This document shows positions 1 through 64,000 of a stretch of DNA of 64,000 nt, one piece after another; positions within the stretch are counted from its first letter, which is position 1, and each line of letters begins with the position of its first letter. The notes under the pieces were generated by a model. The model saw only the letters and a list, made by a program, of their open reading frames with translations, was not told the origin of the DNA and did no database searches. The stretch comes from Erwinia sp. 198. Lineage in GTDB: Bacteria > Pseudomonadota > Gammaproteobacteria > Enterobacterales > Enterobacteriaceae. Position numbers and translations under genes: made by a program. The stretch covers positions 62,001-126,000 of the forward strand of contig NZ_RHUM01000011.1 in NCBI RefSeq assembly GCF_003937915.1, in the 5' to 3' direction.

Positions 1-693
1 CCGACCATTCTGGTAGCAAGGCGGCTTGATAAACTTGACTCCCTGGCTCAGGAAATACGTGAGCGTTACAAAACTGACGTCATTGTTGAGCAGGTTGATC
101 TTGCCGTCATGGACGCAGTCAGCGATCTTCACAGACGCCTGAAGGCACGGGATATTCAGGTTGAAACACTGGTAAATAATGCGGGCTACGGACTACAGGG
201 GCCTTTTCTTGATCGTTCTCTCGCTGAAACGCTGGAAATGATTAATCTCGACATCGCCAGTCTGACCGCGGTCACCCGGCTTTTTGCAGAGGATATGAAG
301 CACGCCGGGAAAGGCCGTATTCTTATGGTTGCAAGCCTGTTGTCTTATCAGGGCGTGAAAAATTTTTCAGTTTACTCAGCAGCAAAATCTTACGTGCTGA
401 GATTCTCTGATGCCCTTCACCGCGAATTAAAATCTGAGGGCATAACCGTCACAGCCCTGTGTCCGGGTATGTCTGACACAGGGTTTGCTGAAGCCGCTCA
501 GCAAAAGCTTACTCCCATGCTGAAAAGAGTCATGATGAAGCCAGCCCCCGTCGTTAAAGTGGGTATTCGTGCGCTAGAGAGCGGTAAGATGAGCGTTATC
601 CCTGGCATCGGAAATAAGGCTATTGCTTTTATGACGTGGGCTACGCCACGATGGCTTCATCAGTCGGTCATGTCATATGTAATGGGTGTGTAA
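1..693 (+). CDS. Short-chain dehydrogenase/reductase, N-terminus cut by window edge
   Basis: The reading frame is open from base 1, so the gene starts upstream and lacks its Gly-rich dinucleotide-binding N-terminus here. The visible part has the SDR signature NNAG (NNAGYG), the catalytic Ser region (VASLLSYQG), and the Tyr-x3-Lys pair in YSAAKSY, followed by the substrate-loop proline motif CPGMSDTGF. This is a classical NAD(P)-dependent SDR; the substrate cannot be told. It lies in the same orientation as the lac genes but is separated from them by the divergent repressor, so no operon is implied. The family call is secure and the function is unknown. Confidence 0.85.
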   Translation, partial: PTILVARRLDKLDSLAQEIRERYKTDVIVEQVDLAVMDAVSDLHRRLKARDIQVETLVNNAGYGLQGPFLDRSLAETLEMINLDIASLTAVTRLFAEDMKHAGKGRILMVASLLSYQGVKNFSVYSAAKSYVLRFSDALHRELKSEGITVTALCPGMSDTGFAEAAQQKLTPMLKRVMMKPAPVVKVGIRALESGKMSVIPGIGNKAIAFMTWATPRWLHQSVMSYVMGV

Positions 694-789
694 GATATAT
701 CAATCAAGAATTCGTTGCTGGCTTTTTATAAGTAAACAATACCCTCAGGATTTTTCCTGCAGCGGCAAGGCTGGACAGAGGGGGCGCTT

Positions 790-1860
790 TCACAATTTTT
801 CCACCAGCGTTTTTAACCGGGCAATCACAGCCCCCTTCTCATCCTCGTTTTCCCGGCCGCAAGGCCAGGTTGACTGCCGGACAATTAAACGCGTTGGCAA
901 CAGCTCACGGATACGCATCTGTGGTGCGGACATCTTCTGCACTAACAGCTCGACGGCTTTTTTACCTAACTTATCGAAATCCTGCGCAACGGTTGTTAAC
1001 GGCGGCTGGAAATAGAGGCTGTCCGCCGTATCGTCATAGCCGGTAACGGAGACCGCCCGGCTGCCGGTGCGATTGAGCTGTGCCAGTGCGCTCAGCACGC
1101 CGAGTGCCATTTGATCGTTCGCGACGACGATCGCGCTAATCCGCGGCTGCTGATGCAACAGCTCAAAGGCTTTGTGCCAGCCGCTGGCCGCACTCCAGTC
1201 GCCAAAAACCGTCACCGCGTTGCTCACCCCAAGCCGGTGCAAAGCTTCGCGCCAGCTGCTTAATCGCATTCGCGCCGAGACGGAACTCTCTGGCCCGGCA
1301 AGCAGACCGAACTCCCGATGCCCCAGCGTCCAGAGATGGTTGACGCAGGCACCACAGCCGTCCAGATGATTAAACCGCACCGAGCAAACATCGGTTTCCG
1401 GCGAAATATCTAAAAACAGACAGCTAATATCCGGGTTCTCACTGACCAACTTTTCCGCCAGGCTGCTCTCCAGAGGAAGGTTGATGATGGCACCACGGAT
1501 ATTCTGCGCGCGAAACTCATGCAGCCGCGCCTGAAGAGAAGCGTAATCGGCCGTTACCGGCATGGCGATAGCAACCTCCAGCTGATGTGCGCCCGCGTGA
1601 CTCTTTATCGCGGCGGCGATTTGCGAAGGAGCATGCAGCGTTAACGACGCGGTAATCAGCCCGACCGACGGCGCCGATTTCCCCGCCAGCAACTGTGCCG
1701 AACGGTTAGGCACGTAGTGCAACGCCTGCATGGCGTGGATGACTTTATCGCGGGTTCGTTCAGAAACCACATCAGGCCTGTTCAACACGCGCGAAACCGT
1801 CTGTTGTGATACTCCGGCCTCACGAGCCACATCTTCCAGGGTTGCCATACGCCGCTGCAT
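790..1860 (-). CDS. lacI: LacI-family repressor of the lac module
   Basis: This 356-residue LacI/GalR-family regulator has an N-terminal helix-turn-helix (TLEDVAREAGVSQQTVSRVL), a hinge region (RSAQLLAGK), and a periplasmic-binding-protein-like core ending in a basic tail. I chose the ATG at 1860 because GGAGAGGA lies just upstream; an ATG at 1881 is in frame with a weaker site, and 1848 aligns best with the usual LacI start. It is divergent from lacZ, unlike E. coli where lacI is collinear with lacZYA. From its position it most likely represses lacZY and responds to a galactoside. The family is certain; the ligand is inferred from the neighbours. Confidence 0.88.
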   Translation of the reverse strand: MQRRMATLEDVAREAGVSQQTVSRVLNRPDVVSERTRDKVIHAMQALHYVPNRSAQLLAGKSAPSVGLITASLTLHAPSQIAAAIKSHAGAHQLEVAIAMPVTADYASLQARLHEFRAQNIRGAIINLPLESSLAEKLVSENPDISCLFLDISPETDVCSVRFNHLDGCGACVNHLWTLGHREFGLLAGPESSVSARMRLSSWREALHRLGVSNAVTVFGDWSAASGWHKAFELLHQQPRISAIVVANDQMALGVLSALAQLNRTGSRAVSVTGYDDTADSLYFQPPLTTVAQDFDKLGKKAVELLVQKMSAPQMRIRELLPTRLIVRQSTWPCGRENEDEKGAVIARLKTLVEKL

Positions 1861-1925
1861 CGTCCTCTCCGTTGTCCTCATACCTGAATGTCGTACGCTA
1901 ACATTTACTGTCTAAAATACGACAA

Positions 1926-1950
1926 GAAACAGCTGTTTTTATGCTGTTTC
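1926..1950. promoter_or_regulatory. Candidate LacI-type operator between lacI and lacZ
   Basis: The lacI-lacZ intergenic region contains the perfect 12-bp palindrome AAACAGCTGTTT (1927-1938), nested in a larger inverted repeat with arms GAAACAGC and GCTGTTTC spaced by 9 bp. It sits about 115 bp before the lacZ start and 66 bp before the lacI start. That is a suitable place for a repressor controlling both directions. It does not resemble the E. coli lac operator, and LacI-family sites usually have a central CG, so assignment to this repressor is an inference. Confidence 0.45.
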
Positions 1951-2049
1951 GTGATCGCCGATGAGTTTCAATCTCAGCAATATTGCGGCTACCAACAAAA
2001 TATCTGATAACACACTCCATCTTGTCTGGCGAATGACATTTAATTTTAG

Positions 2050-5169
<3,120 letters not shown>

Positions 5170-5173
5170 TAAT

Positions 5174-5191
5174 CGGGGGCGCATGCCCCCG
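5174..5191 (+). repeat. Perfect 18-bp palindrome between lacZ and lacY
   Basis: CGGGGGCGCATGCCCCCG is a perfect GC-rich inverted repeat just after the lacZ stop codon. It can form a stable hairpin in the transcript but has no T-run, so it is more likely an mRNA-stabilising or polarity element between lacZ and lacY than a full terminator. Confidence 0.6.
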
Positions 5192-5223
5192 GCTTATCGG
5201 CATAACCAGATGGAAAAGTCGCC

Positions 5224-6489
5224 ATGAAACTCTCTGCACTCGCCCCAAGAGAACGCCATAATTTTATTTACTTTATGCTGTTCTTTTTCTTTTATTATTT
5301 CATTATGTCCGCGTATTTCCCGTTTTTTCCGGTCTGGCTGGCGGAAGTTAACCATCTGACCAAAACAGAAACGGGCATTGTTTTTTCCTCTATTTCACTG
5401 TTTTCGATCGTCTTCCAACCACTATTTGGGCTGATTTCCGATAAGCTGGGGTTGCGTAAACACCTGTTGTGGACGATCACGGTCCTACTGGTGTTGTTTG
5501 CGCCCTTCTTTATTTTTGTTTTGTCGCCTCTGCTGCAGATGAATATCTTCGCCGGCGCGCTGGCTGGCGGGATCTATTTGGGAGCCGTTTTCTCCAGTGG
5601 CTCCGGCGCGGTAGAAGCCTATATTGAACGCGTCAGCCGCGCTAACCGGTTCGAGTACGGTAAAGTTCGCGTTTCCGGCTGTATCGGCTGGGCGCTGTGC
5701 GCCTCTGTCACCGGCATTCTTTTTGGCATAGACCCCAATATAACTTTCTGGATCGCCTCCGGTTTTGCCCTGGTGCTTGGCATACTGCTCTGGGTGTCAC
5801 GCCCGGAAGGCAGTAACAGCGAGCGGGTAATTGATGCCCTGGGCGCTAACCGTCAGGCCTTCTCGCTGCGCACCGCCGCCGAGCTACTGCGGATGCCGCG
5901 CTTCTGGGGTTTTATTGTTTACGTCGTTGGCGTCGCCAGCGTCTATGACGTTTTCGACCAGCAGTTCGCCAATTTTTTCAAAGGCTTTTTCTCCAGTCCC
6001 CAACGCGGCACCGAAGTGTTTGGCTTCGTTACTACCGGTGGAGAATTGCTCAACGCCTTGATTATGTTCTTCGCCCCCGCCATTGTGAACCGCATTGGCG
6101 CGAAGAATGCCCTGCTGATCGCAGGCGTTATTATGTCGGCACGTATTCTGGGATCGTCTTTTGCTTCATCGGCCGTGGAAGTTGTTATCTTAAAAATGCT
6201 GCATATGTTTGAACTGCCGTTCCTGCTGGTGGGCACCTTTAAATATATTTCCTCAGCATTTAACCCAAAGCTTTCGGCAACGCTGTTCCTGATAGGCTTT
6301 AATTTATCGAAACAGCTGTCGGGCGTGGTGCTGTCGGCATGGGTAGGCCGGATGTATGACACCGTTGGTTTCCATCAGGCTTACCTTGTGCTGGGCTGCC
6401 TCACCTTAAGTTTTACCGTCATTTCCCTGTTTACGCTGAAGGGAAGTAGAACCCTGCTCCCCTCCACCAGCTATAACAACGCCGCCTGA
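5224..6489 (+). CDS. lacY: Lactose permease (lactose/H+ symporter)
   Basis: This 421-residue inner-membrane protein of the oligosaccharide:H+ symporter family has 12 predicted helices. It keeps the LacY functional residues: E131 (E. coli E126) in [10 protein letters not shown], the helix V arginine before [10 protein letters not shown], the Glu in [10 protein letters not shown] (E269), the Arg in MSARILGSS (R302), and H327/E330 (H322/E325) in LHMFELPF. It imports lactose with a proton for LacZ. It is the second and last lac gene; no thiogalactoside acetyltransferase follows. The N-terminus is about five residues longer than in E. coli. Identification is certain. Confidence 0.96.
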
Positions 6490-6494
6490 CAGGA

Positions 6495-6524
6495 AGCGCC
6501 CGTGTTGTTTATCGGGCTTTTATT
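6495..6524 (+). terminator. Probable terminator of lacZY
   Basis: GCCCG and CGGGC pair around a 10-base loop and are followed by TTTTATT directly after lacY. The stem is short, so termination strength is uncertain, but the position fits the end of the lac operon. Confidence 0.5.
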
Positions 6525-6643
6525 GGTTTGGCGCTGGCCCGGGCGATCCGTTTTCCGACGAAGCGCGTATGCTGATAAAACCCTGGCGTGCGTAACGAGG
6601 GTAATCGGCGCGCCGTTCGTTGGCAAACAATGGAGAAGACAAA

Positions 6644-7534
6644 ATGGCTGATCGCTCTGGCGTTGCCCTGCTTGGCCCTGGCGCTATCGGTACTACTCTC
6701 GCGGCGGTGCTGCACGAGGCTGACCGCACGCCGGTACTTTGCGGCCGCAGCGCGCATGCGCAATTAATGCTGCGTGACGATGAAAGAGAAACTGTCGTAC
6801 CGGGGCCGGTATTAACCGATCCCGCCTGCGTCCATCAACCGTTCGATTTGGTGTTCGTGGCGGTAAAAACTACCCAGGTAGCCGACTGTGCTGACTGGCT
6901 GGCCGCGCTCTGTGATAAAAACACGGTGGTGTGCGCATTGCAAAACGGTGTGGAACAGAAAACCCTTCTGGAGCCCTGGGTCAAAGGTGCCAGCGTGGTG
7001 CCTGCGGTAGTATGGTTCCCGGCCCAGCGAGAGCCGGACTTTTCCGTCTGGCTGCGAGCCAAACCGCGCCTGACGCTGCCGGACAGCCCACAGGCAAAAA
7101 AAGTAGCGGCCAGCCTGAGCGCAACGCGCTGCGCGGTTGATCTGTCGAACGATTTTATTTCCATCGCCTGGCGTAAGCTACTGCAGAACGCGGTAGCAGG
7201 TCTTATGGTGCTTGCTAATCGTCGTGCCGGGATGTTTTCGCGCGAAGATATCAGCGAACTGGCGCTGGCTTATCTGCATGAGTGTCTGAAGGTAGCTCGT
7301 GCGGAAGGGGTCATTCTGGATGACAGCGTTCCCCGGGAAATTGTGGACGGCTTTCAGCACGCTCCTGCGGATTTAGGCACCTCAATCCTTGCGGACCGAC
7401 AGGCTAACCGCCCGCTGGAATGGGAAATCCGCAACGGCGTGATAACGCGCTATGGCCGCCGCCATGGTATTCCTACACCGATCGGCGACGTGCTGGTGCC
7501 GCTACTGGCAGCGGGAAGTGAGGGGCCGGGTTGA
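6644..7534 (+). CDS. 2-dehydropantoate 2-reductase family oxidoreductase
   Basis: This 296-residue protein has an N-terminal Rossmann motif (GPGAIGTT), the ApbA/PanE-type catalytic lysine context IAWRKLLQN, and the C-terminal LEWEI glutamate region, matching ketopantoate reductases in size and motif order. Members reduce ketopantoate to pantoate with NADPH in coenzyme A synthesis, but many paralogues act on other 2-oxo acids. The ATG at 6644 has GGAG upstream; a TTG at 6620 is the only upstream alternative. It sits alone after the lac terminator, and the true housekeeping panE is likely elsewhere. The family is sure; the substrate is not. Confidence 0.82.
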   Translation: MADRSGVALLGPGAIGTTLAAVLHEADRTPVLCGRSAHAQLMLRDDERETVVPGPVLTDPACVHQPFDLVFVAVKTTQVADCADWLAALCDKNTVVCALQNGVEQKTLLEPWVKGASVVPAVVWFPAQREPDFSVWLRAKPRLTLPDSPQAKKVAASLSATRCAVDLSNDFISIAWRKLLQNAVAGLMVLANRRAGMFSREDISELALAYLHECLKVARAEGVILDDSVPREIVDGFQHAPADLGTSILADRQANRPLEWEIRNGVITRYGRRHGIPTPIGDVLVPLLAAGSEGPG

Positions 7535-7771
7535 ATTCGCTGCAGCATAAAGAGGAGATTCTGGCTGGTCGAACCAGAAAAGACAATAACGGTTGTTGCT
7601 GGCTTTCCGGCCCTGCCCTCTGTCCGTGCTGCTGATTGTGCCGCCCGGGCCAGTCAGGCCGTTGTGACATCGTTCTGTATTAATTAACGATGGGCACCGA
7701 CCGCTGGCAGAAGAAAAAGCTGCAAACGGTCGTGACATTATCTGAAGAAAGAGGCTTTACCGGTAGGGTAA

Positions 7772-8284
7772 TTATCTTGTTTCGGCAGCGCTAATTTTAT
7801 CATCGGCTTTCCAGATACGATATTTAACCTCAATATTGTCTGGCGTATAAACCACGATGGGAAGTTGACTGTTATACCTCAACATGGCGACCGCCCCGAG
7901 GTTGGCGGTCACAAATTTCTTTTCTTTTTTACCTGCCGGACAGGCCATGCGGGTCGAGATGTGCATTGCGCCAGAGTCTGGCGATTTCGCTGCCTCAAAG
8001 ACATAATAATCATAGCCCCAGCCATCAACTGTCTTGCTCTGCAGCTGGCCGAGGAGAAGATGCTGGTTACAGTCGACTTCCAGAGTCTGGCCAATCATCA
8101 GCTCTACTTTATATAACTCCTCATGTTTACGTTCTGGCAGCCGTATGGTTTGTTGGCTTATGCCCTTTTCCGGTTTGGGATAAGGGGCAAGATTTTTTGA
8201 AGGCGGATGCTGAGCGAAGGGGCCTGTTGAAAGGCAGCCGGCGGTTATTAGCACACATACAGCCAGCGTCGGGGTTCTGATCAT
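7772..8284 (-). CDS. eco: Ecotin-type serine protease inhibitor, possibly lipid-anchored
   Basis: Ecotins are dimeric periplasmic inhibitors of chymotrypsin-fold serine proteases. The 170-residue product shares long blocks with E. coli ecotin: [57 protein letters not shown] and VKYRIWKA. Both disulphide cysteines are present (C72, C115). Two things are odd. The primary loop reads STRMACP where E. coli has STMMACP, so P1 is Arg112 rather than Met, and about six residues are inserted before it. The N-terminus has the pattern ITAGC with Cys17, which could be a lipobox with Leu at +2 (outer-membrane sorting). Family assignment is strong; lipidation and altered specificity are inference. Confidence 0.88.
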
Positions 8285-8563
8285 TATACAAGTCCTTGGC
8301 AGCGTTTAATCCAGATTAATAATCTTACAATAAAACCAATTATTAGCATTAACAACTGCTATTTTATTTAATATCAGTATTTACTGTCACCTCTCGGCGA
8401 AAGATTGACGGGTAGATCCCGTAAAAAATAATTTACAACGCGTAGCCGCAGGCGCGCGTAAAAGGTGAACGTGGTCAAAATACCCCGTGGCTCCAGAGCA
8501 AAATATAAAATGATGCTATATTCCGATCAGCGCTCAATTAACACATTTTATGTATCCGGATAA

Positions 8564-9002
8564 GAAACAGCGCTTTTACCCCTCACATACCGCATCAGAG
8601 CAAACAAGCTCACCGTGGTTTGCGGACATGACGAATCCGCCAGCCGTAAAGAGTTTACGCTCACTGCCGAACGATTAGCGCGCCCGCACGTTCCGCACGT
8701 CGGCGTATCCAATCAGAGCGACCAGGACGCAGGCAAAGTGCCTGCCGACGACCGCTCCGCACTGCGCATCTATGAGTTATTTGTAGGCGAAGCGCCTGTT
8801 GCGGCCCAGCCTGAACTGGCTCAACAGCTTGACGCCGGGCTGGGCAAGCTGTTGCAGGACTACCGGAGCGGTGCCATCGCCCTCTGGTGCTGTCAGGCTT
8901 GTTCTGAACGACATCTCTGCCCGCATCAAAGCGGTGGAAGACGCCGACGCCCGCTATGCCTTAAACGTCAAGACGGCAGCCGTTAAAGCCCGGCTTAAAT
9001 AG
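8564..9002 (+). pseudogene. Frameshifted remnant of an unrecognised ORF
   Basis: The stretch between ecotin and the OB-fold gene has no intact gene. One frame is open from 8564 and gives plausible protein text (KEFTLTAERLARP, ALRIYELFVGEAPVAAQP, LGKLLQDYRSG), then turns into Trp/Cys-rich nonsense near 8880. From about the same place the next frame gives a plausible charged tail (VLNDISARIKAVEDAD, NVKTAAVKARLK) and a stop at 9002. This suggests a single gene of about 145 codons broken by one frameshift, with no clear start codon. I do not recognise the family. A sequencing error is an alternative explanation. Confidence 0.4.
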
Positions 9003-9262
9003 AAAGCCGCCTGAGACCGTACGCTGCTTCTGTTTTACGCCAGAAGCAGACGCTCGCGCCAGGGATAGCAGGTTTGCTTGACTATCAGCCCCGAAAAAGC
9101 GCCTTGTGCCCTGCGCCTGCCTGTCATGCAGATCCTGGTACATCATGACCGCGCCCTGTTCAAAAAGCCGCTATCATAACTGGCTTGATACATTCTCGCT
9201 TTTAGAAAGGAAACTGAAGTCGGGACTGTAAAGAAACAGGGCCGTCGGCTCTGTTGCGCCGT
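9003..9262. other. Noncoding gap between gene remnant and OB-fold gene
   Basis: I see no convincing gene, promoter or terminator in this gap. Confidence 0.4.
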
Positions 9263-9658
9263 TCAGGGTTTTTCGATCCGGGATACTTTCATAAAGGCGT
9301 TATCCGCTCTGCCATAAACGCGACCGCTGACGCGAACCTTGTCATCAGCCTGATAGGTTTTGCCGAGAAAGGCATCGGCAGGAGCCTGTAGCCGAACCTC
9401 GTCGCTGGCGTCACGAAAAAGATAGCTGCCCGGCCTTTGCTCTCTGACAATATATCCCTCAAGCGTTGTATAGCCGCCCTGTCTGAAATCACGGATCAGG
9501 TTTGCTTTCGTGGCGCGCGTGTCCTCTGTGCCTTTCTGCGCCGCATCTTCTTTTTCAGGCGGCGGGGCCTTTTCTCCTGCCCTGAATCCGCCTTCAGCGG
9601 CCGCAACGCCGCTGCTTAGTGCGACAAGCAAAGCCGTGAGCATCAATTTTTTCTTCAT
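9263..9658 (-). CDS. YgiW/YdeI-family periplasmic stress protein (OB fold)
   Basis: The 131-residue product has a clear Sec signal peptide (MKKKLMLTALLVALSSGVAAA), a low-complexity charged linker, and a C-terminal bacterial OB-fold domain (LRDF-like LIRDFRQGGYTTLEGYIV ... YLFRDASDEV ... VRVSGRVYG). This is the BOF family to which E. coli YgiW and YdeI belong; they are periplasmic proteins linked to tolerance of peroxide, cadmium, acid and antimicrobial peptides. It is a single gene with no operon partner. Which family member it corresponds to cannot be settled from sequence alone. Confidence 0.85.
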   Translation of the reverse strand: MKKKLMLTALLVALSSGVAAAEGGFRAGEKAPPPEKEDAAQKGTEDTRATKANLIRDFRQGGYTTLEGYIVREQRPGSYLFRDASDEVRLQAPADAFLGKTYQADDKVRVSGRVYGRADNAFMKVSRIEKP

Positions 9659-9948
9659 CTGTTCTCTCCATTCAGGTGGATGGTTTCATCTTAAACGTGA
9701 GTTCATCTGGCTTATCAGCACCGCCCGGCGTGCGATAAGGGCAAAACCGGCAAAGATTAACTGTAGCGCGGATATTTTATTCTGCAACCGATTGACTTAT
9801 ATGCGTATTATTCGCAAACCCATTTTTAATGGTTAATACGGCATCTTCTGTTAACGGCTGAATGCGGGCATTGCCGGTGTTCGCGTGCCCTGCGCGCTCT
9901 GCTGCCGGGACATACGCCTGGGCCAGCCCCGGGCGGTCGCGGTGCGCC

Positions 9949-9968
9949 AGATGACAATATGGTCATCT
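9949..9968. promoter_or_regulatory. 20-bp inverted repeat upstream of the haem-binding gene
   Basis: AGATGAC and GTCATCT form perfect 7-bp arms around a 6-bp spacer, about 67 bp before the small ORF at 10035. Symmetry, size and position fit a dimeric repressor operator, possibly GntR- or MarR-like. The regulator is unknown. The rest of 9659-10034 shows no gene. Confidence 0.45.
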
Positions 9969-10034
9969 TTCTGACAGGGAATAACGACAGCCACACAGGT
10001 ATAACAGCAGGGTGATTAACACCGGAGAATTAAC

Positions 10035-10127
10035 ATGAAAAGGTCCGTCGCTGCCCTGCCCCTCGCCATGCCGCTGGCTGCCAATAAAAACCCGCTGAGC
10101 GATATCGGGGGAGCCGAGCACAAATGA
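10035..10127 (+). CDS. Small 30-codon ORF coupled to the haem-binding gene
   Basis: An ATG preceded by GGAGAAT at good distance opens a 30-residue ORF (MKRSVAALPLAMPLAANK ...) whose stop TGA overlaps the ATG of the next gene in an ATGA junction. The N-terminus looks like a signal peptide with a basic start and an Ala/Leu core. It may be a truncated secreted protein or a leader that couples translation to the downstream gene. I recognise no family. The ribosome-binding site and the exact 4-base overlap are the main support for it being translated. Confidence 0.45.
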   Translation: MKRSVAALPLAMPLAANKNPLSDIGGAEHK

Positions 10128-10618
10128 AACATCTTATGATTGCCCTTGCGCTCGCTACGGCGCCGGGTATGGCCCTGGCTACCGGGCCAGCAGCCGTCTA
10201 TGACATGACGCAGGAACTCAGCAATAAGCTGGCCACGGAAGCGCTGTCCGTGTGTCACGGCATGAACCGTCAGGGCGTGGTGGCCGTCGTGGATCGCGGC
10301 GGAAACCTGGTTTCGCTGATGAGGGATGACAACGTGGGGCCGCATAATACGCAGGCCGCCTGGCGCAAAGCCTTCACGGCGCTGTCTACCAAAACGCCAA
10401 CGAAACAGTTTACCCGTAAGGCGCAATCCTCGCCGGATACCGTTAACCTGAATACCGTTAACGAGCTATTGCTGCTGGGCGGCGGCGTGCCGATAAAATA
10501 TCGCGGCCAGTGGATTGGCGCTATCGGCATGGCGGGAACCGGCGGCGCCGAGTCCGACGATCGGTGTGGAACCGAAGCCATTAACAAAATCATTGGCGAA
10601 AGCGAACAGCAAAAATAA
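10124..10618 (+). CDS. Secreted GlcG/HbpS-family (haem-binding-like) protein
   Basis: The 164-residue protein starts with a signal peptide cut near ALA (MALATGPA) and carries the whole GlcG/HbpS domain (PF03928): LATEALSVCHGMNRQGVVAVVDRGGNLVS, then LLLLGGGVPIKYRGQWIGAIGMAGTGG. Related proteins bind haem or cobalamin, but for most the role is unknown. A periplasmic location is expected. It overlaps the 30-codon ORF at 10035 by 4 bp (ATGA), so translation is probably coupled, and an inverted repeat lies 156 bp upstream. The domain is secure; the ligand is not. Confidence 0.82.
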   Translation: MKHLMIALALATAPGMALATGPAAVYDMTQELSNKLATEALSVCHGMNRQGVVAVVDRGGNLVSLMRDDNVGPHNTQAAWRKAFTALSTKTPTKQFTRKAQSSPDTVNLNTVNELLLLGGGVPIKYRGQWIGAIGMAGTGGAESDDRCGTEAINKIIGESEQQK

Positions 10619-10635
10619 TGTAAAGCATGAGCAGT

Positions 10636-10675
10636 CAGCAACGGCGGGGAAAAGTGCTTTCTTCCGTCGTTGCTG
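10636..10675 (+). terminator. Hairpin after the haem-binding gene
   Basis: CAGCAACGGCGG pairs with CCGTCGTTGCTG across a 16-base loop, with one G-T pair. There is no clear T-run, so this may be an mRNA 3' hairpin rather than a strong terminator. Confidence 0.35.
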
Positions 10676-10808
10676 GCTGTTGTGATTTGCTGGTGGCCGC
10701 GCGTCGGGCCTGCCCCGCTTAACGGCACTACAGCATCCCTTTATTGCGCAAAGCAGACCGGCGTCGCGTATAGCGGCCGCCCTGGGCCAGAAGCGAGTAT
10801 TTCTGGCG

Positions 10809-11156
10809 CTATTTTTTCTTGTTAAGCAACGATTTTAAATCGGCGAAAGGGCTATAGGTGGCTGTCCCCACATCGTCCTGCGCGTCTTCCCCCGCCACAA
10901 CGCTGGTACCGTACTGGTCAGCCTCAGTGTATTTTGAGTGTTCGTGATCGTGACAATACAGGCACAATAATTCCCAGTTGCTGCCGTCTGCCGGATTATT
11001 GGTATGGTCATGATCGATATGGTGGACGGTGAGTTCACGCAGGTTTGAGTAAACAAATTCTCGCGAGCAGCGTCCACATACCCACGGATAAATTTTTAAT
11101 GCTTTCTCGCGGTAGCCGCTTTCCAGCCGCGCGTAGTTTTTGGGGATCAAAGCCAT
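10809..11156 (-). CDS. yajD: YajD, HNH-fold protein
   Basis: The 115-residue product is close to E. coli YajD over its full length (IPKNYARLESGYREKALKIY, WVCGRCSREFVYSNLREL, TVHHIDHDHTNNP, WELLCLYCHDHEHSKY). It has the HNH nuclease ββα-metal arrangement: two zinc-binding CxxC pairs (CGRC, CLYC), the HHIDHDH core and the final HDHEH. The family is annotated as an HNH nuclease but its biological role is not established. It stands alone on the minus strand. Confidence 0.93.
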   Translation of the reverse strand: MALIPKNYARLESGYREKALKIYPWVCGRCSREFVYSNLRELTVHHIDHDHTNNPADGSNWELLCLYCHDHEHSKYTEADQYGTSVVAGEDAQDDVGTATYSPFADLKSLLNKKK

Positions 11157-11290
11157 TGTCGATATTACCTGTCATAAAAAGAGATTTATATTCGATGCAG
11201 GCAGGCTACCGCGCCTGGCAGGCTACTTCAAGCTGTCTGTTGCGGCCGTTTTCACTCTGCGCGAACGCGCTTAAAAGCGCGCGATAAGGC

Positions 11291-11851
11291 TCAGGAAGCC
11301 TGCGGTTCCAGCAAACTTTTCAGCAGCGCCAACACCTGCTGATTTTCGGCGGGCGTCAGCGCGCCCTCGCGGGCAAAACGTACCCGCCCCTCGCTGTCCA
11401 GCACTATGACAGCCGAACCGCCCGCTTTCAGCTGCCAGGCTCGCCTGACCGCGCCGTTAGCGTCAACAATAAACTGCGACCAGGGCGACGCCTCCTTCGC
11501 GGACTTCAGGCTGGCGCGCACAAATACCGCGCTGCCAGGAATGGCATCGTCGGTGTTAACAATGGTGGTGGTCTGGTAGCGGTCGTGCGGCAGGTTCGCC
11601 TTGCTCAGCGCGTCAATCAATGCGGCATTCTGATCTTTAGCCGAAATTCTTCCGGCCATATGCAGCAGCACCCGCACCTTGCCGCCGAGCTGGGCGCTGT
11701 TCCAGGGTCGCGCAGAAATTTGCTGCTGCTGCCAGATTAGCTCGCCCTGTACGGCCACGCCGGCAGCGGGAACTCGCTGATTGATTGCTATATTGCTGGC
11801 CGAGGCGCTGGCGGCGACAATCGTCAAAAGAGCAAACAGAACTGGCTTCAT
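11291..11851 (-). CDS. ytfJ: YtfJ family secreted thioredoxin-fold protein
   Basis: The 186-residue protein has an N-terminal signal peptide (MKPVLFALLTIVAASASAS) and matches E. coli YtfJ in WNSAQLGGKVRVL, AGRISAKDQNA, LPHDRYQTTTIVNTDDAIPG and PWSQFIVDANG. YtfJ is a periplasmic protein with a thioredoxin-like fold but no CxxC active site; its function is unknown. The ATG at 11851 has GGAG nearby (TGCGGAGAAAAA) and starts the signal peptide directly, so it is preferred to an upstream start at 11896. Confidence 0.92.
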   Translation of the reverse strand: MKPVLFALLTIVAASASASNIAINQRVPAAGVAVQGELIWQQQQISARPWNSAQLGGKVRVLLHMAGRISAKDQNAALIDALSKANLPHDRYQTTTIVNTDDAIPGSAVFVRASLKSAKEASPWSQFIVDANGAVRRAWQLKAGGSAVIVLDSEGRVRFAREGALTPAENQQVLALLKSLLEPQAS

Positions 11852-12085
11852 TTTTTCTCCGCAAAAAAGCGTATAAAGGAACGGATCGGCCTGCACCTGC
11901 GTTCTGTGACCTGCAGCCGGCGATCCAGACTGCTGACAAAGCTATGCTCAGCCATCAGTTCGCTACCCATTTGGTGATCAACGATCGTGTTGCTGTAAAA
12001 AACGGCAGTGTATCCGCAGGCTTTTATGTTTATCAACCACCCCGATCTACAGCCTGCGGCCAGGGATTTTAACCCTGGTCCGTTC

Positions 12086-12958
12086 TCAGCCAAGCGAATG
12101 CCTTAACGCCGCCAGAAAGGCGGTCACCCTGCGCGGCGTGTAGCGGCGCGTCGGCAGCAGCGCCCAGACGGCAAGCGCGGGCATCGCCATATCCTCAAGC
12201 ATCAGCGGCACCAGCTCGCCTCGCGCCGCTTCTTGCCGAATGTCCAGCGCGGTCAGCTGCGCAATGCCCGCCCCGGCCATGCACATCTCCCTCACGCCTT
12301 CCACGCTGCTACAGCTGAAACGGGCATCCGGCGTGTAGCTGATCGCGCCACCCTGATTTTCAAACAGCCACCACGGCAGCGCGGACAGCCGGAGGCAGGC
12401 GTGGTTTTTCAGATCCGCCAGCAGCTTTGGCGCGCCTTTGCGCTGCAGGTAGGCCGGAGAGGCGCAAAGGACTCTGGGATTATCCGCCAGCCTGTGCGCC
12501 ACCAGCCGGGAATCCCGCAGCGGCGCGATGCGGATGGCAATATCATAGCCCTGCGCCACGATATCGACGGCATCCTCGCTTAAATTCAGCTCGACCTTCA
12601 TTTGCGGATTAGTGGCCATCAGATCGGGCAGCAGCGGCAAAACGTTACGCCTGCCAAAGCCGGACGGCGCGGTCACGCGCAGCAGCCCAAAGGCACCCGT
12701 CGCCCCGGCGCTGAACATATTTTTAGCTGTCTGCTCTGCTTCTACCATCGCCCGCGCATAGGGTAAAAACTCTTCGCCCTCGCTGGTCAACGAAACGGCG
12801 CGCGTGGTGCGTTGCAGCAGCCTGACGCCCAGCTCGCTTTCCAACAGCGCCAGGCGGCGGGAAACGGTCATGGCGGTCGATCCCAGCGTGCGGGCGGCCC
12901 TGGTCAGGTTGCCCGCTGCTACGATCGCGCAGAAAACCTCAACGTCTTTCAGGTTCAT
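12086..12958 (-). CDS. LysR-family regulator, divergent from an old yellow enzyme
   Basis: The 290-residue product has a LysR winged helix at the N-terminus (VEVFCAIVAAGNLTRAARTL, VSRRLALLESELGVRLLQRTTR) and a substrate-binding domain with the usual AYLQRKGAPK and PWWLFENQGG segments, typical of the CrgA/AaeR-like group. It is divergent from the flavin oxidoreductase at 13061 with a 102-bp intergenic region, and probably controls that gene and itself in response to an electrophile or aromatic ligand. The inducer is unknown. Confidence 0.88.
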   Translation of the reverse strand: MNLKDVEVFCAIVAAGNLTRAARTLGSTAMTVSRRLALLESELGVRLLQRTTRAVSLTSEGEEFLPYARAMVEAEQTAKNMFSAGATGAFGLLRVTAPSGFGRRNVLPLLPDLMATNPQMKVELNLSEDAVDIVAQGYDIAIRIAPLRDSRLVAHRLADNPRVLCASPAYLQRKGAPKLLADLKNHACLRLSALPWWLFENQGGAISYTPDARFSCSSVEGVREMCMAGAGIAQLTALDIRQEAARGELVPLMLEDMAMPALAVWALLPTRRYTPRRVTAFLAALRHSLG

Positions 12959-12959
12959 T

Positions 12960-12976
12960 ATAACGGTTTCCGTTAT
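12960..12976. promoter_or_regulatory. Palindrome at the lysR start, candidate autoregulatory operator
   Basis: ATAACGG and CCGTTAT form a perfect inverted repeat around TTT, lying right at the 5' edge of the lysR coding sequence and about 85 bp before the oxidoreductase gene. It fits a LysR autoregulatory site; it does not clearly contain a T-N11-A box, so the assignment is tentative. Confidence 0.4.
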
Positions 12977-13060
12977 TCATCCAGTCAATTTACGGCGGTT
13001 CTGCCGTGGCATCGCGTTCATTATACTGGATCCTGTATTCATTTATCTTCAGGAACTATC

Positions 13061-14149
13061 ATGCATCCTTTACTGTTTAAAACGGGTCAGATCAACCGCA
13101 TCGATTTTAAAAACCGGGTGCTGGTCGCGCCGATGACGCGTATCTCTGCTTCGGAAGCGGGCGTACCCGGCGAGATTGTACAGCGCTACTACGCCAGCTT
13201 CGCACAGGGCGGCTTCGGCGGCGTCATCACCGAAGGCCTCTATATCGATCGAGCCTGGTCGCAGACCTATGCTTACCAGCCCGGTATCGTCAGCGATGAG
13301 CAGGTAGCCGGATGGCGCAAGGTTACGGAGGCGGTAAAAGCAGCGGGTTCGGTGGTTATCGCTCAGCTGATCCACGGCGGCGCGCTTTCCCAGGCGAATA
13401 TTCACCGCACCACCACCATCGGCCCTTCCGCCACCAAACCGCGCGGCCAGCAGCTGGCTTTTTATCACGGAAAAGGCGATTACGCCGTACCGGAAGCGAT
13501 GACCGCACAGCAAATTGACGAGGTCATCGCCAGCTTTGCCGACAGCGCGGAACGTGCCATCACGCGGGCCGGCTTCGACGGCGTAGAAATTCATGCCGCC
13601 AACGGCTACCTGCTCGATCAGTTTTTTACCGACTATCAGAATCAGCGTGAAGATGCCTGGGGCGGTGCAATCGAAAACCGCCTGCGCCTGACGCTGGAAG
13701 TTATCCGCGCGGTACGCAACAAAATTGGCCGCGAGGCGATGCTGGGCGTGCGTATTTCTCAGGGAAAGGTCAACGACTTCCAGCACAAATGGCAGGAGGG
13801 CGAAGCAGGCGCGCTGAAAGTATTTGCCCTGTTGCAGGAGGCAGGCGTCGATTATATCCATATCACCGAATACCAGGCCTGGCTGCCTGCATTTGAAAAC
13901 AACGATCGCTCGCTGGTTGAGCTGGCACGCGTCGGCGCACCGGATACGGTCATTATCGCCAACGGCGGGCTGGACGACGGCGAACGGGCTGAAGAGCAGC
14001 TGCTCGCTAATGCGGATTTTGTCGCCATTGGCAAGGCCGCGCTGGCTAACCACGACTGGCCGCAGCGCGTCCAGCAGGGCCAGGCGCTGCGGCCGCTGGC
14101 GGAAACGGTTCTGGCGCCCGTCGCCAATATCAAGGAAGACGAATACTAA
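13061..14149 (+). CDS. NADH:flavin oxidoreductase, old yellow enzyme family
   Basis: The 362-residue TIM-barrel flavoprotein begins [23 protein letters not shown], the typical OYE N-terminus, and carries [30 protein letters not shown] and the C-terminal FMN-binding [13 protein letters not shown] ... [17 protein letters not shown]. These enzymes use FMN and NAD(P)H to reduce activated C=C bonds such as enals, enones or nitro compounds. The ATG at 13061 follows AGGA and gives the canonical start. It is paired with the divergent LysR gene and followed, after a hairpin, by dsdA in the same direction. The family is sure; the natural substrate is unknown. Confidence 0.92.
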
Positions 14150-14184
14150 CGGTCGCCCTTTCCCATCAGGAAAGAGAAAGCTAC

Positions 14185-14213
14185 ACTCACCGACACCCTG
14201 CGCGTCGGTGAGT
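14185..14213 (+). terminator. Hairpin between the oxidoreductase and dsdA
   Basis: ACTCACCGAC and GTCGGTGAGT are perfect 10-bp arms around a 9-base loop. A T-run (CTCTTTTTTT) follows only some 18 bases later, so it may be a weak terminator or attenuating hairpin in the dsdA leader. Confidence 0.45.
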
Positions 14214-14258
14214 CCGGCCTGTCGCGCGCCCTCTTTTTTTGCCGAGCGACAAGCCGCC

Positions 14259-15581
14259 ATGTCAGATAGCCTTCTGCAACACCCCGTTGTCCGCCAGCTG
14301 CAGACGCTGGAAGCCACCACCTGGTTTAATCCCCATCTTGCCCGCGTGGAAGAAGGCCTGAAGCAGGTCGGCCTGACCAGGCAGGATGCGCAAGAGGCCG
14401 AAGCTAGGCTCCAGCGCTTTGCGCCGCTTTTAGCGCAGGCCTTTCCGGAAACCGCTACGGCGGGCGGCATTATCGAATCGCCGGTCATCGCTATCCCCGC
14501 CATGCAGCAATGGCTGGCGGCCGAAAACGGCGCTATCCCTGGCGCACTGTGGCTGAAAAAAGACAGCCACCTGCCCGTTTCCGGCTCCATTAAGGCGCGC
14601 GGCGGTATTTATGAAGTGCTTGCCCACGCGGAACGGCTGGCGATAACCGCAGGCCTGCTGACAACAGAGGCGGATTACCGCATCCTGCTGTCGCCGCGCC
14701 TGCGGGCATTCTTCAGCCAGCAGCGTATTGCCGTAGGCTCAACCGGCAACCTCGGCCTTTCTATCGGCATTATCAGCGCCGCGCTGGGTTTTGACGTCAC
14801 GGTGCATATGTCTGCCGACGCCCGCGCGTGGAAAAAAGAGAAGTTGCGCTCGCACGGCGTAAAAGTGGTGGAGTACGCGCAAGACTATGGCGTGGCCGTG
14901 GCGCAGGGACGTCGCGAGGCGGAACAGGATCCGCACTGTTTTTTTATCGATGATGAAAACTCCCGCACACTGTTTCTGGGCTACGCCGTGGCGGGGCTGC
15001 GCCTGCGCGCGCAGCTTGAGGCGGCAGACAGAACGGTGGATGCCGCGCACCCGCTGTTTGTTTATCTGCCCTGCGGCGTGGGCGGCGGGCCGGGCGGCGT
15101 GGCCTTTGGCCTGAAACTTGCCTTTGGCGATGACGTGCACTGCTTCTTTGCCGAACCGACGCATTCGCCCTGCATGTTGCTGGGGATGAGCACCGGGCTG
15201 CACGAGGCCGTCGCCGTCGCGGATATCGGGATTGATAATAAAACGGCGGCGGATGGCCTGGCGGTCGGCCGTCCTTCTGGTTTTGTCGGCCGGGCGATGG
15301 CGCAGCTGATCGACGGCTGCTATACGCTCAGCGATAAAAGGATGTATCAGCTGCTGGCCGCGCTGGCCGCCACGGAAAATCTTCGCCTTGAACCGTCCGC
15401 GCTGGCCGGAATAGCCGGGCCGCAACGCCTGAACGCCGACTATCTGGTACAGCATCGCCTTAATGCAGAGACGATGGCCTGCGCAACGCATCTGGCCTGG
15501 GCCACGGGCGGCGGCATGGTGCCGGAAGAAGAAATGCAGGCTTATCTGGCGGCGGGCCAGCGCGCGCTCAGCGCCGGATAG
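14259..15581 (+). CDS. dsdA: D-serine dehydratase (D-serine ammonia-lyase)
   Basis: The 440-residue PLP enzyme converts D-serine to pyruvate and ammonia. It contains the PLP lysine K112 in SGSIKARGG, the phosphate-binding [11 protein letters not shown] loop, and the second glycine cluster [14 protein letters not shown], all as in E. coli DsdA (442 aa). The ATG at 14259 gives the family's usual start. The usual partners dsdX and dsdC are absent; instead an old yellow enzyme lies upstream and a FUSC transporter gene overlaps its 3' end by 14 bp on the opposite strand. Identification is strong. Confidence 0.94.
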
Positions 15582-17634
15582 TTTTCAATAAGGCGATATC
15601 GGGCCAGCGCTGACCCGGAAAAAGCGACAGGCGAACGTTAAACAGATAAAACAGCGGCGCGAAGACGGCCTCGTCTTTGCCCGCCAGCGCTTCCAGCTTC
15701 AGCAACAGCAGATCCAACTCCTCCAGCAAATGCTGGTGCGGCTGCGTCTGTAACGATTTCATGCGCCGCTTTAAAAATAGCGCCAGCTCGTGAAACATCT
15801 GGCCGCTGTCAATGCGATAGCTTTCCAGCAGCTCGCGATGGCGGGCATAGTAGTCATAGCAGTTAGCGCCCAGCCAGGCTTCCGTCAGCAGATTACCGCC
15901 AGAAACCAGATCGGGATGCGGATCCAGACGCATACGCGGCAGGATAATATTGACCCGATCCAGCATCCGCACCACAAAGTGCTGCCGCGCCAGCAGCGAA
16001 GATCCGTTGCGCTCAATCTCTTTCACCAGCCGCAGCAAATCGCTCAACCCTTTGCGCAGCGTGCGTTTGGCGGTCCATGAAGGCCGCTTGTTGCGGATCA
16101 TCGCCGTAATAGTCACCGCCACGATAATGCCGACCATCGAGGAGATGGCCGTATTGATCAGGCCGGTAAGATTTGGCGTAAAGTGGTGAGTCATGCCCAA
16201 AAACGCCGGGATCTGCGTCGCCACGCTGATGCCGATCAGATTGGTCGAGGGACGGGCAATAACCAGCCCCAGCAGCAGCAGCCCTGGCGTCAGGATCAGC
16301 AGCAGCGCCTCGAAGGTGGTTGCCTGCGGGATCAAAAAGGCCACGTAGAACAGGCTGATCGCCAGCGCGATAAACACGCCTTTGATAAACCTTTTCATCG
16401 GTACCAACGGCGTATCCATGCTGGCGAAGAACGAGGCTACAATTGCCGCCATCATCGGCGCCGTCGCGCCGTCGGCCCAGCCGCTGCCGATCCAGAACAG
16501 GCTGGAAATAAAGGTCGCCAGAAAAGCCGTGGCGGCCGAAAGCAGCAGCAGGCCGTTATCAATATGGCGCTCCGCTCGCGTCTCCTTCGCCAGGCTGGTG
16601 TCGCCGGAGAGATCGCTGACCAGCACGCTGACGCTCTGATAGGCGCCTGCGATGCGTACAAAATCCGCCAGCCGCTCCAGCAGGCCCATCAGCAAAATGC
16701 TCTCCTCCGTGGCGAGCGCCCCGCTCCGCCACTGCTGTTTCAGCGCCGTCTGGGTCGCGGCAAGCTGCTGCTGCATTTGCGCCGTCTCTGCAATCTCGCC
16801 ACGATTAAGCCAGCCGACAAAATCGGCAAAGACGTCCGTGACCTCCTGCGGAAAGCGGATTTGCTGTTCGGCCAGAATGCTCAGCCGCGCTTCGATAGCG
16901 GTCAGCGTAGGGATCAGGTACGACAGGTGCTGGTACTGCACGCTGACCAGCCGGATTAGTTTGCGTGCCGCATCGCCTTCATAGACGCAATGTACAATCA
17001 GCGTTTCCACATTGGTCGGATAGTTTGCCATCTGGATCAGAATATCCTCCCGCTCCAGCGACTTATCTTTTGGCCTGACCGTAATCAGCTCGTGGCACAG
17101 CTTCTGCGCGTTCAGATACCAGACGCTGACGCTCTGCTCCAGCAGGCTGCGCATGGAAACCGGCAGGATCAGCTGGTGCACCAGGCTGCTACAGATAATC
17201 GCCAGCGTAATCTCCTCAATGCGCGAAATAACGATATCGCTGATGGAGAGCGGCGACACCACGCCGGGAAATCCCATAATGGCGGCGCTGTAGCCTGCCA
17301 GCATAAAGATATAGCTTTTTGGCGTGCGGTCGTGCAGCGAGAGATAGAGGCAGACGGCGACCCACAGCGAGACGCACAGGCTGAACAGCAGCGGATACTG
17401 CACGGTTTCCGGGTAAATCAGGAAAATAAACAGCCCGCCCAGCAGCGTGCCCAACAGGCGAAAGATCGACTTGGAGATAGTGGCAGCGGAATAGAGCTGT
17501 GAAGCCACAAAGACCGTCGTTAACGACCAGGCTGGTTTTTCAAAATTAAGTTCAAGCGAAATATAAAGTGCCAGAAAGGCGGCCAGACAGGTTTTAGCGG
17601 AGAAGAGTACCGCGTTTTGGGTAAACCACTTCAT
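15568..17634 (-). CDS. FUSC-family inner-membrane transporter
   Basis: The 688-residue protein has two blocks of about five to six hydrophobic helices (residues ~5-170 and ~365-520), each followed by a soluble cytoplasmic segment, the layout of fusaric-acid-resistance/AaeB-like proteins (PF04632). The N-terminal block starts [17 protein letters not shown]. Such proteins export aromatic acids, usually with membrane-fusion partners, but no MFP or small YdhI-like gene is next to it. The ATG at 17634 was chosen because it begins directly before the first helix; a TTG at 17706 is in frame. It overlaps the dsdA 3' end by 14 bp. The substrate is unknown. Confidence 0.87.
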
Positions 17635-17984
17635 GGAAATTATTGAACCGGATGCACATTGCGTGGATGCGTATCCTGCCAGAAGGCGGATGCCGCTGCC
17701 CGTCAATTAGTACTACAAATTATTAATGACTTAACTAAATGATTTAGCAGGTAAACCTGTTAAAAAACAGCTTAAATTACCTGAAAAAAACGGGAAAGTG
17801 ACGAAATTATCGCCGGATTAATTATCGCCTTTTGTGCGGTTTTACTGTTTGTGCGGTTACCCGGCAACCGCTTCGATAAGGATTGCGTCTTACTGCGGCC
17901 ACCTTGCGCCGCGGCTGGCGTGGATGCTAGTTTACTCGCCTGAATTATTTAGCCGCTAAGCGGTGTACAGGCGAAAAAGCATCC
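17635..17984. other. Divergent intergenic region between FUSC and AraC genes
   Basis: About 350 bp, AT-rich in its FUSC-proximal half and GC-rich towards the AraC gene. It must hold promoters for both directions. I see no short ORF with a ribosome-binding site and no strong palindrome. Confidence 0.5.
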
Positions 17985-18839
17985 ATGTCAAACTCTCTTA
18001 CCGGCGACTGGCTGACTTTGCGCCGGGATAATGAAACCGGCATCGAAAGCGTTCACGCCCATTTTTGCGGGCACGCCTACGATCCGCACGATCATGACGA
18101 GATGCTGGTCGGCGTAACGCATATGGGCGTACAGCGTTTTAACTGTCACCGCAGGCTGCATACCAGCACGCCGGGACAGATTATGCTGATTGAGCCGGGC
18201 GCGGTACATGACGGCCACGCCCCAAATCCGGAAGGCTTTACCTACAGCATGCTTTATCTGCCGCAAAGCTGGCTGAATACTCAGCTCCAGCGGCGCGGCC
18301 TGGGCGAGATTTCCGCGCTGGAAGCGGCTTTTCGCTCAACCCTGATGCAGGACGATCGGCTCAACCTGACGATCCAGCAGGCTTTCAGCACTATTCATGG
18401 CGCCGAAGGCAGGCTCGCCCGCGATCAAAATCTCGATCGGCTGGTGGATCTTCTGTCGCGTCATCTGCACGGCCGCCCTTCTGCGGCGCAGGATCTGTGC
18501 GGCATGCTGCGCGTCAGGGATTTTCTGCATGAGTCAATGACCAGCGATATTGGACTGGACGATGTAGCGCTTGCCGTTGGCCTGGATCGTTTTCGCCTGA
18601 CGCGCCAGTTTAAGCAGGCGTTCGGCCAGTCGCCGCACGCTTATCTGGTCAGGCTACGGCTGAAAACCGCACGCGCGCTGCTGGCGCAGGGATGCCACCC
18701 GGCGCAGGCGGCCGCGCAGGTGGGCTTCGCCGATCAAAGTCATCTTGGCCGCTGGTTCCGTCGCGCTTACCGCATTACGCCTGCGGCTTACCAGCAGCAG
18801 TGCACAAATGTTCTATACCGCCAGTCCTCTCTCCGCTGA
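17985..18839 (+). CDS. AraC-family transcriptional regulator
   Basis: The 284-residue protein has an N-terminal AraC-type cupin ligand domain (HAYDPHDHDEMLVGVTHMGVQ, PGQIMLIEPGAVHDGHAP) and two C-terminal helix-turn-helix motifs (LDDVALAVGLDRFRLTRQFKQAFG and PAQAAAQVGFADQSHLGRWFRRAYR). The domain order is that of ligand-responsive activators of transport and catabolic genes. The DUF2000 gene follows after 33 bp and may be co-transcribed. It is also divergent from the FUSC transporter, which is a possible target. The effector is unknown. Confidence 0.9.
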   Translation: MSNSLTGDWLTLRRDNETGIESVHAHFCGHAYDPHDHDEMLVGVTHMGVQRFNCHRRLHTSTPGQIMLIEPGAVHDGHAPNPEGFTYSMLYLPQSWLNTQLQRRGLGEISALEAAFRSTLMQDDRLNLTIQQAFSTIHGAEGRLARDQNLDRLVDLLSRHLHGRPSAAQDLCGMLRVRDFLHESMTSDIGLDDVALAVGLDRFRLTRQFKQAFGQSPHAYLVRLRLKTARALLAQGCHPAQAAAQVGFADQSHLGRWFRRAYRITPAAYQQQCTNVLYRQSSLR

Positions 18840-18872
18840 AGATAAAAGCTGACTTACTCAGCGGAGAGCAGC

Positions 18873-19280
18873 ATGTTTGACAGTAAAATCGCACTGATTG
18901 TGCGCGAGGATCTTGCCATCTGGCAGCGACTGAACGTAACGGCCTTTTTAGCCAGCGGTATCGCTTACGCCGCGCCGGAAATTCGGGGCGAACCTTATAT
19001 AGACGCTAAAGGCCAGCGCTACGGTTGTATGGCCGGGCAGCCGATGCTGGTGTTTGCCGCCGATCTCGCCGGTTTACAGGCTGCGCATTGCAAAGGACTG
19101 GCGCGCGAGCTGACGCTGATCCCTTACGTCCAGGCGATGTTTTCGACCGGTCACGACGAGGCCAACCGACAAGCTTTTCAGGCAGAAGACCCGGACAATC
19201 TTAATTTAGTGGGGCTGGCGATTCGCGGCCCTAAGAAAGCGGTCGATAAAGCGATTAAAGGCCTTGCGATGCATAGCTAA
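18873..19280 (+). CDS. DUF2000 family protein
   Basis: The 135-residue cytoplasmic protein matches DUF2000 (PF09391): it starts with KIALIVREDLAIWQRLNVTAFL, has a middle GQPMLVFAADLAGL strand, and ends NLNLVGLAIRGPKKAVDKAIKGL. Members resemble peptidyl-tRNA hydrolase 2-like folds but have no proven function. These genes are often found right beside AraC regulators, as here (33 bp downstream), so the pair is probably one functional unit. A ribosome-binding site (CGGAGAGCAGC) precedes the ATG. Confidence 0.85.
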   Translation: MFDSKIALIVREDLAIWQRLNVTAFLASGIAYAAPEIRGEPYIDAKGQRYGCMAGQPMLVFAADLAGLQAAHCKGLARELTLIPYVQAMFSTGHDEANRQAFQAEDPDNLNLVGLAIRGPKKAVDKAIKGLAMHS

Positions 19281-19911
19281 ACGGCGTTTCTTGTTGGGCG
19301 GCATGGCGCAGGCTGTTCCGCCCTTGATGCCGCACTGTTTTAAGAAGAGCCTTTTTGCTTTGGCTTATTTTAAGCGAGGTACTGTTACCTTATAAACCTC
19401 TCATAATAAAGGATTATATGGCATCCCAATTTACGTTTTACCCTACAGACTATAGTAATGACAAAACGCTATAGGCCAGATCGCTGTAACGTACTAAAAA
19501 AGCCTCTTAATGGTTCAGCTGATGGAACATTTCTTGCGCTGTAGCAGGTTATTTTCTGCGTAGCGCTGAACACTTTGCCCAACGATTTTGATTATTCAGA
19601 GCATTTATTTATCCCACCCGTCAGCGTTTTTAAAAAATAATATTGAGGTTGGAAACCATAGTTACCTTTAACTTCTCGTGGCAAATAACTGCAAAAATCA
19701 GCATCTGGCTTTACGATAAAGATCAGGACAAGAATAAAGCCTTAATAATTAATTGATTATTTCTATTCATGAGCGCCACTCATTAGCTTATTCGGTTCAG
19801 TCAGCTTATTCTCGTCTTAGTTTTGCGCTACGCTTATCGTTAATTTCTTTTCGTCCGCCCTCTTCGATTCTACTGCGACGCAGTCGGACTTTTATCTGCA
19901 AGGAACAAATA
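19281..19911. other. AT-rich gap before the cupin gene
   Basis: This 630-bp stretch is richer in A and T than its neighbours and has no long ORF. It contains one 18-codon ORF with a good ribosome-binding site (19418) and presumably the cupin promoter. The longer frame that runs into the cupin gene from 19753 is not supported, because the cupin has its own AAGGA site and ATG at 19912. The region may be remnant DNA. Confidence 0.5.
19418..19474 (+). CDS. Possible 18-codon ORF with strong ribosome-binding site
   Basis: AAAGGA sits five bases before an ATG that opens MASQFTFYPTDYSNDKTL and then a TAG stop. The start context is good but the peptide is very short and I recognise no family. It could equally be the surviving start of a gene whose remainder has been lost in this AT-rich gap. 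Confidence 0.2.
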   Translation: MASQFTFYPTDYSNDKTL

Positions 19912-20316
19912 ATGACTGATATCTATCAATGCGGTTCTCAGGCTTCTTATGCAGGCCCTGAAGATTGGTTTACCGGCACCGTGCGCGTCGACCCGCTTTT
20001 CCCTGCCAACGAACCCACCCGCGCCAGCGGCGGCAGCGTCACCTTTGAACCGGGCGCCCGTACCGCCTGGCATACGCACCCGCTGGGCCAGACGCTGATT
20101 GTAACCGCAGGCTTTGGCTATGTGCAGACCTGGGGCGAACCGGCGCGTGAAATCCGTCCCGGCGACGTAGTATGGATCCCACCGTTTGAGAAGCACTGGC
20201 ATGGCGCCAGCGCAAAAACCGCGCTGACCCATATCGCGATTCAGGAAGCGCAGGATGGTAAAGTTGTGGAGTGGCTCGAAAAAGTCACCGATGAGCAATA
20301 TAACGGTCAGGCATAG
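19912..20316 (+). CDS. Small cupin-domain protein
   Basis: The 134-residue single-domain cupin carries both metal motifs: [16 protein letters not shown] (motif 1) and [17 protein letters not shown] (motif 2). It resembles the family containing bacterial cupin hydroxynitrile lyases and small carboxymuconolactone-linked cupins, starting with the typical [18 protein letters not shown] segment. The reaction is unknown; a metal-dependent enzyme or sensor in the cytoplasm is likely. The ATG at 19912 has AAGGA upstream. It stands alone. Confidence 0.88.
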
Positions 20317-20334
20317 ATCATACGTGACCGCGTC

Positions 20335-21222
20335 TTACTCGCGAATAAATGCCTGAAAACGCGCTTTGTTGGCCACCAGCCAGTCCGGCAAATGCTCGTT
20401 ATCGACCGGCACTATCTTCATTTTGCGCGGGCGGTTCCAGATGTCGATATTATTCTCGACGCAGCGACGAATATGGTCGGGATTATTAAATTCCGGCCGA
20501 TCGTGCTCGGTATGAGAAATAGTCGACATCTTTTCGCTGATGCGTTCATCCGTCATCACCCAGGAGAAATGCCAGCCACCCTGTTGAACAATTTTGGTGC
20601 GTAATTTCAGCAGATTCCAGCGTAGCCAGCTGTCCCGAATCGGCGTACCTTTACGCTTCACGTTGCGCAGCAGCTCGGGCTGGCCGTGAAAAAAGCCTTT
20701 CAGGTTTTTATACGTTACCATTTTAGGCAGTTTGCACAGACGAGGCGTATCATCTTCGTTCATGACCTGCAAATTAAACTTAAAATTATAAAAGTGCTGA
20801 TAGAGCGTGGTGCAAAGGTGCCTGTGGCTGAACTGCGCCAGCGCCTGAGGATGGGGGACCTCATCCACATCGGATATGATAATGATATCTTCATCCCGCG
20901 CGTCCGTCAGGCCTTGCATAATAGCATTACGCGCATGGCTTTCGTTTTGCCAGGGATCGGTCTCCCCTGCCTTGACCAGAGAACTGTTGGAATAAAAAGC
21001 CTGCTGATAAATAACCGGCACGCGATCGTTAACAACATAAATAATTTGATCCCTGAAGGCCGCAAATTTTTCGATATCAAAATGCAGGCGTTCACGTTTT
21101 TTGCCCGTAAACGTATAAAGCGACTCAACGACGACAAACTTATCTACGTGTTTATGGAGCGTATTGAGCCGGATTTCCAGCAGCATATCTTCGTCATAGT
21201 ATAAAAAGCAGTCGTAAATCAC
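20335..21222 (-). CDS. GT17-family glycosyltransferase-like protein
   Basis: The 295-residue protein matches family GT17 (PF04724), the family of the eukaryotic bisecting GlcNAc transferase. It has the N-terminal IYDCFLYYDEDMLLEIRLNT, FVVVESLYTFTGKKR, the DVDEVPHP acidic metal/nucleotide motif, and GGWHFSWVMTDERI. There is no signal peptide or membrane anchor, so it probably acts in the cytoplasm on a surface glycan precursor. No polysaccharide genes are adjacent, so the acceptor cannot be guessed. It ends 19 bp from the convergent cupin gene. Confidence 0.85.
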   Translation of the reverse strand: MIYDCFLYYDEDMLLEIRLNTLHKHVDKFVVVESLYTFTGKKRERLHFDIEKFAAFRDQIIYVVNDRVPVIYQQAFYSNSSLVKAGETDPWQNESHARNAIMQGLTDARDEDIIIISDVDEVPHPQALAQFSHRHLCTTLYQHFYNFKFNLQVMNEDDTPRLCKLPKMVTYKNLKGFFHGQPELLRNVKRKGTPIRDSWLRWNLLKLRTKIVQQGGWHFSWVMTDERISEKMSTISHTEHDRPEFNNPDHIRRCVENNIDIWNRPRKMKIVPVDNEHLPDWLVANKARFQAFIRE

Positions 21223-21369
21223 GGTAATAATGCCTGTATCGTAAAAAGCAGTGTCACAAATTAACAGAAATCGACACGGTGCTACAGCATTTTGTCAGAT
21301 TTGCGTAATTCCCTGTAAGCAGATGTACACCTGTCTTCTTCTTTACCCCGGCCCTCATCGCCCCACTCG

Positions 21370-21834
21370 TCAGTCCAGCGTTTTCGAGTGCCAGCCACCT
21401 GCCAACACAAACGACACGCTGTCGTCAGAGGCGATGGCCGATCCCGTATAAATTCCCAGCAGCTGCTGTTTTTCGGCGTTATAAAACAAAATTCCGGTCA
21501 GCGCCAGGCTGGCGGCCAGGTAAAAATGGGCCGTTTCCCGGAACAGTAAAGCATAGTCCGCGCTGCTGAGCGTGCCGGTGCTGGCAAGCTGCAAGGGAAA
21601 AATAGGCGGAGCGGCCTTGCCGGTGCAAATGTTGCTATAGCCTTCGATGATCTGACAGTGAACAAGATGCCCTTCACCCTGACCTGAAAGCGTGACCTCG
21701 GCATTGACCTCCTGAGGGGGCTCGGTGACCAAAATCGCGCTAACGCTGCTCTCCATATTCTCCGGCAGATCCGGAAAATGTTTGCGAAAAAGGGTAATAA
21801 TCTCCTCAGCGTTGATATTTAACAGATTACTCAT
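21370..21834 (-). CDS. Unrecognised 154-residue protein
   Basis: I do not recognise this gene. The product has no signal peptide. It starts with an acidic helix-like region (MSNLLNINAEEIITLFRKHF), continues with a short β-rich part (VNAEVTLSGQGEGHLVHC) and ends with a mildly hydrophobic segment (ETAHFYLAASLALTGILFYN) that reads as a buried helix and strand rather than a membrane span. Codon use and ribosome-binding context (GGAA before the ATG) look like a real gene. It lies downstream of the long dat leader and upstream of the GT17 gene on the same strand. Confidence 0.6.
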   Translation of the reverse strand: MSNLLNINAEEIITLFRKHFPDLPENMESSVSAILVTEPPQEVNAEVTLSGQGEGHLVHCQIIEGYSNICTGKAAPPIFPLQLASTGTLSSADYALLFRETAHFYLAASLALTGILFYNAEKQQLLGIYTGSAIASDDSVSFVLAGGWHSKTLD

Positions 21835-22428
21835 TTCCGCACTCCCGTTTCAAATTGTAAGCCCGCGTTATTTAATTTGAGTACAGCCTATGTTTTAGCT
21901 CAGAGCGAGAAAATTGTTTCATTATCGCGCAGGCTTTGCATGCTCTATAATTAAAAACAGCAGGTTAAGCCGCCTCCTTTTATTTTGTTTAAGAATTTCC
22001 TCAGGGCATTTATAAGCGAAGCGGCATATTACGGCCGCTGCGCTTAATAATCCCGGCAGTAAGCGGCGTTTTATTGCCGCTGCGCTTATTAAGCACGCGG
22101 GTAAATGTAAGATTGTTGGCCGTTAAAACGCCCGTTGCCGCTGTAGAGCAACGCTTTGCTGGCCTTTTGCACGCCATAAAAGCGTTTAAAAGGGCCTTTT
22201 TTGTGCTTTGTTGTAAAGATGTTAATAAAGCACCAGGCTGATAATGGGTCAGAAAACCAACAACATATTGATTACTATAGTAAAAACTTAAACTAATCTT
22301 AACAAAATTAATGATTGAGTCGGGGGCTGAAAAGTCCTATATTGGCCGCGCTTTTTTACAGCGCTCACACTTTTAATTTATTTTTCAACCACGGCGTTAT
22401 TTATAACCCTGGTTGTAGGAGAGATATG
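21835..22428. promoter_or_regulatory. Long leader region of the dat-ddc genes with short repeats
   Basis: This ~590-bp region has no convincing ORF. It contains a near-perfect direct repeat (GCCGCTGCGCTTAATAA at 22034 and GCCGCTGCGCTTATTAA at 22076, 42 bp apart) and an inverted repeat with arms GTGCTTT (22203) and AAAGCAC (22226). The last 200 bp are AT-rich and probably contain the dat promoter. The repeats may be regulator sites; no regulator can be named. Confidence 0.4.
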
Positions 22429-23817
22429 ATGACGGATAAAGTCCGTATTGATAATTTTGGTGCGAATTCATCAGGAAACAATGAAGCGTTTTTAGCCCGT
22501 CAGGCTGAATATGAATCGAACGTGCGGAGCTATCCGCGCAAGCTGCCGTTCGCCATTGCTAAAGCACAGGGAGTCTGGATTACAGATGTTGAGAATAATC
22601 AATATCTTGACTGTCTTGCCGGTGCAGGTACGCTGGCGCTTGGCCACAACCACCCTGATATGCTGCAGAGCATCCAAAATGTCATTACCAGTGGCTTGCC
22701 GTTACATACGCTTGATTTGACGACGCCGTTGAAAGATGAATTTTCTGCCTACCTGCTCTCTTTACTGCCGGGCCAGGGCAAAGAGTACTGCCTGCAGTTC
22801 ACCGGCCCTTCCGGCGCTGACGCCGTAGAAGCCGCGCTGAAGCTGGCGAAAAAATACACCGGCCGTACCGGTGTGATCAGCTTCTCCGGCGGCTATCACG
22901 GCATGACCCACGGCGCGCTGGCGGTAACGGGCAACCTGTCGCCAAAAGAAGCCGTTAACGGCATGATGCCGGAAGTGCAGTTTATGCCTTATCCGCACCT
23001 GTACCGCTGCCCGCTGGGTATCGGCGGCAAGGCGGGCGAGCAGGCGCTGGCCTACTACTTTGAAAACCTGATTAACGACGTGGAAAGCGGCGTGCGTAAA
23101 CCTGCGGCGGTGATCCTGGAAGCGGTTCAGGGCGAAGGCGGCGTGAACCCGGCTCCGGTCGAGTGGCTGCAGCGCATCCGTAAAGTGACCCAGGAACACG
23201 GCATTCTGCTGATCCTGGACGAAGTGCAGGCCGGCTTCGCGCGTACCGGTAAGTTCTTCGCCTTCGAGCACGCGGGCATCGAGCCGGACATCATCGTAAT
23301 GTCCAAAGCCGTAGGCGGCGGTCTGCCGCTGGCCGTACTGGGCATCAAAAAGCAGTTCGACGCCTGGGCGCCGGGCCACCATACCGGTACCTTCCGCGGC
23401 AACCAGCTGGCGATGGCAACCGGTCTGACCACCCTGCGTCACCTGAAAGACAACAATATCGCTGATAAAGTTGCCGAACAGGGTGAATGGCTGAAAGCGA
23501 AACTGGCAGAGATGCAGAAGCGTTATCCGGTCATCGGCCACGTGCGCGGCCTGGGCCTGATGCTGGGCATTGAGATCGTCAAGCCGAACGAGCCTCAGGA
23601 TCATATGGGTTGCTACCCAGCCGACGGCGAGCTTTCCGCGCTGTTGCAGAAAAAATGCTTTGAAGCCGGCCTGATTCTGGAGCGCGGCGGCCGTCACGGC
23701 TGCGTGCTGCGCCTGCTGCCTTCGCTGCTGATCAGCAATGAAGAGCTGGGTGTTTTCCTGGATAAATTTGAAGTCGCCCTGGTTGCCGCCGGCGTTAAAC
23801 CTGTTTCTGCGGAGTGA
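22429..23817 (+). CDS. dat: Diaminobutyrate-2-oxoglutarate transaminase
   Basis: The 462-residue class III PLP aminotransferase makes L-2,4-diaminobutyrate from aspartate β-semialdehyde with glutamate as amino donor. It has [72 protein letters not shown] and the PLP lysine in [10 protein letters not shown], closely matching Acinetobacter Dat. Two ATGs (22426, 22429) follow AGGAGA; the second has better spacing. The decarboxylase gene ddc follows after 5 bp, so the pair forms a 1,3-diaminopropane pathway. Identification is strong. Confidence 0.94.
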
Positions 23818-23822
23818 AGTTA

Positions 23823-25280
23823 ATGTCCCGGTCCAACCCTATTCTGGCAGCTTCGGCGCAGAGCACCGAAGCCTACCAGCAGGCTATTGCCCAGACCAGC
23901 CAGGCCGTCGTGCAGTGGCTGCAGCAGCCTGAGATGTATCAGGGCAAAAGCGTAGCCGAGCTGCGTGAGCGTATCGCGCTGGATTTCACTACGGAAGGCC
24001 TGGGCAACCAGGCCGCCATTGAGCGTGCGATCGAGTATTTTCTGAAAGACAGTTTGTCTGTGCATCATCCGCAGTGCGTGGCGCACCTGCACTGCCCTAG
24101 CCTGGTGATTAGCCAGGCGGCGGAAGTGCTGATCAACGCCACCAACCAGAGCATGGACTCCTGGGATCAAAGCCCTTCAGCCACCATTATTGAGATGAAG
24201 CTGATCGAATGGCTGCGCGCTCGGGTCGGCTATCAGGCCGGCGACGCGGGGGTCTTCACCAGCGGCGGCACCCAGAGCAACCTGATGGGGTTGATGCTGG
24301 CGCGCGACGCATTCTTTGCGCGTCTGGGCCACTCTGTCCAGCAGGATGGTCTGCCGGGCGATCTCAGCAAGATCAAAGTGTTTTGCTCTGAAAACGCCCA
24401 CTTCTCCGTGCAGAAGAATATGGCGCTGATGGGTCTGGGCTATCGCTCCGTGACGCTGGTGAAAACCGATCGCTTTGCGCGTATGGATACGGCGGATCTG
24501 GCTGATAAACTGGCGCTGGCGAAAGCCAACGGCGAGAAAGTGCTGGCTATCGTCGCAACGGCGGGCACCACCGACGCGGGCGCTATCGATCCTTTGCGTG
24601 AAATCGCGCAGATCGCGGCAGAAAACGAAACCTGGCTGCACGTTGATGCGGCATGGGGCGGCGCGCTGCTGCTTTCTGAAAAGTATCGTCATTATCTGGA
24701 CGGCATCGAGCTGGTGGACTCCATCACCCTGGACTTCCACAAGCAGTTCTTCCAGACTATCAGCTGCGGTGCGTTCCTGCTGAAAGAAGCGCGTCACTAC
24801 GAGCTGATGCGTTACCAGGCGGCCTACCTGAACTCTGAGTTCGACGAAGCTCAGGGCGTACCGAACCTGGTTTCCAAATCTCTGCAAACCACGCGTCGTT
24901 TCGACGCGCTGAAAATGTGGATGGGTCTGGAAGCGCTGGGTCAGAAGCAGTATGCCGAAATCATCGATCACGGCGTAACGCTGGCGCAGCAGGTTGCGGC
25001 CTGGGTTGCCGAACAGCCTGCGCTGGAGCTGGTGATGGAGCCGCAGCTGGCCAGCGTGCTGTTCCGCTTCCGTCCGCAACAGGGCGACGATACGGCAATC
25101 GCCCTGCTTAATCAGAAAATCGGCGATGCGCTGCTGGATTCCGGACGCGCCAACGTAGGCGTGACCGAACACAATGGCGTAACCTGCCTGAAAATGACGC
25201 TGCTGAACCCAACCGTGACGCTGGAAGATATCAAGCTTCTGCTGGCGCTGGTAGAGCGCACTGCGGCTTCTCTCGCATAA
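23823..25280 (+). CDS. ddc: L-2,4-diaminobutyrate decarboxylase
   Basis: The 485-residue group II PLP decarboxylase converts L-2,4-diaminobutyrate to 1,3-diaminopropane and CO2. Seen in order are HLHCPSLVISQAAEVLINATNQSMDS-type substrate segment (short form HLHCPSL), GGTQSNLMGLMLARD, HFSVQKNMALMGLG, HVDAAWGGALLLS and the PLP lysine in LDFHKQFFQT. GGAG eight bases before the ATG at 23823 overlaps the dat stop, so the two are translated in one operon. A strong terminator follows. Group II relatives act on aromatic amino acids, but the dat neighbour settles the substrate with good confidence. Confidence 0.94.
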   Translation: MSRSNPILAASAQSTEAYQQAIAQTSQAVVQWLQQPEMYQGKSVAELRERIALDFTTEGLGNQAAIERAIEYFLKDSLSVHHPQCVAHLHCPSLVISQAAEVLINATNQSMDSWDQSPSATIIEMKLIEWLRARVGYQAGDAGVFTSGGTQSNLMGLMLARDAFFARLGHSVQQDGLPGDLSKIKVFCSENAHFSVQKNMALMGLGYRSVTLVKTDRFARMDTADLADKLALAKANGEKVLAIVATAGTTDAGAIDPLREIAQIAAENETWLHVDAAWGGALLLSEKYRHYLDGIELVDSITLDFHKQFFQTISCGAFLLKEARHYELMRYQAAYLNSEFDEAQGVPNLVSKSLQTTRRFDALKMWMGLEALGQKQYAEIIDHGVTLAQQVAAWVAEQPALELVMEPQLASVLFRFRPQQGDDTAIALLNQKIGDALLDSGRANVGVTEHNGVTCLKMTLLNPTVTLEDIKLLLALVERTAASLA

Positions 25281-25298
25281 GTCGTCCCGTACAGGTCA

Positions 25299-25330
25299 AA
25301 GCCGGTAACGCCCGTTACCGGCTTTTTTTT
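25299..25330 (+). terminator. Rho-independent terminator of dat-ddc
   Basis: AAGCCGGTAAC and GTTACCGGCTT form a perfect stem around a short loop and run directly into eight Ts. Confidence 0.9.
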
Positions 25331-25406
25331 AACCTTGATTCATCCAGTCAGGCTGTTTTCAACAACAGGACAACGCACCCTCATGCGAACGGCTCTTTTC
25401 AGGCCA

Positions 25407-25658
25407 TCAGCGTTTTCCGGTTAGCTGTTGCCGCTGGTCGCATCTGTTTCTGCTTTTATACCTTGAAGGCCATATATCTTCCGGGGACATTTCCACAGCC
25501 TTTGCAATCAGGCGCTCTCCTTTGGGCCAGGGCCGTCTTAAGGCATTAGCCAAAGTCGAGGCGGCCAGCCCCGCTTCTCGTGATACAGCGGACAGGTTGG
25601 TGCCCCTCTTTTTCAATAAGGCAATAATATCTGCCGGGTGCATATCATTTTTGTTCAT
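25407..25658 (-). CDS. Ner/Nlp-family winged helix regulator (SfsB-like)
   Basis: The 83-residue protein resembles E. coli SfsB/Nlp and phage Mu Ner: MHPADIIALLKKRGTNLSAVSREAGLAASTLANAL is the helix-turn-helix, followed by RPWPKGERLIAKAVEMSPEDIWPSRY. Ner-type proteins are small DNA-binding repressors or activators; SfsB affects maltose genes in E. coli. The C-terminal tail is short and basic. It lies between the dat-ddc terminator and the AT-rich LuxR pair; no target is obvious. Confidence 0.85.
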   Translation of the reverse strand: MNKNDMHPADIIALLKKRGTNLSAVSREAGLAASTLANALRRPWPKGERLIAKAVEMSPEDIWPSRYKSRNRCDQRQQLTGKR

Positions 25659-25839
25659 CGGTTTCCCTTATAGTGAGCAAGCTGGATTACTTTCCCTGAC
25701 GCTAAATGAGCCGTGTAATCTGGATTGCGTTACGGCTCAGGCTTTAAATTTTATCAATCGATGTTGTTAATAGTATTTCTACTATTGCCACTCCAGCCTG
25801 TTTTACGTTATTTATGCCAAGTGAAAAAAGGTCTGTTTG

Positions 25840-25903
25840 ATGTAAGGTTTTTTTAATGTAGGGTTCTTTTTATGTAGGGTTCTTTTTATGTAGGGTTACC
25901 GCT
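25840..25903 (+). repeat. Four 16-bp tandem start-stop repeats leading into the LuxR gene
   Basis: The unit ATGTAGGGTTCTTTTT occurs with ATG at 25840, 25856, 25872 and 25888, a strict 16-bp period. The middle two copies are identical and the outer two diverge (the first has ATGTAA, the last ends ACCGCT). The true start codon at 25904 falls on the same period. Each unit holds an ATG directly followed by a stop and an AGGG element nine bases before the next ATG, so it reads as an array of minimal start-stop uORFs with weak Shine-Dalgarno sites. Because 16 is not a multiple of 3, successive units rotate the reading frame. Confidence 0.85.
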
Positions 25904-26587
25904 ATGAAAATTCACTCGCTTCCAGAAAAACTTATTAATATGTTTGAAAACGATCCAATTGTTGGATGGGCAGTAAAAGACATTGATTCCAACTTTGTTT
26001 ACGTAAATAATGCTTTTAAGATATGGCAAACCATTTCCACCCGCTTCGATTACGAAGGGCTAAATATACGCGACGTCCCAGTCCCCGTAGCTGAATTTGC
26101 CGATATATTTGCCCGGCAGGAAAAAGAAATTGAGCAAACCGGAAAAGCGGTACGCGCTATTACCACGCATATTCAGGGTAAAGAGAAAATTCTGCAGCCC
26201 GCTTATAATATTCAGGAGCCGTTATTTAACGAACAGCATCAGTGCATCGGCACGGTGATCAGCGTCAGGCATATCAATATTATCACGCCAGGATCCCTGC
26301 TCAAGGGCAAACTCTGTCAGCATGCCACTCTTCAGCCGCCCTCGTCTGTCTTTACGGAAAAAGAGTGGGAAGTGGTTTATTTGTTACAGTGCAATTTAAG
26401 CCTGAAAGAAGTAGCCTGTGTGCTGGGCATCTCTATCCATGCCGTCAGTGGACGCCTGAGAAGCTGCTATCGTAAAGCGGAAGTGAGCTCATCTTCCATG
26501 CTGATTGAATTTTGTCGGGAGAAAAATATAGATAACTATGTTCCTGCCTTCTTTTTAAAAAAAGGGCACATTATCATTTCCGGATAA
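25904..26587 (+). CDS. PAS-LuxR transcriptional regulator, first of a tandem pair
   Basis: The 227-residue protein has an N-terminal PAS-like domain (NDPIVGWAVKDIDSNFVYVNNAFKIW, residues ~15-125) and a C-terminal LuxR-type helix-turn-helix (FTEKEWEVVYLLQCNLSLKEVACVLGISIHAVSGRLRSCYRKA), then a tail DNYVPAFFLKKGHI. The tail is shared with the next gene and is not part of the HTH. It is AT-rich compared with its neighbours. Translation starts at the ATG at 25904, behind the 16-bp start-stop repeats, with AGGG about nine bases upstream. The signal and targets are unknown. Confidence 0.83.
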   Translation: MKIHSLPEKLINMFENDPIVGWAVKDIDSNFVYVNNAFKIWQTISTRFDYEGLNIRDVPVPVAEFADIFARQEKEIEQTGKAVRAITTHIQGKEKILQPAYNIQEPLFNEQHQCIGTVISVRHINIITPGSLLKGKLCQHATLQPPSSVFTEKEWEVVYLLQCNLSLKEVACVLGISIHAVSGRLRSCYRKAEVSSSSMLIEFCREKNIDNYVPAFFLKKGHIIISG

Positions 26588-26592
26588 TAATA

Positions 26593-27249
26593 ATGGACTA
26601 TTACTTTAACCGTTCTTTGTTTGGATGGGCGATAAAAGACGCCTTTTCACGCTACGTTTACGCCAACCATGAAGCCTGTCTTTATTTTAATATGCCTTCC
26701 GAAAAAATAAAAGGCCATACGGACAAGGACTTATTCCCCGACCTCGTTGATTTTTACGAAACAATCATAAAGGATGACAAAAAGATTATAAATACAGGCG
26801 CTATGAGCATAGTTTTGAAGATTTTTAATCAAGAAGGAAATAACAGAAAACAGGCTTATTTGGTTGAAAAGCGTCTTTGGCAACTGCCTGACGGCTCACC
26901 TGGCATAATTTGTAATTATATTGAGATTACAAACATCTACTTTTCAACATTTCTGTATCAGCGCTCTCGTCAACCTCTTACTTTTACTGCGCCTTCCCCA
27001 CTTTTTACCGATCGGGAATGGGAGGTTATTCTGCTACTTTTATGTGGGATGAAAAAGGGGCGCATGTCCGCTATGCTCAACCTTAGCAAGCTGACGTTAA
27101 GAAACAGAATAGCCCGCTGCTGTGAAAAAGCTAACGTAATGAACGAAATTGCGCTTGCTCATTATTGCCAGCATAAAGGGTGGGATAATTATATTCCGCC
27201 GTTTTTTCTTAAAAAAGGATATATCACTTTTTCTGGCAAATTCGGCTGA
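26593..27249 (+). CDS. PAS-LuxR transcriptional regulator, second of a tandem pair
   Basis: The 218-residue paralogue starts 5 bp after the first gene's stop and has the same layout: a PAS-like domain (LFGWAIKDAFSRYVYANHEACLYF), a LuxR-type helix-turn-helix (FTDREWEVILLLLCGMKKGRMSAMLNLSKLTLRNRIARCCEKA), and the shared tail WDNYIPPFFLKKGYI. Sequence divergence outside the shared positions shows an old duplication. The two are likely co-transcribed and may form a heterodimer or respond to different signals. It is AT-rich like its partner, which suggests acquired DNA. A terminator follows. Confidence 0.82.
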   Translation: MDYYFNRSLFGWAIKDAFSRYVYANHEACLYFNMPSEKIKGHTDKDLFPDLVDFYETIIKDDKKIINTGAMSIVLKIFNQEGNNRKQAYLVEKRLWQLPDGSPGIICNYIEITNIYFSTFLYQRSRQPLTFTAPSPLFTDREWEVILLLLCGMKKGRMSAMLNLSKLTLRNRIARCCEKANVMNEIALAHYCQHKGWDNYIPPFFLKKGYITFSGKFG

Positions 27250-27270
27250 GAAGTTATCAGGCGTGAAAGA

Positions 27271-27293
27271 AAGGCGTCCCGCAGGACGCCTTT
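27271..27293. terminator. Bidirectional terminator between the LuxR pair and fabV
   Basis: AAGGCGTCC and GGACGCCTT form a stem around CGCA-like loop and serve the convergent LuxR pair and fabV. T-rich sequence on either side is short, so it is a moderate terminator. Confidence 0.7.
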
Positions 27294-27297
27294 ACGC

Positions 27298-28494
27298 TTA
27301 CATCTGCACCAGATTTTTGATTTTCACATCCGGGTTGACGTCGGCGTCGTAATCCACGCCGTCCAGGCCAAAGCCGAACAGGTGCATAAACTCTGTTTTG
27401 TAGCCAACGAAGTCGGTCAGTTCGTTCAGGTTTTCGTTAGTGACGGTCGGCCACAGCTTCACCACTTCATCCTGCACTTCTGGCTGCAGCTCTTTGTAGT
27501 CGGCGCGCAGGCGGCCAACATCATCAAGAATTGGCGAAGTGTTGTACAGACTGTCTTTGAACAGGCCGTAAACCTGCTCGATGCAGCCTTCGTGAGTGCC
27601 TTTTTCCTTCATCACCTTAAACAGCAGCGACAGGTAAAGCGGCATTACCGGAATAGCAGAGCTGGCCTGGGTAACCACGGCTTTCAGTACGGAAACGCGC
27701 GCATCGCCGCCCTTTTCCGCCAGCGTGTCGCGAATAGTCAGGACGCGCTTGTCCAGGTCTTTCTTGGCTTCGCCAATAGAGCCGTTCCAGTAGATATCGT
27801 GAGTGATCTGCTCGCCAAGATAGGTAAAGGCGGTGGTTTTCGCGCCTTCAGCCAACACGCCGGCCGCATTCAGATCGTCAATCCACATCTGCCAGTCTTC
27901 GCCGCCCATCACCGCTACGGTGCCGTCGATCTCTTCCTGAGAAGCCGGTTCCAGCGTGATATCGGTAATGGTTTCTTTATCGGTGTTCAGACCGCGCGTG
28001 TGCAGCGTTTTGCCAACCGGTTTCAGCGTAGAGTTAAAGACTTCGCCGGTTTTTGGATGGGTGCGACGCGGCGCAGCCAGGCTGTATACCACCAGATCGA
28101 CCTGCCCCAGATCCTGTTTAATCAGTTCAATGGTCTTTTGCTTTACTTCGTCTGAGTAAGCGTCGCCGTTGATGCTTTTTGCATACAGGCCCTTCGCCTC
28201 CGCCAGCTCTTCAAAAGCCGCAGAGTTATACCAGCCAGCGGTAGCCGGTTTGTTTTCTTCGCCCGGACGCTCGAAGAACACGCCCAGCGTATCGGCTTCG
28301 CAGCCAAAGGCGGCAGAGATGCGGGCAGCAAGGCCATAACCCGTAGAAGCGCCGATCACCAGCACCTTTTTAGGGCCGTTGGCGATTTTGCCCTGGCGGG
28401 TCACGTAATCAATTTGTTTTTCAACGTTAGCTTTGCAACCCGCCGGATGGGCGGTAACACAGATGAAGCCACGAATGCGTGGTTTAATAATCAT
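27298..28494 (-). CDS. fabV: Enoyl-ACP reductase FabV (trans-2-enoyl-CoA/ACP reductase)
   Basis: The 398-residue protein catalyses NADH-dependent reduction of enoyl-ACP, the last step of fatty acid elongation. It begins [20 protein letters not shown], has the NADH motif [11 protein letters not shown], and the FabV active-site pair Tyr235 and Lys244 spaced Y-x8-K ([10 protein letters not shown]), which is wider than the Y-x6-K of FabI. Family length is about 400 aa. The ATG at 28494 has a GAGGT site. FabV is known to be triclosan-tolerant; in many Enterobacterales FabI is the main enzyme and FabV, when present, is a second one. Identification is firm. Confidence 0.96.
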
Positions 28495-28837
28495 GTCGAC
28501 CTCAATAACCGTCTCAGTAAATATGGCCCGTAGAATACCTGCTTGTGGCGTTTCAGGCAAAGTTGACGGTAGCTTATTGTCTACGGTCGCTTTTAACACG
28601 AGCGCTTTGCATATTATTTATTCAGTCTTTATACAACCGGTCGTGCCTGGGCTGGCGAAAAGCAGTAGCGGAACACGGAAACGCCGTGAACTCATTCGTA
28701 GGGGCTTGCTTATTGGTTCAGCCTCTGCCGCAGTGGAGCGATAGCGCTGCTGGCAAACACGCCAGCGTGCCGCCAGACCATTGAGTTTACCGTCAATCTC
28801 AAGGGAGGCCGCAGCCTCCCTTTACTTACCGCCTGAC
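28495..28837. other. Gap between eptB 3' end and fabV promoter
   Basis: About 340 bp holding the eptB terminator at its left end and the fabV promoter at its right end. Frames on the plus strand here are not coding-like. I see no small RNA signature. Confidence 0.5.
28801..28823 (-). terminator. Terminator-like hairpin downstream of eptB
   Basis: AAGGGAGGC and GCCTCCCTT form a perfect 9-bp stem 15 bp after the eptB stop (minus strand). Confidence 0.65.
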
Positions 28838-30493
28838 TCAGGGTACGCGACACCAGTTACGCAACTGATTAATTCCGCCGTCCGGCGAGGTAAAACCCGC
28901 GCAGCCTAACAGGCTGTCGTACAGCTTTTCATGGAATACCGGCGTTTTATCGCGCGCCATTTTTTTCAGCTGATTAAAGGCTGCAGCATGCTCGGGATGC
29001 TGTAAAAATTTGTCGGATGCCCAAACCATGATCGGCACGGTGCGCTGCGCCATCGGCGCCTGATTACGCGGCGTGCCGTGGAAATGCATATTTTGCGAAA
29101 TCGACTCGCCGTGATCGGAAGCGTAAAACACAATAGCGTTACGATCGCGCAGCTGGTTAAAAACCTGCTCCAGCACGTAATCAGTATAAAGCAGGCTGTT
29201 ATCGTAAGAGTTAACCATCTGCTGCGTGGTGCAGTCGTCGTCAATGCCCAGGCACTCCGGCTGGTAGCGTGCAAAGCTACGCGGATAACGCTCGGTATAA
29301 AGATAGTGCGACCCTTTGGTATGCAGAATAACCAGGTGTTTACCCTGCGGATGACGCTCGATAGAATCCTTCAGCTCGCTGACCAGCGCCATATCATCAA
29401 TAGGCTTGCCGACGTTGCGCTTTTCGGACTGAATGGTTTCCCGCAGCGCATAGTCATCCGCCAGCGCTTTGTTGTAGAACCAGGCTTCGCTCTGCATGGC
29501 GAACAGCTCGGAGGAGAAGCCCTGCTTTTTCAACACGGAAAACACGTTCATCTCTTTTAGCGTGCGTTCTGGCGCTTCCGACGCCCCGCCCTCGCGCACA
29601 AACATGCAGCGCAGCGAGAGTTTGGTCGAAGTGTCGCAGGAGTAACCCTGTAGCGCAGCCAGATTAGGCTCTTTATCCAGATAAGGCGTGTTGTCGCGCT
29701 GGTAACCGTAAACCCCCATATGATCGCGCCGCGCGCTTTCGCCAATCACAAACACGATATAGAGGCTATCCGCATCTTTTGGCGGCGTATAGGTAAAGTG
29801 CGCGGCGGGATCGAACAGTTTGCGGCTGTCTTCTGCCTGGCTCCAGCTGCTGTAGGCCAGCAGGCCCATGCCTGATAGCCAGTTGGATGGCGAATAGGTG
29901 CCGGCAACCACGCCGCCGTAGCTGGCCATCATGCGGTTATGCTGGCGATCCAGATTGTCCTGGTGCTCGCCCATCACCTTCAGCGGCAGCCAGCAGCAGA
30001 GGCCGGCGGCCAGCATGACGCCGACGCGCCGGGCGATAGCGCCACCGTTACGCCGCCGCAGGGCCGCTTCCGGCAGCGGCGCGAGCCACAGGATCAGCAG
30101 CGGCAGCAGGCTTACCAGGCCCAACCAGACGCCAAAATCCCAGCCCACCGACTCTCTGGACAGATCGAAGCTGTCGGTGGTCATCACCGCCGCAATAATG
30201 CCGTAGCCAATATCGACGTTGAAAAAGATCATGTAATAGCTGGCGGCCACGGAAAACACCACCAGCAGCGAAGTCAGAATGCGGAACAGCAGTCGTCCGG
30301 CCAGCGAGGCCAGCAGCGTGGTAAACAGTACCAGCGTGAAAGCCGCGACCACTTCAATGGTGATCGACAGCAGAGCGTCGTAATGAAGCTGATGAAAGCG
30401 GCGGAGGAAAATCGGCAGGTTCAATAAAATGCCCGTGTAAAAGGCAATAAAGCAGCAGACCCTGTATTGAGTCAAAAAAAGCAATTTTTTCAT
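28838..30493 (-). CDS. eptB: Kdo2-lipid A phosphoethanolamine 7''-transferase EptB
   Basis: The 551-residue protein transfers phosphoethanolamine to the outer Kdo of LPS. Five N-terminal membrane helices are followed by a periplasmic sulfatase-fold domain with FVIGESARRDHMGVYGY, the phospho-acceptor threonine region CDTSTKLSLRCMFVREGG, and DHGESISQNMHFHGTPR. The block SLRCMFVR and the C-terminal SPDGGINQLRNWCRVP match E. coli EptB rather than EptA or EptC. The start at 30493 aligns with E. coli EptB (21 residues to the first conserved Gly); upstream ATGs at 30505 and 30532 are in frame. It modifies LPS charge and may affect resistance to cationic peptides. Confidence 0.94.
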   Translation of the reverse strand: MKKLLFLTQYRVCCFIAFYTGILLNLPIFLRRFHQLHYDALLSITIEVVAAFTLVLFTTLLASLAGRLLFRILTSLLVVFSVAASYYMIFFNVDIGYGIIAAVMTTDSFDLSRESVGWDFGVWLGLVSLLPLLILWLAPLPEAALRRRNGGAIARRVGVMLAAGLCCWLPLKVMGEHQDNLDRQHNRMMASYGGVVAGTYSPSNWLSGMGLLAYSSWSQAEDSRKLFDPAAHFTYTPPKDADSLYIVFVIGESARRDHMGVYGYQRDNTPYLDKEPNLAALQGYSCDTSTKLSLRCMFVREGGASEAPERTLKEMNVFSVLKKQGFSSELFAMQSEAWFYNKALADDYALRETIQSEKRNVGKPIDDMALVSELKDSIERHPQGKHLVILHTKGSHYLYTERYPRSFARYQPECLGIDDDCTTQQMVNSYDNSLLYTDYVLEQVFNQLRDRNAIVFYASDHGESISQNMHFHGTPRNQAPMAQRTVPIMVWASDKFLQHPEHAAAFNQLKKMARDKTPVFHEKLYDSLLGCAGFTSPDGGINQLRNWCRVP

Positions 30494-30982
30494 CTGTCCC
30501 GTCATTGTTATGGCAGTGAATGGCATGACCAAAGCGGCTTTGGTATTGAAAACGTTATTATTCTAACGATACGGCGTAAGACAAGGTAAACGCAGGTGAG
30601 TTTACCGCTGGTACTGAAAAACTGAGTGTTATAATGTAACAAAAGATGTGACAGACGTTAACCTTTTCGTGCAGCGCGCGCGCCTTGCTGGCTTTTGATA
30701 AAGTTTGAAGCGGCTCAAAGTTCTGATAAATAAAGGCATAACGGACTACATGCACTGCATATGCATAATTATTCCCAAAGCCTGATATAAAGGCTGACTA
30801 CGGGTGAATGCACTAATTAATTATTCGTCTGCCGCCAGGCGATCCACCTTTACCCGCCCTAATTAACATTAATTTAATGAATTAAAAACAACTCATTAAT
30901 GTTAGATTATGCCGCGTTCAGGTCAGAAGCACTGGCTCCCTCATCATTTCGTAGCATTTATAACTGTCAGGAAAGCATTGTT
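30494..30982. promoter_or_regulatory. Divergent AT-rich promoter region between eptB and gdh
   Basis: About 490 bp, AT-rich, with no supported ORF. It should hold the divergent eptB and glutamate dehydrogenase promoters. I see no clear operator. The gdh ribosome-binding site (AGGAAAG) lies at its right end. Confidence 0.5.
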
Positions 30983-32257
30983 ATGGATAAGCTATCTTAC
31001 GCGTCAGAAAACCCCAACACCGCCTGGTCTACCTACCTGCAGCAGATCGATCGCGTCGCGCCCTATCTGGGCGAGCTGAGTCGCTGGGTCGATACGCTAC
31101 GCCATCCTAAACGCGCGCTGATCGTTGATATTCCTCTTCAGATGGACGATGGCTCCATTCGTCACTTTGAAGGCTTTCGCGTGCAGCACAATCTGTCGCG
31201 CGGGCCGGGCAAAGGCGGCGTTCGCTATCATCCCAACGTCGATTTAAATGAGGTCATGGCGCTTTCCGCCTGGATGACCATCAAGTGTGCCGCGGTGAAT
31301 CTGCCTTACGGCGGTGCCAAAGGCGGTATCCGCGTCGATCCCTTTAAGCTTTCCGAAGGCGAACTGGAACGACTGACACGTCGCTATACCAGCGAAATCG
31401 GCCTGGTGATCGGCCCGCAAAAGGATATTCCGGCGCCGGACGTCGGCACCAATGCCAAAGTGATGGCGTGGATGATGGATACCTATTCCATGAACCAGGG
31501 CACCACCATTACCGGCGTGGTTACCGGCAAGCCGGTGCATCTCGGCGGATCGCTGGGACGTGAAAAGGCCACCGGCCGGGGCGTATTCGTTACCGGTCGT
31601 GAAGTCGCGCGTCGTCTGAATATTGAAACGGACGGCGCGCGTCTTGCCGTTCAGGGCTTCGGCAACGTTGGCAGCGAAGCGGCTCGTCTGTTTGTCGCCG
31701 CTGGCGCGCGGGTGGTGGCCGTTCAGGATCACTCCGCCACGCTTTACAATGCCGAAGGCATCGATCTGACCGCGCTGACCGACTGGCAGGCAACGCATAA
31801 AAACATCGCCGGGTTTAGCGGCGCGCAGACGATTGACGCCGAAGCGTTCTGGCAGCTGCCGATAGATATTCTGATCCCGGCGGCGCTGGAAGGGCAAATC
31901 ACCCGCGAGCGCGCGGAAAAGCTGAGCTGCAAGCTGATTCTGGAAGGCGCTAACGGCCCGACCTACCCGGACGCAGACGATATGCTGGCGTCGCGCGGCA
32001 TTACCGTAGTGCCGGACGTTATCTGTAATGCGGGCGGCGTAACGGTCAGTTACTTCGAGTGGGTGCAGGATATGGCCAGCTTCTTCTGGAGCGAGAGCGA
32101 GATCAACGAACGCATGGACAAAATCATGTCCGAAGCGATGATCCATATCTGGGACAAAGCGCGGGAAAAAGAGTGCAGTCTGCGTACTGCCGCCTATATC
32201 GTCGCCTGTGAGCGTATTTTGATGGCAAGGAAAGATCGCGGCATTTATCCGGGCTAA
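30983..32257 (+). CDS. Glu/Leu/Phe/Val dehydrogenase (glutamate dehydrogenase)
   Basis: The 424-residue enzyme has [11 protein letters not shown], the catalytic Lys region [26 protein letters not shown], the Rossmann motif [10 protein letters not shown] and the C-terminal [14 protein letters not shown]. Length and motifs match the shorter hexameric NAD-type glutamate dehydrogenases (RocG/GudB-like) rather than the ~447-residue NADP-dependent E. coli GdhA, so a catabolic role is likely. The ATG at 30983 has AGGAAAG; an upstream in-frame start at 30899 is not supported. Cofactor choice is inferred from size and similarity, not from a specific residue. Confidence 0.9.
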
Positions 32258-32276
32258 GCGACCTGCAAAAGCAGAG

Positions 32277-32304
32277 CGCCGCCCCTCGCGGGCGGCGTTC
32301 CATT
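32277..32304. terminator. Bidirectional terminator between gdh and digH
   Basis: CGCCGCCC and GGGCGGCG form a perfect 8-bp stem around CTCGC, followed by TTCCATTTT. The convergent genes gdh and digH end on each side. Confidence 0.7.
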
Positions 32305-33597
32305 TTACGGCTTACCCCAGCGGCTGCGCAGGTAGTTAACCGCCTGCTGCGTCTGCGGCTGGTCAAGAAAAGCGTCGCGAAACAGAATGGTTCCGGCCAC
32401 GCCGGCTTGCGTCTCGTTCAGCTCAATCTGCCTTTTCAGCTCGGCCACGCCCTGCTCCTCGCCCCACTGCGGCTCGGTAGCCGTAGGTTTGCCGACTTTA
32501 TACAGCGCCACGCCAATATAGAGTTTGACGGGGCCGCTGCCGACCACGTCAGCCCACCATTTCGCCAGCGTGGGATAACGCACGATTTTCCGATCGAACG
32601 GCCAGTAAAGCTGGGGCGCAATATAATCCAGCAGTCCTTCTTTAACCCACAGGCGGGTATCGGCAAAGGCCTGATCGTAAGCCTCGCCACCACGGGTATC
32701 GGAACCGCGGTCGTCTCTGTCCGCATTGCGCCAGACGCCTGCCGGACTGATGCCAAACGCCACCTCAGGCTTCAGGGACTTGATGGTCGCCGCCACCTCT
32801 TTAACCAGCAGCAGCGTATTGTTGCGCCGCCAGCTGGCCTTATCGGCAAAGCCTGTGCCGTAATGCTGCCAGCTGCGACTGTCATCCAGCGGCGACGAGG
32901 GCGTTTCATAATAGAAATAGTCATCGAACTGCACACCATCGATTGCATAGTTTTTTACCAGCTCGGCGACCACGCTGTTGATCCACTGGCGAACCTGCGG
33001 CAGCCCTGGATCCAGCACGTAACGATCGCTGGCGACACGTACCCAGTCGCGATGCAGCATGAAAACGCTGGCCGGCGACTGACGCAGCGTCTTTTGCAGC
33101 GCGCTGACCGTGGCTGGCGAAGTGTTCATCGTGATCCGGTAAGGATTAAGCCACGCGTGTACCTTGAGTCCTCTTTTATGCGCTTCGGTCAGCAAAAACT
33201 GCAGTGGATCGTAACCGGGATCCCGGCCGATTGTTCCGGTCAGCTCGGCAGACCAGGGCAAAATTGCGGAGCGATAAAGCGCGGTGCCATCAGGCTTCAC
33301 CTGGAAAAAGACCGTATTGATACCCAACGCCACGTACTTATCCAGCCGCTGAACGAGCGCCTGCTGCTGCCGCGCGATGCGCAGCTCGGGATCGGCAAGC
33401 GTTAAGGAAGCGGGCGGCGGCCAGTCGAGGTGGTTCACCGTCGCCAGCCAGATGCCGCGCACAGGCTGAGGCTTTATCACGGGGCTGGTCGGCACATAAG
33501 GCGTGACCAGCGATTTGACCTCAGACTTATGGCTACAGCCTGTTATAAGCAGCACCAGCAGCGCCCCAGGCCAGCCTAATCCCCTTTTTTTTAACAT
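32305..33597 (-). CDS. digH: Lipoprotein glycosyl hydrolase DigH (YddW family)
   Basis: The 430-residue protein has a lipoprotein signal (GALLVLLITGCSHKS, Cys after LLITG) and a GH10-like hydrolase domain: RGIWLATVNHLDWPP, NTVFFQVKPDGTALY, WLNPYRITMN, DGVQFDDYFYYE and ISPAGVWRNADRDDRGSDT. In E. coli the homologue DigH (439 aa) is an outer-membrane lipoprotein that cleaves denuded septal peptidoglycan glycan strands. The ATG at 33597 begins the signal peptide; upstream in-frame codons are the decayed amiD tail. The identity is strong, the division role is by homology. Confidence 0.92.
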   Translation of the reverse strand: MLKKRGLGWPGALLVLLITGCSHKSEVKSLVTPYVPTSPVIKPQPVRGIWLATVNHLDWPPPASLTLADPELRIARQQQALVQRLDKYVALGINTVFFQVKPDGTALYRSAILPWSAELTGTIGRDPGYDPLQFLLTEAHKRGLKVHAWLNPYRITMNTSPATVSALQKTLRQSPASVFMLHRDWVRVASDRYVLDPGLPQVRQWINSVVAELVKNYAIDGVQFDDYFYYETPSSPLDDSRSWQHYGTGFADKASWRRNNTLLLVKEVAATIKSLKPEVAFGISPAGVWRNADRDDRGSDTRGGEAYDQAFADTRLWVKEGLLDYIAPQLYWPFDRKIVRYPTLAKWWADVVGSGPVKLYIGVALYKVGKPTATEPQWGEEQGVAELKRQIELNETQAGVAGTILFRDAFLDQPQTQQAVNYLRSRWGKP

Positions 33598-33643
33598 CTT
33601 GCCTGCTCCCTGGTTATTGGCGTCAGATATTTCCCACCAGCGC

Positions 33644-34032
33644 TTAGGCAATGGCCTCCGTCTCTGCATCGGCCTTGCCGCTGATATCGGCCGGGCGGAA
33701 ATGCATTTGAAAGGCGCTGATAGTCATTTGGGTTTCCTCATCCGGAACGCCCGTAAACGCTATTTTATCATAACCATACTGGTAAAGGGCCTGCTGTAAG
33801 CTCAACAGATCGGCAGGCGCGGAGGGGAAACGTCCCGCCAGATATTTATCGACAGTAACGGCATCGGGCCAGGCCCGTCTGTTTTCCGGCACCGGCTGCG
33901 TGATAACAGGTTTATGTCTTCGTACTCTGGGATGATCGATAACGAGGTAGCGTGCGCTGACTTTACCTGTCGCCAGCATTTTAAACGCGTTTTACTTGCT
34001 ACCGTGTAGTGCACGATAACAAACCCGGCGCG
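33644..34032 (-). pseudogene. amiD: amiD remnant: N-acetylmuramoyl-L-alanine amidase, internally deleted
   Basis: Text typical of AmiD survives in two frames. One holds the first strand with the zinc histidine, VIVHYTVAS; a frameshift near 33980 leads to the next, MLATGKVSARYLV then VPENRRAW. At that AW the sequence jumps to AWPDAVTVDKYLAGR and AFQMHFRPADISGKADAETEAIA, which is the C-terminal peptidoglycan-binding domain. In E. coli AmiD these two AW points lie about 130 residues apart and enclose the remaining zinc ligands and the catalytic glutamate. The remnant therefore cannot be active. A stop falls where E. coli has a Glu codon near the end. AmiD is normally an outer-membrane lipoprotein. 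Confidence 0.85.
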
Positions 34033-34209
34033 GCAAGATCCTGCTACGTCTTCAACAAGAAGCGGCGGCAAATATTATTTCAGAGGGCGTCGCTCCAGGC
34101 AGGTATTTGCTATGAGTACCAGGTTTATTCACGGTACGGCACGATCGGCGGGATAAAGGGATGCGGTCCCCTTTTATCCCACCATGACCCCGTGCCTGCG
34201 CCTGCCGTT

Positions 34210-34611
34210 TTAGCCGCGTGCCGCCTGATAATGCGTTTTAAAAGCTTCGTTTTCTTCGCTCAGGCGAATAGCCGCTTCAATCAGCTCGTTCTGGTTCAGC
34301 GAGGTCGCGCCTTCGCTGGTGCGCCAGTGGATGTAGAGTACGCAAAGCGCGGCAACCTGCAGCATCTCGTTTTCCGCGCTGTCGCCGTCAAAGCCATATT
34401 CCTCGTCGCACCAGCGGTAAACGTCGCCGACAAAAGGCATATCGCCCTGCTCGTCCAGCGGCGGCAGGCTGGCGAACAGCTCGATCATTTCGGGTGTGGC
34501 GACGTAGCTGCTGCGGCCGACCGCATCCAGCTGTTTGCCACGCGCGCGGGCGTTGTTGGCCTGCCTGGCTTTGAGTTTGGCGCGCTTGCTGCGCTTGTCC
34601 TGCTTGCTCAC
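34210..34611 (-). CDS. Conserved small protein of unknown function
   Basis: The 133-residue product has a strongly basic N-terminus (KQDKRSKRAKLKARQANNARARGK), then an acidic globular part (MIELFASLPPLDEQG, YRWCDEEYGFDGDSAENEML, LCVLYIHWRTSEG, ENEAFKTHYQAARG). There is no signal peptide or membrane helix. The basic lead suggests nucleic-acid or ribosome contact. I do not recognise the family. The start has GGAGAAA (CCAGGAGAAACCGG) upstream, and codon use is like that of its neighbours. It lies on the same strand as yeaL, 60 bp away. Confidence 0.7.
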   Translation of the reverse strand: MSKQDKRSKRAKLKARQANNARARGKQLDAVGRSSYVATPEMIELFASLPPLDEQGDMPFVGDVYRWCDEEYGFDGDSAENEMLQVAALCVLYIHWRTSEGATSLNQNELIEAAIRLSEENEAFKTHYQAARG

Positions 34612-34671
34612 CGGTTTCTCCTGGCGAAAAAAAAGAGCGCTATCATAGCAGAGAACGCTTTCTGCGGACGG

Positions 34672-35118
34672 CTACATTTTACCGATAAACAGCGAAACCA
34701 GTCCGGCGGCGATCAGCGGCCCGACCGGCACGCCGCGAAACAGCGACACGCCGATAATCGTGCCGATCAGCAGGCCGCCGACGATGGTAGGCTGCGATCC
34801 CATCAGGCTGACGCCGCGCCCGCCTACCCAGGAGACGAAAATACCTACCGCGATCGCCAGCAGGGATTTCCAGTTCAGAAAGGAGTGCATCAGCGTGCTG
34901 GTCGGCAGCGCGCCGCTGGCAATGGGCGCCATTACGCCAATGGTCAGGATCACAATCCCGACGGTGACGCCCTGTTTTTCAATCCACGGAAACAGCGCGT
35001 TCAGCGGCGTCATGCGCACCACGATCAGCACCAGCAAAGCGATAGCGACGGTCAGGTTGTGGCTGAAGTAGCTGAGCCCCGCCAGAAACAGCAGAATAAA
35101 CAGCGTTAAATCGAACAT
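34672..35118 (-). CDS. yeaL: DUF441 family inner-membrane protein YeaL
   Basis: The 148-residue protein is almost entirely hydrophobic with about four to five membrane helices ([82 protein letters not shown]). Length and these blocks match E. coli YeaL, DUF441. The function is unknown. The ATG is preceded by AGGAAACC. Confidence 0.9.
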
Positions 35119-35198
35119 AGTGGTTTCCTGTCAAAGCGTGGGGCTACACCTTAAAACGCTTTGCCGCTGCGCTCTAGCTCTTTTTAACGCCTTAAAAA

Positions 35199-35834
35199 TT
35201 AAAGGATAGCTTCGAGCGCGGCCTGCAGACTGGTTTCCGGGCCCGTCAGCACCGCCAGCGTGGTATTGATCTGCCTGGCCGCGCCAGCCATCGAACTTTG
35301 CGCCAGCACGATACAGCCCAGCGCGCACTCATGGCGATCGCGAATATAGTGCGCGATCTCACGGTGGTAGCCATCCATATCCCCCTGGTTGAAAAAGGCC
35401 CAGGCGCGCGGGATCAGCTCTACGGCCAGACGGCTGCCGGGAATAAATGCCTCAAACAGCCACGTGGTGGCCGCAAGCGTAGAATGAGCGGTACAGAGCA
35501 CCAGCACCGCGCCTTGATAGTGCGAGGCCGCCTTTGCCAGCGCCGCGTCCACGCGAATAACAGGCTTACTGAAACGTTTAGGATCCAGTGCCACAACGCC
35601 CAGCGTGGTACAGGTGACGATCACCGCATCGGCCTGCTGACACAGCTCGTCGAGAATATGGCTGACGGCCGCCTCGATGTCGGGGGTCACTTCGCCCGCC
35701 TCTGCCGCCTGAGTTAACAGCTCGCTTTGCACGCAGTGCAGTAGCTGAACCTCATCATAATCCAGCGCTTGCAGCGCCTCTTCAAACAGCGCGATGTTGC
35801 TTCTTGCCGCATGCAGACAGGCTATGGTTGCCAT
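35199..35834 (-). CDS. Asp/Glu/hydantoin racemase superfamily protein
   Basis: The 211-residue protein belongs by appearance to the Asp/Glu racemase superfamily: ADAVIVTCTTLGVVALD carries the first cysteine (VTCTTLG) and ALGCIVLAQSSMAG the second region, where Ala-Gln rather than Cys follows CIVL. A single catalytic Cys would fit decarboxylases or dehydratases of the arylmalonate type, or a divergent racemase. It is divergent from the urate hydroxylase gene hpxO (232 bp), which raises a ureide racemase role, but it does not look like the known allantoin racemase. The start has GGAGAAAG upstream. Family placement is fairly sure, function is not. Confidence 0.78.
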   Translation of the reverse strand: MATIACLHAARSNIALFEEALQALDYDEVQLLHCVQSELLTQAAEAGEVTPDIEAAVSHILDELCQQADAVIVTCTTLGVVALDPKRFSKPVIRVDAALAKAASHYQGAVLVLCTAHSTLAATTWLFEAFIPGSRLAVELIPRAWAFFNQGDMDGYHREIAHYIRDRHECALGCIVLAQSSMAGAARQINTTLAVLTGPETSLQAALEAIL

Positions 35835-35858
35835 CTTGCTTTCTCCAAAAAAAGGTCT

Positions 35859-35991
35859 TTTGCCACTGTGGCAAATTCTGTAGCGCTTTGCCAACACTTC
35901 GGCCCTTTCCGCCACTTTTGTTTCACTGATGGATCACCATGCTGGTGCAATGCGCCAGCATGATGCGGGAATTTAACGAAACGATCGTTTC
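35859..35991. promoter_or_regulatory. Three inverted repeats in the racemase-hpxO divergent region
   Basis: Three perfect palindromes lie in the divergent region: TTTGCCA-CTG-TGGCAAA at 35859-35875, CATGCTGG and CCAGCATG with a 9-bp spacer at 35938-35962, and GAAACGATCGTTTC at 35978-35991. The last has the CG-rich symmetry of LacI/GntR-type operators. At least one is probably a site for the regulator of hpxO; none of the regulators in this window can be linked to them. Confidence 0.55.
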
Positions 35992-36066
35992 AATCCGCGC
36001 GCACACAGGGCGACATGCCTGGTACAAAAGTTGCAACGTCAGTGGCAAAGCCTGAAGGAGAAACAG

Positions 36067-37224
36067 ATGAAAGCATTGATTATGGGCGCGGGGATCGGCG
36101 GCATGTGCACCGCAATTGCGCTGCGGCGTTTTGGTATCGAAACCGCAGTATTTGAAGCGGTAAAAGAAATTAAGCCCGTCGGCGCGGCTATCTCCGTCTG
36201 GCCCAACGGCGTAAAGTGCCTGAACTATCTGGGTATGAAAGAGCCGCTGCGGGCATTGGGCGGCATAATGCAGACCATGGCCTATCACGATGCGCTGTCA
36301 GGCAATCCTCTGACGCAGTTCAGCCTGGCGCCGCTGATTGCCGAATCCGGCGAGCGCCCTTACCCGGTCGCGCGCGCGGAATTACAGTCCATGCTGCTGG
36401 AACACTATGGCCTTAACCGGGTACAGTTTGGCAAACGCGTGGTCAGCGTGGAACAGCACGATCGCGGCGTAACGGCGTATTTTACCGACGGCAGCGAGGC
36501 GCAGGGCGATTTGCTGATTGCCTGCGATGGCGCGCACTCCGCCGTTCGTCCTTACGTGCTGGGACAAACCGTGCCGCGGCGCTACGCGGGCTATGTTAAC
36601 TGGAACGGGCTGGTGGCGCTGGACGAAAGCATCGCGCCAGCCCGGCAGTGGACGACCTTTGTCGGCGAAGGCAAGCGCGTTTCGCTGATGCCGGTAGCGA
36701 ACAACCGCTTTTACTTTTTCTTTGACGTGCCGCTGCCGCCGGGGCTGGCGGAAGATCGCAGCACGCTGCGCGCCGATTTGCAGCGCTATTTTCACGGCTG
36801 GGCCGCGCCGGTGCAGAAGCTGATCGCGCAGATCGATCCGGCCACCACCAACCGCGTGGAAATCCATGATATCGAACCGTTTCCTCAGCTGGTAAAAGGC
36901 CGCGTGGCATTGCTGGGCGATGCGGCGCACAGCACCACGCCCGATATTGGTCAGGGCGGCTGCGCGGCGATGGAGGATGCGGTGGTGCTGGCAAACTGTC
37001 TGCAAACCCATTCGATGGGTATTGAAGACGCGCTGCTGCGCTATCAGGCCCGGCGCGCCGGGCGGGTGAAGGATCTGGTATTGAAAGCCCGCAAACGCTG
37101 CGACGTTACGCACGGCAAGGATATGGCCGTCACGGAGCAGTGGTATCAGGAACTGCAAAGCGAAACCGGCGAGCGCATCCTTCAGGGCATGTGCGACACC
37201 ATTCAGGGCGGGCCTTTCGCCTGA
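36067..37224 (+). CDS. hpxO: FAD-dependent urate hydroxylase HpxO
   Basis: The 385-residue flavoprotein converts urate to 5-hydroxyisourate with NADH and oxygen, replacing uricase in Klebsiella-type purine catabolism. It has GAGIGGMCTAIAL (FAD Rossmann motif), ACDGAHSAVRPYVLG (the DG motif) and LLGDAAHSTTPDIGQGGCAAMEDA, and its length fits K. pneumoniae HpxO. The ribosome-binding site AAGGAG is perfect. It acts downstream of guaD-xdhABC, which lie 3.7 kb away. Steps after 5-hydroxyisourate (HpxT, HpxQ, allantoinase) are not in the window. Identification is strong. Confidence 0.92.
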   Translation: MKALIMGAGIGGMCTAIALRRFGIETAVFEAVKEIKPVGAAISVWPNGVKCLNYLGMKEPLRALGGIMQTMAYHDALSGNPLTQFSLAPLIAESGERPYPVARAELQSMLLEHYGLNRVQFGKRVVSVEQHDRGVTAYFTDGSEAQGDLLIACDGAHSAVRPYVLGQTVPRRYAGYVNWNGLVALDESIAPARQWTTFVGEGKRVSLMPVANNRFYFFFDVPLPPGLAEDRSTLRADLQRYFHGWAAPVQKLIAQIDPATTNRVEIHDIEPFPQLVKGRVALLGDAAHSTTPDIGQGGCAAMEDAVVLANCLQTHSMGIEDALLRYQARRAGRVKDLVLKARKRCDVTHGKDMAVTEQWYQELQSETGERILQGMCDTIQGGPFA

Positions 37225-37231
37225 CCTGAGC

Positions 37232-37259
37232 CAGCGCGACGGTGGCTACCGTCGCGCTG
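37232..37259. terminator. Hairpin between hpxO and dcp
   Basis: CAGCGCGACGGT and ACCGTCGCGCTG are perfect 12-bp arms around GGCT between the convergent genes. There is no T-run on either side, so efficient termination is uncertain. Confidence 0.55.
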
Positions 37260-37268
37260 AAGACGCCG

Positions 37269-39317
37269 TCAGCCTTGCTCCTTTAATCCCCGGTTAATCA
37301 GCATCGCTTCGATTTCCGGCTCCCTGCCGCGCCACTGCGCATACAGCGCTTTCAGATCCCCGCTGTTACCGCGCGACAGAATGGCTTCGCGGAACCGCTG
37401 GCCGTTTTCCCGCGTCAGGCCACCGTGCTCGCTGAACCAGACAAAACCATCGTCGGCCAGCATCTGCGTCCACAGATAGGCATAGTAGCCTGCCGCATAG
37501 CCGCCGCCCCAGATGTGCTGAAAATAGCTGGAGCGATAGCGTGGCGGCACGGCGGCGAGCGCAACTTGCTCGGCTTCCAGCGCCTGCTGTTCAAAAGTGG
37601 CAACGTCCTGCTCCTGCTGGTCGGCGGCCAGGCTGTGCCAGTGCATATCCAGCAGCGCCGCGGCCAGCAGCTCGGTCATGTCGTAGCCTTTATTAAACTT
37701 GCTGGCGTTAATAATTTTCTCATGCAGCGCCGTGGGCATCGGCTCGCCCGTTTGATAGTGGCGGGCGAAATGGCTGAATACCTGCGGATCGCTGGCCCAG
37801 TGTTCGTTAAGCTGTGAGGGGAACTCAACGAAATCCCTGGGCGTGGCGGTGCCGGAAAGCGAGGGATAACGCTGCCTGGCGAAAAGACCGTGCAGCGTGT
37901 GGCCGAACTCGTGGAACAGCGTAATAACGTCATCCCAGGCGAGCAGCGCGGGCTGCCCTTCAAGCGGTTTCGGATAGTTGCAGACGTTATAAATAACGGG
38001 CTTAGTGCCGAGCAGCGTGGACTGATCGACAAAATTACCCATCCACGCGCCGCCGCCCTTGTTATCGCGCTTGAAATAGTCGGTATAGAACAGCGCCATT
38101 GGTTCGCCATCGACGTCCAGAATTTCATAGACGCGCACGTCGGGATGGTAAACCGGGATATCGCTGCGTGCCTTAAAGGTAATGCCATAGAGCCGGGTCG
38201 CTGCCCAAAATACGCCATTTTCCAGTACGTTATTCAGCTCAAGGTAAGGTTTGATCTGGTTTTCATCCAGATCGTAATTCGCCTTGCGCACCTGTTCGGC
38301 ATAGAACAGCCAGTCCCAGGGCTGAAGGCGGAAACCGCCCTGCTGCTGGTCAATCACCGCCTGAATATCCGCCGCCTCGCGTTTAGCACGCGCGGTGGCG
38401 GCCGGCACGATTGCGCGCATAAAATCGAGTGCGGCCTGGGGACCTGAGGCCGTCTGATCCTGAAGCTTCCAGTCGGCATAGCTGGCAAACCCCAACAGCT
38501 GCGCCTGACGTGCGCGGATGCTTGCCAGGTTAGCGATCGGCGCGCGCGTATCGTTGCCGTCGCCTTTTTCAGCCCGTTGCCTGGCGGCCGAAAACAGCGC
38601 CTCGCGCGTGTCGCGGTTGCTGAGGCTTTGCAAAGCCGGCTGCTGCGTGGTGTTTTGCAGCACCAGCAGCCACTGCCGCTGCAATCCCTTCTCCTGCGCC
38701 GCTGCGGCGGCCGCGCTCAGTTCAGCCTCGCTTAACCCTGCCAGCGCCGCCGCATCGTTGACGGCAAGCCCGCCCGCTTTGGTCGCCGCCAGCAGCTTAT
38801 TGGTGAACTGCGTGGTCAGCGTGGCCGCCTGCTGATTCAGCACCTTCAGCTGCGCTTTTCTGTCGTCGCTGAGGCTGGCCCCGGCGAGCTGAAACGCCTG
38901 CCAGGTCACTTCCACCAGGCGCAGCGATTCGCCGTCGAGTCCCAGCGTCTGGCGCTGCTGGTAGACGCGATCAAGACGCGCAAACAGCTGGCTGTTTAGC
39001 CGGATATCATCCTCCAGCGCCGTGAGCCGAGGCGACATCTCCTCGTCAAGCTGCTGTAGCAGATCGCTGGTATTGGCTGACGTCATGGCGTTAAACACGC
39101 TCTCCACCCGCCGCAGCAGCTGTCCGCACTGCTCCAGCGCCTGATAAGTATTGGCGAAGGTCGGCGGCTCGGCGCTGTTGGCGATACGCTCGACCTCTTC
39201 CCGTTTTTGCCGCATTCCCTCTTCCAGCGCCGGACGATAGTCGGCTTCGGTAATGCGATCGAAAGGCGGTGCCTGAAACGGCAGCGGGCTGGGCTGGCTG
39301 AACGGATTAGCTGGCAT
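37269..39317 (-). CDS. dcp: Peptidyl-dipeptidase Dcp
   Basis: The 682-residue M3 metallopeptidase releases C-terminal dipeptides from small peptides in the cytoplasm/periplasm fraction. The zinc motif H469-E-F-G-H473 lies in ITLFHEFGHTLHGLF, with the downstream Glu ligand region YDMTELLAAALLDMHWH and the C-terminal HIWGGGYAAGYYAYLW. The length fits E. coli Dcp (681 aa). It has no signal peptide. It interrupts the purine-catabolism cluster and has no obvious link to it. Confidence 0.95.
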   Translation of the reverse strand: MPANPFSQPSPLPFQAPPFDRITEADYRPALEEGMRQKREEVERIANSAEPPTFANTYQALEQCGQLLRRVESVFNAMTSANTSDLLQQLDEEMSPRLTALEDDIRLNSQLFARLDRVYQQRQTLGLDGESLRLVEVTWQAFQLAGASLSDDRKAQLKVLNQQAATLTTQFTNKLLAATKAGGLAVNDAAALAGLSEAELSAAAAAAQEKGLQRQWLLVLQNTTQQPALQSLSNRDTREALFSAARQRAEKGDGNDTRAPIANLASIRARQAQLLGFASYADWKLQDQTASGPQAALDFMRAIVPAATARAKREAADIQAVIDQQQGGFRLQPWDWLFYAEQVRKANYDLDENQIKPYLELNNVLENGVFWAATRLYGITFKARSDIPVYHPDVRVYEILDVDGEPMALFYTDYFKRDNKGGGAWMGNFVDQSTLLGTKPVIYNVCNYPKPLEGQPALLAWDDVITLFHEFGHTLHGLFARQRYPSLSGTATPRDFVEFPSQLNEHWASDPQVFSHFARHYQTGEPMPTALHEKIINASKFNKGYDMTELLAAALLDMHWHSLAADQQEQDVATFEQQALEAEQVALAAVPPRYRSSYFQHIWGGGYAAGYYAYLWTQMLADDGFVWFSEHGGLTRENGQRFREAILSRGNSGDLKALYAQWRGREPEIEAMLINRGLKEQG

Positions 39318-39362
39318 GGCATGACTCCTTATCGACTCTCCGGATAGGCGAAACGGGCGGCA

Positions 39363-40226
39363 TCAGGCAGACGCGCTGAACAGCCTGGTCAGCGTCTGGA
39401 TTTGCCGATCGTCGGATGATAAATCTTTAACAATCAGATGTAAGGGTGTAGCACGTCTGCTGCCGTGCGTCATGGGAAGAATTTTCAGCGTGCCGGCAGC
39501 CAGCTGCGGGGCGATGCGCTCTTCCGGCAGCCAGCCGTAGCCGACCTGCGCCATCACGGCCTCCGCTGCGGCATCAATGGTGGAGAAAGTCCAGCATTCG
39601 GCCGCATCGAGGCTGTCGTCCTGGCCGCCGGATCCCCGCTCCGCGATGCGAATAAGCGGGTAAGCCACCAGATCCTCGCCGCTCAGCGGAGGCGCCTGCT
39701 GATGCAGTGGATGATCGCGGTGCGCTACCGCGACAAAATCAATATTCATCAGCCATTCTCCCCGGCCCGTCAGATCCTGACGACGCGTCAGCACCATCAC
39801 GTCCGCTTCCGGCCTTTCTGCCGCGTTGCTTTCCAGCACCTCTGTAAGGTTTACCTGCGTATGCGGATGCTGCTGCTGGAACTGCCGCAGAATGGTAAAC
39901 AGGCGACCGCGCGGAAAAATGGCGTCCACCACTAAATCCAGGCGCGTCCGCACGCCCGTGGTTAACAGAGCGGCATGGGCTTCCACATAACAGAACGCTT
40001 TCAGCAACGGCCTGACCCGCGCCAGCAGCTGCTCGCCCGCCGCCGTCAGTACGGTTCGCCGCCCTTCAGGTCGCAGCAGCGCCACACCCAGTCTTTCCTG
40101 CAGCAGCGCGAGGTTATAGCTGACCGAAGACTGGCTGCGGCAGGTCGCTTCCGCCGCTTTCGCAAAGCTGCCCGACTCCACCACTTTCTCCAGCAGCGCC
40201 CACTGCTCCAGCGTCGTTTTATGCAT
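39363..40226 (-). CDS. LysR-family regulator, divergent from padC
   Basis: The 287-residue protein has a LysR helix-turn-helix (ALLEKVVESGSFAKAAEATCRSQSSVSYNLALLQERLGVALL) and a substrate-binding domain (LTEVLESNAAERPEADVMVLTRRQDL, VGYGWLPEERIAPQLAAG). It is divergent from the phenolic acid decarboxylase gene, 94 bp away, which makes it the likely phenolic-acid-responsive regulator of padC; this is inferred from position, because PadR-type repressors do this job in Firmicutes. Confidence 0.87.
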   Translation of the reverse strand: MHKTTLEQWALLEKVVESGSFAKAAEATCRSQSSVSYNLALLQERLGVALLRPEGRRTVLTAAGEQLLARVRPLLKAFCYVEAHAALLTTGVRTRLDLVVDAIFPRGRLFTILRQFQQQHPHTQVNLTEVLESNAAERPEADVMVLTRRQDLTGRGEWLMNIDFVAVAHRDHPLHQQAPPLSGEDLVAYPLIRIAERGSGGQDDSLDAAECWTFSTIDAAAEAVMAQVGYGWLPEERIAPQLAAGTLKILPMTHGSRRATPLHLIVKDLSSDDRQIQTLTRLFSASA

Positions 40227-40320
40227 GATTGATTCAATTATAAGATGAATTTAACTTAAAATTAGCGTTATTAATTCAGAAAATAAACCGATAAAGTGTC
40301 AAAAAACACAGGAGGATAAG

Positions 40321-40824
40321 ATGAAATTCGATCGAAATGACCTGAGCGGCTTTATCGGTAAACACCTGGTTTATACCTACGACAACGGCTGGAATTACGA
40401 AATTTACGTCAAGAACGAGCAGACGCTGGATTATCGTATTCACAGCGGCATGGTCGGCAACCGCTGGGTGAAAGACCAGCGGGCTTATATCGTGCGTGTC
40501 GGCGAGGAGAGCTATAAAATTTCCTGGACGGAGCCGACCGGCACCGACGTCAGCCTGATAGCTAACCTGGGCGACCGCCTGTTTCACGGCACCATCTTCT
40601 TCCCGCGCTGGGTCATGAATGACCCGCAAAAAACCGTTTGTTTCCAGAACGAGCATATTGCGGAAATGGAACGCTATCGCGAAGCCGGCCCGGCTTATCC
40701 AACGGAAATTATCGATGAGTTCGCGACGATCACGTTTATCCGCGACTGCGGACCCGATAACGACAGCGTGATTGACTGTGCGGCCAGCGAGCTGCCTGCG
40801 AATTTTCCTGATAACCTCAAATAA
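40321..40824 (+). CDS. padC: Phenolic acid decarboxylase
   Basis: The 167-residue β-barrel enzyme decarboxylates ferulic, p-coumaric and caffeic acids to vinyl phenols without a cofactor. It matches the family over its whole length: GKHLVYTYDNGWNYEIYVKNE, DYRIHSGMVGNRWVKDQ, YKISWTEPTGTDVSL, FHGTIFFPRWV. AGGAGG lies just before the ATG. The adjacent LysR gene probably regulates it. A plant-associated lifestyle is consistent with this detoxification enzyme but is inference. Confidence 0.95.
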   Translation: MKFDRNDLSGFIGKHLVYTYDNGWNYEIYVKNEQTLDYRIHSGMVGNRWVKDQRAYIVRVGEESYKISWTEPTGTDVSLIANLGDRLFHGTIFFPRWVMNDPQKTVCFQNEHIAEMERYREAGPAYPTEIIDEFATITFIRDCGPDNDSVIDCAASELPANFPDNLK

Positions 40825-40872
40825 TCAGTCAATCAGATTTTATCGCGTGACCTGACGCGCTTCTCCTTTTCC

Positions 40873-40896
40873 CGGCCAGCCATGCTGGCCGTTTTA
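40873..40896. terminator. Terminator between padC and xdhC
   Basis: CGGCCAGC and GCTGGCCG pair around CAT and are followed by TTTTATT on the plus strand. xdhC ends within it from the other side. Confidence 0.85.
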
Positions 40897-41661
40897 TTGC
40901 CCATAGCAGGCAATAATCTCACCCGCTACCGCTACCGCAATCTCGGCGGGCAGCTTGCCTTTCACGTCAGGCAGGCCAATCGGGCAGCGCAGGGTATCCA
41001 GCTGCTGGCGACTGAAGCCCTTGCCCTCCAGCCGATAATCAAACCGCTGACGTTTGGTCGCCGAGCCAATCACCCCGAAGTAACGATAGTCGCCGCGCGT
41101 CAGGATCGCCTCGCAGAGCGCCAGATCGGTGGGATGATGGTGGGTCATCACCACGTAATAGCTTTCCGGCGGCATCTGTTTCACCGCGTCGCGCGGATCT
41201 TCCGGGCAGCAGATCGTCACCCCTTCCGGCACCTGAACGAACTGCTCTTTACGCTCGTCTACCCAACAGACATGACAGGGCAGCGTCGCCAGAATGGTGA
41301 CCAGCGCCCGGCCTACGTGGCCTGCGCCAAACACCGCTATCTGCGGCTGCGGCTGGATCAACGGCTCAAACAGCACGGAGGTCATGCCGCCGCAGCACTG
41401 CCCAAGCCGGGCGCCCAGGTTGAAATGCTCGCTGCGCGGTTCGCTGCTGCGCGTCGTCAGCATCTCTCTGGCAAGGGCGATGCACTGATATTCCAGATGG
41501 CCGCCGCCGATGGTCAGAAAAGATTGCCCGGCGGTGACAATCATTTTGCTGCCGCTGTCGCGCGGCACCGAGCCTTTTTCCTCCAGCACCGTCAGCAGCA
41601 CGCAGGGCTCACGCTTTTCGTGTAGCGAGGCCAGTATTTTAATCCAGTCGTCAGGTCGCAT
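40894..41661 (-). CDS. xdhC: Xanthine dehydrogenase accessory protein XdhC
   Basis: The 255-residue protein delivers and sulfurates the molybdenum cofactor for xanthine dehydrogenase. It has the N-terminal XdhC domain (EKGSVPRDSGSKMIV, TIGGGHLEYQC), the CxCGG-like GQCCGGMTSV loop, and the C-terminal Rossmann-like part (VFGAGHVGRALV, VVMTHHHPTDLALCEAIL). It overlaps xdhB by 11 bp and is the last gene of the guaD-xdhABC operon, where it acts on the large subunit. Confidence 0.95.
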   Translation of the reverse strand: MRPDDWIKILASLHEKREPCVLLTVLEEKGSVPRDSGSKMIVTAGQSFLTIGGGHLEYQCIALAREMLTTRSSEPRSEHFNLGARLGQCCGGMTSVLFEPLIQPQPQIAVFGAGHVGRALVTILATLPCHVCWVDERKEQFVQVPEGVTICCPEDPRDAVKQMPPESYYVVMTHHHPTDLALCEAILTRGDYRYFGVIGSATKRQRFDYRLEGKGFSRQQLDTLRCPIGLPDVKGKLPAEIAVAVAGEIIACYGQ

Positions 41662-44011
41662 TATGTTCCCTCATTTTTTCTGCCCCCCAGAAGACCCTTT
41701 CCGGCGTGGCGGGCGCATCCAGCAGCGGGTGCTGACGGTAGTCGCCAACGCTGGCTACGGCATCCTGGAGCGCGCACCAGGCGGCAATCCCCAGCATAAA
41801 CGGCGGCTCGCCCACCGCTTTGGAATGAAACACCGTGTCTTTGGGGTTTTTACGGTTTTCCACCAGCGTAACCCGCAGATCCGCAGGCACGTCGCCAATC
41901 GCCGGAATTTTGTAGCTGGCGGGGCCGTCGGTCATCAGGCGGCCCTGCTCGTTCCACACCAGCTCCTCGCTGGTCAGCCAGCCCACGCCCTGCACGAAGC
42001 CGCCCTCAACCTGGCCAATATCGATCGCCGGGTTCAGCGAGGCGCCGACGTCATGCAGAATATCCGCCCGCAGCAGCCGATATTCGCCGGTCAGCGTATC
42101 GACAATGACCTCCACGCAGGCCGCGCCAAAGGCGTAGTAGTAAAAAGGCGTGCCGCGCCCTGCTTCACGATCGTAATGAATGCCGGGCACTTTGTAGTAG
42201 CCGGTCGCGGCAAGCGGCACCTGGTTCAGCCAGGCCAGCTGCGCCACGTCCGCAAAGGTGAAATGTTTTTCGCCTGCCTTGACGATGCCGTTGCTGAAGC
42301 TGACCTGCTCAGCGCTACAGTTATGCAGGCTGCACAGCATAGCCGTTAATCGGTCGCGCAGGATCTGCGCCGCGTTCTGGGCGGCCTTACCGTTAAGATC
42401 GGTGCCGCTTGAGGCGGCCGTCGGCGAGGTATTAGGCACTTTGCCGGTATCCGTTGCGGTGATCTGGATGCGATCGACGTCGATTTGCAGCACTTCCGCC
42501 ACGATCTGCGCAACTTTGGTATTAAGGCCCTGGCCCATTTCCGTGCCGCCGTGGTTAAGCTGTACGGTGCCGTCGGTGTAGATCAGGATCAGCGCGCCTG
42601 CCTGGTTAAGAAAACTGGAGGTAAAAGAGATGCCGAACTTCACCGGCGTCAGCGCCAGGCCACGTTTCAGATAAGCGCTGCCGTGATTAAAGGCGGTGAT
42701 TTCGCGGCGGCGGGCCGCATAGTCCGCGCTGGCCTCCAGCTGCGCGGTCATCTCCTCCAGCAAATTGCCTTCCACCTGCTGGTGGTAGTGCGTGACGTTA
42801 CGCGTTTCTTTGCCGTAATAATTGCGTTTGCGTACCTCAAGCGGATCGAGGTTCAGCTCGCGGGCGATATGATCCATGATCTGCTCAATCGCCACCATGC
42901 CCTGCGGGCCGCCAAAGCCGCGATAGGCCGTGTTGGACGCCGTATTGGTACGGCAGCGATAGCCGGTGATCAGCGCGTCGCCAAGATAGTAGGCGTTGTC
43001 GGCATGAAACATGGCGCGATCGACGATCGAACCAGAGAGATCCAGCGAATAGCCGCAGTTGCCGGCCAGATCGATTTTTACGCCGCAGAAGCGCCCATCG
43101 TTATCCACCCCTACGTCATAGCGCACGTAGAAGGGATGCCGCTTGCCGGTTATGTGCATATCGTCACGTCGCGCCAGCCGCATTTTCACCGGTCTGCCCG
43201 TCTGCCGCGCCGCTACCGCGCACAGGCAGGCGACGCCGGCGGCCTGCGTCTCTTTACCGCCAAAGCCGCCGCCCATCCGCCGCATATCTATCGTCACCTT
43301 GTTCATGGTGATCCCCATCACCGACGCTACCAGCTTCTGCACTTCCGTCGGATTTTGCGTGGAGGAAAAAACCTGGAGCGACTGGTCTTCGCCCGGCACC
43401 ACCAGCGCAATCTGCGTTTCCAGGTAAAAATGCTCCTGGCCGCCGATGTGGAACTCGCCCTGAAGCCGATGGCTGGCGCGAGCGAGCGCGGCTTCCGCGT
43501 CGCCCCGCTGGTGCACATGCGGCTGCTGCACAAAATGCGCTTTCGCCAGCGCCTCTTTGACGTCCAGCACCGGCGTCAGCGGCTCGTACTCAATAATGGC
43601 CGCTTCCGCCGCCCGGCGGGCCGCCTGCGGGCTTGACGCCGCCACCGCCAGCACGATCTGTCCAGCATACTCTACGACGTCTTTTGCCAGCAGCGGATCG
43701 CCCGGCTCCAGCGGCCCGATATCCCCTTCGCCCGGCACGCTTTGCCAGGTCAGCACGCTGACCACGCCGGGAATGGCGTAGCAGGGATCGGTATCTATGC
43801 TGAGGATGCGGGCGTGCGCATGCTCGCTAAGGCGGGGACAGAGATGCAGCATGCCCGGCAGCTCCAGCCTGTCGTCGATGTAGATCGCCTCGCCGGAGAC
43901 GTGCTTATCCGCGCTCTCGTGCTTATTGCTTTTACCGACGCCGCTCTGAATGCCTGCCTGATACTGCCGGGCGATAACGTCAGCCGCCACTAAGGGACGA
44001 TTATTGGACAT
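41651..44011 (-). CDS. xdhB: Xanthine dehydrogenase molybdopterin-binding subunit XdhB
   Basis: The 786-residue large subunit binds the molybdenum cofactor and oxidises hypoxanthine and xanthine to urate. Family blocks are GIQSGVGKSNKHESA, GGQEHFYLETQIALVVPGE, VASVMGITMNKVTIDMRRMGGGFGGKETQ, RGFGGPQGM, EMGQGLNTKVAQI and the active-site glutamate in the C-terminal GVGWLTSEELVWNEQG and VGEPPFMLGIAAW. Gene order guaD-xdhA-xdhB-xdhC and the 11-bp overlaps on both sides show one transcription unit. It pairs with XdhA and needs XdhC for activity. Confidence 0.96.
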   Translation of the reverse strand: MSNNRPLVAADVIARQYQAGIQSGVGKSNKHESADKHVSGEAIYIDDRLELPGMLHLCPRLSEHAHARILSIDTDPCYAIPGVVSVLTWQSVPGEGDIGPLEPGDPLLAKDVVEYAGQIVLAVAASSPQAARRAAEAAIIEYEPLTPVLDVKEALAKAHFVQQPHVHQRGDAEAALARASHRLQGEFHIGGQEHFYLETQIALVVPGEDQSLQVFSSTQNPTEVQKLVASVMGITMNKVTIDMRRMGGGFGGKETQAAGVACLCAVAARQTGRPVKMRLARRDDMHITGKRHPFYVRYDVGVDNDGRFCGVKIDLAGNCGYSLDLSGSIVDRAMFHADNAYYLGDALITGYRCRTNTASNTAYRGFGGPQGMVAIEQIMDHIARELNLDPLEVRKRNYYGKETRNVTHYHQQVEGNLLEEMTAQLEASADYAARRREITAFNHGSAYLKRGLALTPVKFGISFTSSFLNQAGALILIYTDGTVQLNHGGTEMGQGLNTKVAQIVAEVLQIDVDRIQITATDTGKVPNTSPTAASSGTDLNGKAAQNAAQILRDRLTAMLCSLHNCSAEQVSFSNGIVKAGEKHFTFADVAQLAWLNQVPLAATGYYKVPGIHYDREAGRGTPFYYYAFGAACVEVIVDTLTGEYRLLRADILHDVGASLNPAIDIGQVEGGFVQGVGWLTSEELVWNEQGRLMTDGPASYKIPAIGDVPADLRVTLVENRKNPKDTVFHSKAVGEPPFMLGIAAWCALQDAVASVGDYRQHPLLDAPATPERVFWGAEKMREHNAT

Positions 44012-45446
44012 AGTCTGTTACCTCCAGCAGGGTTAGCTCTTCCGTAAGCGAAGCGTGGTAGCGACGCAGCAGGTTTTTCGCTACCTGTAAGCGGTAGGCC
44101 GCGCTGGCGCGAAAGTCGCTCAGCGGCGTAAAGTCCTGCTCCAGCGCGTGGCAGGCCAGCACCAGCGATTGCTGCGTCAGCGGTTTACCCACCAGCGCGC
44201 TTTCGCAATGCACGGCGCGTTTTGGCGTTGCCGCCATGCCGCCAAAGGCGATACGCGCGGCGGTCACCCGGCCGTCTGCGTCGCGCTCCAGCATAAATGC
44301 GCCGAACACGGCGGAAATATCATCCTCCAGCCGTTTTGACACCTTCCACGCGCGGAAATGTTGTGACGCGGTCACTTTTGGCACGCTGATTGACAGGATA
44401 AATTCGCCGGGCCGTAGCGCAGTTTTGCGATAGTCCACGAAAAATTCATCCAGCGGCAGCGTGCGGATTTGCGAGCCGCGCTGAAGCGTCAGCGTTGCGT
44501 TGAGCGCCAGCAGCATCGGCGGGGTATCGCCGATAGGAGAGCCGTTGGCTACATTGCCACCCAGCGTGCCGCGATTGCGGATCTGCAACGAAGCGAAACG
44601 CTCCAGCACCTGCGCGAAGGCAGGAATATGGGGCCGCAACAGCGTGGCGCAGGATTGAAGGGAAGCGCCCGCCCCCAGCACAATCGCCTGCTCCTCTTCC
44701 CGACAGGCTTTCAGTGCTGCTATCTGATCCAGGGCGATAACCAAAGGCAGCGGTTTATAGCTTTGCGTCACCTGGAGCGCTAAATCCGTACCGCCCGCCA
44801 GCAGCTTCGCCTCCGGATGCGCCAGCAGCAGTTCCGCCAGGCGATCGAGGCTTTTCGGCAGCAGGCAGCGGTTGCCGTTGAACGCCAGCTCCTGCTCTTC
44901 GCCGTTGTGGATCGCCATCAGTTTTGCCACCGTCTGCGCCTCGCGCTGCGCAAAGCTGTCCGGCTGCGGCCGTTCGCAGACCTGCCGCGCCGCATCAATA
45001 ATCGGCCGATAGCCGGTGCAGCGGCACAGGTTGCCCGCCAGCGCCTGCTCCGCCTCTTGCCGCCGCCAGCCTTCACTGTTTTTTTGCAGCGTAAACAGCG
45101 ACATCGCAAAACCCGGCGTGCAAAAGCCGCACTGCGAGGCGTGGCACGTCGCCAGCGCTTTTTGCACCTCGTGCAGCTCGTCGCCCTGGCGGAGATCCTC
45201 AACGGCGATCAGCTGTTTGCCCTGAAGGCTGCTGACAAAGGTGATGCAGCTGTTGACGGTTTCATACACCATTTTGCCCGCCTCGACGCGCCCCAACGTG
45301 ACCGTACAGGCACCGCAGTCGCCCGAAGCGCAGCCCTCTTTGGTGCCGCAGCGGCGCTGGTTCTGGCGTAAATAGTTCAGTACGGTGGTTTCAGGATCGA
45401 GACTTTGCTCGGTGACCAGCGTCTGGTTCAGTAAAAACTGGATCAT
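44001..45446 (-). CDS. xdhA: Xanthine dehydrogenase small subunit XdhA (2x[2Fe-2S], FAD)
   Basis: The 481-residue subunit passes electrons to NAD+. Its N-terminal ferredoxin-like domain has the plant-type cluster CGTKEGCASGDCGAC and the second [2Fe-2S] domain CGFCTPGF and CRCTGYRP. The C-terminal half is the FAD domain (LLAGGTDLALQVT, NRGTLGGNVANGSPIGDTPP, FRAWKVSKRLEDDISA). It overlaps guaD by 4 bp (ATGA) upstream and xdhB by 11 bp downstream. Two-subunit enzymes with FeS and FAD fused are typical of proteobacteria other than E. coli, whose three-subunit Xdh is different. Confidence 0.96.
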   Translation of the reverse strand: MIQFLLNQTLVTEQSLDPETTVLNYLRQNQRRCGTKEGCASGDCGACTVTLGRVEAGKMVYETVNSCITFVSSLQGKQLIAVEDLRQGDELHEVQKALATCHASQCGFCTPGFAMSLFTLQKNSEGWRRQEAEQALAGNLCRCTGYRPIIDAARQVCERPQPDSFAQREAQTVAKLMAIHNGEEQELAFNGNRCLLPKSLDRLAELLLAHPEAKLLAGGTDLALQVTQSYKPLPLVIALDQIAALKACREEEQAIVLGAGASLQSCATLLRPHIPAFAQVLERFASLQIRNRGTLGGNVANGSPIGDTPPMLLALNATLTLQRGSQIRTLPLDEFFVDYRKTALRPGEFILSISVPKVTASQHFRAWKVSKRLEDDISAVFGAFMLERDADGRVTAARIAFGGMAATPKRAVHCESALVGKPLTQQSLVLACHALEQDFTPLSDFRASAAYRLQVAKNLLRRYHASLTEELTLLEVTDYVQ

Positions 45447-46768
45447 GCGGCTTTCTCCTCGCTCTGCGGCTGCCAGACCAGTTTGCCGTTGACCCAGGTA
45501 CAGGCGATATTGCGATCGTCGCCCAGCGTCATCAGCACAAAAAGTTTCTCCCAGATATCGCGGCTGTTGGCGCAGCGCAGCTTTTGCAGCGCCGAGACGG
45601 CCGGATCGAGCACCACAAAGTCCGCCTCTTTGCCGGGCTGGAAGTTGCCGATCTTATGATGCAGATCCAGCGCCTGCGCGCCACCGAGCGTGGCGTGGTA
45701 GAACGCCTCGCAGGCGGCCATTTTATACTGCTGTAGCTGCCCGACCTTGTAGGCTTCACCCAGCGTTTGCAGCATATTAAAGGTAGTACCCGCGCCGACG
45801 TCCGTACCGATGCCCAGCCTGACGTTTTTTTGCCAGCAGGTTTGCAGCTTAAACAGGCCGCTGCCGAGAAACAGGTTGGAAGTAGGACAGAATGCGACCG
45901 CCGAATCAGTCTGATGCAGACAATCCCACTCGCTATCCTCCAGATGGATACAGTGCGCGAAAACGCTGCGGCGCCCCGTCAGCTGATAATGATGATACAC
46001 ATCCAGATAGCCGTCGCGCTCGGGGAAAAGCGCGTTGACCCAGGCGACTTCCTGCGGGTTTTCGCTCAGATGTGTGTGCAGCCAGATATCGGGATAGGCC
46101 TCCTTCAGCTGCCTGACCTTTTCCAGCAGCGCCGGCGAAGAGGTTGGCGCAAAGCGCGGCGTCAGCGCATAGCTCAGGCGCCCGCGATTGTGCCAGCGCT
46201 CAATCAGCTCGCGGGTTTGCCGGTAGCTCTGCTCGGGGGTTTCGGTAAGATAGTCCGGCGCATGACGATCCATCATGACTTTTCCGGCGATCAGACGCAT
46301 TCCCAGCCCTTCGGCCGCGCTGAACAGCGCATCCACCGACTCCGGATGCACGGTGCCAAAAACCAGCGCCGTGGTGGTGCCGTTACTCAGCAGCTGGTGC
46401 AGAAAAAAGGCCGACATCTTCGCCGCGTGCTGCGGACAGTGATACTGGCTCTCTACCGGGAAAGTGTACTGTTGCAGCCACTCCAGCAGCTGCTCGCCGA
46501 AAGCACCGATCATTTCCGTTTGCGGATAGTGAATATGGCTGTCGACAAAACCTGGTACAATAAGCTTGCCGCGGTAGTCGGTTATTGGCTGCCCGGCGGC
46601 GAGCTGATGCCGCCCCGCTTCCCACGCCTGAAGCGAAAGAATTTCGCCTTCGCTCAGCAGCAGCAGGCCGTCTTCAATGTAGCGGGCGCAGGTCGGCAGC
46701 TCTTCAGGCTGGCTGACCGGTGCGGTGATATCAAAAAAACTGCCGCGAATGGCGGTGATGGATGACAT
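45443..46768 (-). CDS. guaD: Guanine deaminase
   Basis: The 441-residue amidohydrolase deaminates guanine to xanthine, feeding the XdhAB enzyme encoded next to it. Zinc-binding and catalytic motifs are VDSHIHYPQTEMIG, LHTHLSENPQEVAWV, SVFAHCIHLEDSEW and GTDVGAGTTFNML. Family length is about 440 aa. The ATG at 46768 is preferred to an upstream in-frame ATG at 46798 because it has GAAGGAAGC upstream and fits homologue starts. It is the first gene of the operon, overlaps xdhA by 4 bp, and carries two PurR-like sites 160-195 bp upstream. Confidence 0.95.
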   Translation of the reverse strand: MSSITAIRGSFFDITAPVSQPEELPTCARYIEDGLLLLSEGEILSLQAWEAGRHQLAAGQPITDYRGKLIVPGFVDSHIHYPQTEMIGAFGEQLLEWLQQYTFPVESQYHCPQHAAKMSAFFLHQLLSNGTTTALVFGTVHPESVDALFSAAEGLGMRLIAGKVMMDRHAPDYLTETPEQSYRQTRELIERWHNRGRLSYALTPRFAPTSSPALLEKVRQLKEAYPDIWLHTHLSENPQEVAWVNALFPERDGYLDVYHHYQLTGRRSVFAHCIHLEDSEWDCLHQTDSAVAFCPTSNLFLGSGLFKLQTCWQKNVRLGIGTDVGAGTTFNMLQTLGEAYKVGQLQQYKMAACEAFYHATLGGAQALDLHHKIGNFQPGKEADFVVLDPAVSALQKLRCANSRDIWEKLFVLMTLGDDRNIACTWVNGKLVWQPQSEEKAA

Positions 46769-46926
46769 AGCGCTTCCTTCTGAACAAGTCTTCGGCAATC
46801 AGTGACCGGCCTGCATTTGAGGTTGCAATTGCTGTGCCATATTAATAAAAGCAATTTATATTTTATTTATCAGTAACTTAAATACAGATACATCGGGAAA
46901 CCCCACCTGAACCTGGGCAATCGTGT

Positions 46927-46962
46927 GCGCAACCGATTGCAGAAAGCAGCAAACGATTGCCT
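46927..46962. promoter_or_regulatory. Two PurR-like operators, 20 bp apart, upstream of guaD
   Basis: GCGCAACCGATTGCAG (46927-46942) and CAGCAAACGATTGCCT (46947-46962) both resemble the PurR consensus AnGCAAnCGnTTnCnT: the first matches 10 of 12 fixed positions and the second 11 of 12. Their centres are exactly 20 bp apart, two helical turns. They lie in the divergent guaD-ydfG region, which fits purine control of the guaD-xdhABC operon. A LacI-family protein other than PurR could bind them. Lines 46769-46926 and 46963-47146 hold no supported ORF. Confidence 0.55.
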
Positions 46963-47146
46963 GTCTTTTTTTTTTCTTGTGCAGCGAGCCGTTCCCCCTG
47001 CGCCATTGCACCGTTTTCTGGCGTTTTCAGGCATAACGCACCTCAATTGTGCAGCATGGCTTATCAGCCATAACCAATCCTTCTTATCAGAATCGATCTG
47101 AAGTGTTATCGTGTTGAGAATCCAAAATGCGTTGAGGAACAGTCAG

Positions 47147-47893
47147 ATGATCGTATTTGTTACGGGTGCCACTGCCGGATTCGGCGAAAGCATTACCCGA
47201 CGCTTTATCCGTGAAGGACACAAGGTAATCGCCACCGGCCGTCGTCAGGAGCGTCTGCAAACCTTGAAACAGGAGCTGGGCGATAACCTTTATACGCTAC
47301 AGCTTGACGTCCGCAACCGCGCGGCCATTGAACAGGCGCTGGAGCAGCTTCCTGCCGAATGGCGCAATATCGACGTGCTGGTCAATAATGCCGGGCTGGC
47401 ATTAGGCATCGAACCTGCGCATAAAGCGAGCCTGGACGACTGGGAAGCAATGATTGACACCAACAACAAGGGGCTGGTCTATATGACCCGCGCCGTGCTG
47501 CCGGCGATGGTAGAACGCAACGTGGGCCATATTATCAATCTGGGCTCGATTGCCGGCAGCTGGCCTTATGCAGGCGGCAACGTTTATGGCGCAACTAAAG
47601 CTTTCGTGCGGCAGTTCAGCCTTAATCTGCGCACCGATCTGCACGGCACCGCCCTGCGCGTGACCGATATCGAGCCGGGACTGGTGGGCGGCACCGAGTT
47701 CTCCAACGTGCGCTTTAAGGGTGATGATGCCAAAGCCGACAGCGTCTACGACGGCACCGAGCCGCTGACTGCCGAAGACGTGACCGAAGCGGTCTGGTGG
47801 GTCGCCACGCTGCCGAAGCATGTCAATATCAACACGCTGGAAATGATGCCGGTCGCGCAAACCCTGGCCGGACTGAAAGTGCATAAAGCGTAA
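47147..47893 (+). CDS. ydfG: NADP-dependent 3-hydroxy acid dehydrogenase YdfG
   Basis: The 248-residue SDR has TGATAGFGESITRRF (dinucleotide motif), LVNNAGLALG, the catalytic YGATKAF, and the family C-terminus VNINTLEMMPVAQTLAGL. It matches E. coli YdfG (248 aa), which oxidises 3-hydroxy acids including L-allo-threonine and serine, and reduces malonic semialdehyde (RutE-linked). The ATG at 47147 follows GAGGAACAG. The gene begins the ydfG-ynfA-ynfB-ynfD segment that is collinear with the E. coli terminus region. Confidence 0.95.
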   Translation: MIVFVTGATAGFGESITRRFIREGHKVIATGRRQERLQTLKQELGDNLYTLQLDVRNRAAIEQALEQLPAEWRNIDVLVNNAGLALGIEPAHKASLDDWEAMIDTNNKGLVYMTRAVLPAMVERNVGHIINLGSIAGSWPYAGGNVYGATKAFVRQFSLNLRTDLHGTALRVTDIEPGLVGGTEFSNVRFKGDDAKADSVYDGTEPLTAEDVTEAVWWVATLPKHVNINTLEMMPVAQTLAGLKVHKA

Positions 47894-47942
47894 TGCGCTA
47901 TCTGGCCTGGCGGCTAACTTCTGCCGGGCCTGTTCTGGTTAA

Positions 47943-48272
47943 CTACCCTTTACCCCAACCAGCCACGATAATCAGCATCCCGCCCAGGGCAATTGCCGCG
48001 CCCGCCCAGTCGTAATGACTGAGCTTTACGCCATCCACAAAACGCAGCCACAGCAGTGCCGTCGCCACATATACGCCACCGTAGGCTGCATAGACGCGCC
48101 CGCTCGCCGCCGGATGCAGCGTCAGCAGCCAGACAAACAGCGCCAGGCTGGCTGCCGCAGGCAGCAATAGCCAGACGGCGCCCCCCCTGCGCAGCCATAG
48201 CCAGGGCAGAAAGCAGCCGACGATTTCGGCCAGCGCGGTCAGAAAAAAAAGCAGGACGGTTTTCAGCAGCAT
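47943..48272 (-). CDS. ynfA: UPF0060 inner-membrane protein YnfA
   Basis: The 109-residue protein has four membrane helices and the YnfA signature ([59 protein letters not shown]). It is EmrE-like in size and topology, but a transport function is not established. The gene is convergent with ydfG, 49 bp away, as in E. coli relatives. Confidence 0.94.
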
Positions 48273-48395
48273 GTTTCCTCACTACAGGCTAAACGGATGC
48301 GCAAGTCGGCTGGTTAGCCTGCGCGCGCAGATGATATACTATCCGCAGCGTTCGATGCAGCCGCGCGGCTGTAAAACAGGAATAAGGAATTGATG

Positions 48396-48752
48396 ATGAC
48401 AAAAATGACTTTCTGGCAATTTACGCTGGCCCGGGCTGTGCTGCCGCTGGTTCTGTTTGGCGCGCTGGCCTCTTTTCAGCAGACAGCGGAAGCAAGAACG
48501 GACAGGCTGATTATTCAGGACGGCGACAGCTCGCTGACTAAAGAGCAGGCTCGCCAGGAGAAGGAGCAGTGGGATGAAACTCATCGGCTGCGCAGCAAAG
48601 TGAATCAGCGTGTGGAAAAGAATTTTGATAAGGCTGACCGCGCCATTGATACTCGCGACGCCTGCGAGCAGAGCCTGAACGTCAATGCTTACTGGGAGCC
48701 GAGCACATTGCGCTGCCTGGATCGCCGCAGCGGACGTCCCGTCGCGCCCTGA
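48396..48752 (+). CDS. ynfB: DUF1283 secreted protein YnfB
   Basis: The ~118-residue product has a signal peptide ending near AEA and the YnfB blocks [48 protein letters not shown] and [15 protein letters not shown]. It is a periplasmic protein of unknown function. The ATGs at 48393 and 48396 both follow AAGGA; the second gives better spacing. Confidence 0.92.
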
Positions 48753-48803
48753 TAGCGGATTGCTGCTATAGTTAGCGTAATTTTCAGGCAAAAGGAAAGG
48801 ACG

Positions 48804-49103
48804 ATGAAAGCGATAAAATGGCTGTTACCGGCGCTGATGATCGCCGCTCCGCTGGCTGTACAGGCTTCCTGTGAGACGGTTAAAGCGGACATTAATCAGA
48901 AAATTATCAATAACGGCGTGCCTGCTTCCGGCTTTACGCTGGACGTGGTGCCCAGCGACCAGGCCGATCAGGCTGGCGGTCAGGTGGTAGGCCATTGTGA
49001 AAACGATTCGCAAAAAATAGTCTACAAGCGTGAACGCAACGGCGATAGCGACGCCGCCGTGCCGGCCAGCGCCGGCACCTCTCAGGATGCCCCTTCTTCC
49101 TGA
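48804..49103 (+). CDS. ynfD: DUF1161 periplasmic protein YnfD
   Basis: The 99-residue protein has a signal peptide (MKAIKWLLPALMIAAPLAVQA) and matches YnfD: CETVKADINQKIINNGVPASGFTLDVV and GQVVGHCENDSQKIVYKR, with two conserved cysteines likely disulphide-bonded. AAAGGAAAGGACG precedes the ATG. The function is unknown. A strong terminator follows. Confidence 0.9.
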   Translation: MKAIKWLLPALMIAAPLAVQASCETVKADINQKIINNGVPASGFTLDVVPSDQADQAGGQVVGHCENDSQKIVYKRERNGDSDAAVPASAGTSQDAPSS

Positions 49104-49108
49104 TTGAT

Positions 49109-49136
49109 AAGGGCCGCCTGCGCGGCCCTTTCTTTA
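49109..49136. terminator. Terminator between ynfD and the MFS gene
   Basis: AAGGGCCGC and GCGGCCCTT form a perfect 9-bp stem around CTGC, followed by TCTTTATT on the plus strand. It serves ynfD and faces the convergent MFS gene. Confidence 0.85.
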
Positions 49137-50588
49137 TTCCGGTTTCTTTGCCGGGATAAACCGCGCTACTGCGAGACTGGCGAAGGCGATCGCCAACGAA
49201 ACGGCAAACACCCAGTGCAGCGAGCTGGCCACCTCGCCAATAACGTGCTGCAAACTCCCTTGCGATAAAGCTTCTCTCTGCGCCTGCGCCATAATCTGCT
49301 GCACCGGATCGTCGTGCTGCGGGAGCCGCTGCGCCAGGTTATAGTTCAGTACCGCACCCATAACCGCCGTGCCTGCCGCCGATCCCAGCAGGCGACTGAA
49401 CATCACCGAGGCGGTACAAATGCCGCGCACTGAAAACTCCGCGCTGTTTTGCACGGCGATCAGGAAGGTGGTGCTGGTCATGCCCATACCGGTGCCAATA
49501 ACGAACGCGGCGAACCCCGCGTAGCTCATGCCGCCGTCCACGTGCAGCGTCAGCAGCAGCGCCGTACCGGCAATCAGCAGCAGCGAGCCAAGCTGCGCGG
49601 TAAAACGGTAAGAGGTGCGCAGCATCAGCCTGCCGCTGAGCGTACTGGCCAGCGGCCAGCCGATCGACATCATTGCCAGCGCGCTGCCAGCCTGTAGCGG
49701 GGTGCCGCCGTTAACGCCCTGGATCCACGTGGGCAAAAATGCGCTGATGCCCATCATTGCCGCGCCGATAATCAGGTTGCCAAGGTTGCCCGCCACGATT
49801 GTCCGGCTGCGCCATATTACCAACGGGAATAGCGGCGCTGACGCCCTTTTTTCATGCCGTACCAGCATAAAAGCCGACAGTACGGCGACGCCAGACAACA
49901 CAAAGGCCCAGTTGCCGAGCAGCTGTGCCTGCAGCAGCGCCGTCAGCAGCGCGCTGACCGTCAGCATCAGCCAGCCGCTGCCCGCCAGGTTAAGCTTCTG
50001 TCGTGTTTCGCCTCGCGATTCCGGAAACCAGCGCGCCAGCATCAGCATCGAAACGATCCCTACCGGCACGTTAACCCAGAACACCAGCGACCAGCTGAAA
50101 TGCGCCACTATCCAGGCACCGGTCAGCGGCCCAACCACCGCCGCCACGCCCCAGACGCTGGAGAGCCAGCCCTGGATACCCGCCCGCTCTTTTGGCGAGT
50201 AGACGTCGGCGATAATAGTCGCGGTCAGCGGCATAATTGCGCCCGCGCCCAGCCCCTGGACGGCACGAAACAGGATCAGCCAGCTCATGGCAGGTGCAAA
50301 ACCACACAGCACCGAGCCGAGAAGAAACAACGACGTGCCGATAAAGAAGACGCGTTTCCTTCCCCACAGATCGGCAAGCCTGCCGTAAAGGGGCACGCTG
50401 ACTGCCTGAGTCAGCAGATAAACGGAAAAAACCCAGCCAAATTGTGAAAATCCGCCCAGCTCCGCCACGATGGTGGGCATGGCCGTGGCGACGATGGTCA
50501 CCTCAATGGCCGCCATAAACATCGCCAGCATCGCGGCGATCAGTATCCAGTGGCGATGGCTCACCCCGGTGTGTGCTGTTTCAGTCAT
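49134..50588 (-). CDS. DHA2-family MFS drug efflux transporter (14 TM)
   Basis: The 484-residue protein has about 14 membrane helices and the DHA2 (EmrB/QacA) signatures: VTIVATAMPTIVAELGG in helix 1, LYGRLADLWGRKRVFFIGTSLFLLGS (motif A), LGAGAIMPLTATIIADVY (motif B-C) and WSLVFWVNVPVGIVSM. It exports drugs or metabolites in exchange for protons. No membrane-fusion protein gene is adjacent, so it probably works alone. The substrate is not predictable. Confidence 0.92.
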   Translation of the reverse strand: MTETAHTGVSHRHWILIAAMLAMFMAAIEVTIVATAMPTIVAELGGFSQFGWVFSVYLLTQAVSVPLYGRLADLWGRKRVFFIGTSLFLLGSVLCGFAPAMSWLILFRAVQGLGAGAIMPLTATIIADVYSPKERAGIQGWLSSVWGVAAVVGPLTGAWIVAHFSWSLVFWVNVPVGIVSMLMLARWFPESRGETRQKLNLAGSGWLMLTVSALLTALLQAQLLGNWAFVLSGVAVLSAFMLVRHEKRASAPLFPLVIWRSRTIVAGNLGNLIIGAAMMGISAFLPTWIQGVNGGTPLQAGSALAMMSIGWPLASTLSGRLMLRTSYRFTAQLGSLLLIAGTALLLTLHVDGGMSYAGFAAFVIGTGMGMTSTTFLIAVQNSAEFSVRGICTASVMFSRLLGSAAGTAVMGAVLNYNLAQRLPQHDDPVQQIMAQAQREALSQGSLQHVIGEVASSLHWVFAVSLAIAFASLAVARFIPAKKPE

Positions 50589-50735
50589 ACCGCTCCTTAG
50601 TGTTATCCGTTCTTATTCTGGCCTGGATTGCCGCCGGATGTTTCCTGTTTGTGCGCTGGCGCGATAAAAAAACCGCCACAGCGGATGCTGCAGCGGCAGG
50701 CAGAAAAGAAAACGTAAGGGGAACGGCGGCTGTTG

Positions 50736-51407
50736 CTACGGCTGACGTAGCACGCTCAAATCCAGATAGCGGGCCAGCTCACGCTGTTCCGGTTTCGGCA
50801 GGTAAGGCAGCTCGCCCAGCAGCGGCGCCTGAATTTTTTGGCTCAGCACGTCGATAATTTCCGCATAGTGCGCCAGACCGGGATTGATACGGTTGGCGAC
50901 CCAGCCCAACAGCGGCAGACCGTCATTCGCTATCGCCTGCGCCGTCAGCAGCGCATGGCTGATGCAGCCCAGCTTGATGCCGACCACCATCACTACCGGC
51001 AGCCGCTCGTCAACCGCCCAGGCGGAAAGCGGACGCAGATCGTTCATCAGGCTGTGCCAGCCGCCGGTGCCTTCCACGACTACGGAATCAACCTGGGCTG
51101 ACAGCGCGTGCAGGCTTTCGCTCAGCTTCTGGTAATTGATAACGGCATCGCGGCTGGTGCTGATCTCATCATCCAGCAGGGTCAGCGGATTAATGGCGGA
51201 ATAAGGAAGCGTAACGGAGGAGGAAGCCTGTAGCACGAGCGCATCCTTGTTGCGCGGCCCCTCACCGGTTTGCTGACTGCCTTTGGCGACGGGCTTGTAG
51301 CCAGCCACCCGCCGGCCCCCTTCGGACAGCGTCTGCAAGAGTGCGCGGCTGACCACTGTTTTACCCACTTCTGTATCGGTGCCAGTGACAAATAAACGCT
51401 TTAACAT
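50736..51407 (-). CDS. ynfK: Dethiobiotin synthetase paralogue YnfK (BioD2)
   Basis: The 223-residue ATP-dependent ligase-like protein has the P-loop GTDTEVGKTVVSRAL, GYKPVAKGSQ, VVEGTGGWHSLMND and LGWVANRINPG. Like E. coli YnfK it sits beside mlc rather than in the bio operon, so it is the second BioD. BioD carboxylates 7,8-diaminopelargonate to dethiobiotin; YnfK's own role is unclear. The ATG at 51407 begins the conserved MLKRLFVTGTDTEVG block. Confidence 0.92.
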   Translation of the reverse strand: MLKRLFVTGTDTEVGKTVVSRALLQTLSEGGRRVAGYKPVAKGSQQTGEGPRNKDALVLQASSSVTLPYSAINPLTLLDDEISTSRDAVINYQKLSESLHALSAQVDSVVVEGTGGWHSLMNDLRPLSAWAVDERLPVVMVVGIKLGCISHALLTAQAIANDGLPLLGWVANRINPGLAHYAEIIDVLSQKIQAPLLGELPYLPKPEQRELARYLDLSVLRQP

Positions 51408-51538
51408 GCTCTCTCTATGCTCCGATCCTGTCGATAATTTATAAACAATAATTAACAATTAAGACGCAACATCTTAGGGTAGCGAACAGGAGTGAGGCTT
51501 GCGTTAGCGCAATCTTTTGCGTAATAAAAGGCGCGGCG

Positions 51539-52756
51539 TCAGCCCTGAAGAAGTTTCACCAGCAGCGTGCCGTTATAGAGCGCATCCTTAACCAGCGCGG
51601 CCCCTGGCATGGTGCCCTGGTTGTAAAACTGAGTGGGTTCGATGGCGATATGCTGGCCGTAAACCGGCAGGGACTGACGGCGTACGCAATCAGCGATGGC
51701 GGGATAAAGAATTTCGCTGGCGCGATTAAGCGGCGATCCTATTACTATTTTTTCAGGGTTAAAGAGGTTGACCATAATTGCCAGGATACGACCTACGTGG
51801 TGCCCGACGCCGGTAACAATCCCTTTCGCCAGCGGATCGCCTGCCAGCGCGGCATCGCAAAGCGACGCGGCGGTCAGCGGCTGCTGATGCAGCAGGCAGT
51901 CCGGCGCGGCCTGCATTTTTTGCGCGGCCAGCTCCAGCACGCTTTCCAGACTCGCGACCGTTTCCAGACAGCCATGATTGCCGCAGTAACACTGTTTGCC
52001 CCAGGGCTCGACCTGGGTATGACCTATCTCTACCAGCGTGCTGCTGCCGCTGTGCAGAAGGCGGCCACCGGTAATCACGCCCGCGCCGACGTTGTGATCG
52101 ATAACGACCTGGATAACGTTATTAAGATCGCGTGAGGCGCCAAACAGCGCTTCCGCCATGGTCCAGGCGCAGATATCATGCTGGATATAAACCGGCAGGC
52201 CGGTACGCGCCGACAGCGCCTCGCCCAGCGGCATATCACTGACGCGGTAAAAAGGCATGCGATGCACGATGCCCTTTTGCGCATTGAGAATGCCCGGCAG
52301 CGTGATGGCGATAGCGGTTAGCCTTTCCAGTTTCTGCTGGTGGCGAATAAAGAAGGCGTCGATTTCATTAATAATACGTGACAGCAGCGGCTGCGGATCG
52401 TCAACGGGCAGCGGCCGCACCTCTTCCACCACCAGCAGGCTGCTTAAATCCCGCAGCGCCAACGTAAACTCGCCGTTGCCGATGCGGGCGGAAAGATAGT
52501 GCCAGGCCGGCGTGTCCACCACCAGGCCCACAGCCGGGCGACCGCGGCTGCCCGCTTCCTGAAACTCCGTTTCCTGCACCAGATGCGCTTCCAGCATCTC
52601 GCGCACGATTTTTGTGATGCTTGCCGGCGCCAGCTGCGCTTTTTTTGACAGGGCAATACGTGATATCGGGCCGTAGCGGTCGATCAGGCGATACACCACG
52701 CCCGCATTGGTTTGCTTGATCTGATCGATATGGCCAGGCTGACTATCGGCTATCAC
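51539..52756 (-). CDS. mlc: Glucose-responsive repressor Mlc (ROK family)
   Basis: The 405-residue repressor has a MarR-like helix-turn-helix (ISRIALSKKAQLAPASITKIVREML), the EIIB-binding ROK domain and the ROK zinc site with GHTQVEPWGKQCYCGNHGC (Cys-x-Cys and Cys ligands plus His). In E. coli Mlc represses ptsG, pts and manXYZ and is sequestered by PtsG when glucose is transported. A GTG at 52756 matches the E. coli GTG start (MVAENQPGHIDQIK); a TTG at 52774 is upstream. It stays next to ynfK as in E. coli. Identity is strong. Confidence 0.94.
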   Translation of the reverse strand: MIADSQPGHIDQIKQTNAGVVYRLIDRYGPISRIALSKKAQLAPASITKIVREMLEAHLVQETEFQEAGSRGRPAVGLVVDTPAWHYLSARIGNGEFTLALRDLSSLLVVEEVRPLPVDDPQPLLSRIINEIDAFFIRHQQKLERLTAIAITLPGILNAQKGIVHRMPFYRVSDMPLGEALSARTGLPVYIQHDICAWTMAEALFGASRDLNNVIQVVIDHNVGAGVITGGRLLHSGSSTLVEIGHTQVEPWGKQCYCGNHGCLETVASLESVLELAAQKMQAAPDCLLHQQPLTAASLCDAALAGDPLAKGIVTGVGHHVGRILAIMVNLFNPEKIVIGSPLNRASEILYPAIADCVRRQSLPVYGQHIAIEPTQFYNQGTMPGAALVKDALYNGTLLVKLLQG

Positions 52757-52873
52757 TTTATTTTCGCGCCTCAAAATAAATCTCTGCTCATGGTGAAACA
52801 GTTCCGCTGACTCGTCAACGCTTTGATTTTTATTGTGATTAACAGCACAAAATAATGCTTAGCCACTTGATCA

Positions 52874-53770
52874 TTACAAATCATCGTTTCTCAACATCAG
52901 GCTCAGCATATGCTGCGTAGCGGCACTGACTTCGCCCTGCTTTTGCCACACCAGCCAGACCTCCGACAGCGCATCTTCCTCTTGCAGCTTCAGCCAGCTG
53001 AGCTGCTCCAGCCGCGCCCGGCGAAACGACGCGGGCAGGATCGAGACGCCCAGTCCGGTGGCGACCAGCCCGAGAATGGTCATCGCTTCGCCCACTTCCT
53101 GGGCAATATTGGGCCGAACGGCATAGCGCTCCAGCAGCGTCAGGGTTTCGCTGTACAGCGCTGTGCCTACCTGAGGATCAAAAAATACAAAGGGTTCAGC
53201 CGCCAGTTCGCGCAGCGAGACAGTGCCGCACCCGGCCAGACGATGCGCACAATGCACTACGGCGCAAAGCGGTTCCCGCAGCAGCAGCCGATGCTCCAGC
53301 GTGTCCGGCAGCGGCGTATTGCGCATCACGCCCAGATCCAGCCGTCCTTCATGCAGCGGGGCCAGCTGCTGGCGTGTATTAATCTCCTGCATCTGTAAAT
53401 GCACGTCCGGGTAGCGCTGGCGAAAGCTGAACAGCGCGTCGGAAACCGCAGAAATAAACGGCGCGGATGAGGTAAAGCCGATCCGCAGCGTGCCCTCTTC
53501 TCCGCGATGCAGCCTGGCGGCCTTATCGGCAGCAACGGTCACGTTTTGCAGGATTTGCCGGGCGCTGACCAGAAACTGGGCGCCAGCAGGCGTAAGCCGT
53601 ACGCTACGGTTGGTGCGGGCCAGCAGCCTGGCGCCAATCTGCTGCTCCAGCTGCTGGATCTGCTGGCTGAGCGGCGGCTGGGAAAGAGCAAGCCGCTGAG
53701 CGGCGCGACCGAAATGCAGCTCCTCCGCGACGGCAATAAAATAGCGTAGGTGACGAAGCTCAATATTCAT
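52874..53770 (-). CDS. ynfL: LysR-family regulator YnfL
   Basis: The 298-residue protein has a LysR helix-turn-helix (LRYFIAVAEELHFGRAAQRLALSQPPLSQQIQQLE) and the substrate domain (GTLRIGFTSSAPFI, DLGVMRNTP, GLGVSILPASF). It corresponds to E. coli YnfL and is divergent from ynfM (96 bp), the likely target. The signal is unknown. Confidence 0.9.
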   Translation of the reverse strand: MNIELRHLRYFIAVAEELHFGRAAQRLALSQPPLSQQIQQLEQQIGARLLARTNRSVRLTPAGAQFLVSARQILQNVTVAADKAARLHRGEEGTLRIGFTSSAPFISAVSDALFSFRQRYPDVHLQMQEINTRQQLAPLHEGRLDLGVMRNTPLPDTLEHRLLLREPLCAVVHCAHRLAGCGTVSLRELAAEPFVFFDPQVGTALYSETLTLLERYAVRPNIAQEVGEAMTILGLVATGLGVSILPASFRRARLEQLSWLKLQEEDALSEVWLVWQKQGEVSAATQHMLSLMLRNDDL

Positions 53771-53773
53771 ATT

Positions 53774-53857
53774 TTAAACGTATCAATCGAGAGGATTAAT
53801 AGATTATACAACCTGCTCAATGTTACATAAAATTAACATCAACTTTTCTACGTTTAA
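53774..53857. promoter_or_regulatory. ynfL-ynfM intergenic region with matching TACGTTTAA sites
   Basis: TTAAACGTA (53774-53782) and TACGTTTAA (53849-53857) are perfect inverted copies, one just before each divergent start codon, so each mRNA carries TACGTTTAA near its ribosome-binding site. This could be a YnfL operator at each promoter or a shared leader element. It may be chance in this AT-rich region. Confidence 0.35.
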
Positions 53858-53866
53858 GGACAGGCA

Positions 53867-55102
53867 GTGAATGTTATGACCCGGCTCGTTACCGCAGAAA
53901 AAAACGTTACCCGACCCGCCGAAATTTATATTAAACGGGGCACGCCGCAGTTTATGCACGTAACGCTGGCGCTGTTTTCAGCGGGTTTAGCCACGTTTGC
54001 GCTGCTGTATTGCGTGCAGCCCATCTTGCCCATTCTGTCGCAGGCATTCGGCGTTTCGCCTGCCGCCAGCAGTATTTCCTTGTCTGTTTCTACCGGTCTG
54101 CTGGCGCTTGGCCTGCTGGTTACCGGCCCGCTTTCCGATGCGATCGGCCGTAAAAACGTTATGGTGACGGCGCTGATGCTGGCCGCGCTGTTTACGCTGC
54201 TTTCGGCAACCATGGCCAGCTGGCACGGCATTCTGCTGATGCGCGCGCTGACGGGCCTGGCGCTGAGCGGCGTGGCGGCGGTGGGAATGACCTATTTGAG
54301 CGAAGAAATCCACCCCAGCGCCATCGCCTTTTCGATGGGCCTGTATATTAGCGGTAACTCCATCGGCGGCATGAGCGGCCGCCTGTTAAGCGGCGTGATC
54401 GCCGATTTTACCAGTTGGCGGGTCGCGGTCGCGGCTATCGGCTGCTTTGCGCTGGTGGCAGCGCTGATGTTCTGGAAAATTCTGCCGCCCTCGCGCCATT
54501 TCCGCCCCGCCTCGCTAAGGCCGCGCAGCCTGCTGATCAATTTTCGGCTGCACTGGCGCGACAGTGGCCTGCCGCTGCTGTTTGCGGAAGGTTTTTTGCT
54601 GATGGGCGCGTTCGTCACGCTGTTTAACTATATCGGCTACCGGCTGCTGTCACCGCCGTGGTCGCTGAGCCAGGCGGTGGTAGGATTGCTTTCCGTGGTC
54701 TATCTCACCGGCTCCTGGAGCTCGCCGAAAGCGGGCGCAATGACCGCTAAATACGGCCGGGCCATGGTGCTGCTGGCGTCGGTGGCCATGATGCTGGCTG
54801 GCGTGCTGATTACCCTGGCGAATACCTTATGGCTGATTTTTCCTGGCATGATGCTGTTTACGGCCGGCTTTTTTGCGGCGCATTCCGTCGCCAGCGGCTG
54901 GATAGGCCCGCGCGCCAGGCGTGCCAAAGGCCAGGCCTCTTCGCTTTATCTTTTTAGCTACTACCTGGGATCGAGCCTGGCGGGTACGCTCGGCGGCGTA
55001 TTCTGGCATCATTTCGGTTGGCCGGGCATTGCCGGTTTTATCACGCTGCTGCTGCTGCTGGCGCTGATAACCGGTTTCCGTCTGCACCGTAAAAAGCTGT
55101 AA
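53867..55102 (+). CDS. ynfM: MFS transporter YnfM
   Basis: The 411-residue, 12-helix MFS protein closely follows E. coli YnfM (ALFSAGLATFALLYCVQPILP, LSDAIGRKNVMVTALML, MTYLSEEIHPSAIAFSMGLYISGNSIGGMSGRL, SSLYLFSYYLGSSLAGTLGG). YnfM has been linked to arabinose-like efflux but its substrate is uncertain. The GTG at 53867 has AAGGA six bases upstream; the ATG at 53876 is an alternative. Confidence 0.93.
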   Translation: MNVMTRLVTAEKNVTRPAEIYIKRGTPQFMHVTLALFSAGLATFALLYCVQPILPILSQAFGVSPAASSISLSVSTGLLALGLLVTGPLSDAIGRKNVMVTALMLAALFTLLSATMASWHGILLMRALTGLALSGVAAVGMTYLSEEIHPSAIAFSMGLYISGNSIGGMSGRLLSGVIADFTSWRVAVAAIGCFALVAALMFWKILPPSRHFRPASLRPRSLLINFRLHWRDSGLPLLFAEGFLLMGAFVTLFNYIGYRLLSPPWSLSQAVVGLLSVVYLTGSWSSPKAGAMTAKYGRAMVLLASVAMMLAGVLITLANTLWLIFPGMMLFTAGFFAAHSVASGWIGPRARRAKGQASSLYLFSYYLGSSLAGTLGGVFWHHFGWPGIAGFITLLLLLALITGFRLHRKKL

Positions 55103-55107
55103 AAAAA

Positions 55108-55128
55108 AGCGGGCTGGCTGCCCGCTTT
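55108..55128. terminator. Bidirectional terminator between ynfM and msrA
   Basis: AAGCGGGC and GCCCGCTT pair around TGGCT, with an A-run before and TT after, so it can end both convergent genes (minus strand reads into Ts). Confidence 0.85.
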
Positions 55129-55141
55129 CAGAAGTAACGCC

Positions 55142-55669
55142 TTATTTATTCTGGCTGGCGTAGTGCTTGCGCAGCTTCTGCAGTTTTGGCGGGATCACGG
55201 CCAGGCAATAACGGTTTTCCTGCCCTTCGCCTTCCCAATAGTTCTGATGATAATCTTCCGCCGGATACCATTCGCTGGCGCCCTCGATGGTCGTTACCAC
55301 CGGCTCGGCCAGCTCCGCCTGCGCGCGCGCGATAGCCGCTTTGGCCTCCACCGCCTGAGTTTCATTCAGCGGGAAAATCGCCGAGCGGTATTGGGTTCCG
55401 ATATCGTTACCCTGGCGGTTTAGCTGGGTTGGATCGTGGGTAGCGAAGCTAATATCCAGCAGCTCGCCGTAGCTGATTTTTTCCGGATCGAACCCCAGAC
55501 GGATAGCTTCCGCATGGCCGGTTTCGCCCGTGCAGACCTGCTTGTATGTCGGGTTGGCAACGTGGCCGCCAATATAGCCGCTCTCTACCGATTCCACGCC
55601 GTTAATCTGTTTAAATACGGCTTCGGTACACCAGAAACAGCCACCCGCGATAATTGCATATTCAGTCAT
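55142..55669 (-). CDS. msrA: Peptide-methionine (S)-S-oxide reductase
   Basis: The 175-residue enzyme reduces methionine-S-sulfoxide in proteins. The catalytic [11 protein letters not shown] motif (CxxC-type, nucleophile Cys in GCFW) is followed by [25 protein letters not shown] and [13 protein letters not shown]. It is the short class of MsrA and lacks the N-terminal extension and glycine-rich C-terminal cysteines of the 212-residue E. coli MsrA, so it may be a second MsrA. Two ATGs (55672, 55669) follow AAGGA; the second has better spacing. Confidence 0.93.
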
Positions 55670-55672
55670 CAT

Positions 55673-56065
55673 AATTCCTTATTTGCTCTTGCAAGCCTCG
55701 TTGATCATTGCAGCATAAGTTTTTAATTATTGCTACGCACTTCCATGCGGTCATGGTTATTAGAGTAAAAGTCAAAACCAATAACGCACAGAAACTATAA
55801 GGTCTGACGCAGTGAATTTACCGCTCGGTTATTTTTAATTGAATGCTCAATCAATAAAAACTATCATGTGGAGCTTACTTTTTAACAATTGAAGGAAGGA
55901 GACGTGGCAAACAGCTAAATAATCCAAGAAGATCAACCTGATAAACTACCTCCCCGGGCGGTTCCCCAGTGTAATTAGCGGATATGCGGCGGATGTTTCC
56001 CAGTATGCGCTAAGGCACGCTTTGTGAAAACCGGGTTTATTCTTGAGCATTTTTTCGGAGAATCT
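55673..56065. promoter_or_regulatory. Divergent msrA-betT promoter region
   Basis: This region has no supported ORF. It contains the BetI-like operator at 55835, and the betT ribosome-binding site (CGGAG) just before 56066. AT-rich segments around 55780-55900 probably contain promoters. Confidence 0.5.
55835..55854. promoter_or_regulatory. BetI-like operator upstream of betT
   Basis: TTAATTGAATGCTCAATCAA matches the BetI-type palindrome TTGATTGAACGTTCAATCAA (as I recall it) at 17 of 20 positions and lies about 210 bp before betT. BetI is the choline-responsive TetR-family repressor of bet genes. betI, betA and betB are not in the window, so the repressor would act in trans. The consensus is from memory. 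Confidence 0.5.
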
Positions 56066-58105
56066 ATGCCGACGACTGAAATACCCAGGAAAGATCAGCA
56101 AGACCGCATTAACCCCGTGGTCTTTTATACCTCAGCAGCGTTAATTTTGCTGTTCTCGCTTGCCACTATCTTTTTCACCGATTTATCCGATCGCTGGATA
56201 AATAATACCCTGCAGTGGGTCTCCAATACGTTCGGCTGGTATTACCTGCTGGCGGCCACCGTTTATATCGTCTTTGTGGTGCTGATCGCCGCTTCCCGTT
56301 TTGGTTCTATCAAGCTCGGCCCGGAACAGTCCAAGCCGGAATTCAGCCTGATGAGCTGGGCGGCGATGCTGTTTGCCGCCGGCATTGGTATCGATCTGAT
56401 GTTCTTCTCCGTAGCGGAACCGGTCACGCAATATATGATGCCGCCGGAAGGCCAGGGGCAGACGCTGGAGGCGGCGCGACAGGCGATGGTCTGGACGCTG
56501 TTCCACTATGGTTTAACCGGTTGGGCGATGTATGCGCTGATGGGCATCGCGCTGGGCTACTTCAGCTATCGTTACGGCCTGCCGCTGACTATCCGCTCTG
56601 CGCTCTATCCTATCTTCGGTAAGCGGATCAATGGCCCTATCGGCCATTCGGTCGATATCGCGGCGGTTATCGGGACTATTTTCGGTATCGCCACCACGTT
56701 GGGGATTGGCGTGGTGCAGCTCAACTACGGTCTGAAGGTGCTGTTTGACGTGCCGGAAGGGCTGACCGCCCAGGCAGCGCTGATTGCGCTATCGGTAATT
56801 ATGGCGACTATTTCCGTCACTTCCGGCGTGAATAAAGGCATCCGTTTGCTGTCGGAACTTAACGTGCTGCTGGCGCTTGGTCTGATCCTGTTCGTGCTGT
56901 GCATGGGGAACACCAGCTTCCTGCTTAATGCGCTGGTGCTCAACGTTGGCGACTACATCAACCGCTTTATGGGTATGACGCTGAACAGTTTTGCCTTCGA
57001 CCGCCCTACCGAATGGATGAACAACTGGACGCTGTTCTTCTGGGCGTGGTGGGTTGCCTGGTCGCCGTTTGTCGGCCTGTTCCTGGCGCGAATTTCACGC
57101 GGCCGTACCATCCGTCAGTTTGTGGTGGGCACGCTGACCATTCCGTTTATCTTTACCCTGCTGTGGCTGTCGATTTTCGGCAACAGCGCGCTGTATGAAA
57201 TTATTCACGGCAACGCCGCGCTGGCGCAGGAAACGCTGGCTCACCCGGAACGCGGCTTCTACAGCCTGCTGGCACAGTATCCTGCCTTTACCTTCAGCGC
57301 CTCTGTAGCCACCATCACTGGCCTGCTCTTTTACGTCACCTCGGCGGACTCCGGCTCGCTGGTGCTGGGCAACTTCACCTCGAAGCTGAGCGACATCAAT
57401 AACGATGCGCCTAACTGGCTGCGTATTTTCTGGTCGCTGGCGATTGGCCTGTTGACGCTGGGCATGCTGATGGTTAACGGCGTGACCGCGCTACAGAAAA
57501 CCACGGTGATTATGGGTCTGCCCTTCAGCTTTGTGATTTTCTTTGTGATGGCCGGTCTCTATAAGTCGCTGCGCGTGGAAGATCACCGCCGCGCCAGTAC
57601 TATCGTCAGCACGCCGCCAGCGCCGGTTTCTCGCGAGGATCGCCTGAACTGGAAACAGCGTATCTCACGCGTAATGAACTATCCAGGCAGTACGCATACT
57701 AAAAAGATGCTGGATAACGTCTGTCGACCGGCGATGGAAGAAGTCGCGCTGGAGCTGGAGCGACGCGGCGCTAAGGTGCAGGTCAACGAGCTGCCGCCGC
57801 TGGAGGATGAACGCCTCAATCATCTGGAAATGGTGGTCAACCTGGGCGACGAGCAGAGCTTCCTGTATCAGATCTGGCCGCAGCGCTACTCGGTGCCGGC
57901 GTTTACCTATCGTGCCCGCAGCGGCAAGTCGGACTATTTCCGTCTGGAAACCTTCCTGCTTGAGGGGACCCAGGGCAACGATCTGATGGACTATACCAAA
58001 GAGCAGATCATCAATGACATTCTCGACCAGTACGAGCGTCATCTGACCTTCCTGCATATTCATCGGGAAGCGCCGGGCAGCACCATGCCTTTCCCGGAAG
58101 CCTGA
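56066..58105 (+). CDS. betT: BCCT choline transporter BetT
   Basis: The 679-residue inner-membrane symporter of the BCCT family imports choline for glycine betaine synthesis. It has 12 helices with the BCCT block WTLFFWAWWVAWSPFVGLFLARISRGRTIRQFV, SWAAMLFAAGIGIDLMFFSVAEP, and a large C-terminal cytoplasmic domain (LLNPGSTHT-type region to EREAPG) that is typical of BetT. It matches E. coli BetT (677 aa) almost throughout. The ATG at 56066 has CGGAGAAT; an upstream in-frame start at 56024 is less likely. A terminator follows. Regulation by choline through BetI is inferred. Confidence 0.96.
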   Translation: MPTTEIPRKDQQDRINPVVFYTSAALILLFSLATIFFTDLSDRWINNTLQWVSNTFGWYYLLAATVYIVFVVLIAASRFGSIKLGPEQSKPEFSLMSWAAMLFAAGIGIDLMFFSVAEPVTQYMMPPEGQGQTLEAARQAMVWTLFHYGLTGWAMYALMGIALGYFSYRYGLPLTIRSALYPIFGKRINGPIGHSVDIAAVIGTIFGIATTLGIGVVQLNYGLKVLFDVPEGLTAQAALIALSVIMATISVTSGVNKGIRLLSELNVLLALGLILFVLCMGNTSFLLNALVLNVGDYINRFMGMTLNSFAFDRPTEWMNNWTLFFWAWWVAWSPFVGLFLARISRGRTIRQFVVGTLTIPFIFTLLWLSIFGNSALYEIIHGNAALAQETLAHPERGFYSLLAQYPAFTFSASVATITGLLFYVTSADSGSLVLGNFTSKLSDINNDAPNWLRIFWSLAIGLLTLGMLMVNGVTALQKTTVIMGLPFSFVIFFVMAGLYKSLRVEDHRRASTIVSTPPAPVSREDRLNWKQRISRVMNYPGSTHTKKMLDNVCRPAMEEVALELERRGAKVQVNELPPLEDERLNHLEMVVNLGDEQSFLYQIWPQRYSVPAFTYRARSGKSDYFRLETFLLEGTQGNDLMDYTKEQIINDILDQYERHLTFLHIHREAPGSTMPFPEA

Positions 58106-58117
58106 TAAAAGACCAGG

Positions 58118-58144
58118 GCCGGACTTTTAGTCCGGCTTTTTTTT
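58118..58144. terminator. Terminator between betT and the AbrB gene
   Basis: GCCGGAC and GTCCGGC pair around TTTTA and run into eight Ts. The AbrB gene ends inside it from the opposite strand. Confidence 0.88.
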
Positions 58145-59203
58145 GCCCGTCATTTGCCGCGCACCTGCCCGCTTCGCTAACCATTTAGCTAAAAGCGGCC
58201 CGGTAAGCAGCACCACCATAAAACGCCCGGTTTGCATGGCCATAACAAAGGAAAGATCGACATGGCTGGACGCGGCAATAATGGCTACGGAGTCGGCGCC
58301 GCCGGGACTGGTTGCCAGGTAAGCGGTTAAAGGATCGATACCGGCGAAACGTACCAGTAAAAAAGCCAGCCCGCAGCAAACGGCCACCAGGCTAAATATC
58401 GCCAGCAGCAGACGCGGCAGCGCCTTCGCCGCATAGATAAGGATAGCGCGATTGAAGCGCAGACCGATGCTCCAGCCAATCAAAGCATATGCCGTCATCA
58501 GTAAAACAGGCGGTAATTCCAGTTTTACCCAGTGGGTATTTTGCACCAGTAATCCGCCAGCCAGCGAAATTAATAAAGCGCCCGCTGGCAGTTTTAACAG
58601 GCGGCTAATTCCCACGCAGGCCGCAATCACTAATAAAGTGGCGCCGAACGCGGGCCATTCCACTGGTTGAATAATGGTAAACGCTGAACCTGATGACGCT
58701 GTTGGCGAAGGCGCCCAGATACGTGCGATCAAGGTAGCCAGCACCGCGACAATAACCACACGCAGATATTGCATAAAAGCGACCAGCCGCACATCGGCAT
58801 CATAATTTTCCGCCATCAGCGTCATTGCTGCAGCGGCGCCGGGCGACGATCCCCATATTGCCGTTGATCCTGGCAACACCTGCCAGCGGGTTAACAGCCA
58901 TCCCGACAACGCGCTGGCGATAATAACGGAGAAAATAGTCGCGCCGAACAGCGGCCAGTTTGCGGCTATTTCTGTAAATATTGAGGGCGGCATGGCGCGG
59001 GCGATCATACACCCCACCACGCCCTGCGCTAAATAAAAAAGCGGTCTGGCAATGATCACCGGTTTATCGCGAGCGGCAAAGACAATCGCCACCAGCATGG
59101 GGCCAAGCAGCAGCGCGGCCGGCAGCCGTAGCTGCTCAAGAAGGCTTACGACAAGCGCAGACAACAAAATCAGAGCGGGCCAGCGAAAAAAAGAGGCGTG
59201 CAT
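58127..59203 (-). CDS. abrB: AbrB-family inner-membrane protein
   Basis: The 358-residue protein is made of about ten hydrophobic helices with the AbrB (PF05145) signatures LPAALLLGPMLVAIVFA, WGSSPGAAAAMTLMAENYGAD-type segment (short form SSPGAAAAMTLM) and LATSPGGADSVAIIAAS. E. coli AbrB is a putative regulator of aidB, but the family resembles transporters; function is uncertain. It is convergent with betT across a terminator. Confidence 0.85.
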   Translation of the reverse strand: MHASFFRWPALILLSALVVSLLEQLRLPAALLLGPMLVAIVFAARDKPVIIARPLFYLAQGVVGCMIARAMPPSIFTEIAANWPLFGATIFSVIIASALSGWLLTRWQVLPGSTAIWGSSPGAAAAMTLMAENYDADVRLVAFMQYLRVVIVAVLATLIARIWAPSPTASSGSAFTIIQPVEWPAFGATLLVIAACVGISRLLKLPAGALLISLAGGLLVQNTHWVKLELPPVLLMTAYALIGWSIGLRFNRAILIYAAKALPRLLLAIFSLVAVCCGLAFLLVRFAGIDPLTAYLATSPGGADSVAIIAASSHVDLSFVMAMQTGRFMVVLLTGPLLAKWLAKRAGARQMTGKKKPD

Positions 59204-59904
59204 TAATTTATCCTGCTGAAACAGATAATTTTATCCTGGCACATCAAAACAAACCCTACCAGCACCGCTGGTTATTACCTGCGCGGCCTATAAAGCTTTA
59301 ATCCTTTGTTTTAAAGCTACGGGGTAGCTGCGTGTAATAGCGGACTTAACGCAACCTTTAAACGCATGGCTAATAGTATGTTGTAACTACAAAGATAAGT
59401 AGAATGGACGAATTTGGCGATAAATAGGGAAACGCGCAGGGCGAACCAGGCCAGTTTTGTATCCTGATATTTTTATCTTTGCCGCTTTCATTATAAGCGA
59501 CTGCTTTACTCATTTTACCTGGCGACAGAGTTCAGAGCCGTGCAACATAACGGGTAGATAAACAAGCCTGCTGACAGCTTGCAAAAATTTCTTACGATGT
59601 CGTTACAGCAGATTAAATCCGCTCTCTTTCCCCGTGCGCGCCGACGCTGTAATTGTAGTCTTGTTTGATAAGCCTGACGTGCCTTTTTATTGTCACACTT
59701 CTGTATGGCGTTAAGAATTTTCCCATTCATAAAAAAATATAGCGTCATTCTGCCGGTGCTATTTTGTAAAAATATGGAAAAGTCGCGCAATTAAGGATTT
59801 TTTTTGAGATTTAGTGTTTTTAACTGCGGCAATTCTATGTACACTGTCCTACGATACATACACCGATTATGTTTTTTAACTAACTTAACGCTACGGATTC
59901 CTTT
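59204..59904. other. AT-rich gap upstream of the hns-like gene, with a Ter site
   Basis: About 700 bp with no convincing gene; a 91-codon minus-strand frame (59515-59790) has no ribosome-binding site or recognisable content. The left part holds the AbrB promoter and a Ter site at 59371. The right part is AT-rich, as expected upstream of an autoregulated H-NS gene, and must hold its promoter. Confidence 0.6.
59371..59393 (+). other. ter: Replication termination (Ter) site 1
   Basis: The core GTATGTTGTAACTA (59376-59389) is identical to that of E. coli TerA/TerB. It is in the same orientation as the site before tus. By the E. coli rule, Tus bound here would stop forks moving left to right. The flanks differ at several positions, so strength may be lower than the second site. 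Confidence 0.85.
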
Positions 59905-60306
59905 ATGAGCGAAACTCTGAAAGTACTAAATAACATTCGAACTCTTCGTGCACAGGCTCGTGAAGTTTCTTTATCTGAACTGGAAGAGATGCTGGAAAAA
60001 CTCGAAGCAGTTGTTAACGAACGTCGTGATGCAGAAGCGGCTATCGCTTCTGAAATCAAAGAAAAAGAAGAGAAGCTGGCGAAATATCGTCAGATGCTTC
60101 TGGACGACGGTATCGATTTAAGCGAGCTGACCGCAGCTGAAACTAATTCAGGTAAATCTCGCGCCAAGCGCGCACCACGTCCTGCTAAATATCAATATAC
60201 CGATGAAAATGGCGAAACCAAATCATGGACCGGCCAGGGCCGTACGCCAGCAGTGATTAAGCAGGCGCTGGATCAGGGTAAAAAGCTGGAAGATTTTCTG
60301 ATTTAA
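59905..60306 (+). CDS. hns: H-NS/StpA-family nucleoid protein
   Basis: The 133-residue protein has the H-NS N-terminal oligomerisation helices ([30 protein letters not shown], then a coiled coil to KLAKYRQ) and the C-terminal DNA-binding domain ([31 protein letters not shown]) with the AT-hook-like GQGRTP motif. E. coli H-NS has 137 residues. The gene is not beside galU/tdk as E. coli hns is; it lies between two Ter sites, so it may be a paralogue (StpA-like). It silences AT-rich DNA. A strong terminator follows. Confidence 0.9.
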
Positions 60307-60313
60307 ATCTTCA

Positions 60314-60347
60314 GCCACGCTGATCGTTCAGCGTGGCAGCTTTTATT
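60314..60347 (+). terminator. Rho-independent terminator of the hns-like gene
   Basis: GCCACGCTGA and TCAGCGTGGC form a perfect 10-bp stem around TCGT, then AGCTTTTATT. Confidence 0.92.
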
Positions 60348-60409
60348 CCCTTTCCAGCCGGTTTCTTTATTCCCTCGCTTGCGTAGTCAATCTTTGATCT
60401 CTACCATCT

Positions 60410-60432
60410 TATAAGTATGTTGTAACTAAGGA
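60410..60432 (+). other. ter: Replication termination (Ter) site 2, in the tus leader (TerB-like)
   Basis: The core GTATGTTGTAACTA (60415-60428) and the preceding ATAA match E. coli TerB (AATAAGTATGTTGTAACTAAAGT has 23 bp; matching core only quoted). The site ends on the tus Shine-Dalgarno AAGGA (60428-60432), just before the ATG at 60439. In E. coli TerB overlaps the tus promoter and Tus represses its own gene; the same is expected here. It should block forks moving left to right. Confidence 0.93.
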
Positions 60433-60438
60433 CATATG

Positions 60439-61368
60439 ATGAGTCGATACGACGCCGTTGAAAATCTGCACCGCTGCGCCACGGATTTACAGGCCGCTTT
60501 AGGCGAGCTTACGCAGCGGCTTTCGGCGCAGCGCCTGCTGGCCGCCCGCGTGTTTGAACTGCCGCCAATCCAAAAAGGTCAGGAACACGATCCCGTCACG
60601 GAAATCGCCGTCGTGCAGCATCTGGCGCAGCCCGCCTTCGCTATGGCCCTCGCCCACTATGGCCGCCTTTATATGCAGCACCAGTCGGAAACGGTCAGCA
60701 CCAAGGCCGCCGTTCGCCTGCCCGGTGCCATTTGCCTTGAGGCTTCATCGGAACAGGCTGATGCTTTACGACAGCAGGTAGAGACCGTTAATAAACTAAA
60801 AAAACGGCTGGAGGAAATTATTACGGTAGAATCGGGCGTGCCCAGCGAAGATCGTTTTGAATTTGTGCACAGCCATTTGCGGGGGTTAATAACGCTTAAC
60901 GCTTATCGCTCCATCTCTTTACTCGACGCGCCCGATTCCGTGCGTTTCGGCTGGGCAAATAAACATATAATTAAAAACGTTAGCCGCGAAGAGATAGTGG
61001 AAAAACTGAAAAAAAGCCTGCGCTCCGGTCGTGCCATGGCGCCCTGGACGCGCGAACAGTGGGGGGAAAAATTACAGGATGAGATCGCCATGCTTAATTC
61101 CCTGCCCGCTACGGCAAAGCTGAAGATAAAAAGGCCGGTCAAGGTGCAGCCCATTGCCCGCGTATGGAATAAGGAACAGCAAAAACAAACGCAGCTCGCC
61201 TGCCCTTCTCCCTTGCTGGTGCTCTGCCCCGATGCCTTATCCGTCCCTAAGCTGGGTGAATTATTAAATTACGATGCCGGTAAGATCGTGCATCGATTTA
61301 AACCGGAAGCAAAAAAACTCTTTTCGCTGATCCCTCGTTTACACCTTTACAGTGACCGCCTTGCATGA
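60439..61368 (+). CDS. tus: DNA replication terminus-binding protein Tus
   Basis: The 309-residue protein is the same length as E. coli Tus and aligns through it: MSRYDAVENLHR (MARYD...), ITLNAYRSISLL, LRFGWANKHIIKN-type core (RFGWANKHIIKNV), APWTREQWGEKL, AKLKIKRPVKVQPIARVW and ELLNYDAGKIVHRFKP. These are DNA-contact regions. Tus binds Ter sites and stops the replisome from one side. The ATG at 60439 fits the homologue start and AAGGA at 60428; 60436 is also an ATG. fumC lies convergently downstream, as in E. coli. Confidence 0.97.
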   Translation: MSRYDAVENLHRCATDLQAALGELTQRLSAQRLLAARVFELPPIQKGQEHDPVTEIAVVQHLAQPAFAMALAHYGRLYMQHQSETVSTKAAVRLPGAICLEASSEQADALRQQVETVNKLKKRLEEIITVESGVPSEDRFEFVHSHLRGLITLNAYRSISLLDAPDSVRFGWANKHIIKNVSREEIVEKLKKSLRSGRAMAPWTREQWGEKLQDEIAMLNSLPATAKLKIKRPVKVQPIARVWNKEQQKQTQLACPSPLLVLCPDALSVPKLGELLNYDAGKIVHRFKPEAKKLFSLIPRLHLYSDRLA

Positions 61369-61371
61369 AAA

Positions 61372-61398
61372 AAGAGCGGAAACATTTCCGCTCTTATT
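61372..61398. terminator. Bidirectional terminator between tus and fumC
   Basis: AAGAGCGGAA and TTCCGCTCTT form a perfect 10-bp stem around ACAT, with A-run before and ATT after. Confidence 0.88.
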
Positions 61399-61404
61399 CA
61401 ACTA

Positions 61405-62802
61405 TTACGCTTTCATGCTGCCGACCATCTCTTCCGGCCTGACCCAAAGGTCAAACTCTTCTTCCGTCAGATAGCCGAGCTTCAGCGCGGACGCTTTCAG
61501 CGTCAGTCCTTCTTTGTGCGCTTTTTTAGCAATTTCTGCCGCTTTGTCGTAACCAATATGGGTATTCAACGCCGTTACCAGCATCAGCGATTCATTCAGC
61601 AATTGTGAAATACGATCGCGGTTCGGCTCAATGCCTACGGCGCAATGGTGATTAAAGCTGTCCATACCGTCCGCCAGCATCCGCACCGACTGCAGGAAAT
61701 TATGAATAATCATTGGGCGATAAACGTTAAGCTCAAAATTACCGGACGCGCCGCCCATATTGACCGCAACGTCGTTGCCCATCACCTGACAGCAAAGCAT
61801 GGTCATCGCTTCACACTGCGTCGGATTCACTTTACCTGGCATGATAGAGCTGCCCGGTTCGTTTTCCGGGATGGCAATCTCGCCGATACCGCAGCGAGGA
61901 CCGGAAGAGAGCCAGCGCACGTCGTTAGCGATCTTCATTAACGAGGCAGCCAGCCCTTTCAGCGAACCGTGCGCATGTACCAGCGCGTCGCAGGTCGCCA
62001 GCGCTTCAAATTTGTTTGGCGCGGTGACGAAAGGCTGTTTCGTCAGCTCCGCCAGCTCTTTGGCTACGCGTACCGCATATTCCGGGTGCGTATTCAGCCC
62101 GGTACCAACCGCCGTGCCGCCCAGCGCCAGCTCCGCCACGTGCGGAATGCTCTGCTCAATATGCGTCAGATTATGCTTCAGCATGGCTACCCAGCCGGAA
62201 ATCTCCTGGCCCAGCGTCAGCGGCGTGGCGTCCTGAAGATGGGTACGACCGATCTTCACGATGTCCTTGTAGGCCTGTGCTTTTTCATCCAGCGTTTTTT
62301 GCAGCACTTTCAGCTGAGGGATCAGGTGCTCTTTCAGTGCGATAACCGCAGCAACGTGCATGGCGGTAGGAAAAACGTCGTTAGAGCTTTGGCTCTTGTT
62401 AACGTCGTCGTTTGGGTGCACCAGACGCGACATGCCGCGCTCGCCGCCCAGGATCTCGCTGGCGCGGTTGGCCAGGACTTCATTCATATTCATATTGGTC
62501 TGGGTACCGGAACCGGTCTGCCAGATAGCCAGCGGAAACTCGGCTGCGTGCTGGTTAGCCAGAACCTCGTCGGCAGCCTGCACTATCGCCTGCGAGCGCT
62601 CTGCGGGCAGCAGGCCCAGATCGCTGTTCACCTTCGCCGCTGCGCGTTTGGTCAACGCCAGCGCGTGCACCAGTTCAACAGGCATTTTTTCGCTGGAGAT
62701 GCGAAAATGCTCCAGAGAACGCTGCGTCTGCGCGCCCCAAAGTTTATCTGCCGGCACTTCGATGGAACCCATTGAATCTTTTTCAATGCGGTTGGCGGCC
62801 AT
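61405..62802 (-). CDS. fumC: Fumarate hydratase class II (fumarase C)
   Basis: The 465-residue enzyme (E. coli 467 aa) interconverts fumarate and malate in the TCA cycle without an Fe-S cluster. It has [31 protein letters not shown] and the family signature [15 protein letters not shown], whose Ser is catalytic. In E. coli fumA and fumC are adjacent; here fumA and manA are missing and ydgA follows instead. The ATG has GGAGAGA upstream. Confidence 0.97.
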
Positions 62803-63167
62803 GTCTCTCTCCTTTACTGGTTATGATGAAACCCAACTTGCCCGTCCGGGCGTTTTGCGCGGGCCATAGTATGACATACAATAATTTAACATTTTGCGAG
62901 CCGGTCGTCCTTATCGCATTTCGCCGCCGTCGAAAATTTCTTTCATATAACACAGAGTTAATACTTTTTTTTCTTTCTGCCTCGCCCGTCAGTATTCTGG
63001 CGGCCTGCCGCGATCTTTTTACATTACGCACGGAAGCCAGATTGCGGCTGACGCCGCGAGCCACAGTTGCTATCATAATTAACCTGTTATACAGAAACGT
63101 TTTTCTTGCCGGATTACGCCGGATGCGATTGTCGGCATCGGTGACTTAAAAAAGGACGATTTTACAG
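62803..63167. promoter_or_regulatory. Divergent promoter region between fumC and ydgA
   Basis: A 365-bp gap without a supported ORF. It contains the symmetric GTATGACATAC (62869-62879), too short to call an operator, and the fumC and ydgA promoters. Confidence 0.4.
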
Positions 63168-64000
63168 ATGAAAAAAACAAAAGTAGCGGTGGGCGTGATT
63201 GTCGCTCTTGGCGTGATTTGGACCGGTACGGCGTGGTTTACCGGTAAACAGCTGGAAAAGAACAGGGATGAACTGGTGCAGGAGGCCAACGCTCGCCTGA
63301 ATGCGCTGGCACCGAACAGCCGCCTGAAGGTAAGCTATCAGGACTGGCAGCGCGGCATTTTCAGCAGCTCGCTACGCCTGGTGGTACAGTCTGACTCACA
63401 GACCGAAGATACTTCGCCGCTGAAGCCGGGCCAGAGCGTGGTATTTGATGAGAAAATCGATCACGGCCCCTTCCCTTTCGCCCAGCTAAAAAAATTCAAT
63501 CTGATCCCCAGCATGGCTTCGGTACATACCCAGCTTGAAAATACCGACGCGGTGAAAAAGCTGTTTGAGATGGCTAAAGGCAAGTCCGCGTTGCAGGCGG
63601 AAACCCGCGTAGGCTACGGCGGCGCGACCGCTTCCGTTATTAAGCTGCTGCCGCTGGACTATACCAATGCCCAGACCGGTGAGCGCTTTGCCTCTAACGG
63701 CGGCACCATCAACCTCAGCGCCGATAAAAAGGGCGATAAGGTCGATTACGACGGCAAGCTGGAAAGCCTGGTGCTGACCATGCGCAATCAGCTTAATATG
63801 CCGGTGATGTTTACCCTGAACGGCCTGACCCTGGACGGCAAAACGCACCTTAACGCCCAGGGCCTGCGCATTGGCGATCAGAAGAGCAGCCTGGATAAGC
63901 TCAGCTCGGCCGTAAACGGCCAGCCCTCTTTTGAACTGCACGGCGTTAAGCTGGACTCCGCTTACGATAGCGTGAACAATCAGGTTTCCGGTACCACCGA
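63168..64000 (+). CDS. ydgA: DUF945 family protein YdgA, 3' end cut by window edge
   Basis: The first 277 codons are present and open to the window end. The N-terminus has a signal anchor (KVAVGVIVALGVIWTGTAWF) then the DUF945 β-repeat region (LKVSYQDWQRGIFSSSLRLVV, DEKIDHGPFPF). It matches E. coli YdgA, an inner-membrane-anchored periplasmic protein of unknown function that lies after manA and fumA/fumC. The start at 63168 follows AAAGGACG. Confidence 0.92.
   Translation, partial: MKKTKVAVGVIVALGVIWTGTAWFTGKQLEKNRDELVQEANARLNALAPNSRLKVSYQDWQRGIFSSSLRLVVQSDSQTEDTSPLKPGQSVVFDEKIDHGPFPFAQLKKFNLIPSMASVHTQLENTDAVKKLFEMAKGKSALQAETRVGYGGATASVIKLLPLDYTNAQTGERFASNGGTINLSADKKGDKVDYDGKLESLVLTMRNQLNMPVMFTLNGLTLDGKTHLNAQGLRIGDQKSSLDKLSSAVNGQPSFELHGVKLDSAYDSVNNQVSGTT

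Follow-up and report, generated by a model that had tools for sequence, protein, structure and literature searches.

LuxR-type DNA-binding domains act on rows of short asymmetric sites at the MalT boxes and the NarL heptamers, and phase-variable tandem repeats in promoters and leaders change by whole copies of a short unit beside the gene. Closest to the locus described here are the VqmA-VqmR system of Vibrio and the VqmA-qtip system of phage VP882. In the phage, VqmA-phage acts from a single intergenic region to activate both qtip, which lies next to it, and its own gene, and TAGGGGG stands at the start of the Pqtip fragment (PMC8284805). In V. parahaemolyticus, VqmA reportedly does not regulate itself, and F67, F99 and K101 are given as the residues that contact DPO (PMC10426928). 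The known VqmA sites are inverted, with the form GG-N6-CC or GG-N9-CC. Titles and abstract openings in one open-access literature collection describe no leader or array of the kind reported below, which is not proof of absence.

A 16-bp array ahead of a PAS-LuxR gene

The window (the whole stretch of 64,000 nucleotides that was analysed) carries a tandem array that runs directly into the start codon of a PAS-LuxR gene, with the following features:

25824..25839, plus strand: degenerate fifth (5') unit AAAAAAGGTCTGTTTG, assigned by its 16-bp phase and by alignment with relatives
25840..25855, plus strand: array unit ATGTAAGGTTTTTTTA
25856..25871, plus strand: array unit ATGTAGGGTTCTTTTT
25872..25887, plus strand: array unit ATGTAGGGTTCTTTTT
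25888..25903, plus strand: last array unit ATGTAGGGTTACCGCT, with AGGG as the gene's presumed Shine-Dalgarno site
25904..26587, plus strand: PAS-LuxR regulator gene, 227 aa, by profile match VqmA-like along almost the full length
26593..27249, plus strand: second PAS-LuxR gene, 218 aa, in tandem, without an array before it

The preliminary description reported four 16-bp units in phase into the LuxR start codon, and this is what we find: the ATGs at 25840, 25856, 25872, 25888 and 25904 (the gene start) are all 16 bp apart, and the four ATG units carry, in 5' to 3' order, ATGTAAGGT, ATGTAGGGT, ATGTAGGGT and ATGTAGGGT. That count overlooked the degenerate in-phase fifth unit at 25824-25839, which takes the same position as the AAAGGT-like opening unit of relatives' arrays, and the AGGG ascribed to every unit is present in units 2 to 4, unit 1 having AAGG. 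Tandem Repeats Finder gave the array (25836-25897, period 16, 3.9 copies) a score of 96; the maximum was 71 on 40 dinucleotide shuffles of the whole window and 54 on 300 shuffles of the local 300 bp. The pattern TGTARGG-N9-TGTARGG has three overlapping matches at the array and matches nowhere else in the window's own genome. The array is neither a chance occurrence nor private to the window's strain.

A protein profile built from five sequences (the window's and four orthologs) matched the structures 6ide, 6ugl and 6kju with E values of about 2e-15 to 4e-15, and 7dwm at 4e-9; the best match was 6ide_A (E = 1.8e-15, residues 3-222). The search tool labels the matched structures only as LuxR-family, helix-turn-helix or transcriptional regulators, and we take 6ide, 6ugl and 6kju to be VqmA proteins. 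The 227-aa protein has no Pfam match at 1e-3, while its tandem partner has PAS_4 above cutoff and GerE at 21.4 bits, below the 23.5 cutoff of that family. A gene annotated as encoding a PAS domain-containing protein also comes after the ortholog on three plasmids, from Cedecea neteri, Pantoea sp. At-9b and Pantoea sp. Nvir, where the other neighbours differ. Paralogs are many, at about 30-37% identity; the E. coli genomes searched gave no match. A third PAS-LuxR homolog of the window's own genome (G000:C3:112841-113446) has 28% identity, with one internal TAG within the match.

Just upstream of this region the window encodes, at 22315-25280, a decarboxylase related to 2,4-diaminobutyrate decarboxylase (NCBIfam match below cutoff) together with what looks by eye like an aminotransferase ORF, and it has a terminator-like site at 25298-25325. 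The PAS-LuxR pair is followed by a FabV-type enoyl-ACP reductase gene at 27298-28599 on the minus strand (NF043048, 671 bits).

The array in relatives

Orthologs of the PAS-LuxR protein, at 65-74% protein identity, were found in four of 37 genomes of the window's genus (its own included), 15 of 25 of a second genus, eight of 61 of a third and one of eight of the Cedecea genus, absence meaning no match at the E limits of these searches; they occur further in four named genomes and three plasmids, which overlap in part with the genus sets. As judged by eye, the array stands before the gene in all 28 distinct ortholog upstreams, the window's included, and a consensus scan places the units on a 16-bp register. 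In 15 representatives, for which unit offsets were set by hand, we assigned four to seven units, the degenerate ones by phase, their register being an assignment (for example the third unit of L034, L035, L073 and L078). Internal spacing in these representatives is 17 bp once and otherwise 16, and the distance from the start of the last unit to the ATG is 16 bp in 12 and 17 bp in three. The order of unit types is largely kept: an AAAGGT-like unit, often GTACGG second, GTAGGGT-like units, and the ribosome-site unit last.

A three-unit pattern with at most one mismatch, which misses diverged arrays, matched nine of 392 family genomes, five of the nine being these arrays; its backward control matched 16 genomes by hand count, against nine forward. 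No 16-bp lag was found before paralogs among the best 60 of 93 upstreams scored, by a method insensitive enough to give low scores also to the true arrays L078, L059 and L065; two paralog upstreams showed other lags, 25 in L006 and 14 in L012.

The preliminary description suggested that copy number could vary, and between close relatives it does so in exact 16-bp units. L066 has one exact extra unit relative to L064 and L069, with 99.4% identity in the first 660 bases of the gene; L076 likewise exceeds L079 by one (99.1%). The collections hold about one genome per species, and the differences seen are between genomes. Since exact unit differences separate relatives that are 99% identical, whole units come and go over short times.

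Conserved positions within the units

Unit statistics cover 20 of the 28 distinct upstreams, which contribute 43 distinct non-final and 16 final units, with offsets placed manually once the consensus scan was done, most of the 5' AAAGGT-like units left out, and identical units within a lineage counted once. The conserved part is a core, GTARGGT: positions 3-9 hold 0.87-2.19 bits each and positions 10-12 hold 0.13-0.21, with 0.55-0.76 bits at positions 1-2 (A1 0.62, T2 0.76) and at the T-rich positions 13-15. Position 9 is T in 35 of the 43 non-final units versus one of the 16 final units (Fisher P = 1.6e-7, kinship among units ignored); it is A in 12 of the final units, and the sole final unit with T is the window's. 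Mean anti-Shine-Dalgarno pairing is -3.3 kcal/mol for non-final versus -6.3 kcal/mol for final units. The window's final unit pairs at -3.6 kcal/mol, less strongly than any other final unit, and as a ribosome site it does not surpass the other units. Given the T after GG and the weak pairing, the non-final units do not look as if they were kept as ribosome sites; the contrast makes selection for ribosome binding visible in the last unit only, and not in the window's. The array would be phased to the start codon because its last unit serves as the Shine-Dalgarno site.

Within lineages, variable columns are about as frequent in the core as in the spacer (4/21 versus 7/27, P = 0.73, in one lineage; 8/42 versus 16/54, P = 0.34, in another). 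They are fewer in the array than in the 64 bp 5' of it (11/48 versus 32/64; 24/96 versus 44/64), a flank counted ungapped, so its variability may be inflated.

The divergent side

A hairpin and a block TTTCCCTG-n-TTGGC are common to relatives on the upstream side of the array. The window has three features in this region:

25776..25789, minus strand: putative window version of the block TTTCCCTG-n-TTGGC, assigned by alignment, reading TTTCTACTATTGCC on the plus strand
25708..25738, minus strand: inverted repeat GAGCCG...CGGCTC without a U tract, about where several relatives have a terminator hairpin
25407..25658, minus strand: divergent gene for an HTH_35 (SfsB/Ner-like) DNA-binding protein, 83 aa

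Three parts make up the element in relatives: the seed-like block GCCAAYGC(n)CAGGGAAA, a stretch rich in A/U, and the hairpin (examples are L034:3778-3871, L035:3778-3872 and L044:3779-3871, all on the minus strand, and relatives). A minus-strand run of at least four T directly follows the hairpin in five of nine lineages, and a sixth (L032) has TTT; two of the three genera have a strong terminator, in the second genus the hairpin/terminator is decayed in the sequences folded, and we found no terminator of the relatives' type in the window or in Cedecea. Of the six pairs in the consensus stem, four show two-sided changes in one or more sequences, and the consensus energy is weak, at -4.0 kcal/mol. 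Since the GCCAAYGC(n)CAGGGAAA block is one base longer in some lineages than in others, we rejected a protein-coding reading of it on the minus strand.

A model of the element, R1, built from 14 training sequences of these loci, was searched genome-wide in the three genera, and within the fetched loci in Cedecea. Scoring at least 40 bits, it matched directly upstream of the gene in 15/15, 8/8 and 3/4 gene-bearing genomes of the second, the third and the window's genus; matches at training loci arise by construction because R1 was trained on them, and held-out close relatives match too. In genomes without the gene the counts, in the same order, were 0/10, 0/53 and 0/33, with a best match of 33 bits (8/8 and 0/53 were obtained under stricter search filters). 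The RNA-like element thus lies divergently upstream in 26 of 27 gene-bearing genomes of the three genera, the exception being the window; at E up to 1, R1 matched neither the window nor the Cedecea loci. Candidatus Pantoea varia is one of the relatives with a strong R1 match. With an exact seed, seven listed second-genus loci, which R1 found, were missed, as were the Cedecea loci. Rfam had no match in the window or in four relatives, and none at gathering score for the element in the five loci searched. Weak R1 matches elsewhere (24-33 bits) were taken as chance; all seven such loci given to Rfam overlap Rev39 5'UTR (RF02744).

We regard this divergent element with its predicted intrinsic terminator beside the PAS-LuxR gene as a candidate new small RNA. 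In the window, the HTH_35 gene is what the minus strand could transcribe. Relatives of this HTH_35/SfsB-like protein, at 52-71% identity (one partial, 57%), also lie near other PAS-LuxR paralogs (L010, L021, L023 and L011).

A putative operator row

We propose that the array forms a conserved operator row that acts in both directions and most likely serves the VqmA-like PAS-LuxR protein itself, and we would give this reading a probability of roughly 55%. A row of GTARGGT-core sites spaced 16 bp apart would lie between the PAS-LuxR gene and a divergent unit, and the adjacent VqmA-like regulator, or its tandem partner, would bind this row cooperatively. Once bound, it would act on the divergent unit, which in the window is the HTH_35 gene and in most relatives the RNA-like element, as well as on its own gene, for which the last unit is the ribosome site; occupancy, and with it strength, would depend on copy number. 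The ATG-stop look would have two sources, the core motif (ATGTAGGGT) and the second use of the last unit, as a Shine-Dalgarno site.

Several observations count against this proposal: core and spacer are about equally variable in the two lineages, R1 is missing in the window and the Cedecea loci, the second-genus terminator is decayed, the window's final unit does not stand out as a ribosome site, and VqmA of V. parahaemolyticus reportedly leaves its own gene unregulated. With all arrays linked by descent, their uniform orientation does not count as independent evidence. As for the presumed promoters, we recognised none in the window, and minus-strand -10-like hexamers seen by eye are weak and missing in some lineages. 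To our knowledge, none of the GacA, NarL, GerE and MalT motifs fits the units exactly. No GG-N6-CC or GG-N9-CC palindrome is found inside the array in any of the 12 upstreams checked; three of the 12 have a GGnnnTTGGCC-type match at -107, outside the array.

More tentatively, the locus may be part of a new quorum-sensing-like module of plant- and insect-associated enterobacteria, in which a VqmA-like receptor would act through a tunable row of direct 16-bp half-sites, with its own ribosome site at one end and a new divergent small RNA family at the other, row length being an evolvable gain control. If the operator-row reading holds, the whole-unit differences between close relatives would be a natural series of operator lengths, and the RNA-like element an undescribed small-RNA family beside a receptor without a known ligand.

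Alternative explanations

The alternative that does best, which we nevertheless consider unlikely, is that the units act at the RNA level, the transcribed units binding an RNA-binding protein or small RNA that controls access of ribosomes to the last unit. Every array seen is in the sense orientation and directly against the start codon, with the presumed ribosome site as its last unit. Structure prediction gives the window's leader less structure than its shuffles (z = +1.29), so that the units could be accessible. Against action on RNA, the 5' end of the array keeps its own units (AAAGGT-like, often GTACGG) beside the divergent element, where an RNA leader would not need them, there is no Rfam family match, and most RNA-binding proteins do not need exact 16-nt spacing. 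Two particular forms of RNA control were rejected: the leader, with a stability below that of its shuffles, gives no sign of a riboswitch-like fold, and the GGA of CsrA sites is by eye absent from most non-final units.

Less probable still is the interpretation put forward in the preliminary description, in which the ATG-stop units serve as decoy starts or minimal upstream frames and translation is tuned through their number. Whole-unit copy number differences accord with it, ATGTAG persists in one lineage (L043, L076) where the unit's GGG is lost, and a start-stop (with ATG, GTG or TTG as start) is present in 22 of the 43 distinct non-final units, slightly above the 18.8 +/- 1.7 expected from shuffling columns (P = 0.06). 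The other 21 are not start-stop, and so the property is not conserved as such; units with start or stop broken and a GYARGG-type core kept are common (AGGTAC, CGGTAG, CTGTAG, TTGCAA and ATGCAG are examples), and L044, with seven units assigned, has a start-stop in the last only. The non-final units, mostly with T after GG and with weak anti-Shine-Dalgarno pairing, also speak against this interpretation. The start-stop look does not hold up as a functional property and probably comes about incidentally, through repetition of a binding site, instead of being a device for translation; if so, it would be a caution that binding motifs can leave ATG-stop patterns in leaders as by-products. Translational coupling is possible in single lineages: by eye, short upstream frames with a TGA that overlaps the gene's ATG occur in the last 40 bases before the gene in L043 and L076, and at the L044 unit at -32.

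Neutral or nearly neutral tandem duplication of a ribosome-binding segment, carried by slippage, is quite improbable: it would account for the exact whole-unit differences between close relatives, the two identical window units and the near-equal core and spacer variability, but not for an array kept in 28/28 distinct upstreams, less variable than the (ungapped) 64 bp 5' of it, whose units have diverged within single arrays with core and 16-bp register kept.

Comparison with known systems

The MalT boxes and NarL heptamers differ from the array in motif and spacing. With phase-variable tandem repeats the array shares whole-unit copy number change, seen in two lineages; unlike them, its units are diverged and conserved over species. 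The PAS4-LuxR solos of Photorhabdus and related bacteria have the same domain order (PMC4235431), and the second window gene has a PAS_4 match; the first differs in lacking a Pfam match at 1e-3, and no 16-bp array was found in paralog upstreams (best 60 of 93).

The VqmA systems remain the nearest. Of the DPO-contact residues one F and the K are kept, and F99 aligns with Q91 (by eye, with chain numbering taken as shifted by one). Where a VqmA operator is one palindrome, the loci here have four to seven direct repeats at 16 bp, and none of the 12 arrays checked holds the palindromic form; their RNA-like element is absent in the window and has no Rfam match in the five loci searched. Because known VqmA sites are inverted and no such site lies inside the arrays, a direct-repeat arrangement would be new for the VqmA family, and, if the operator-row reading is right, rows of direct half-sites would also be used by a LuxR-type receptor family whose known sites are palindromic. 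The likenesses to VqmA-VqmR and VqmA-qtip are a regulator with PAS and LuxR-type DNA-binding parts similar over its full length (match residues 3-222), a small, putatively transcribed unit linked to the regulator gene in most relatives, and an AGGG-type half-site, the TAGGG of the window's sites recurring in the TAGGGGG given for Pqtip of phage VP882.
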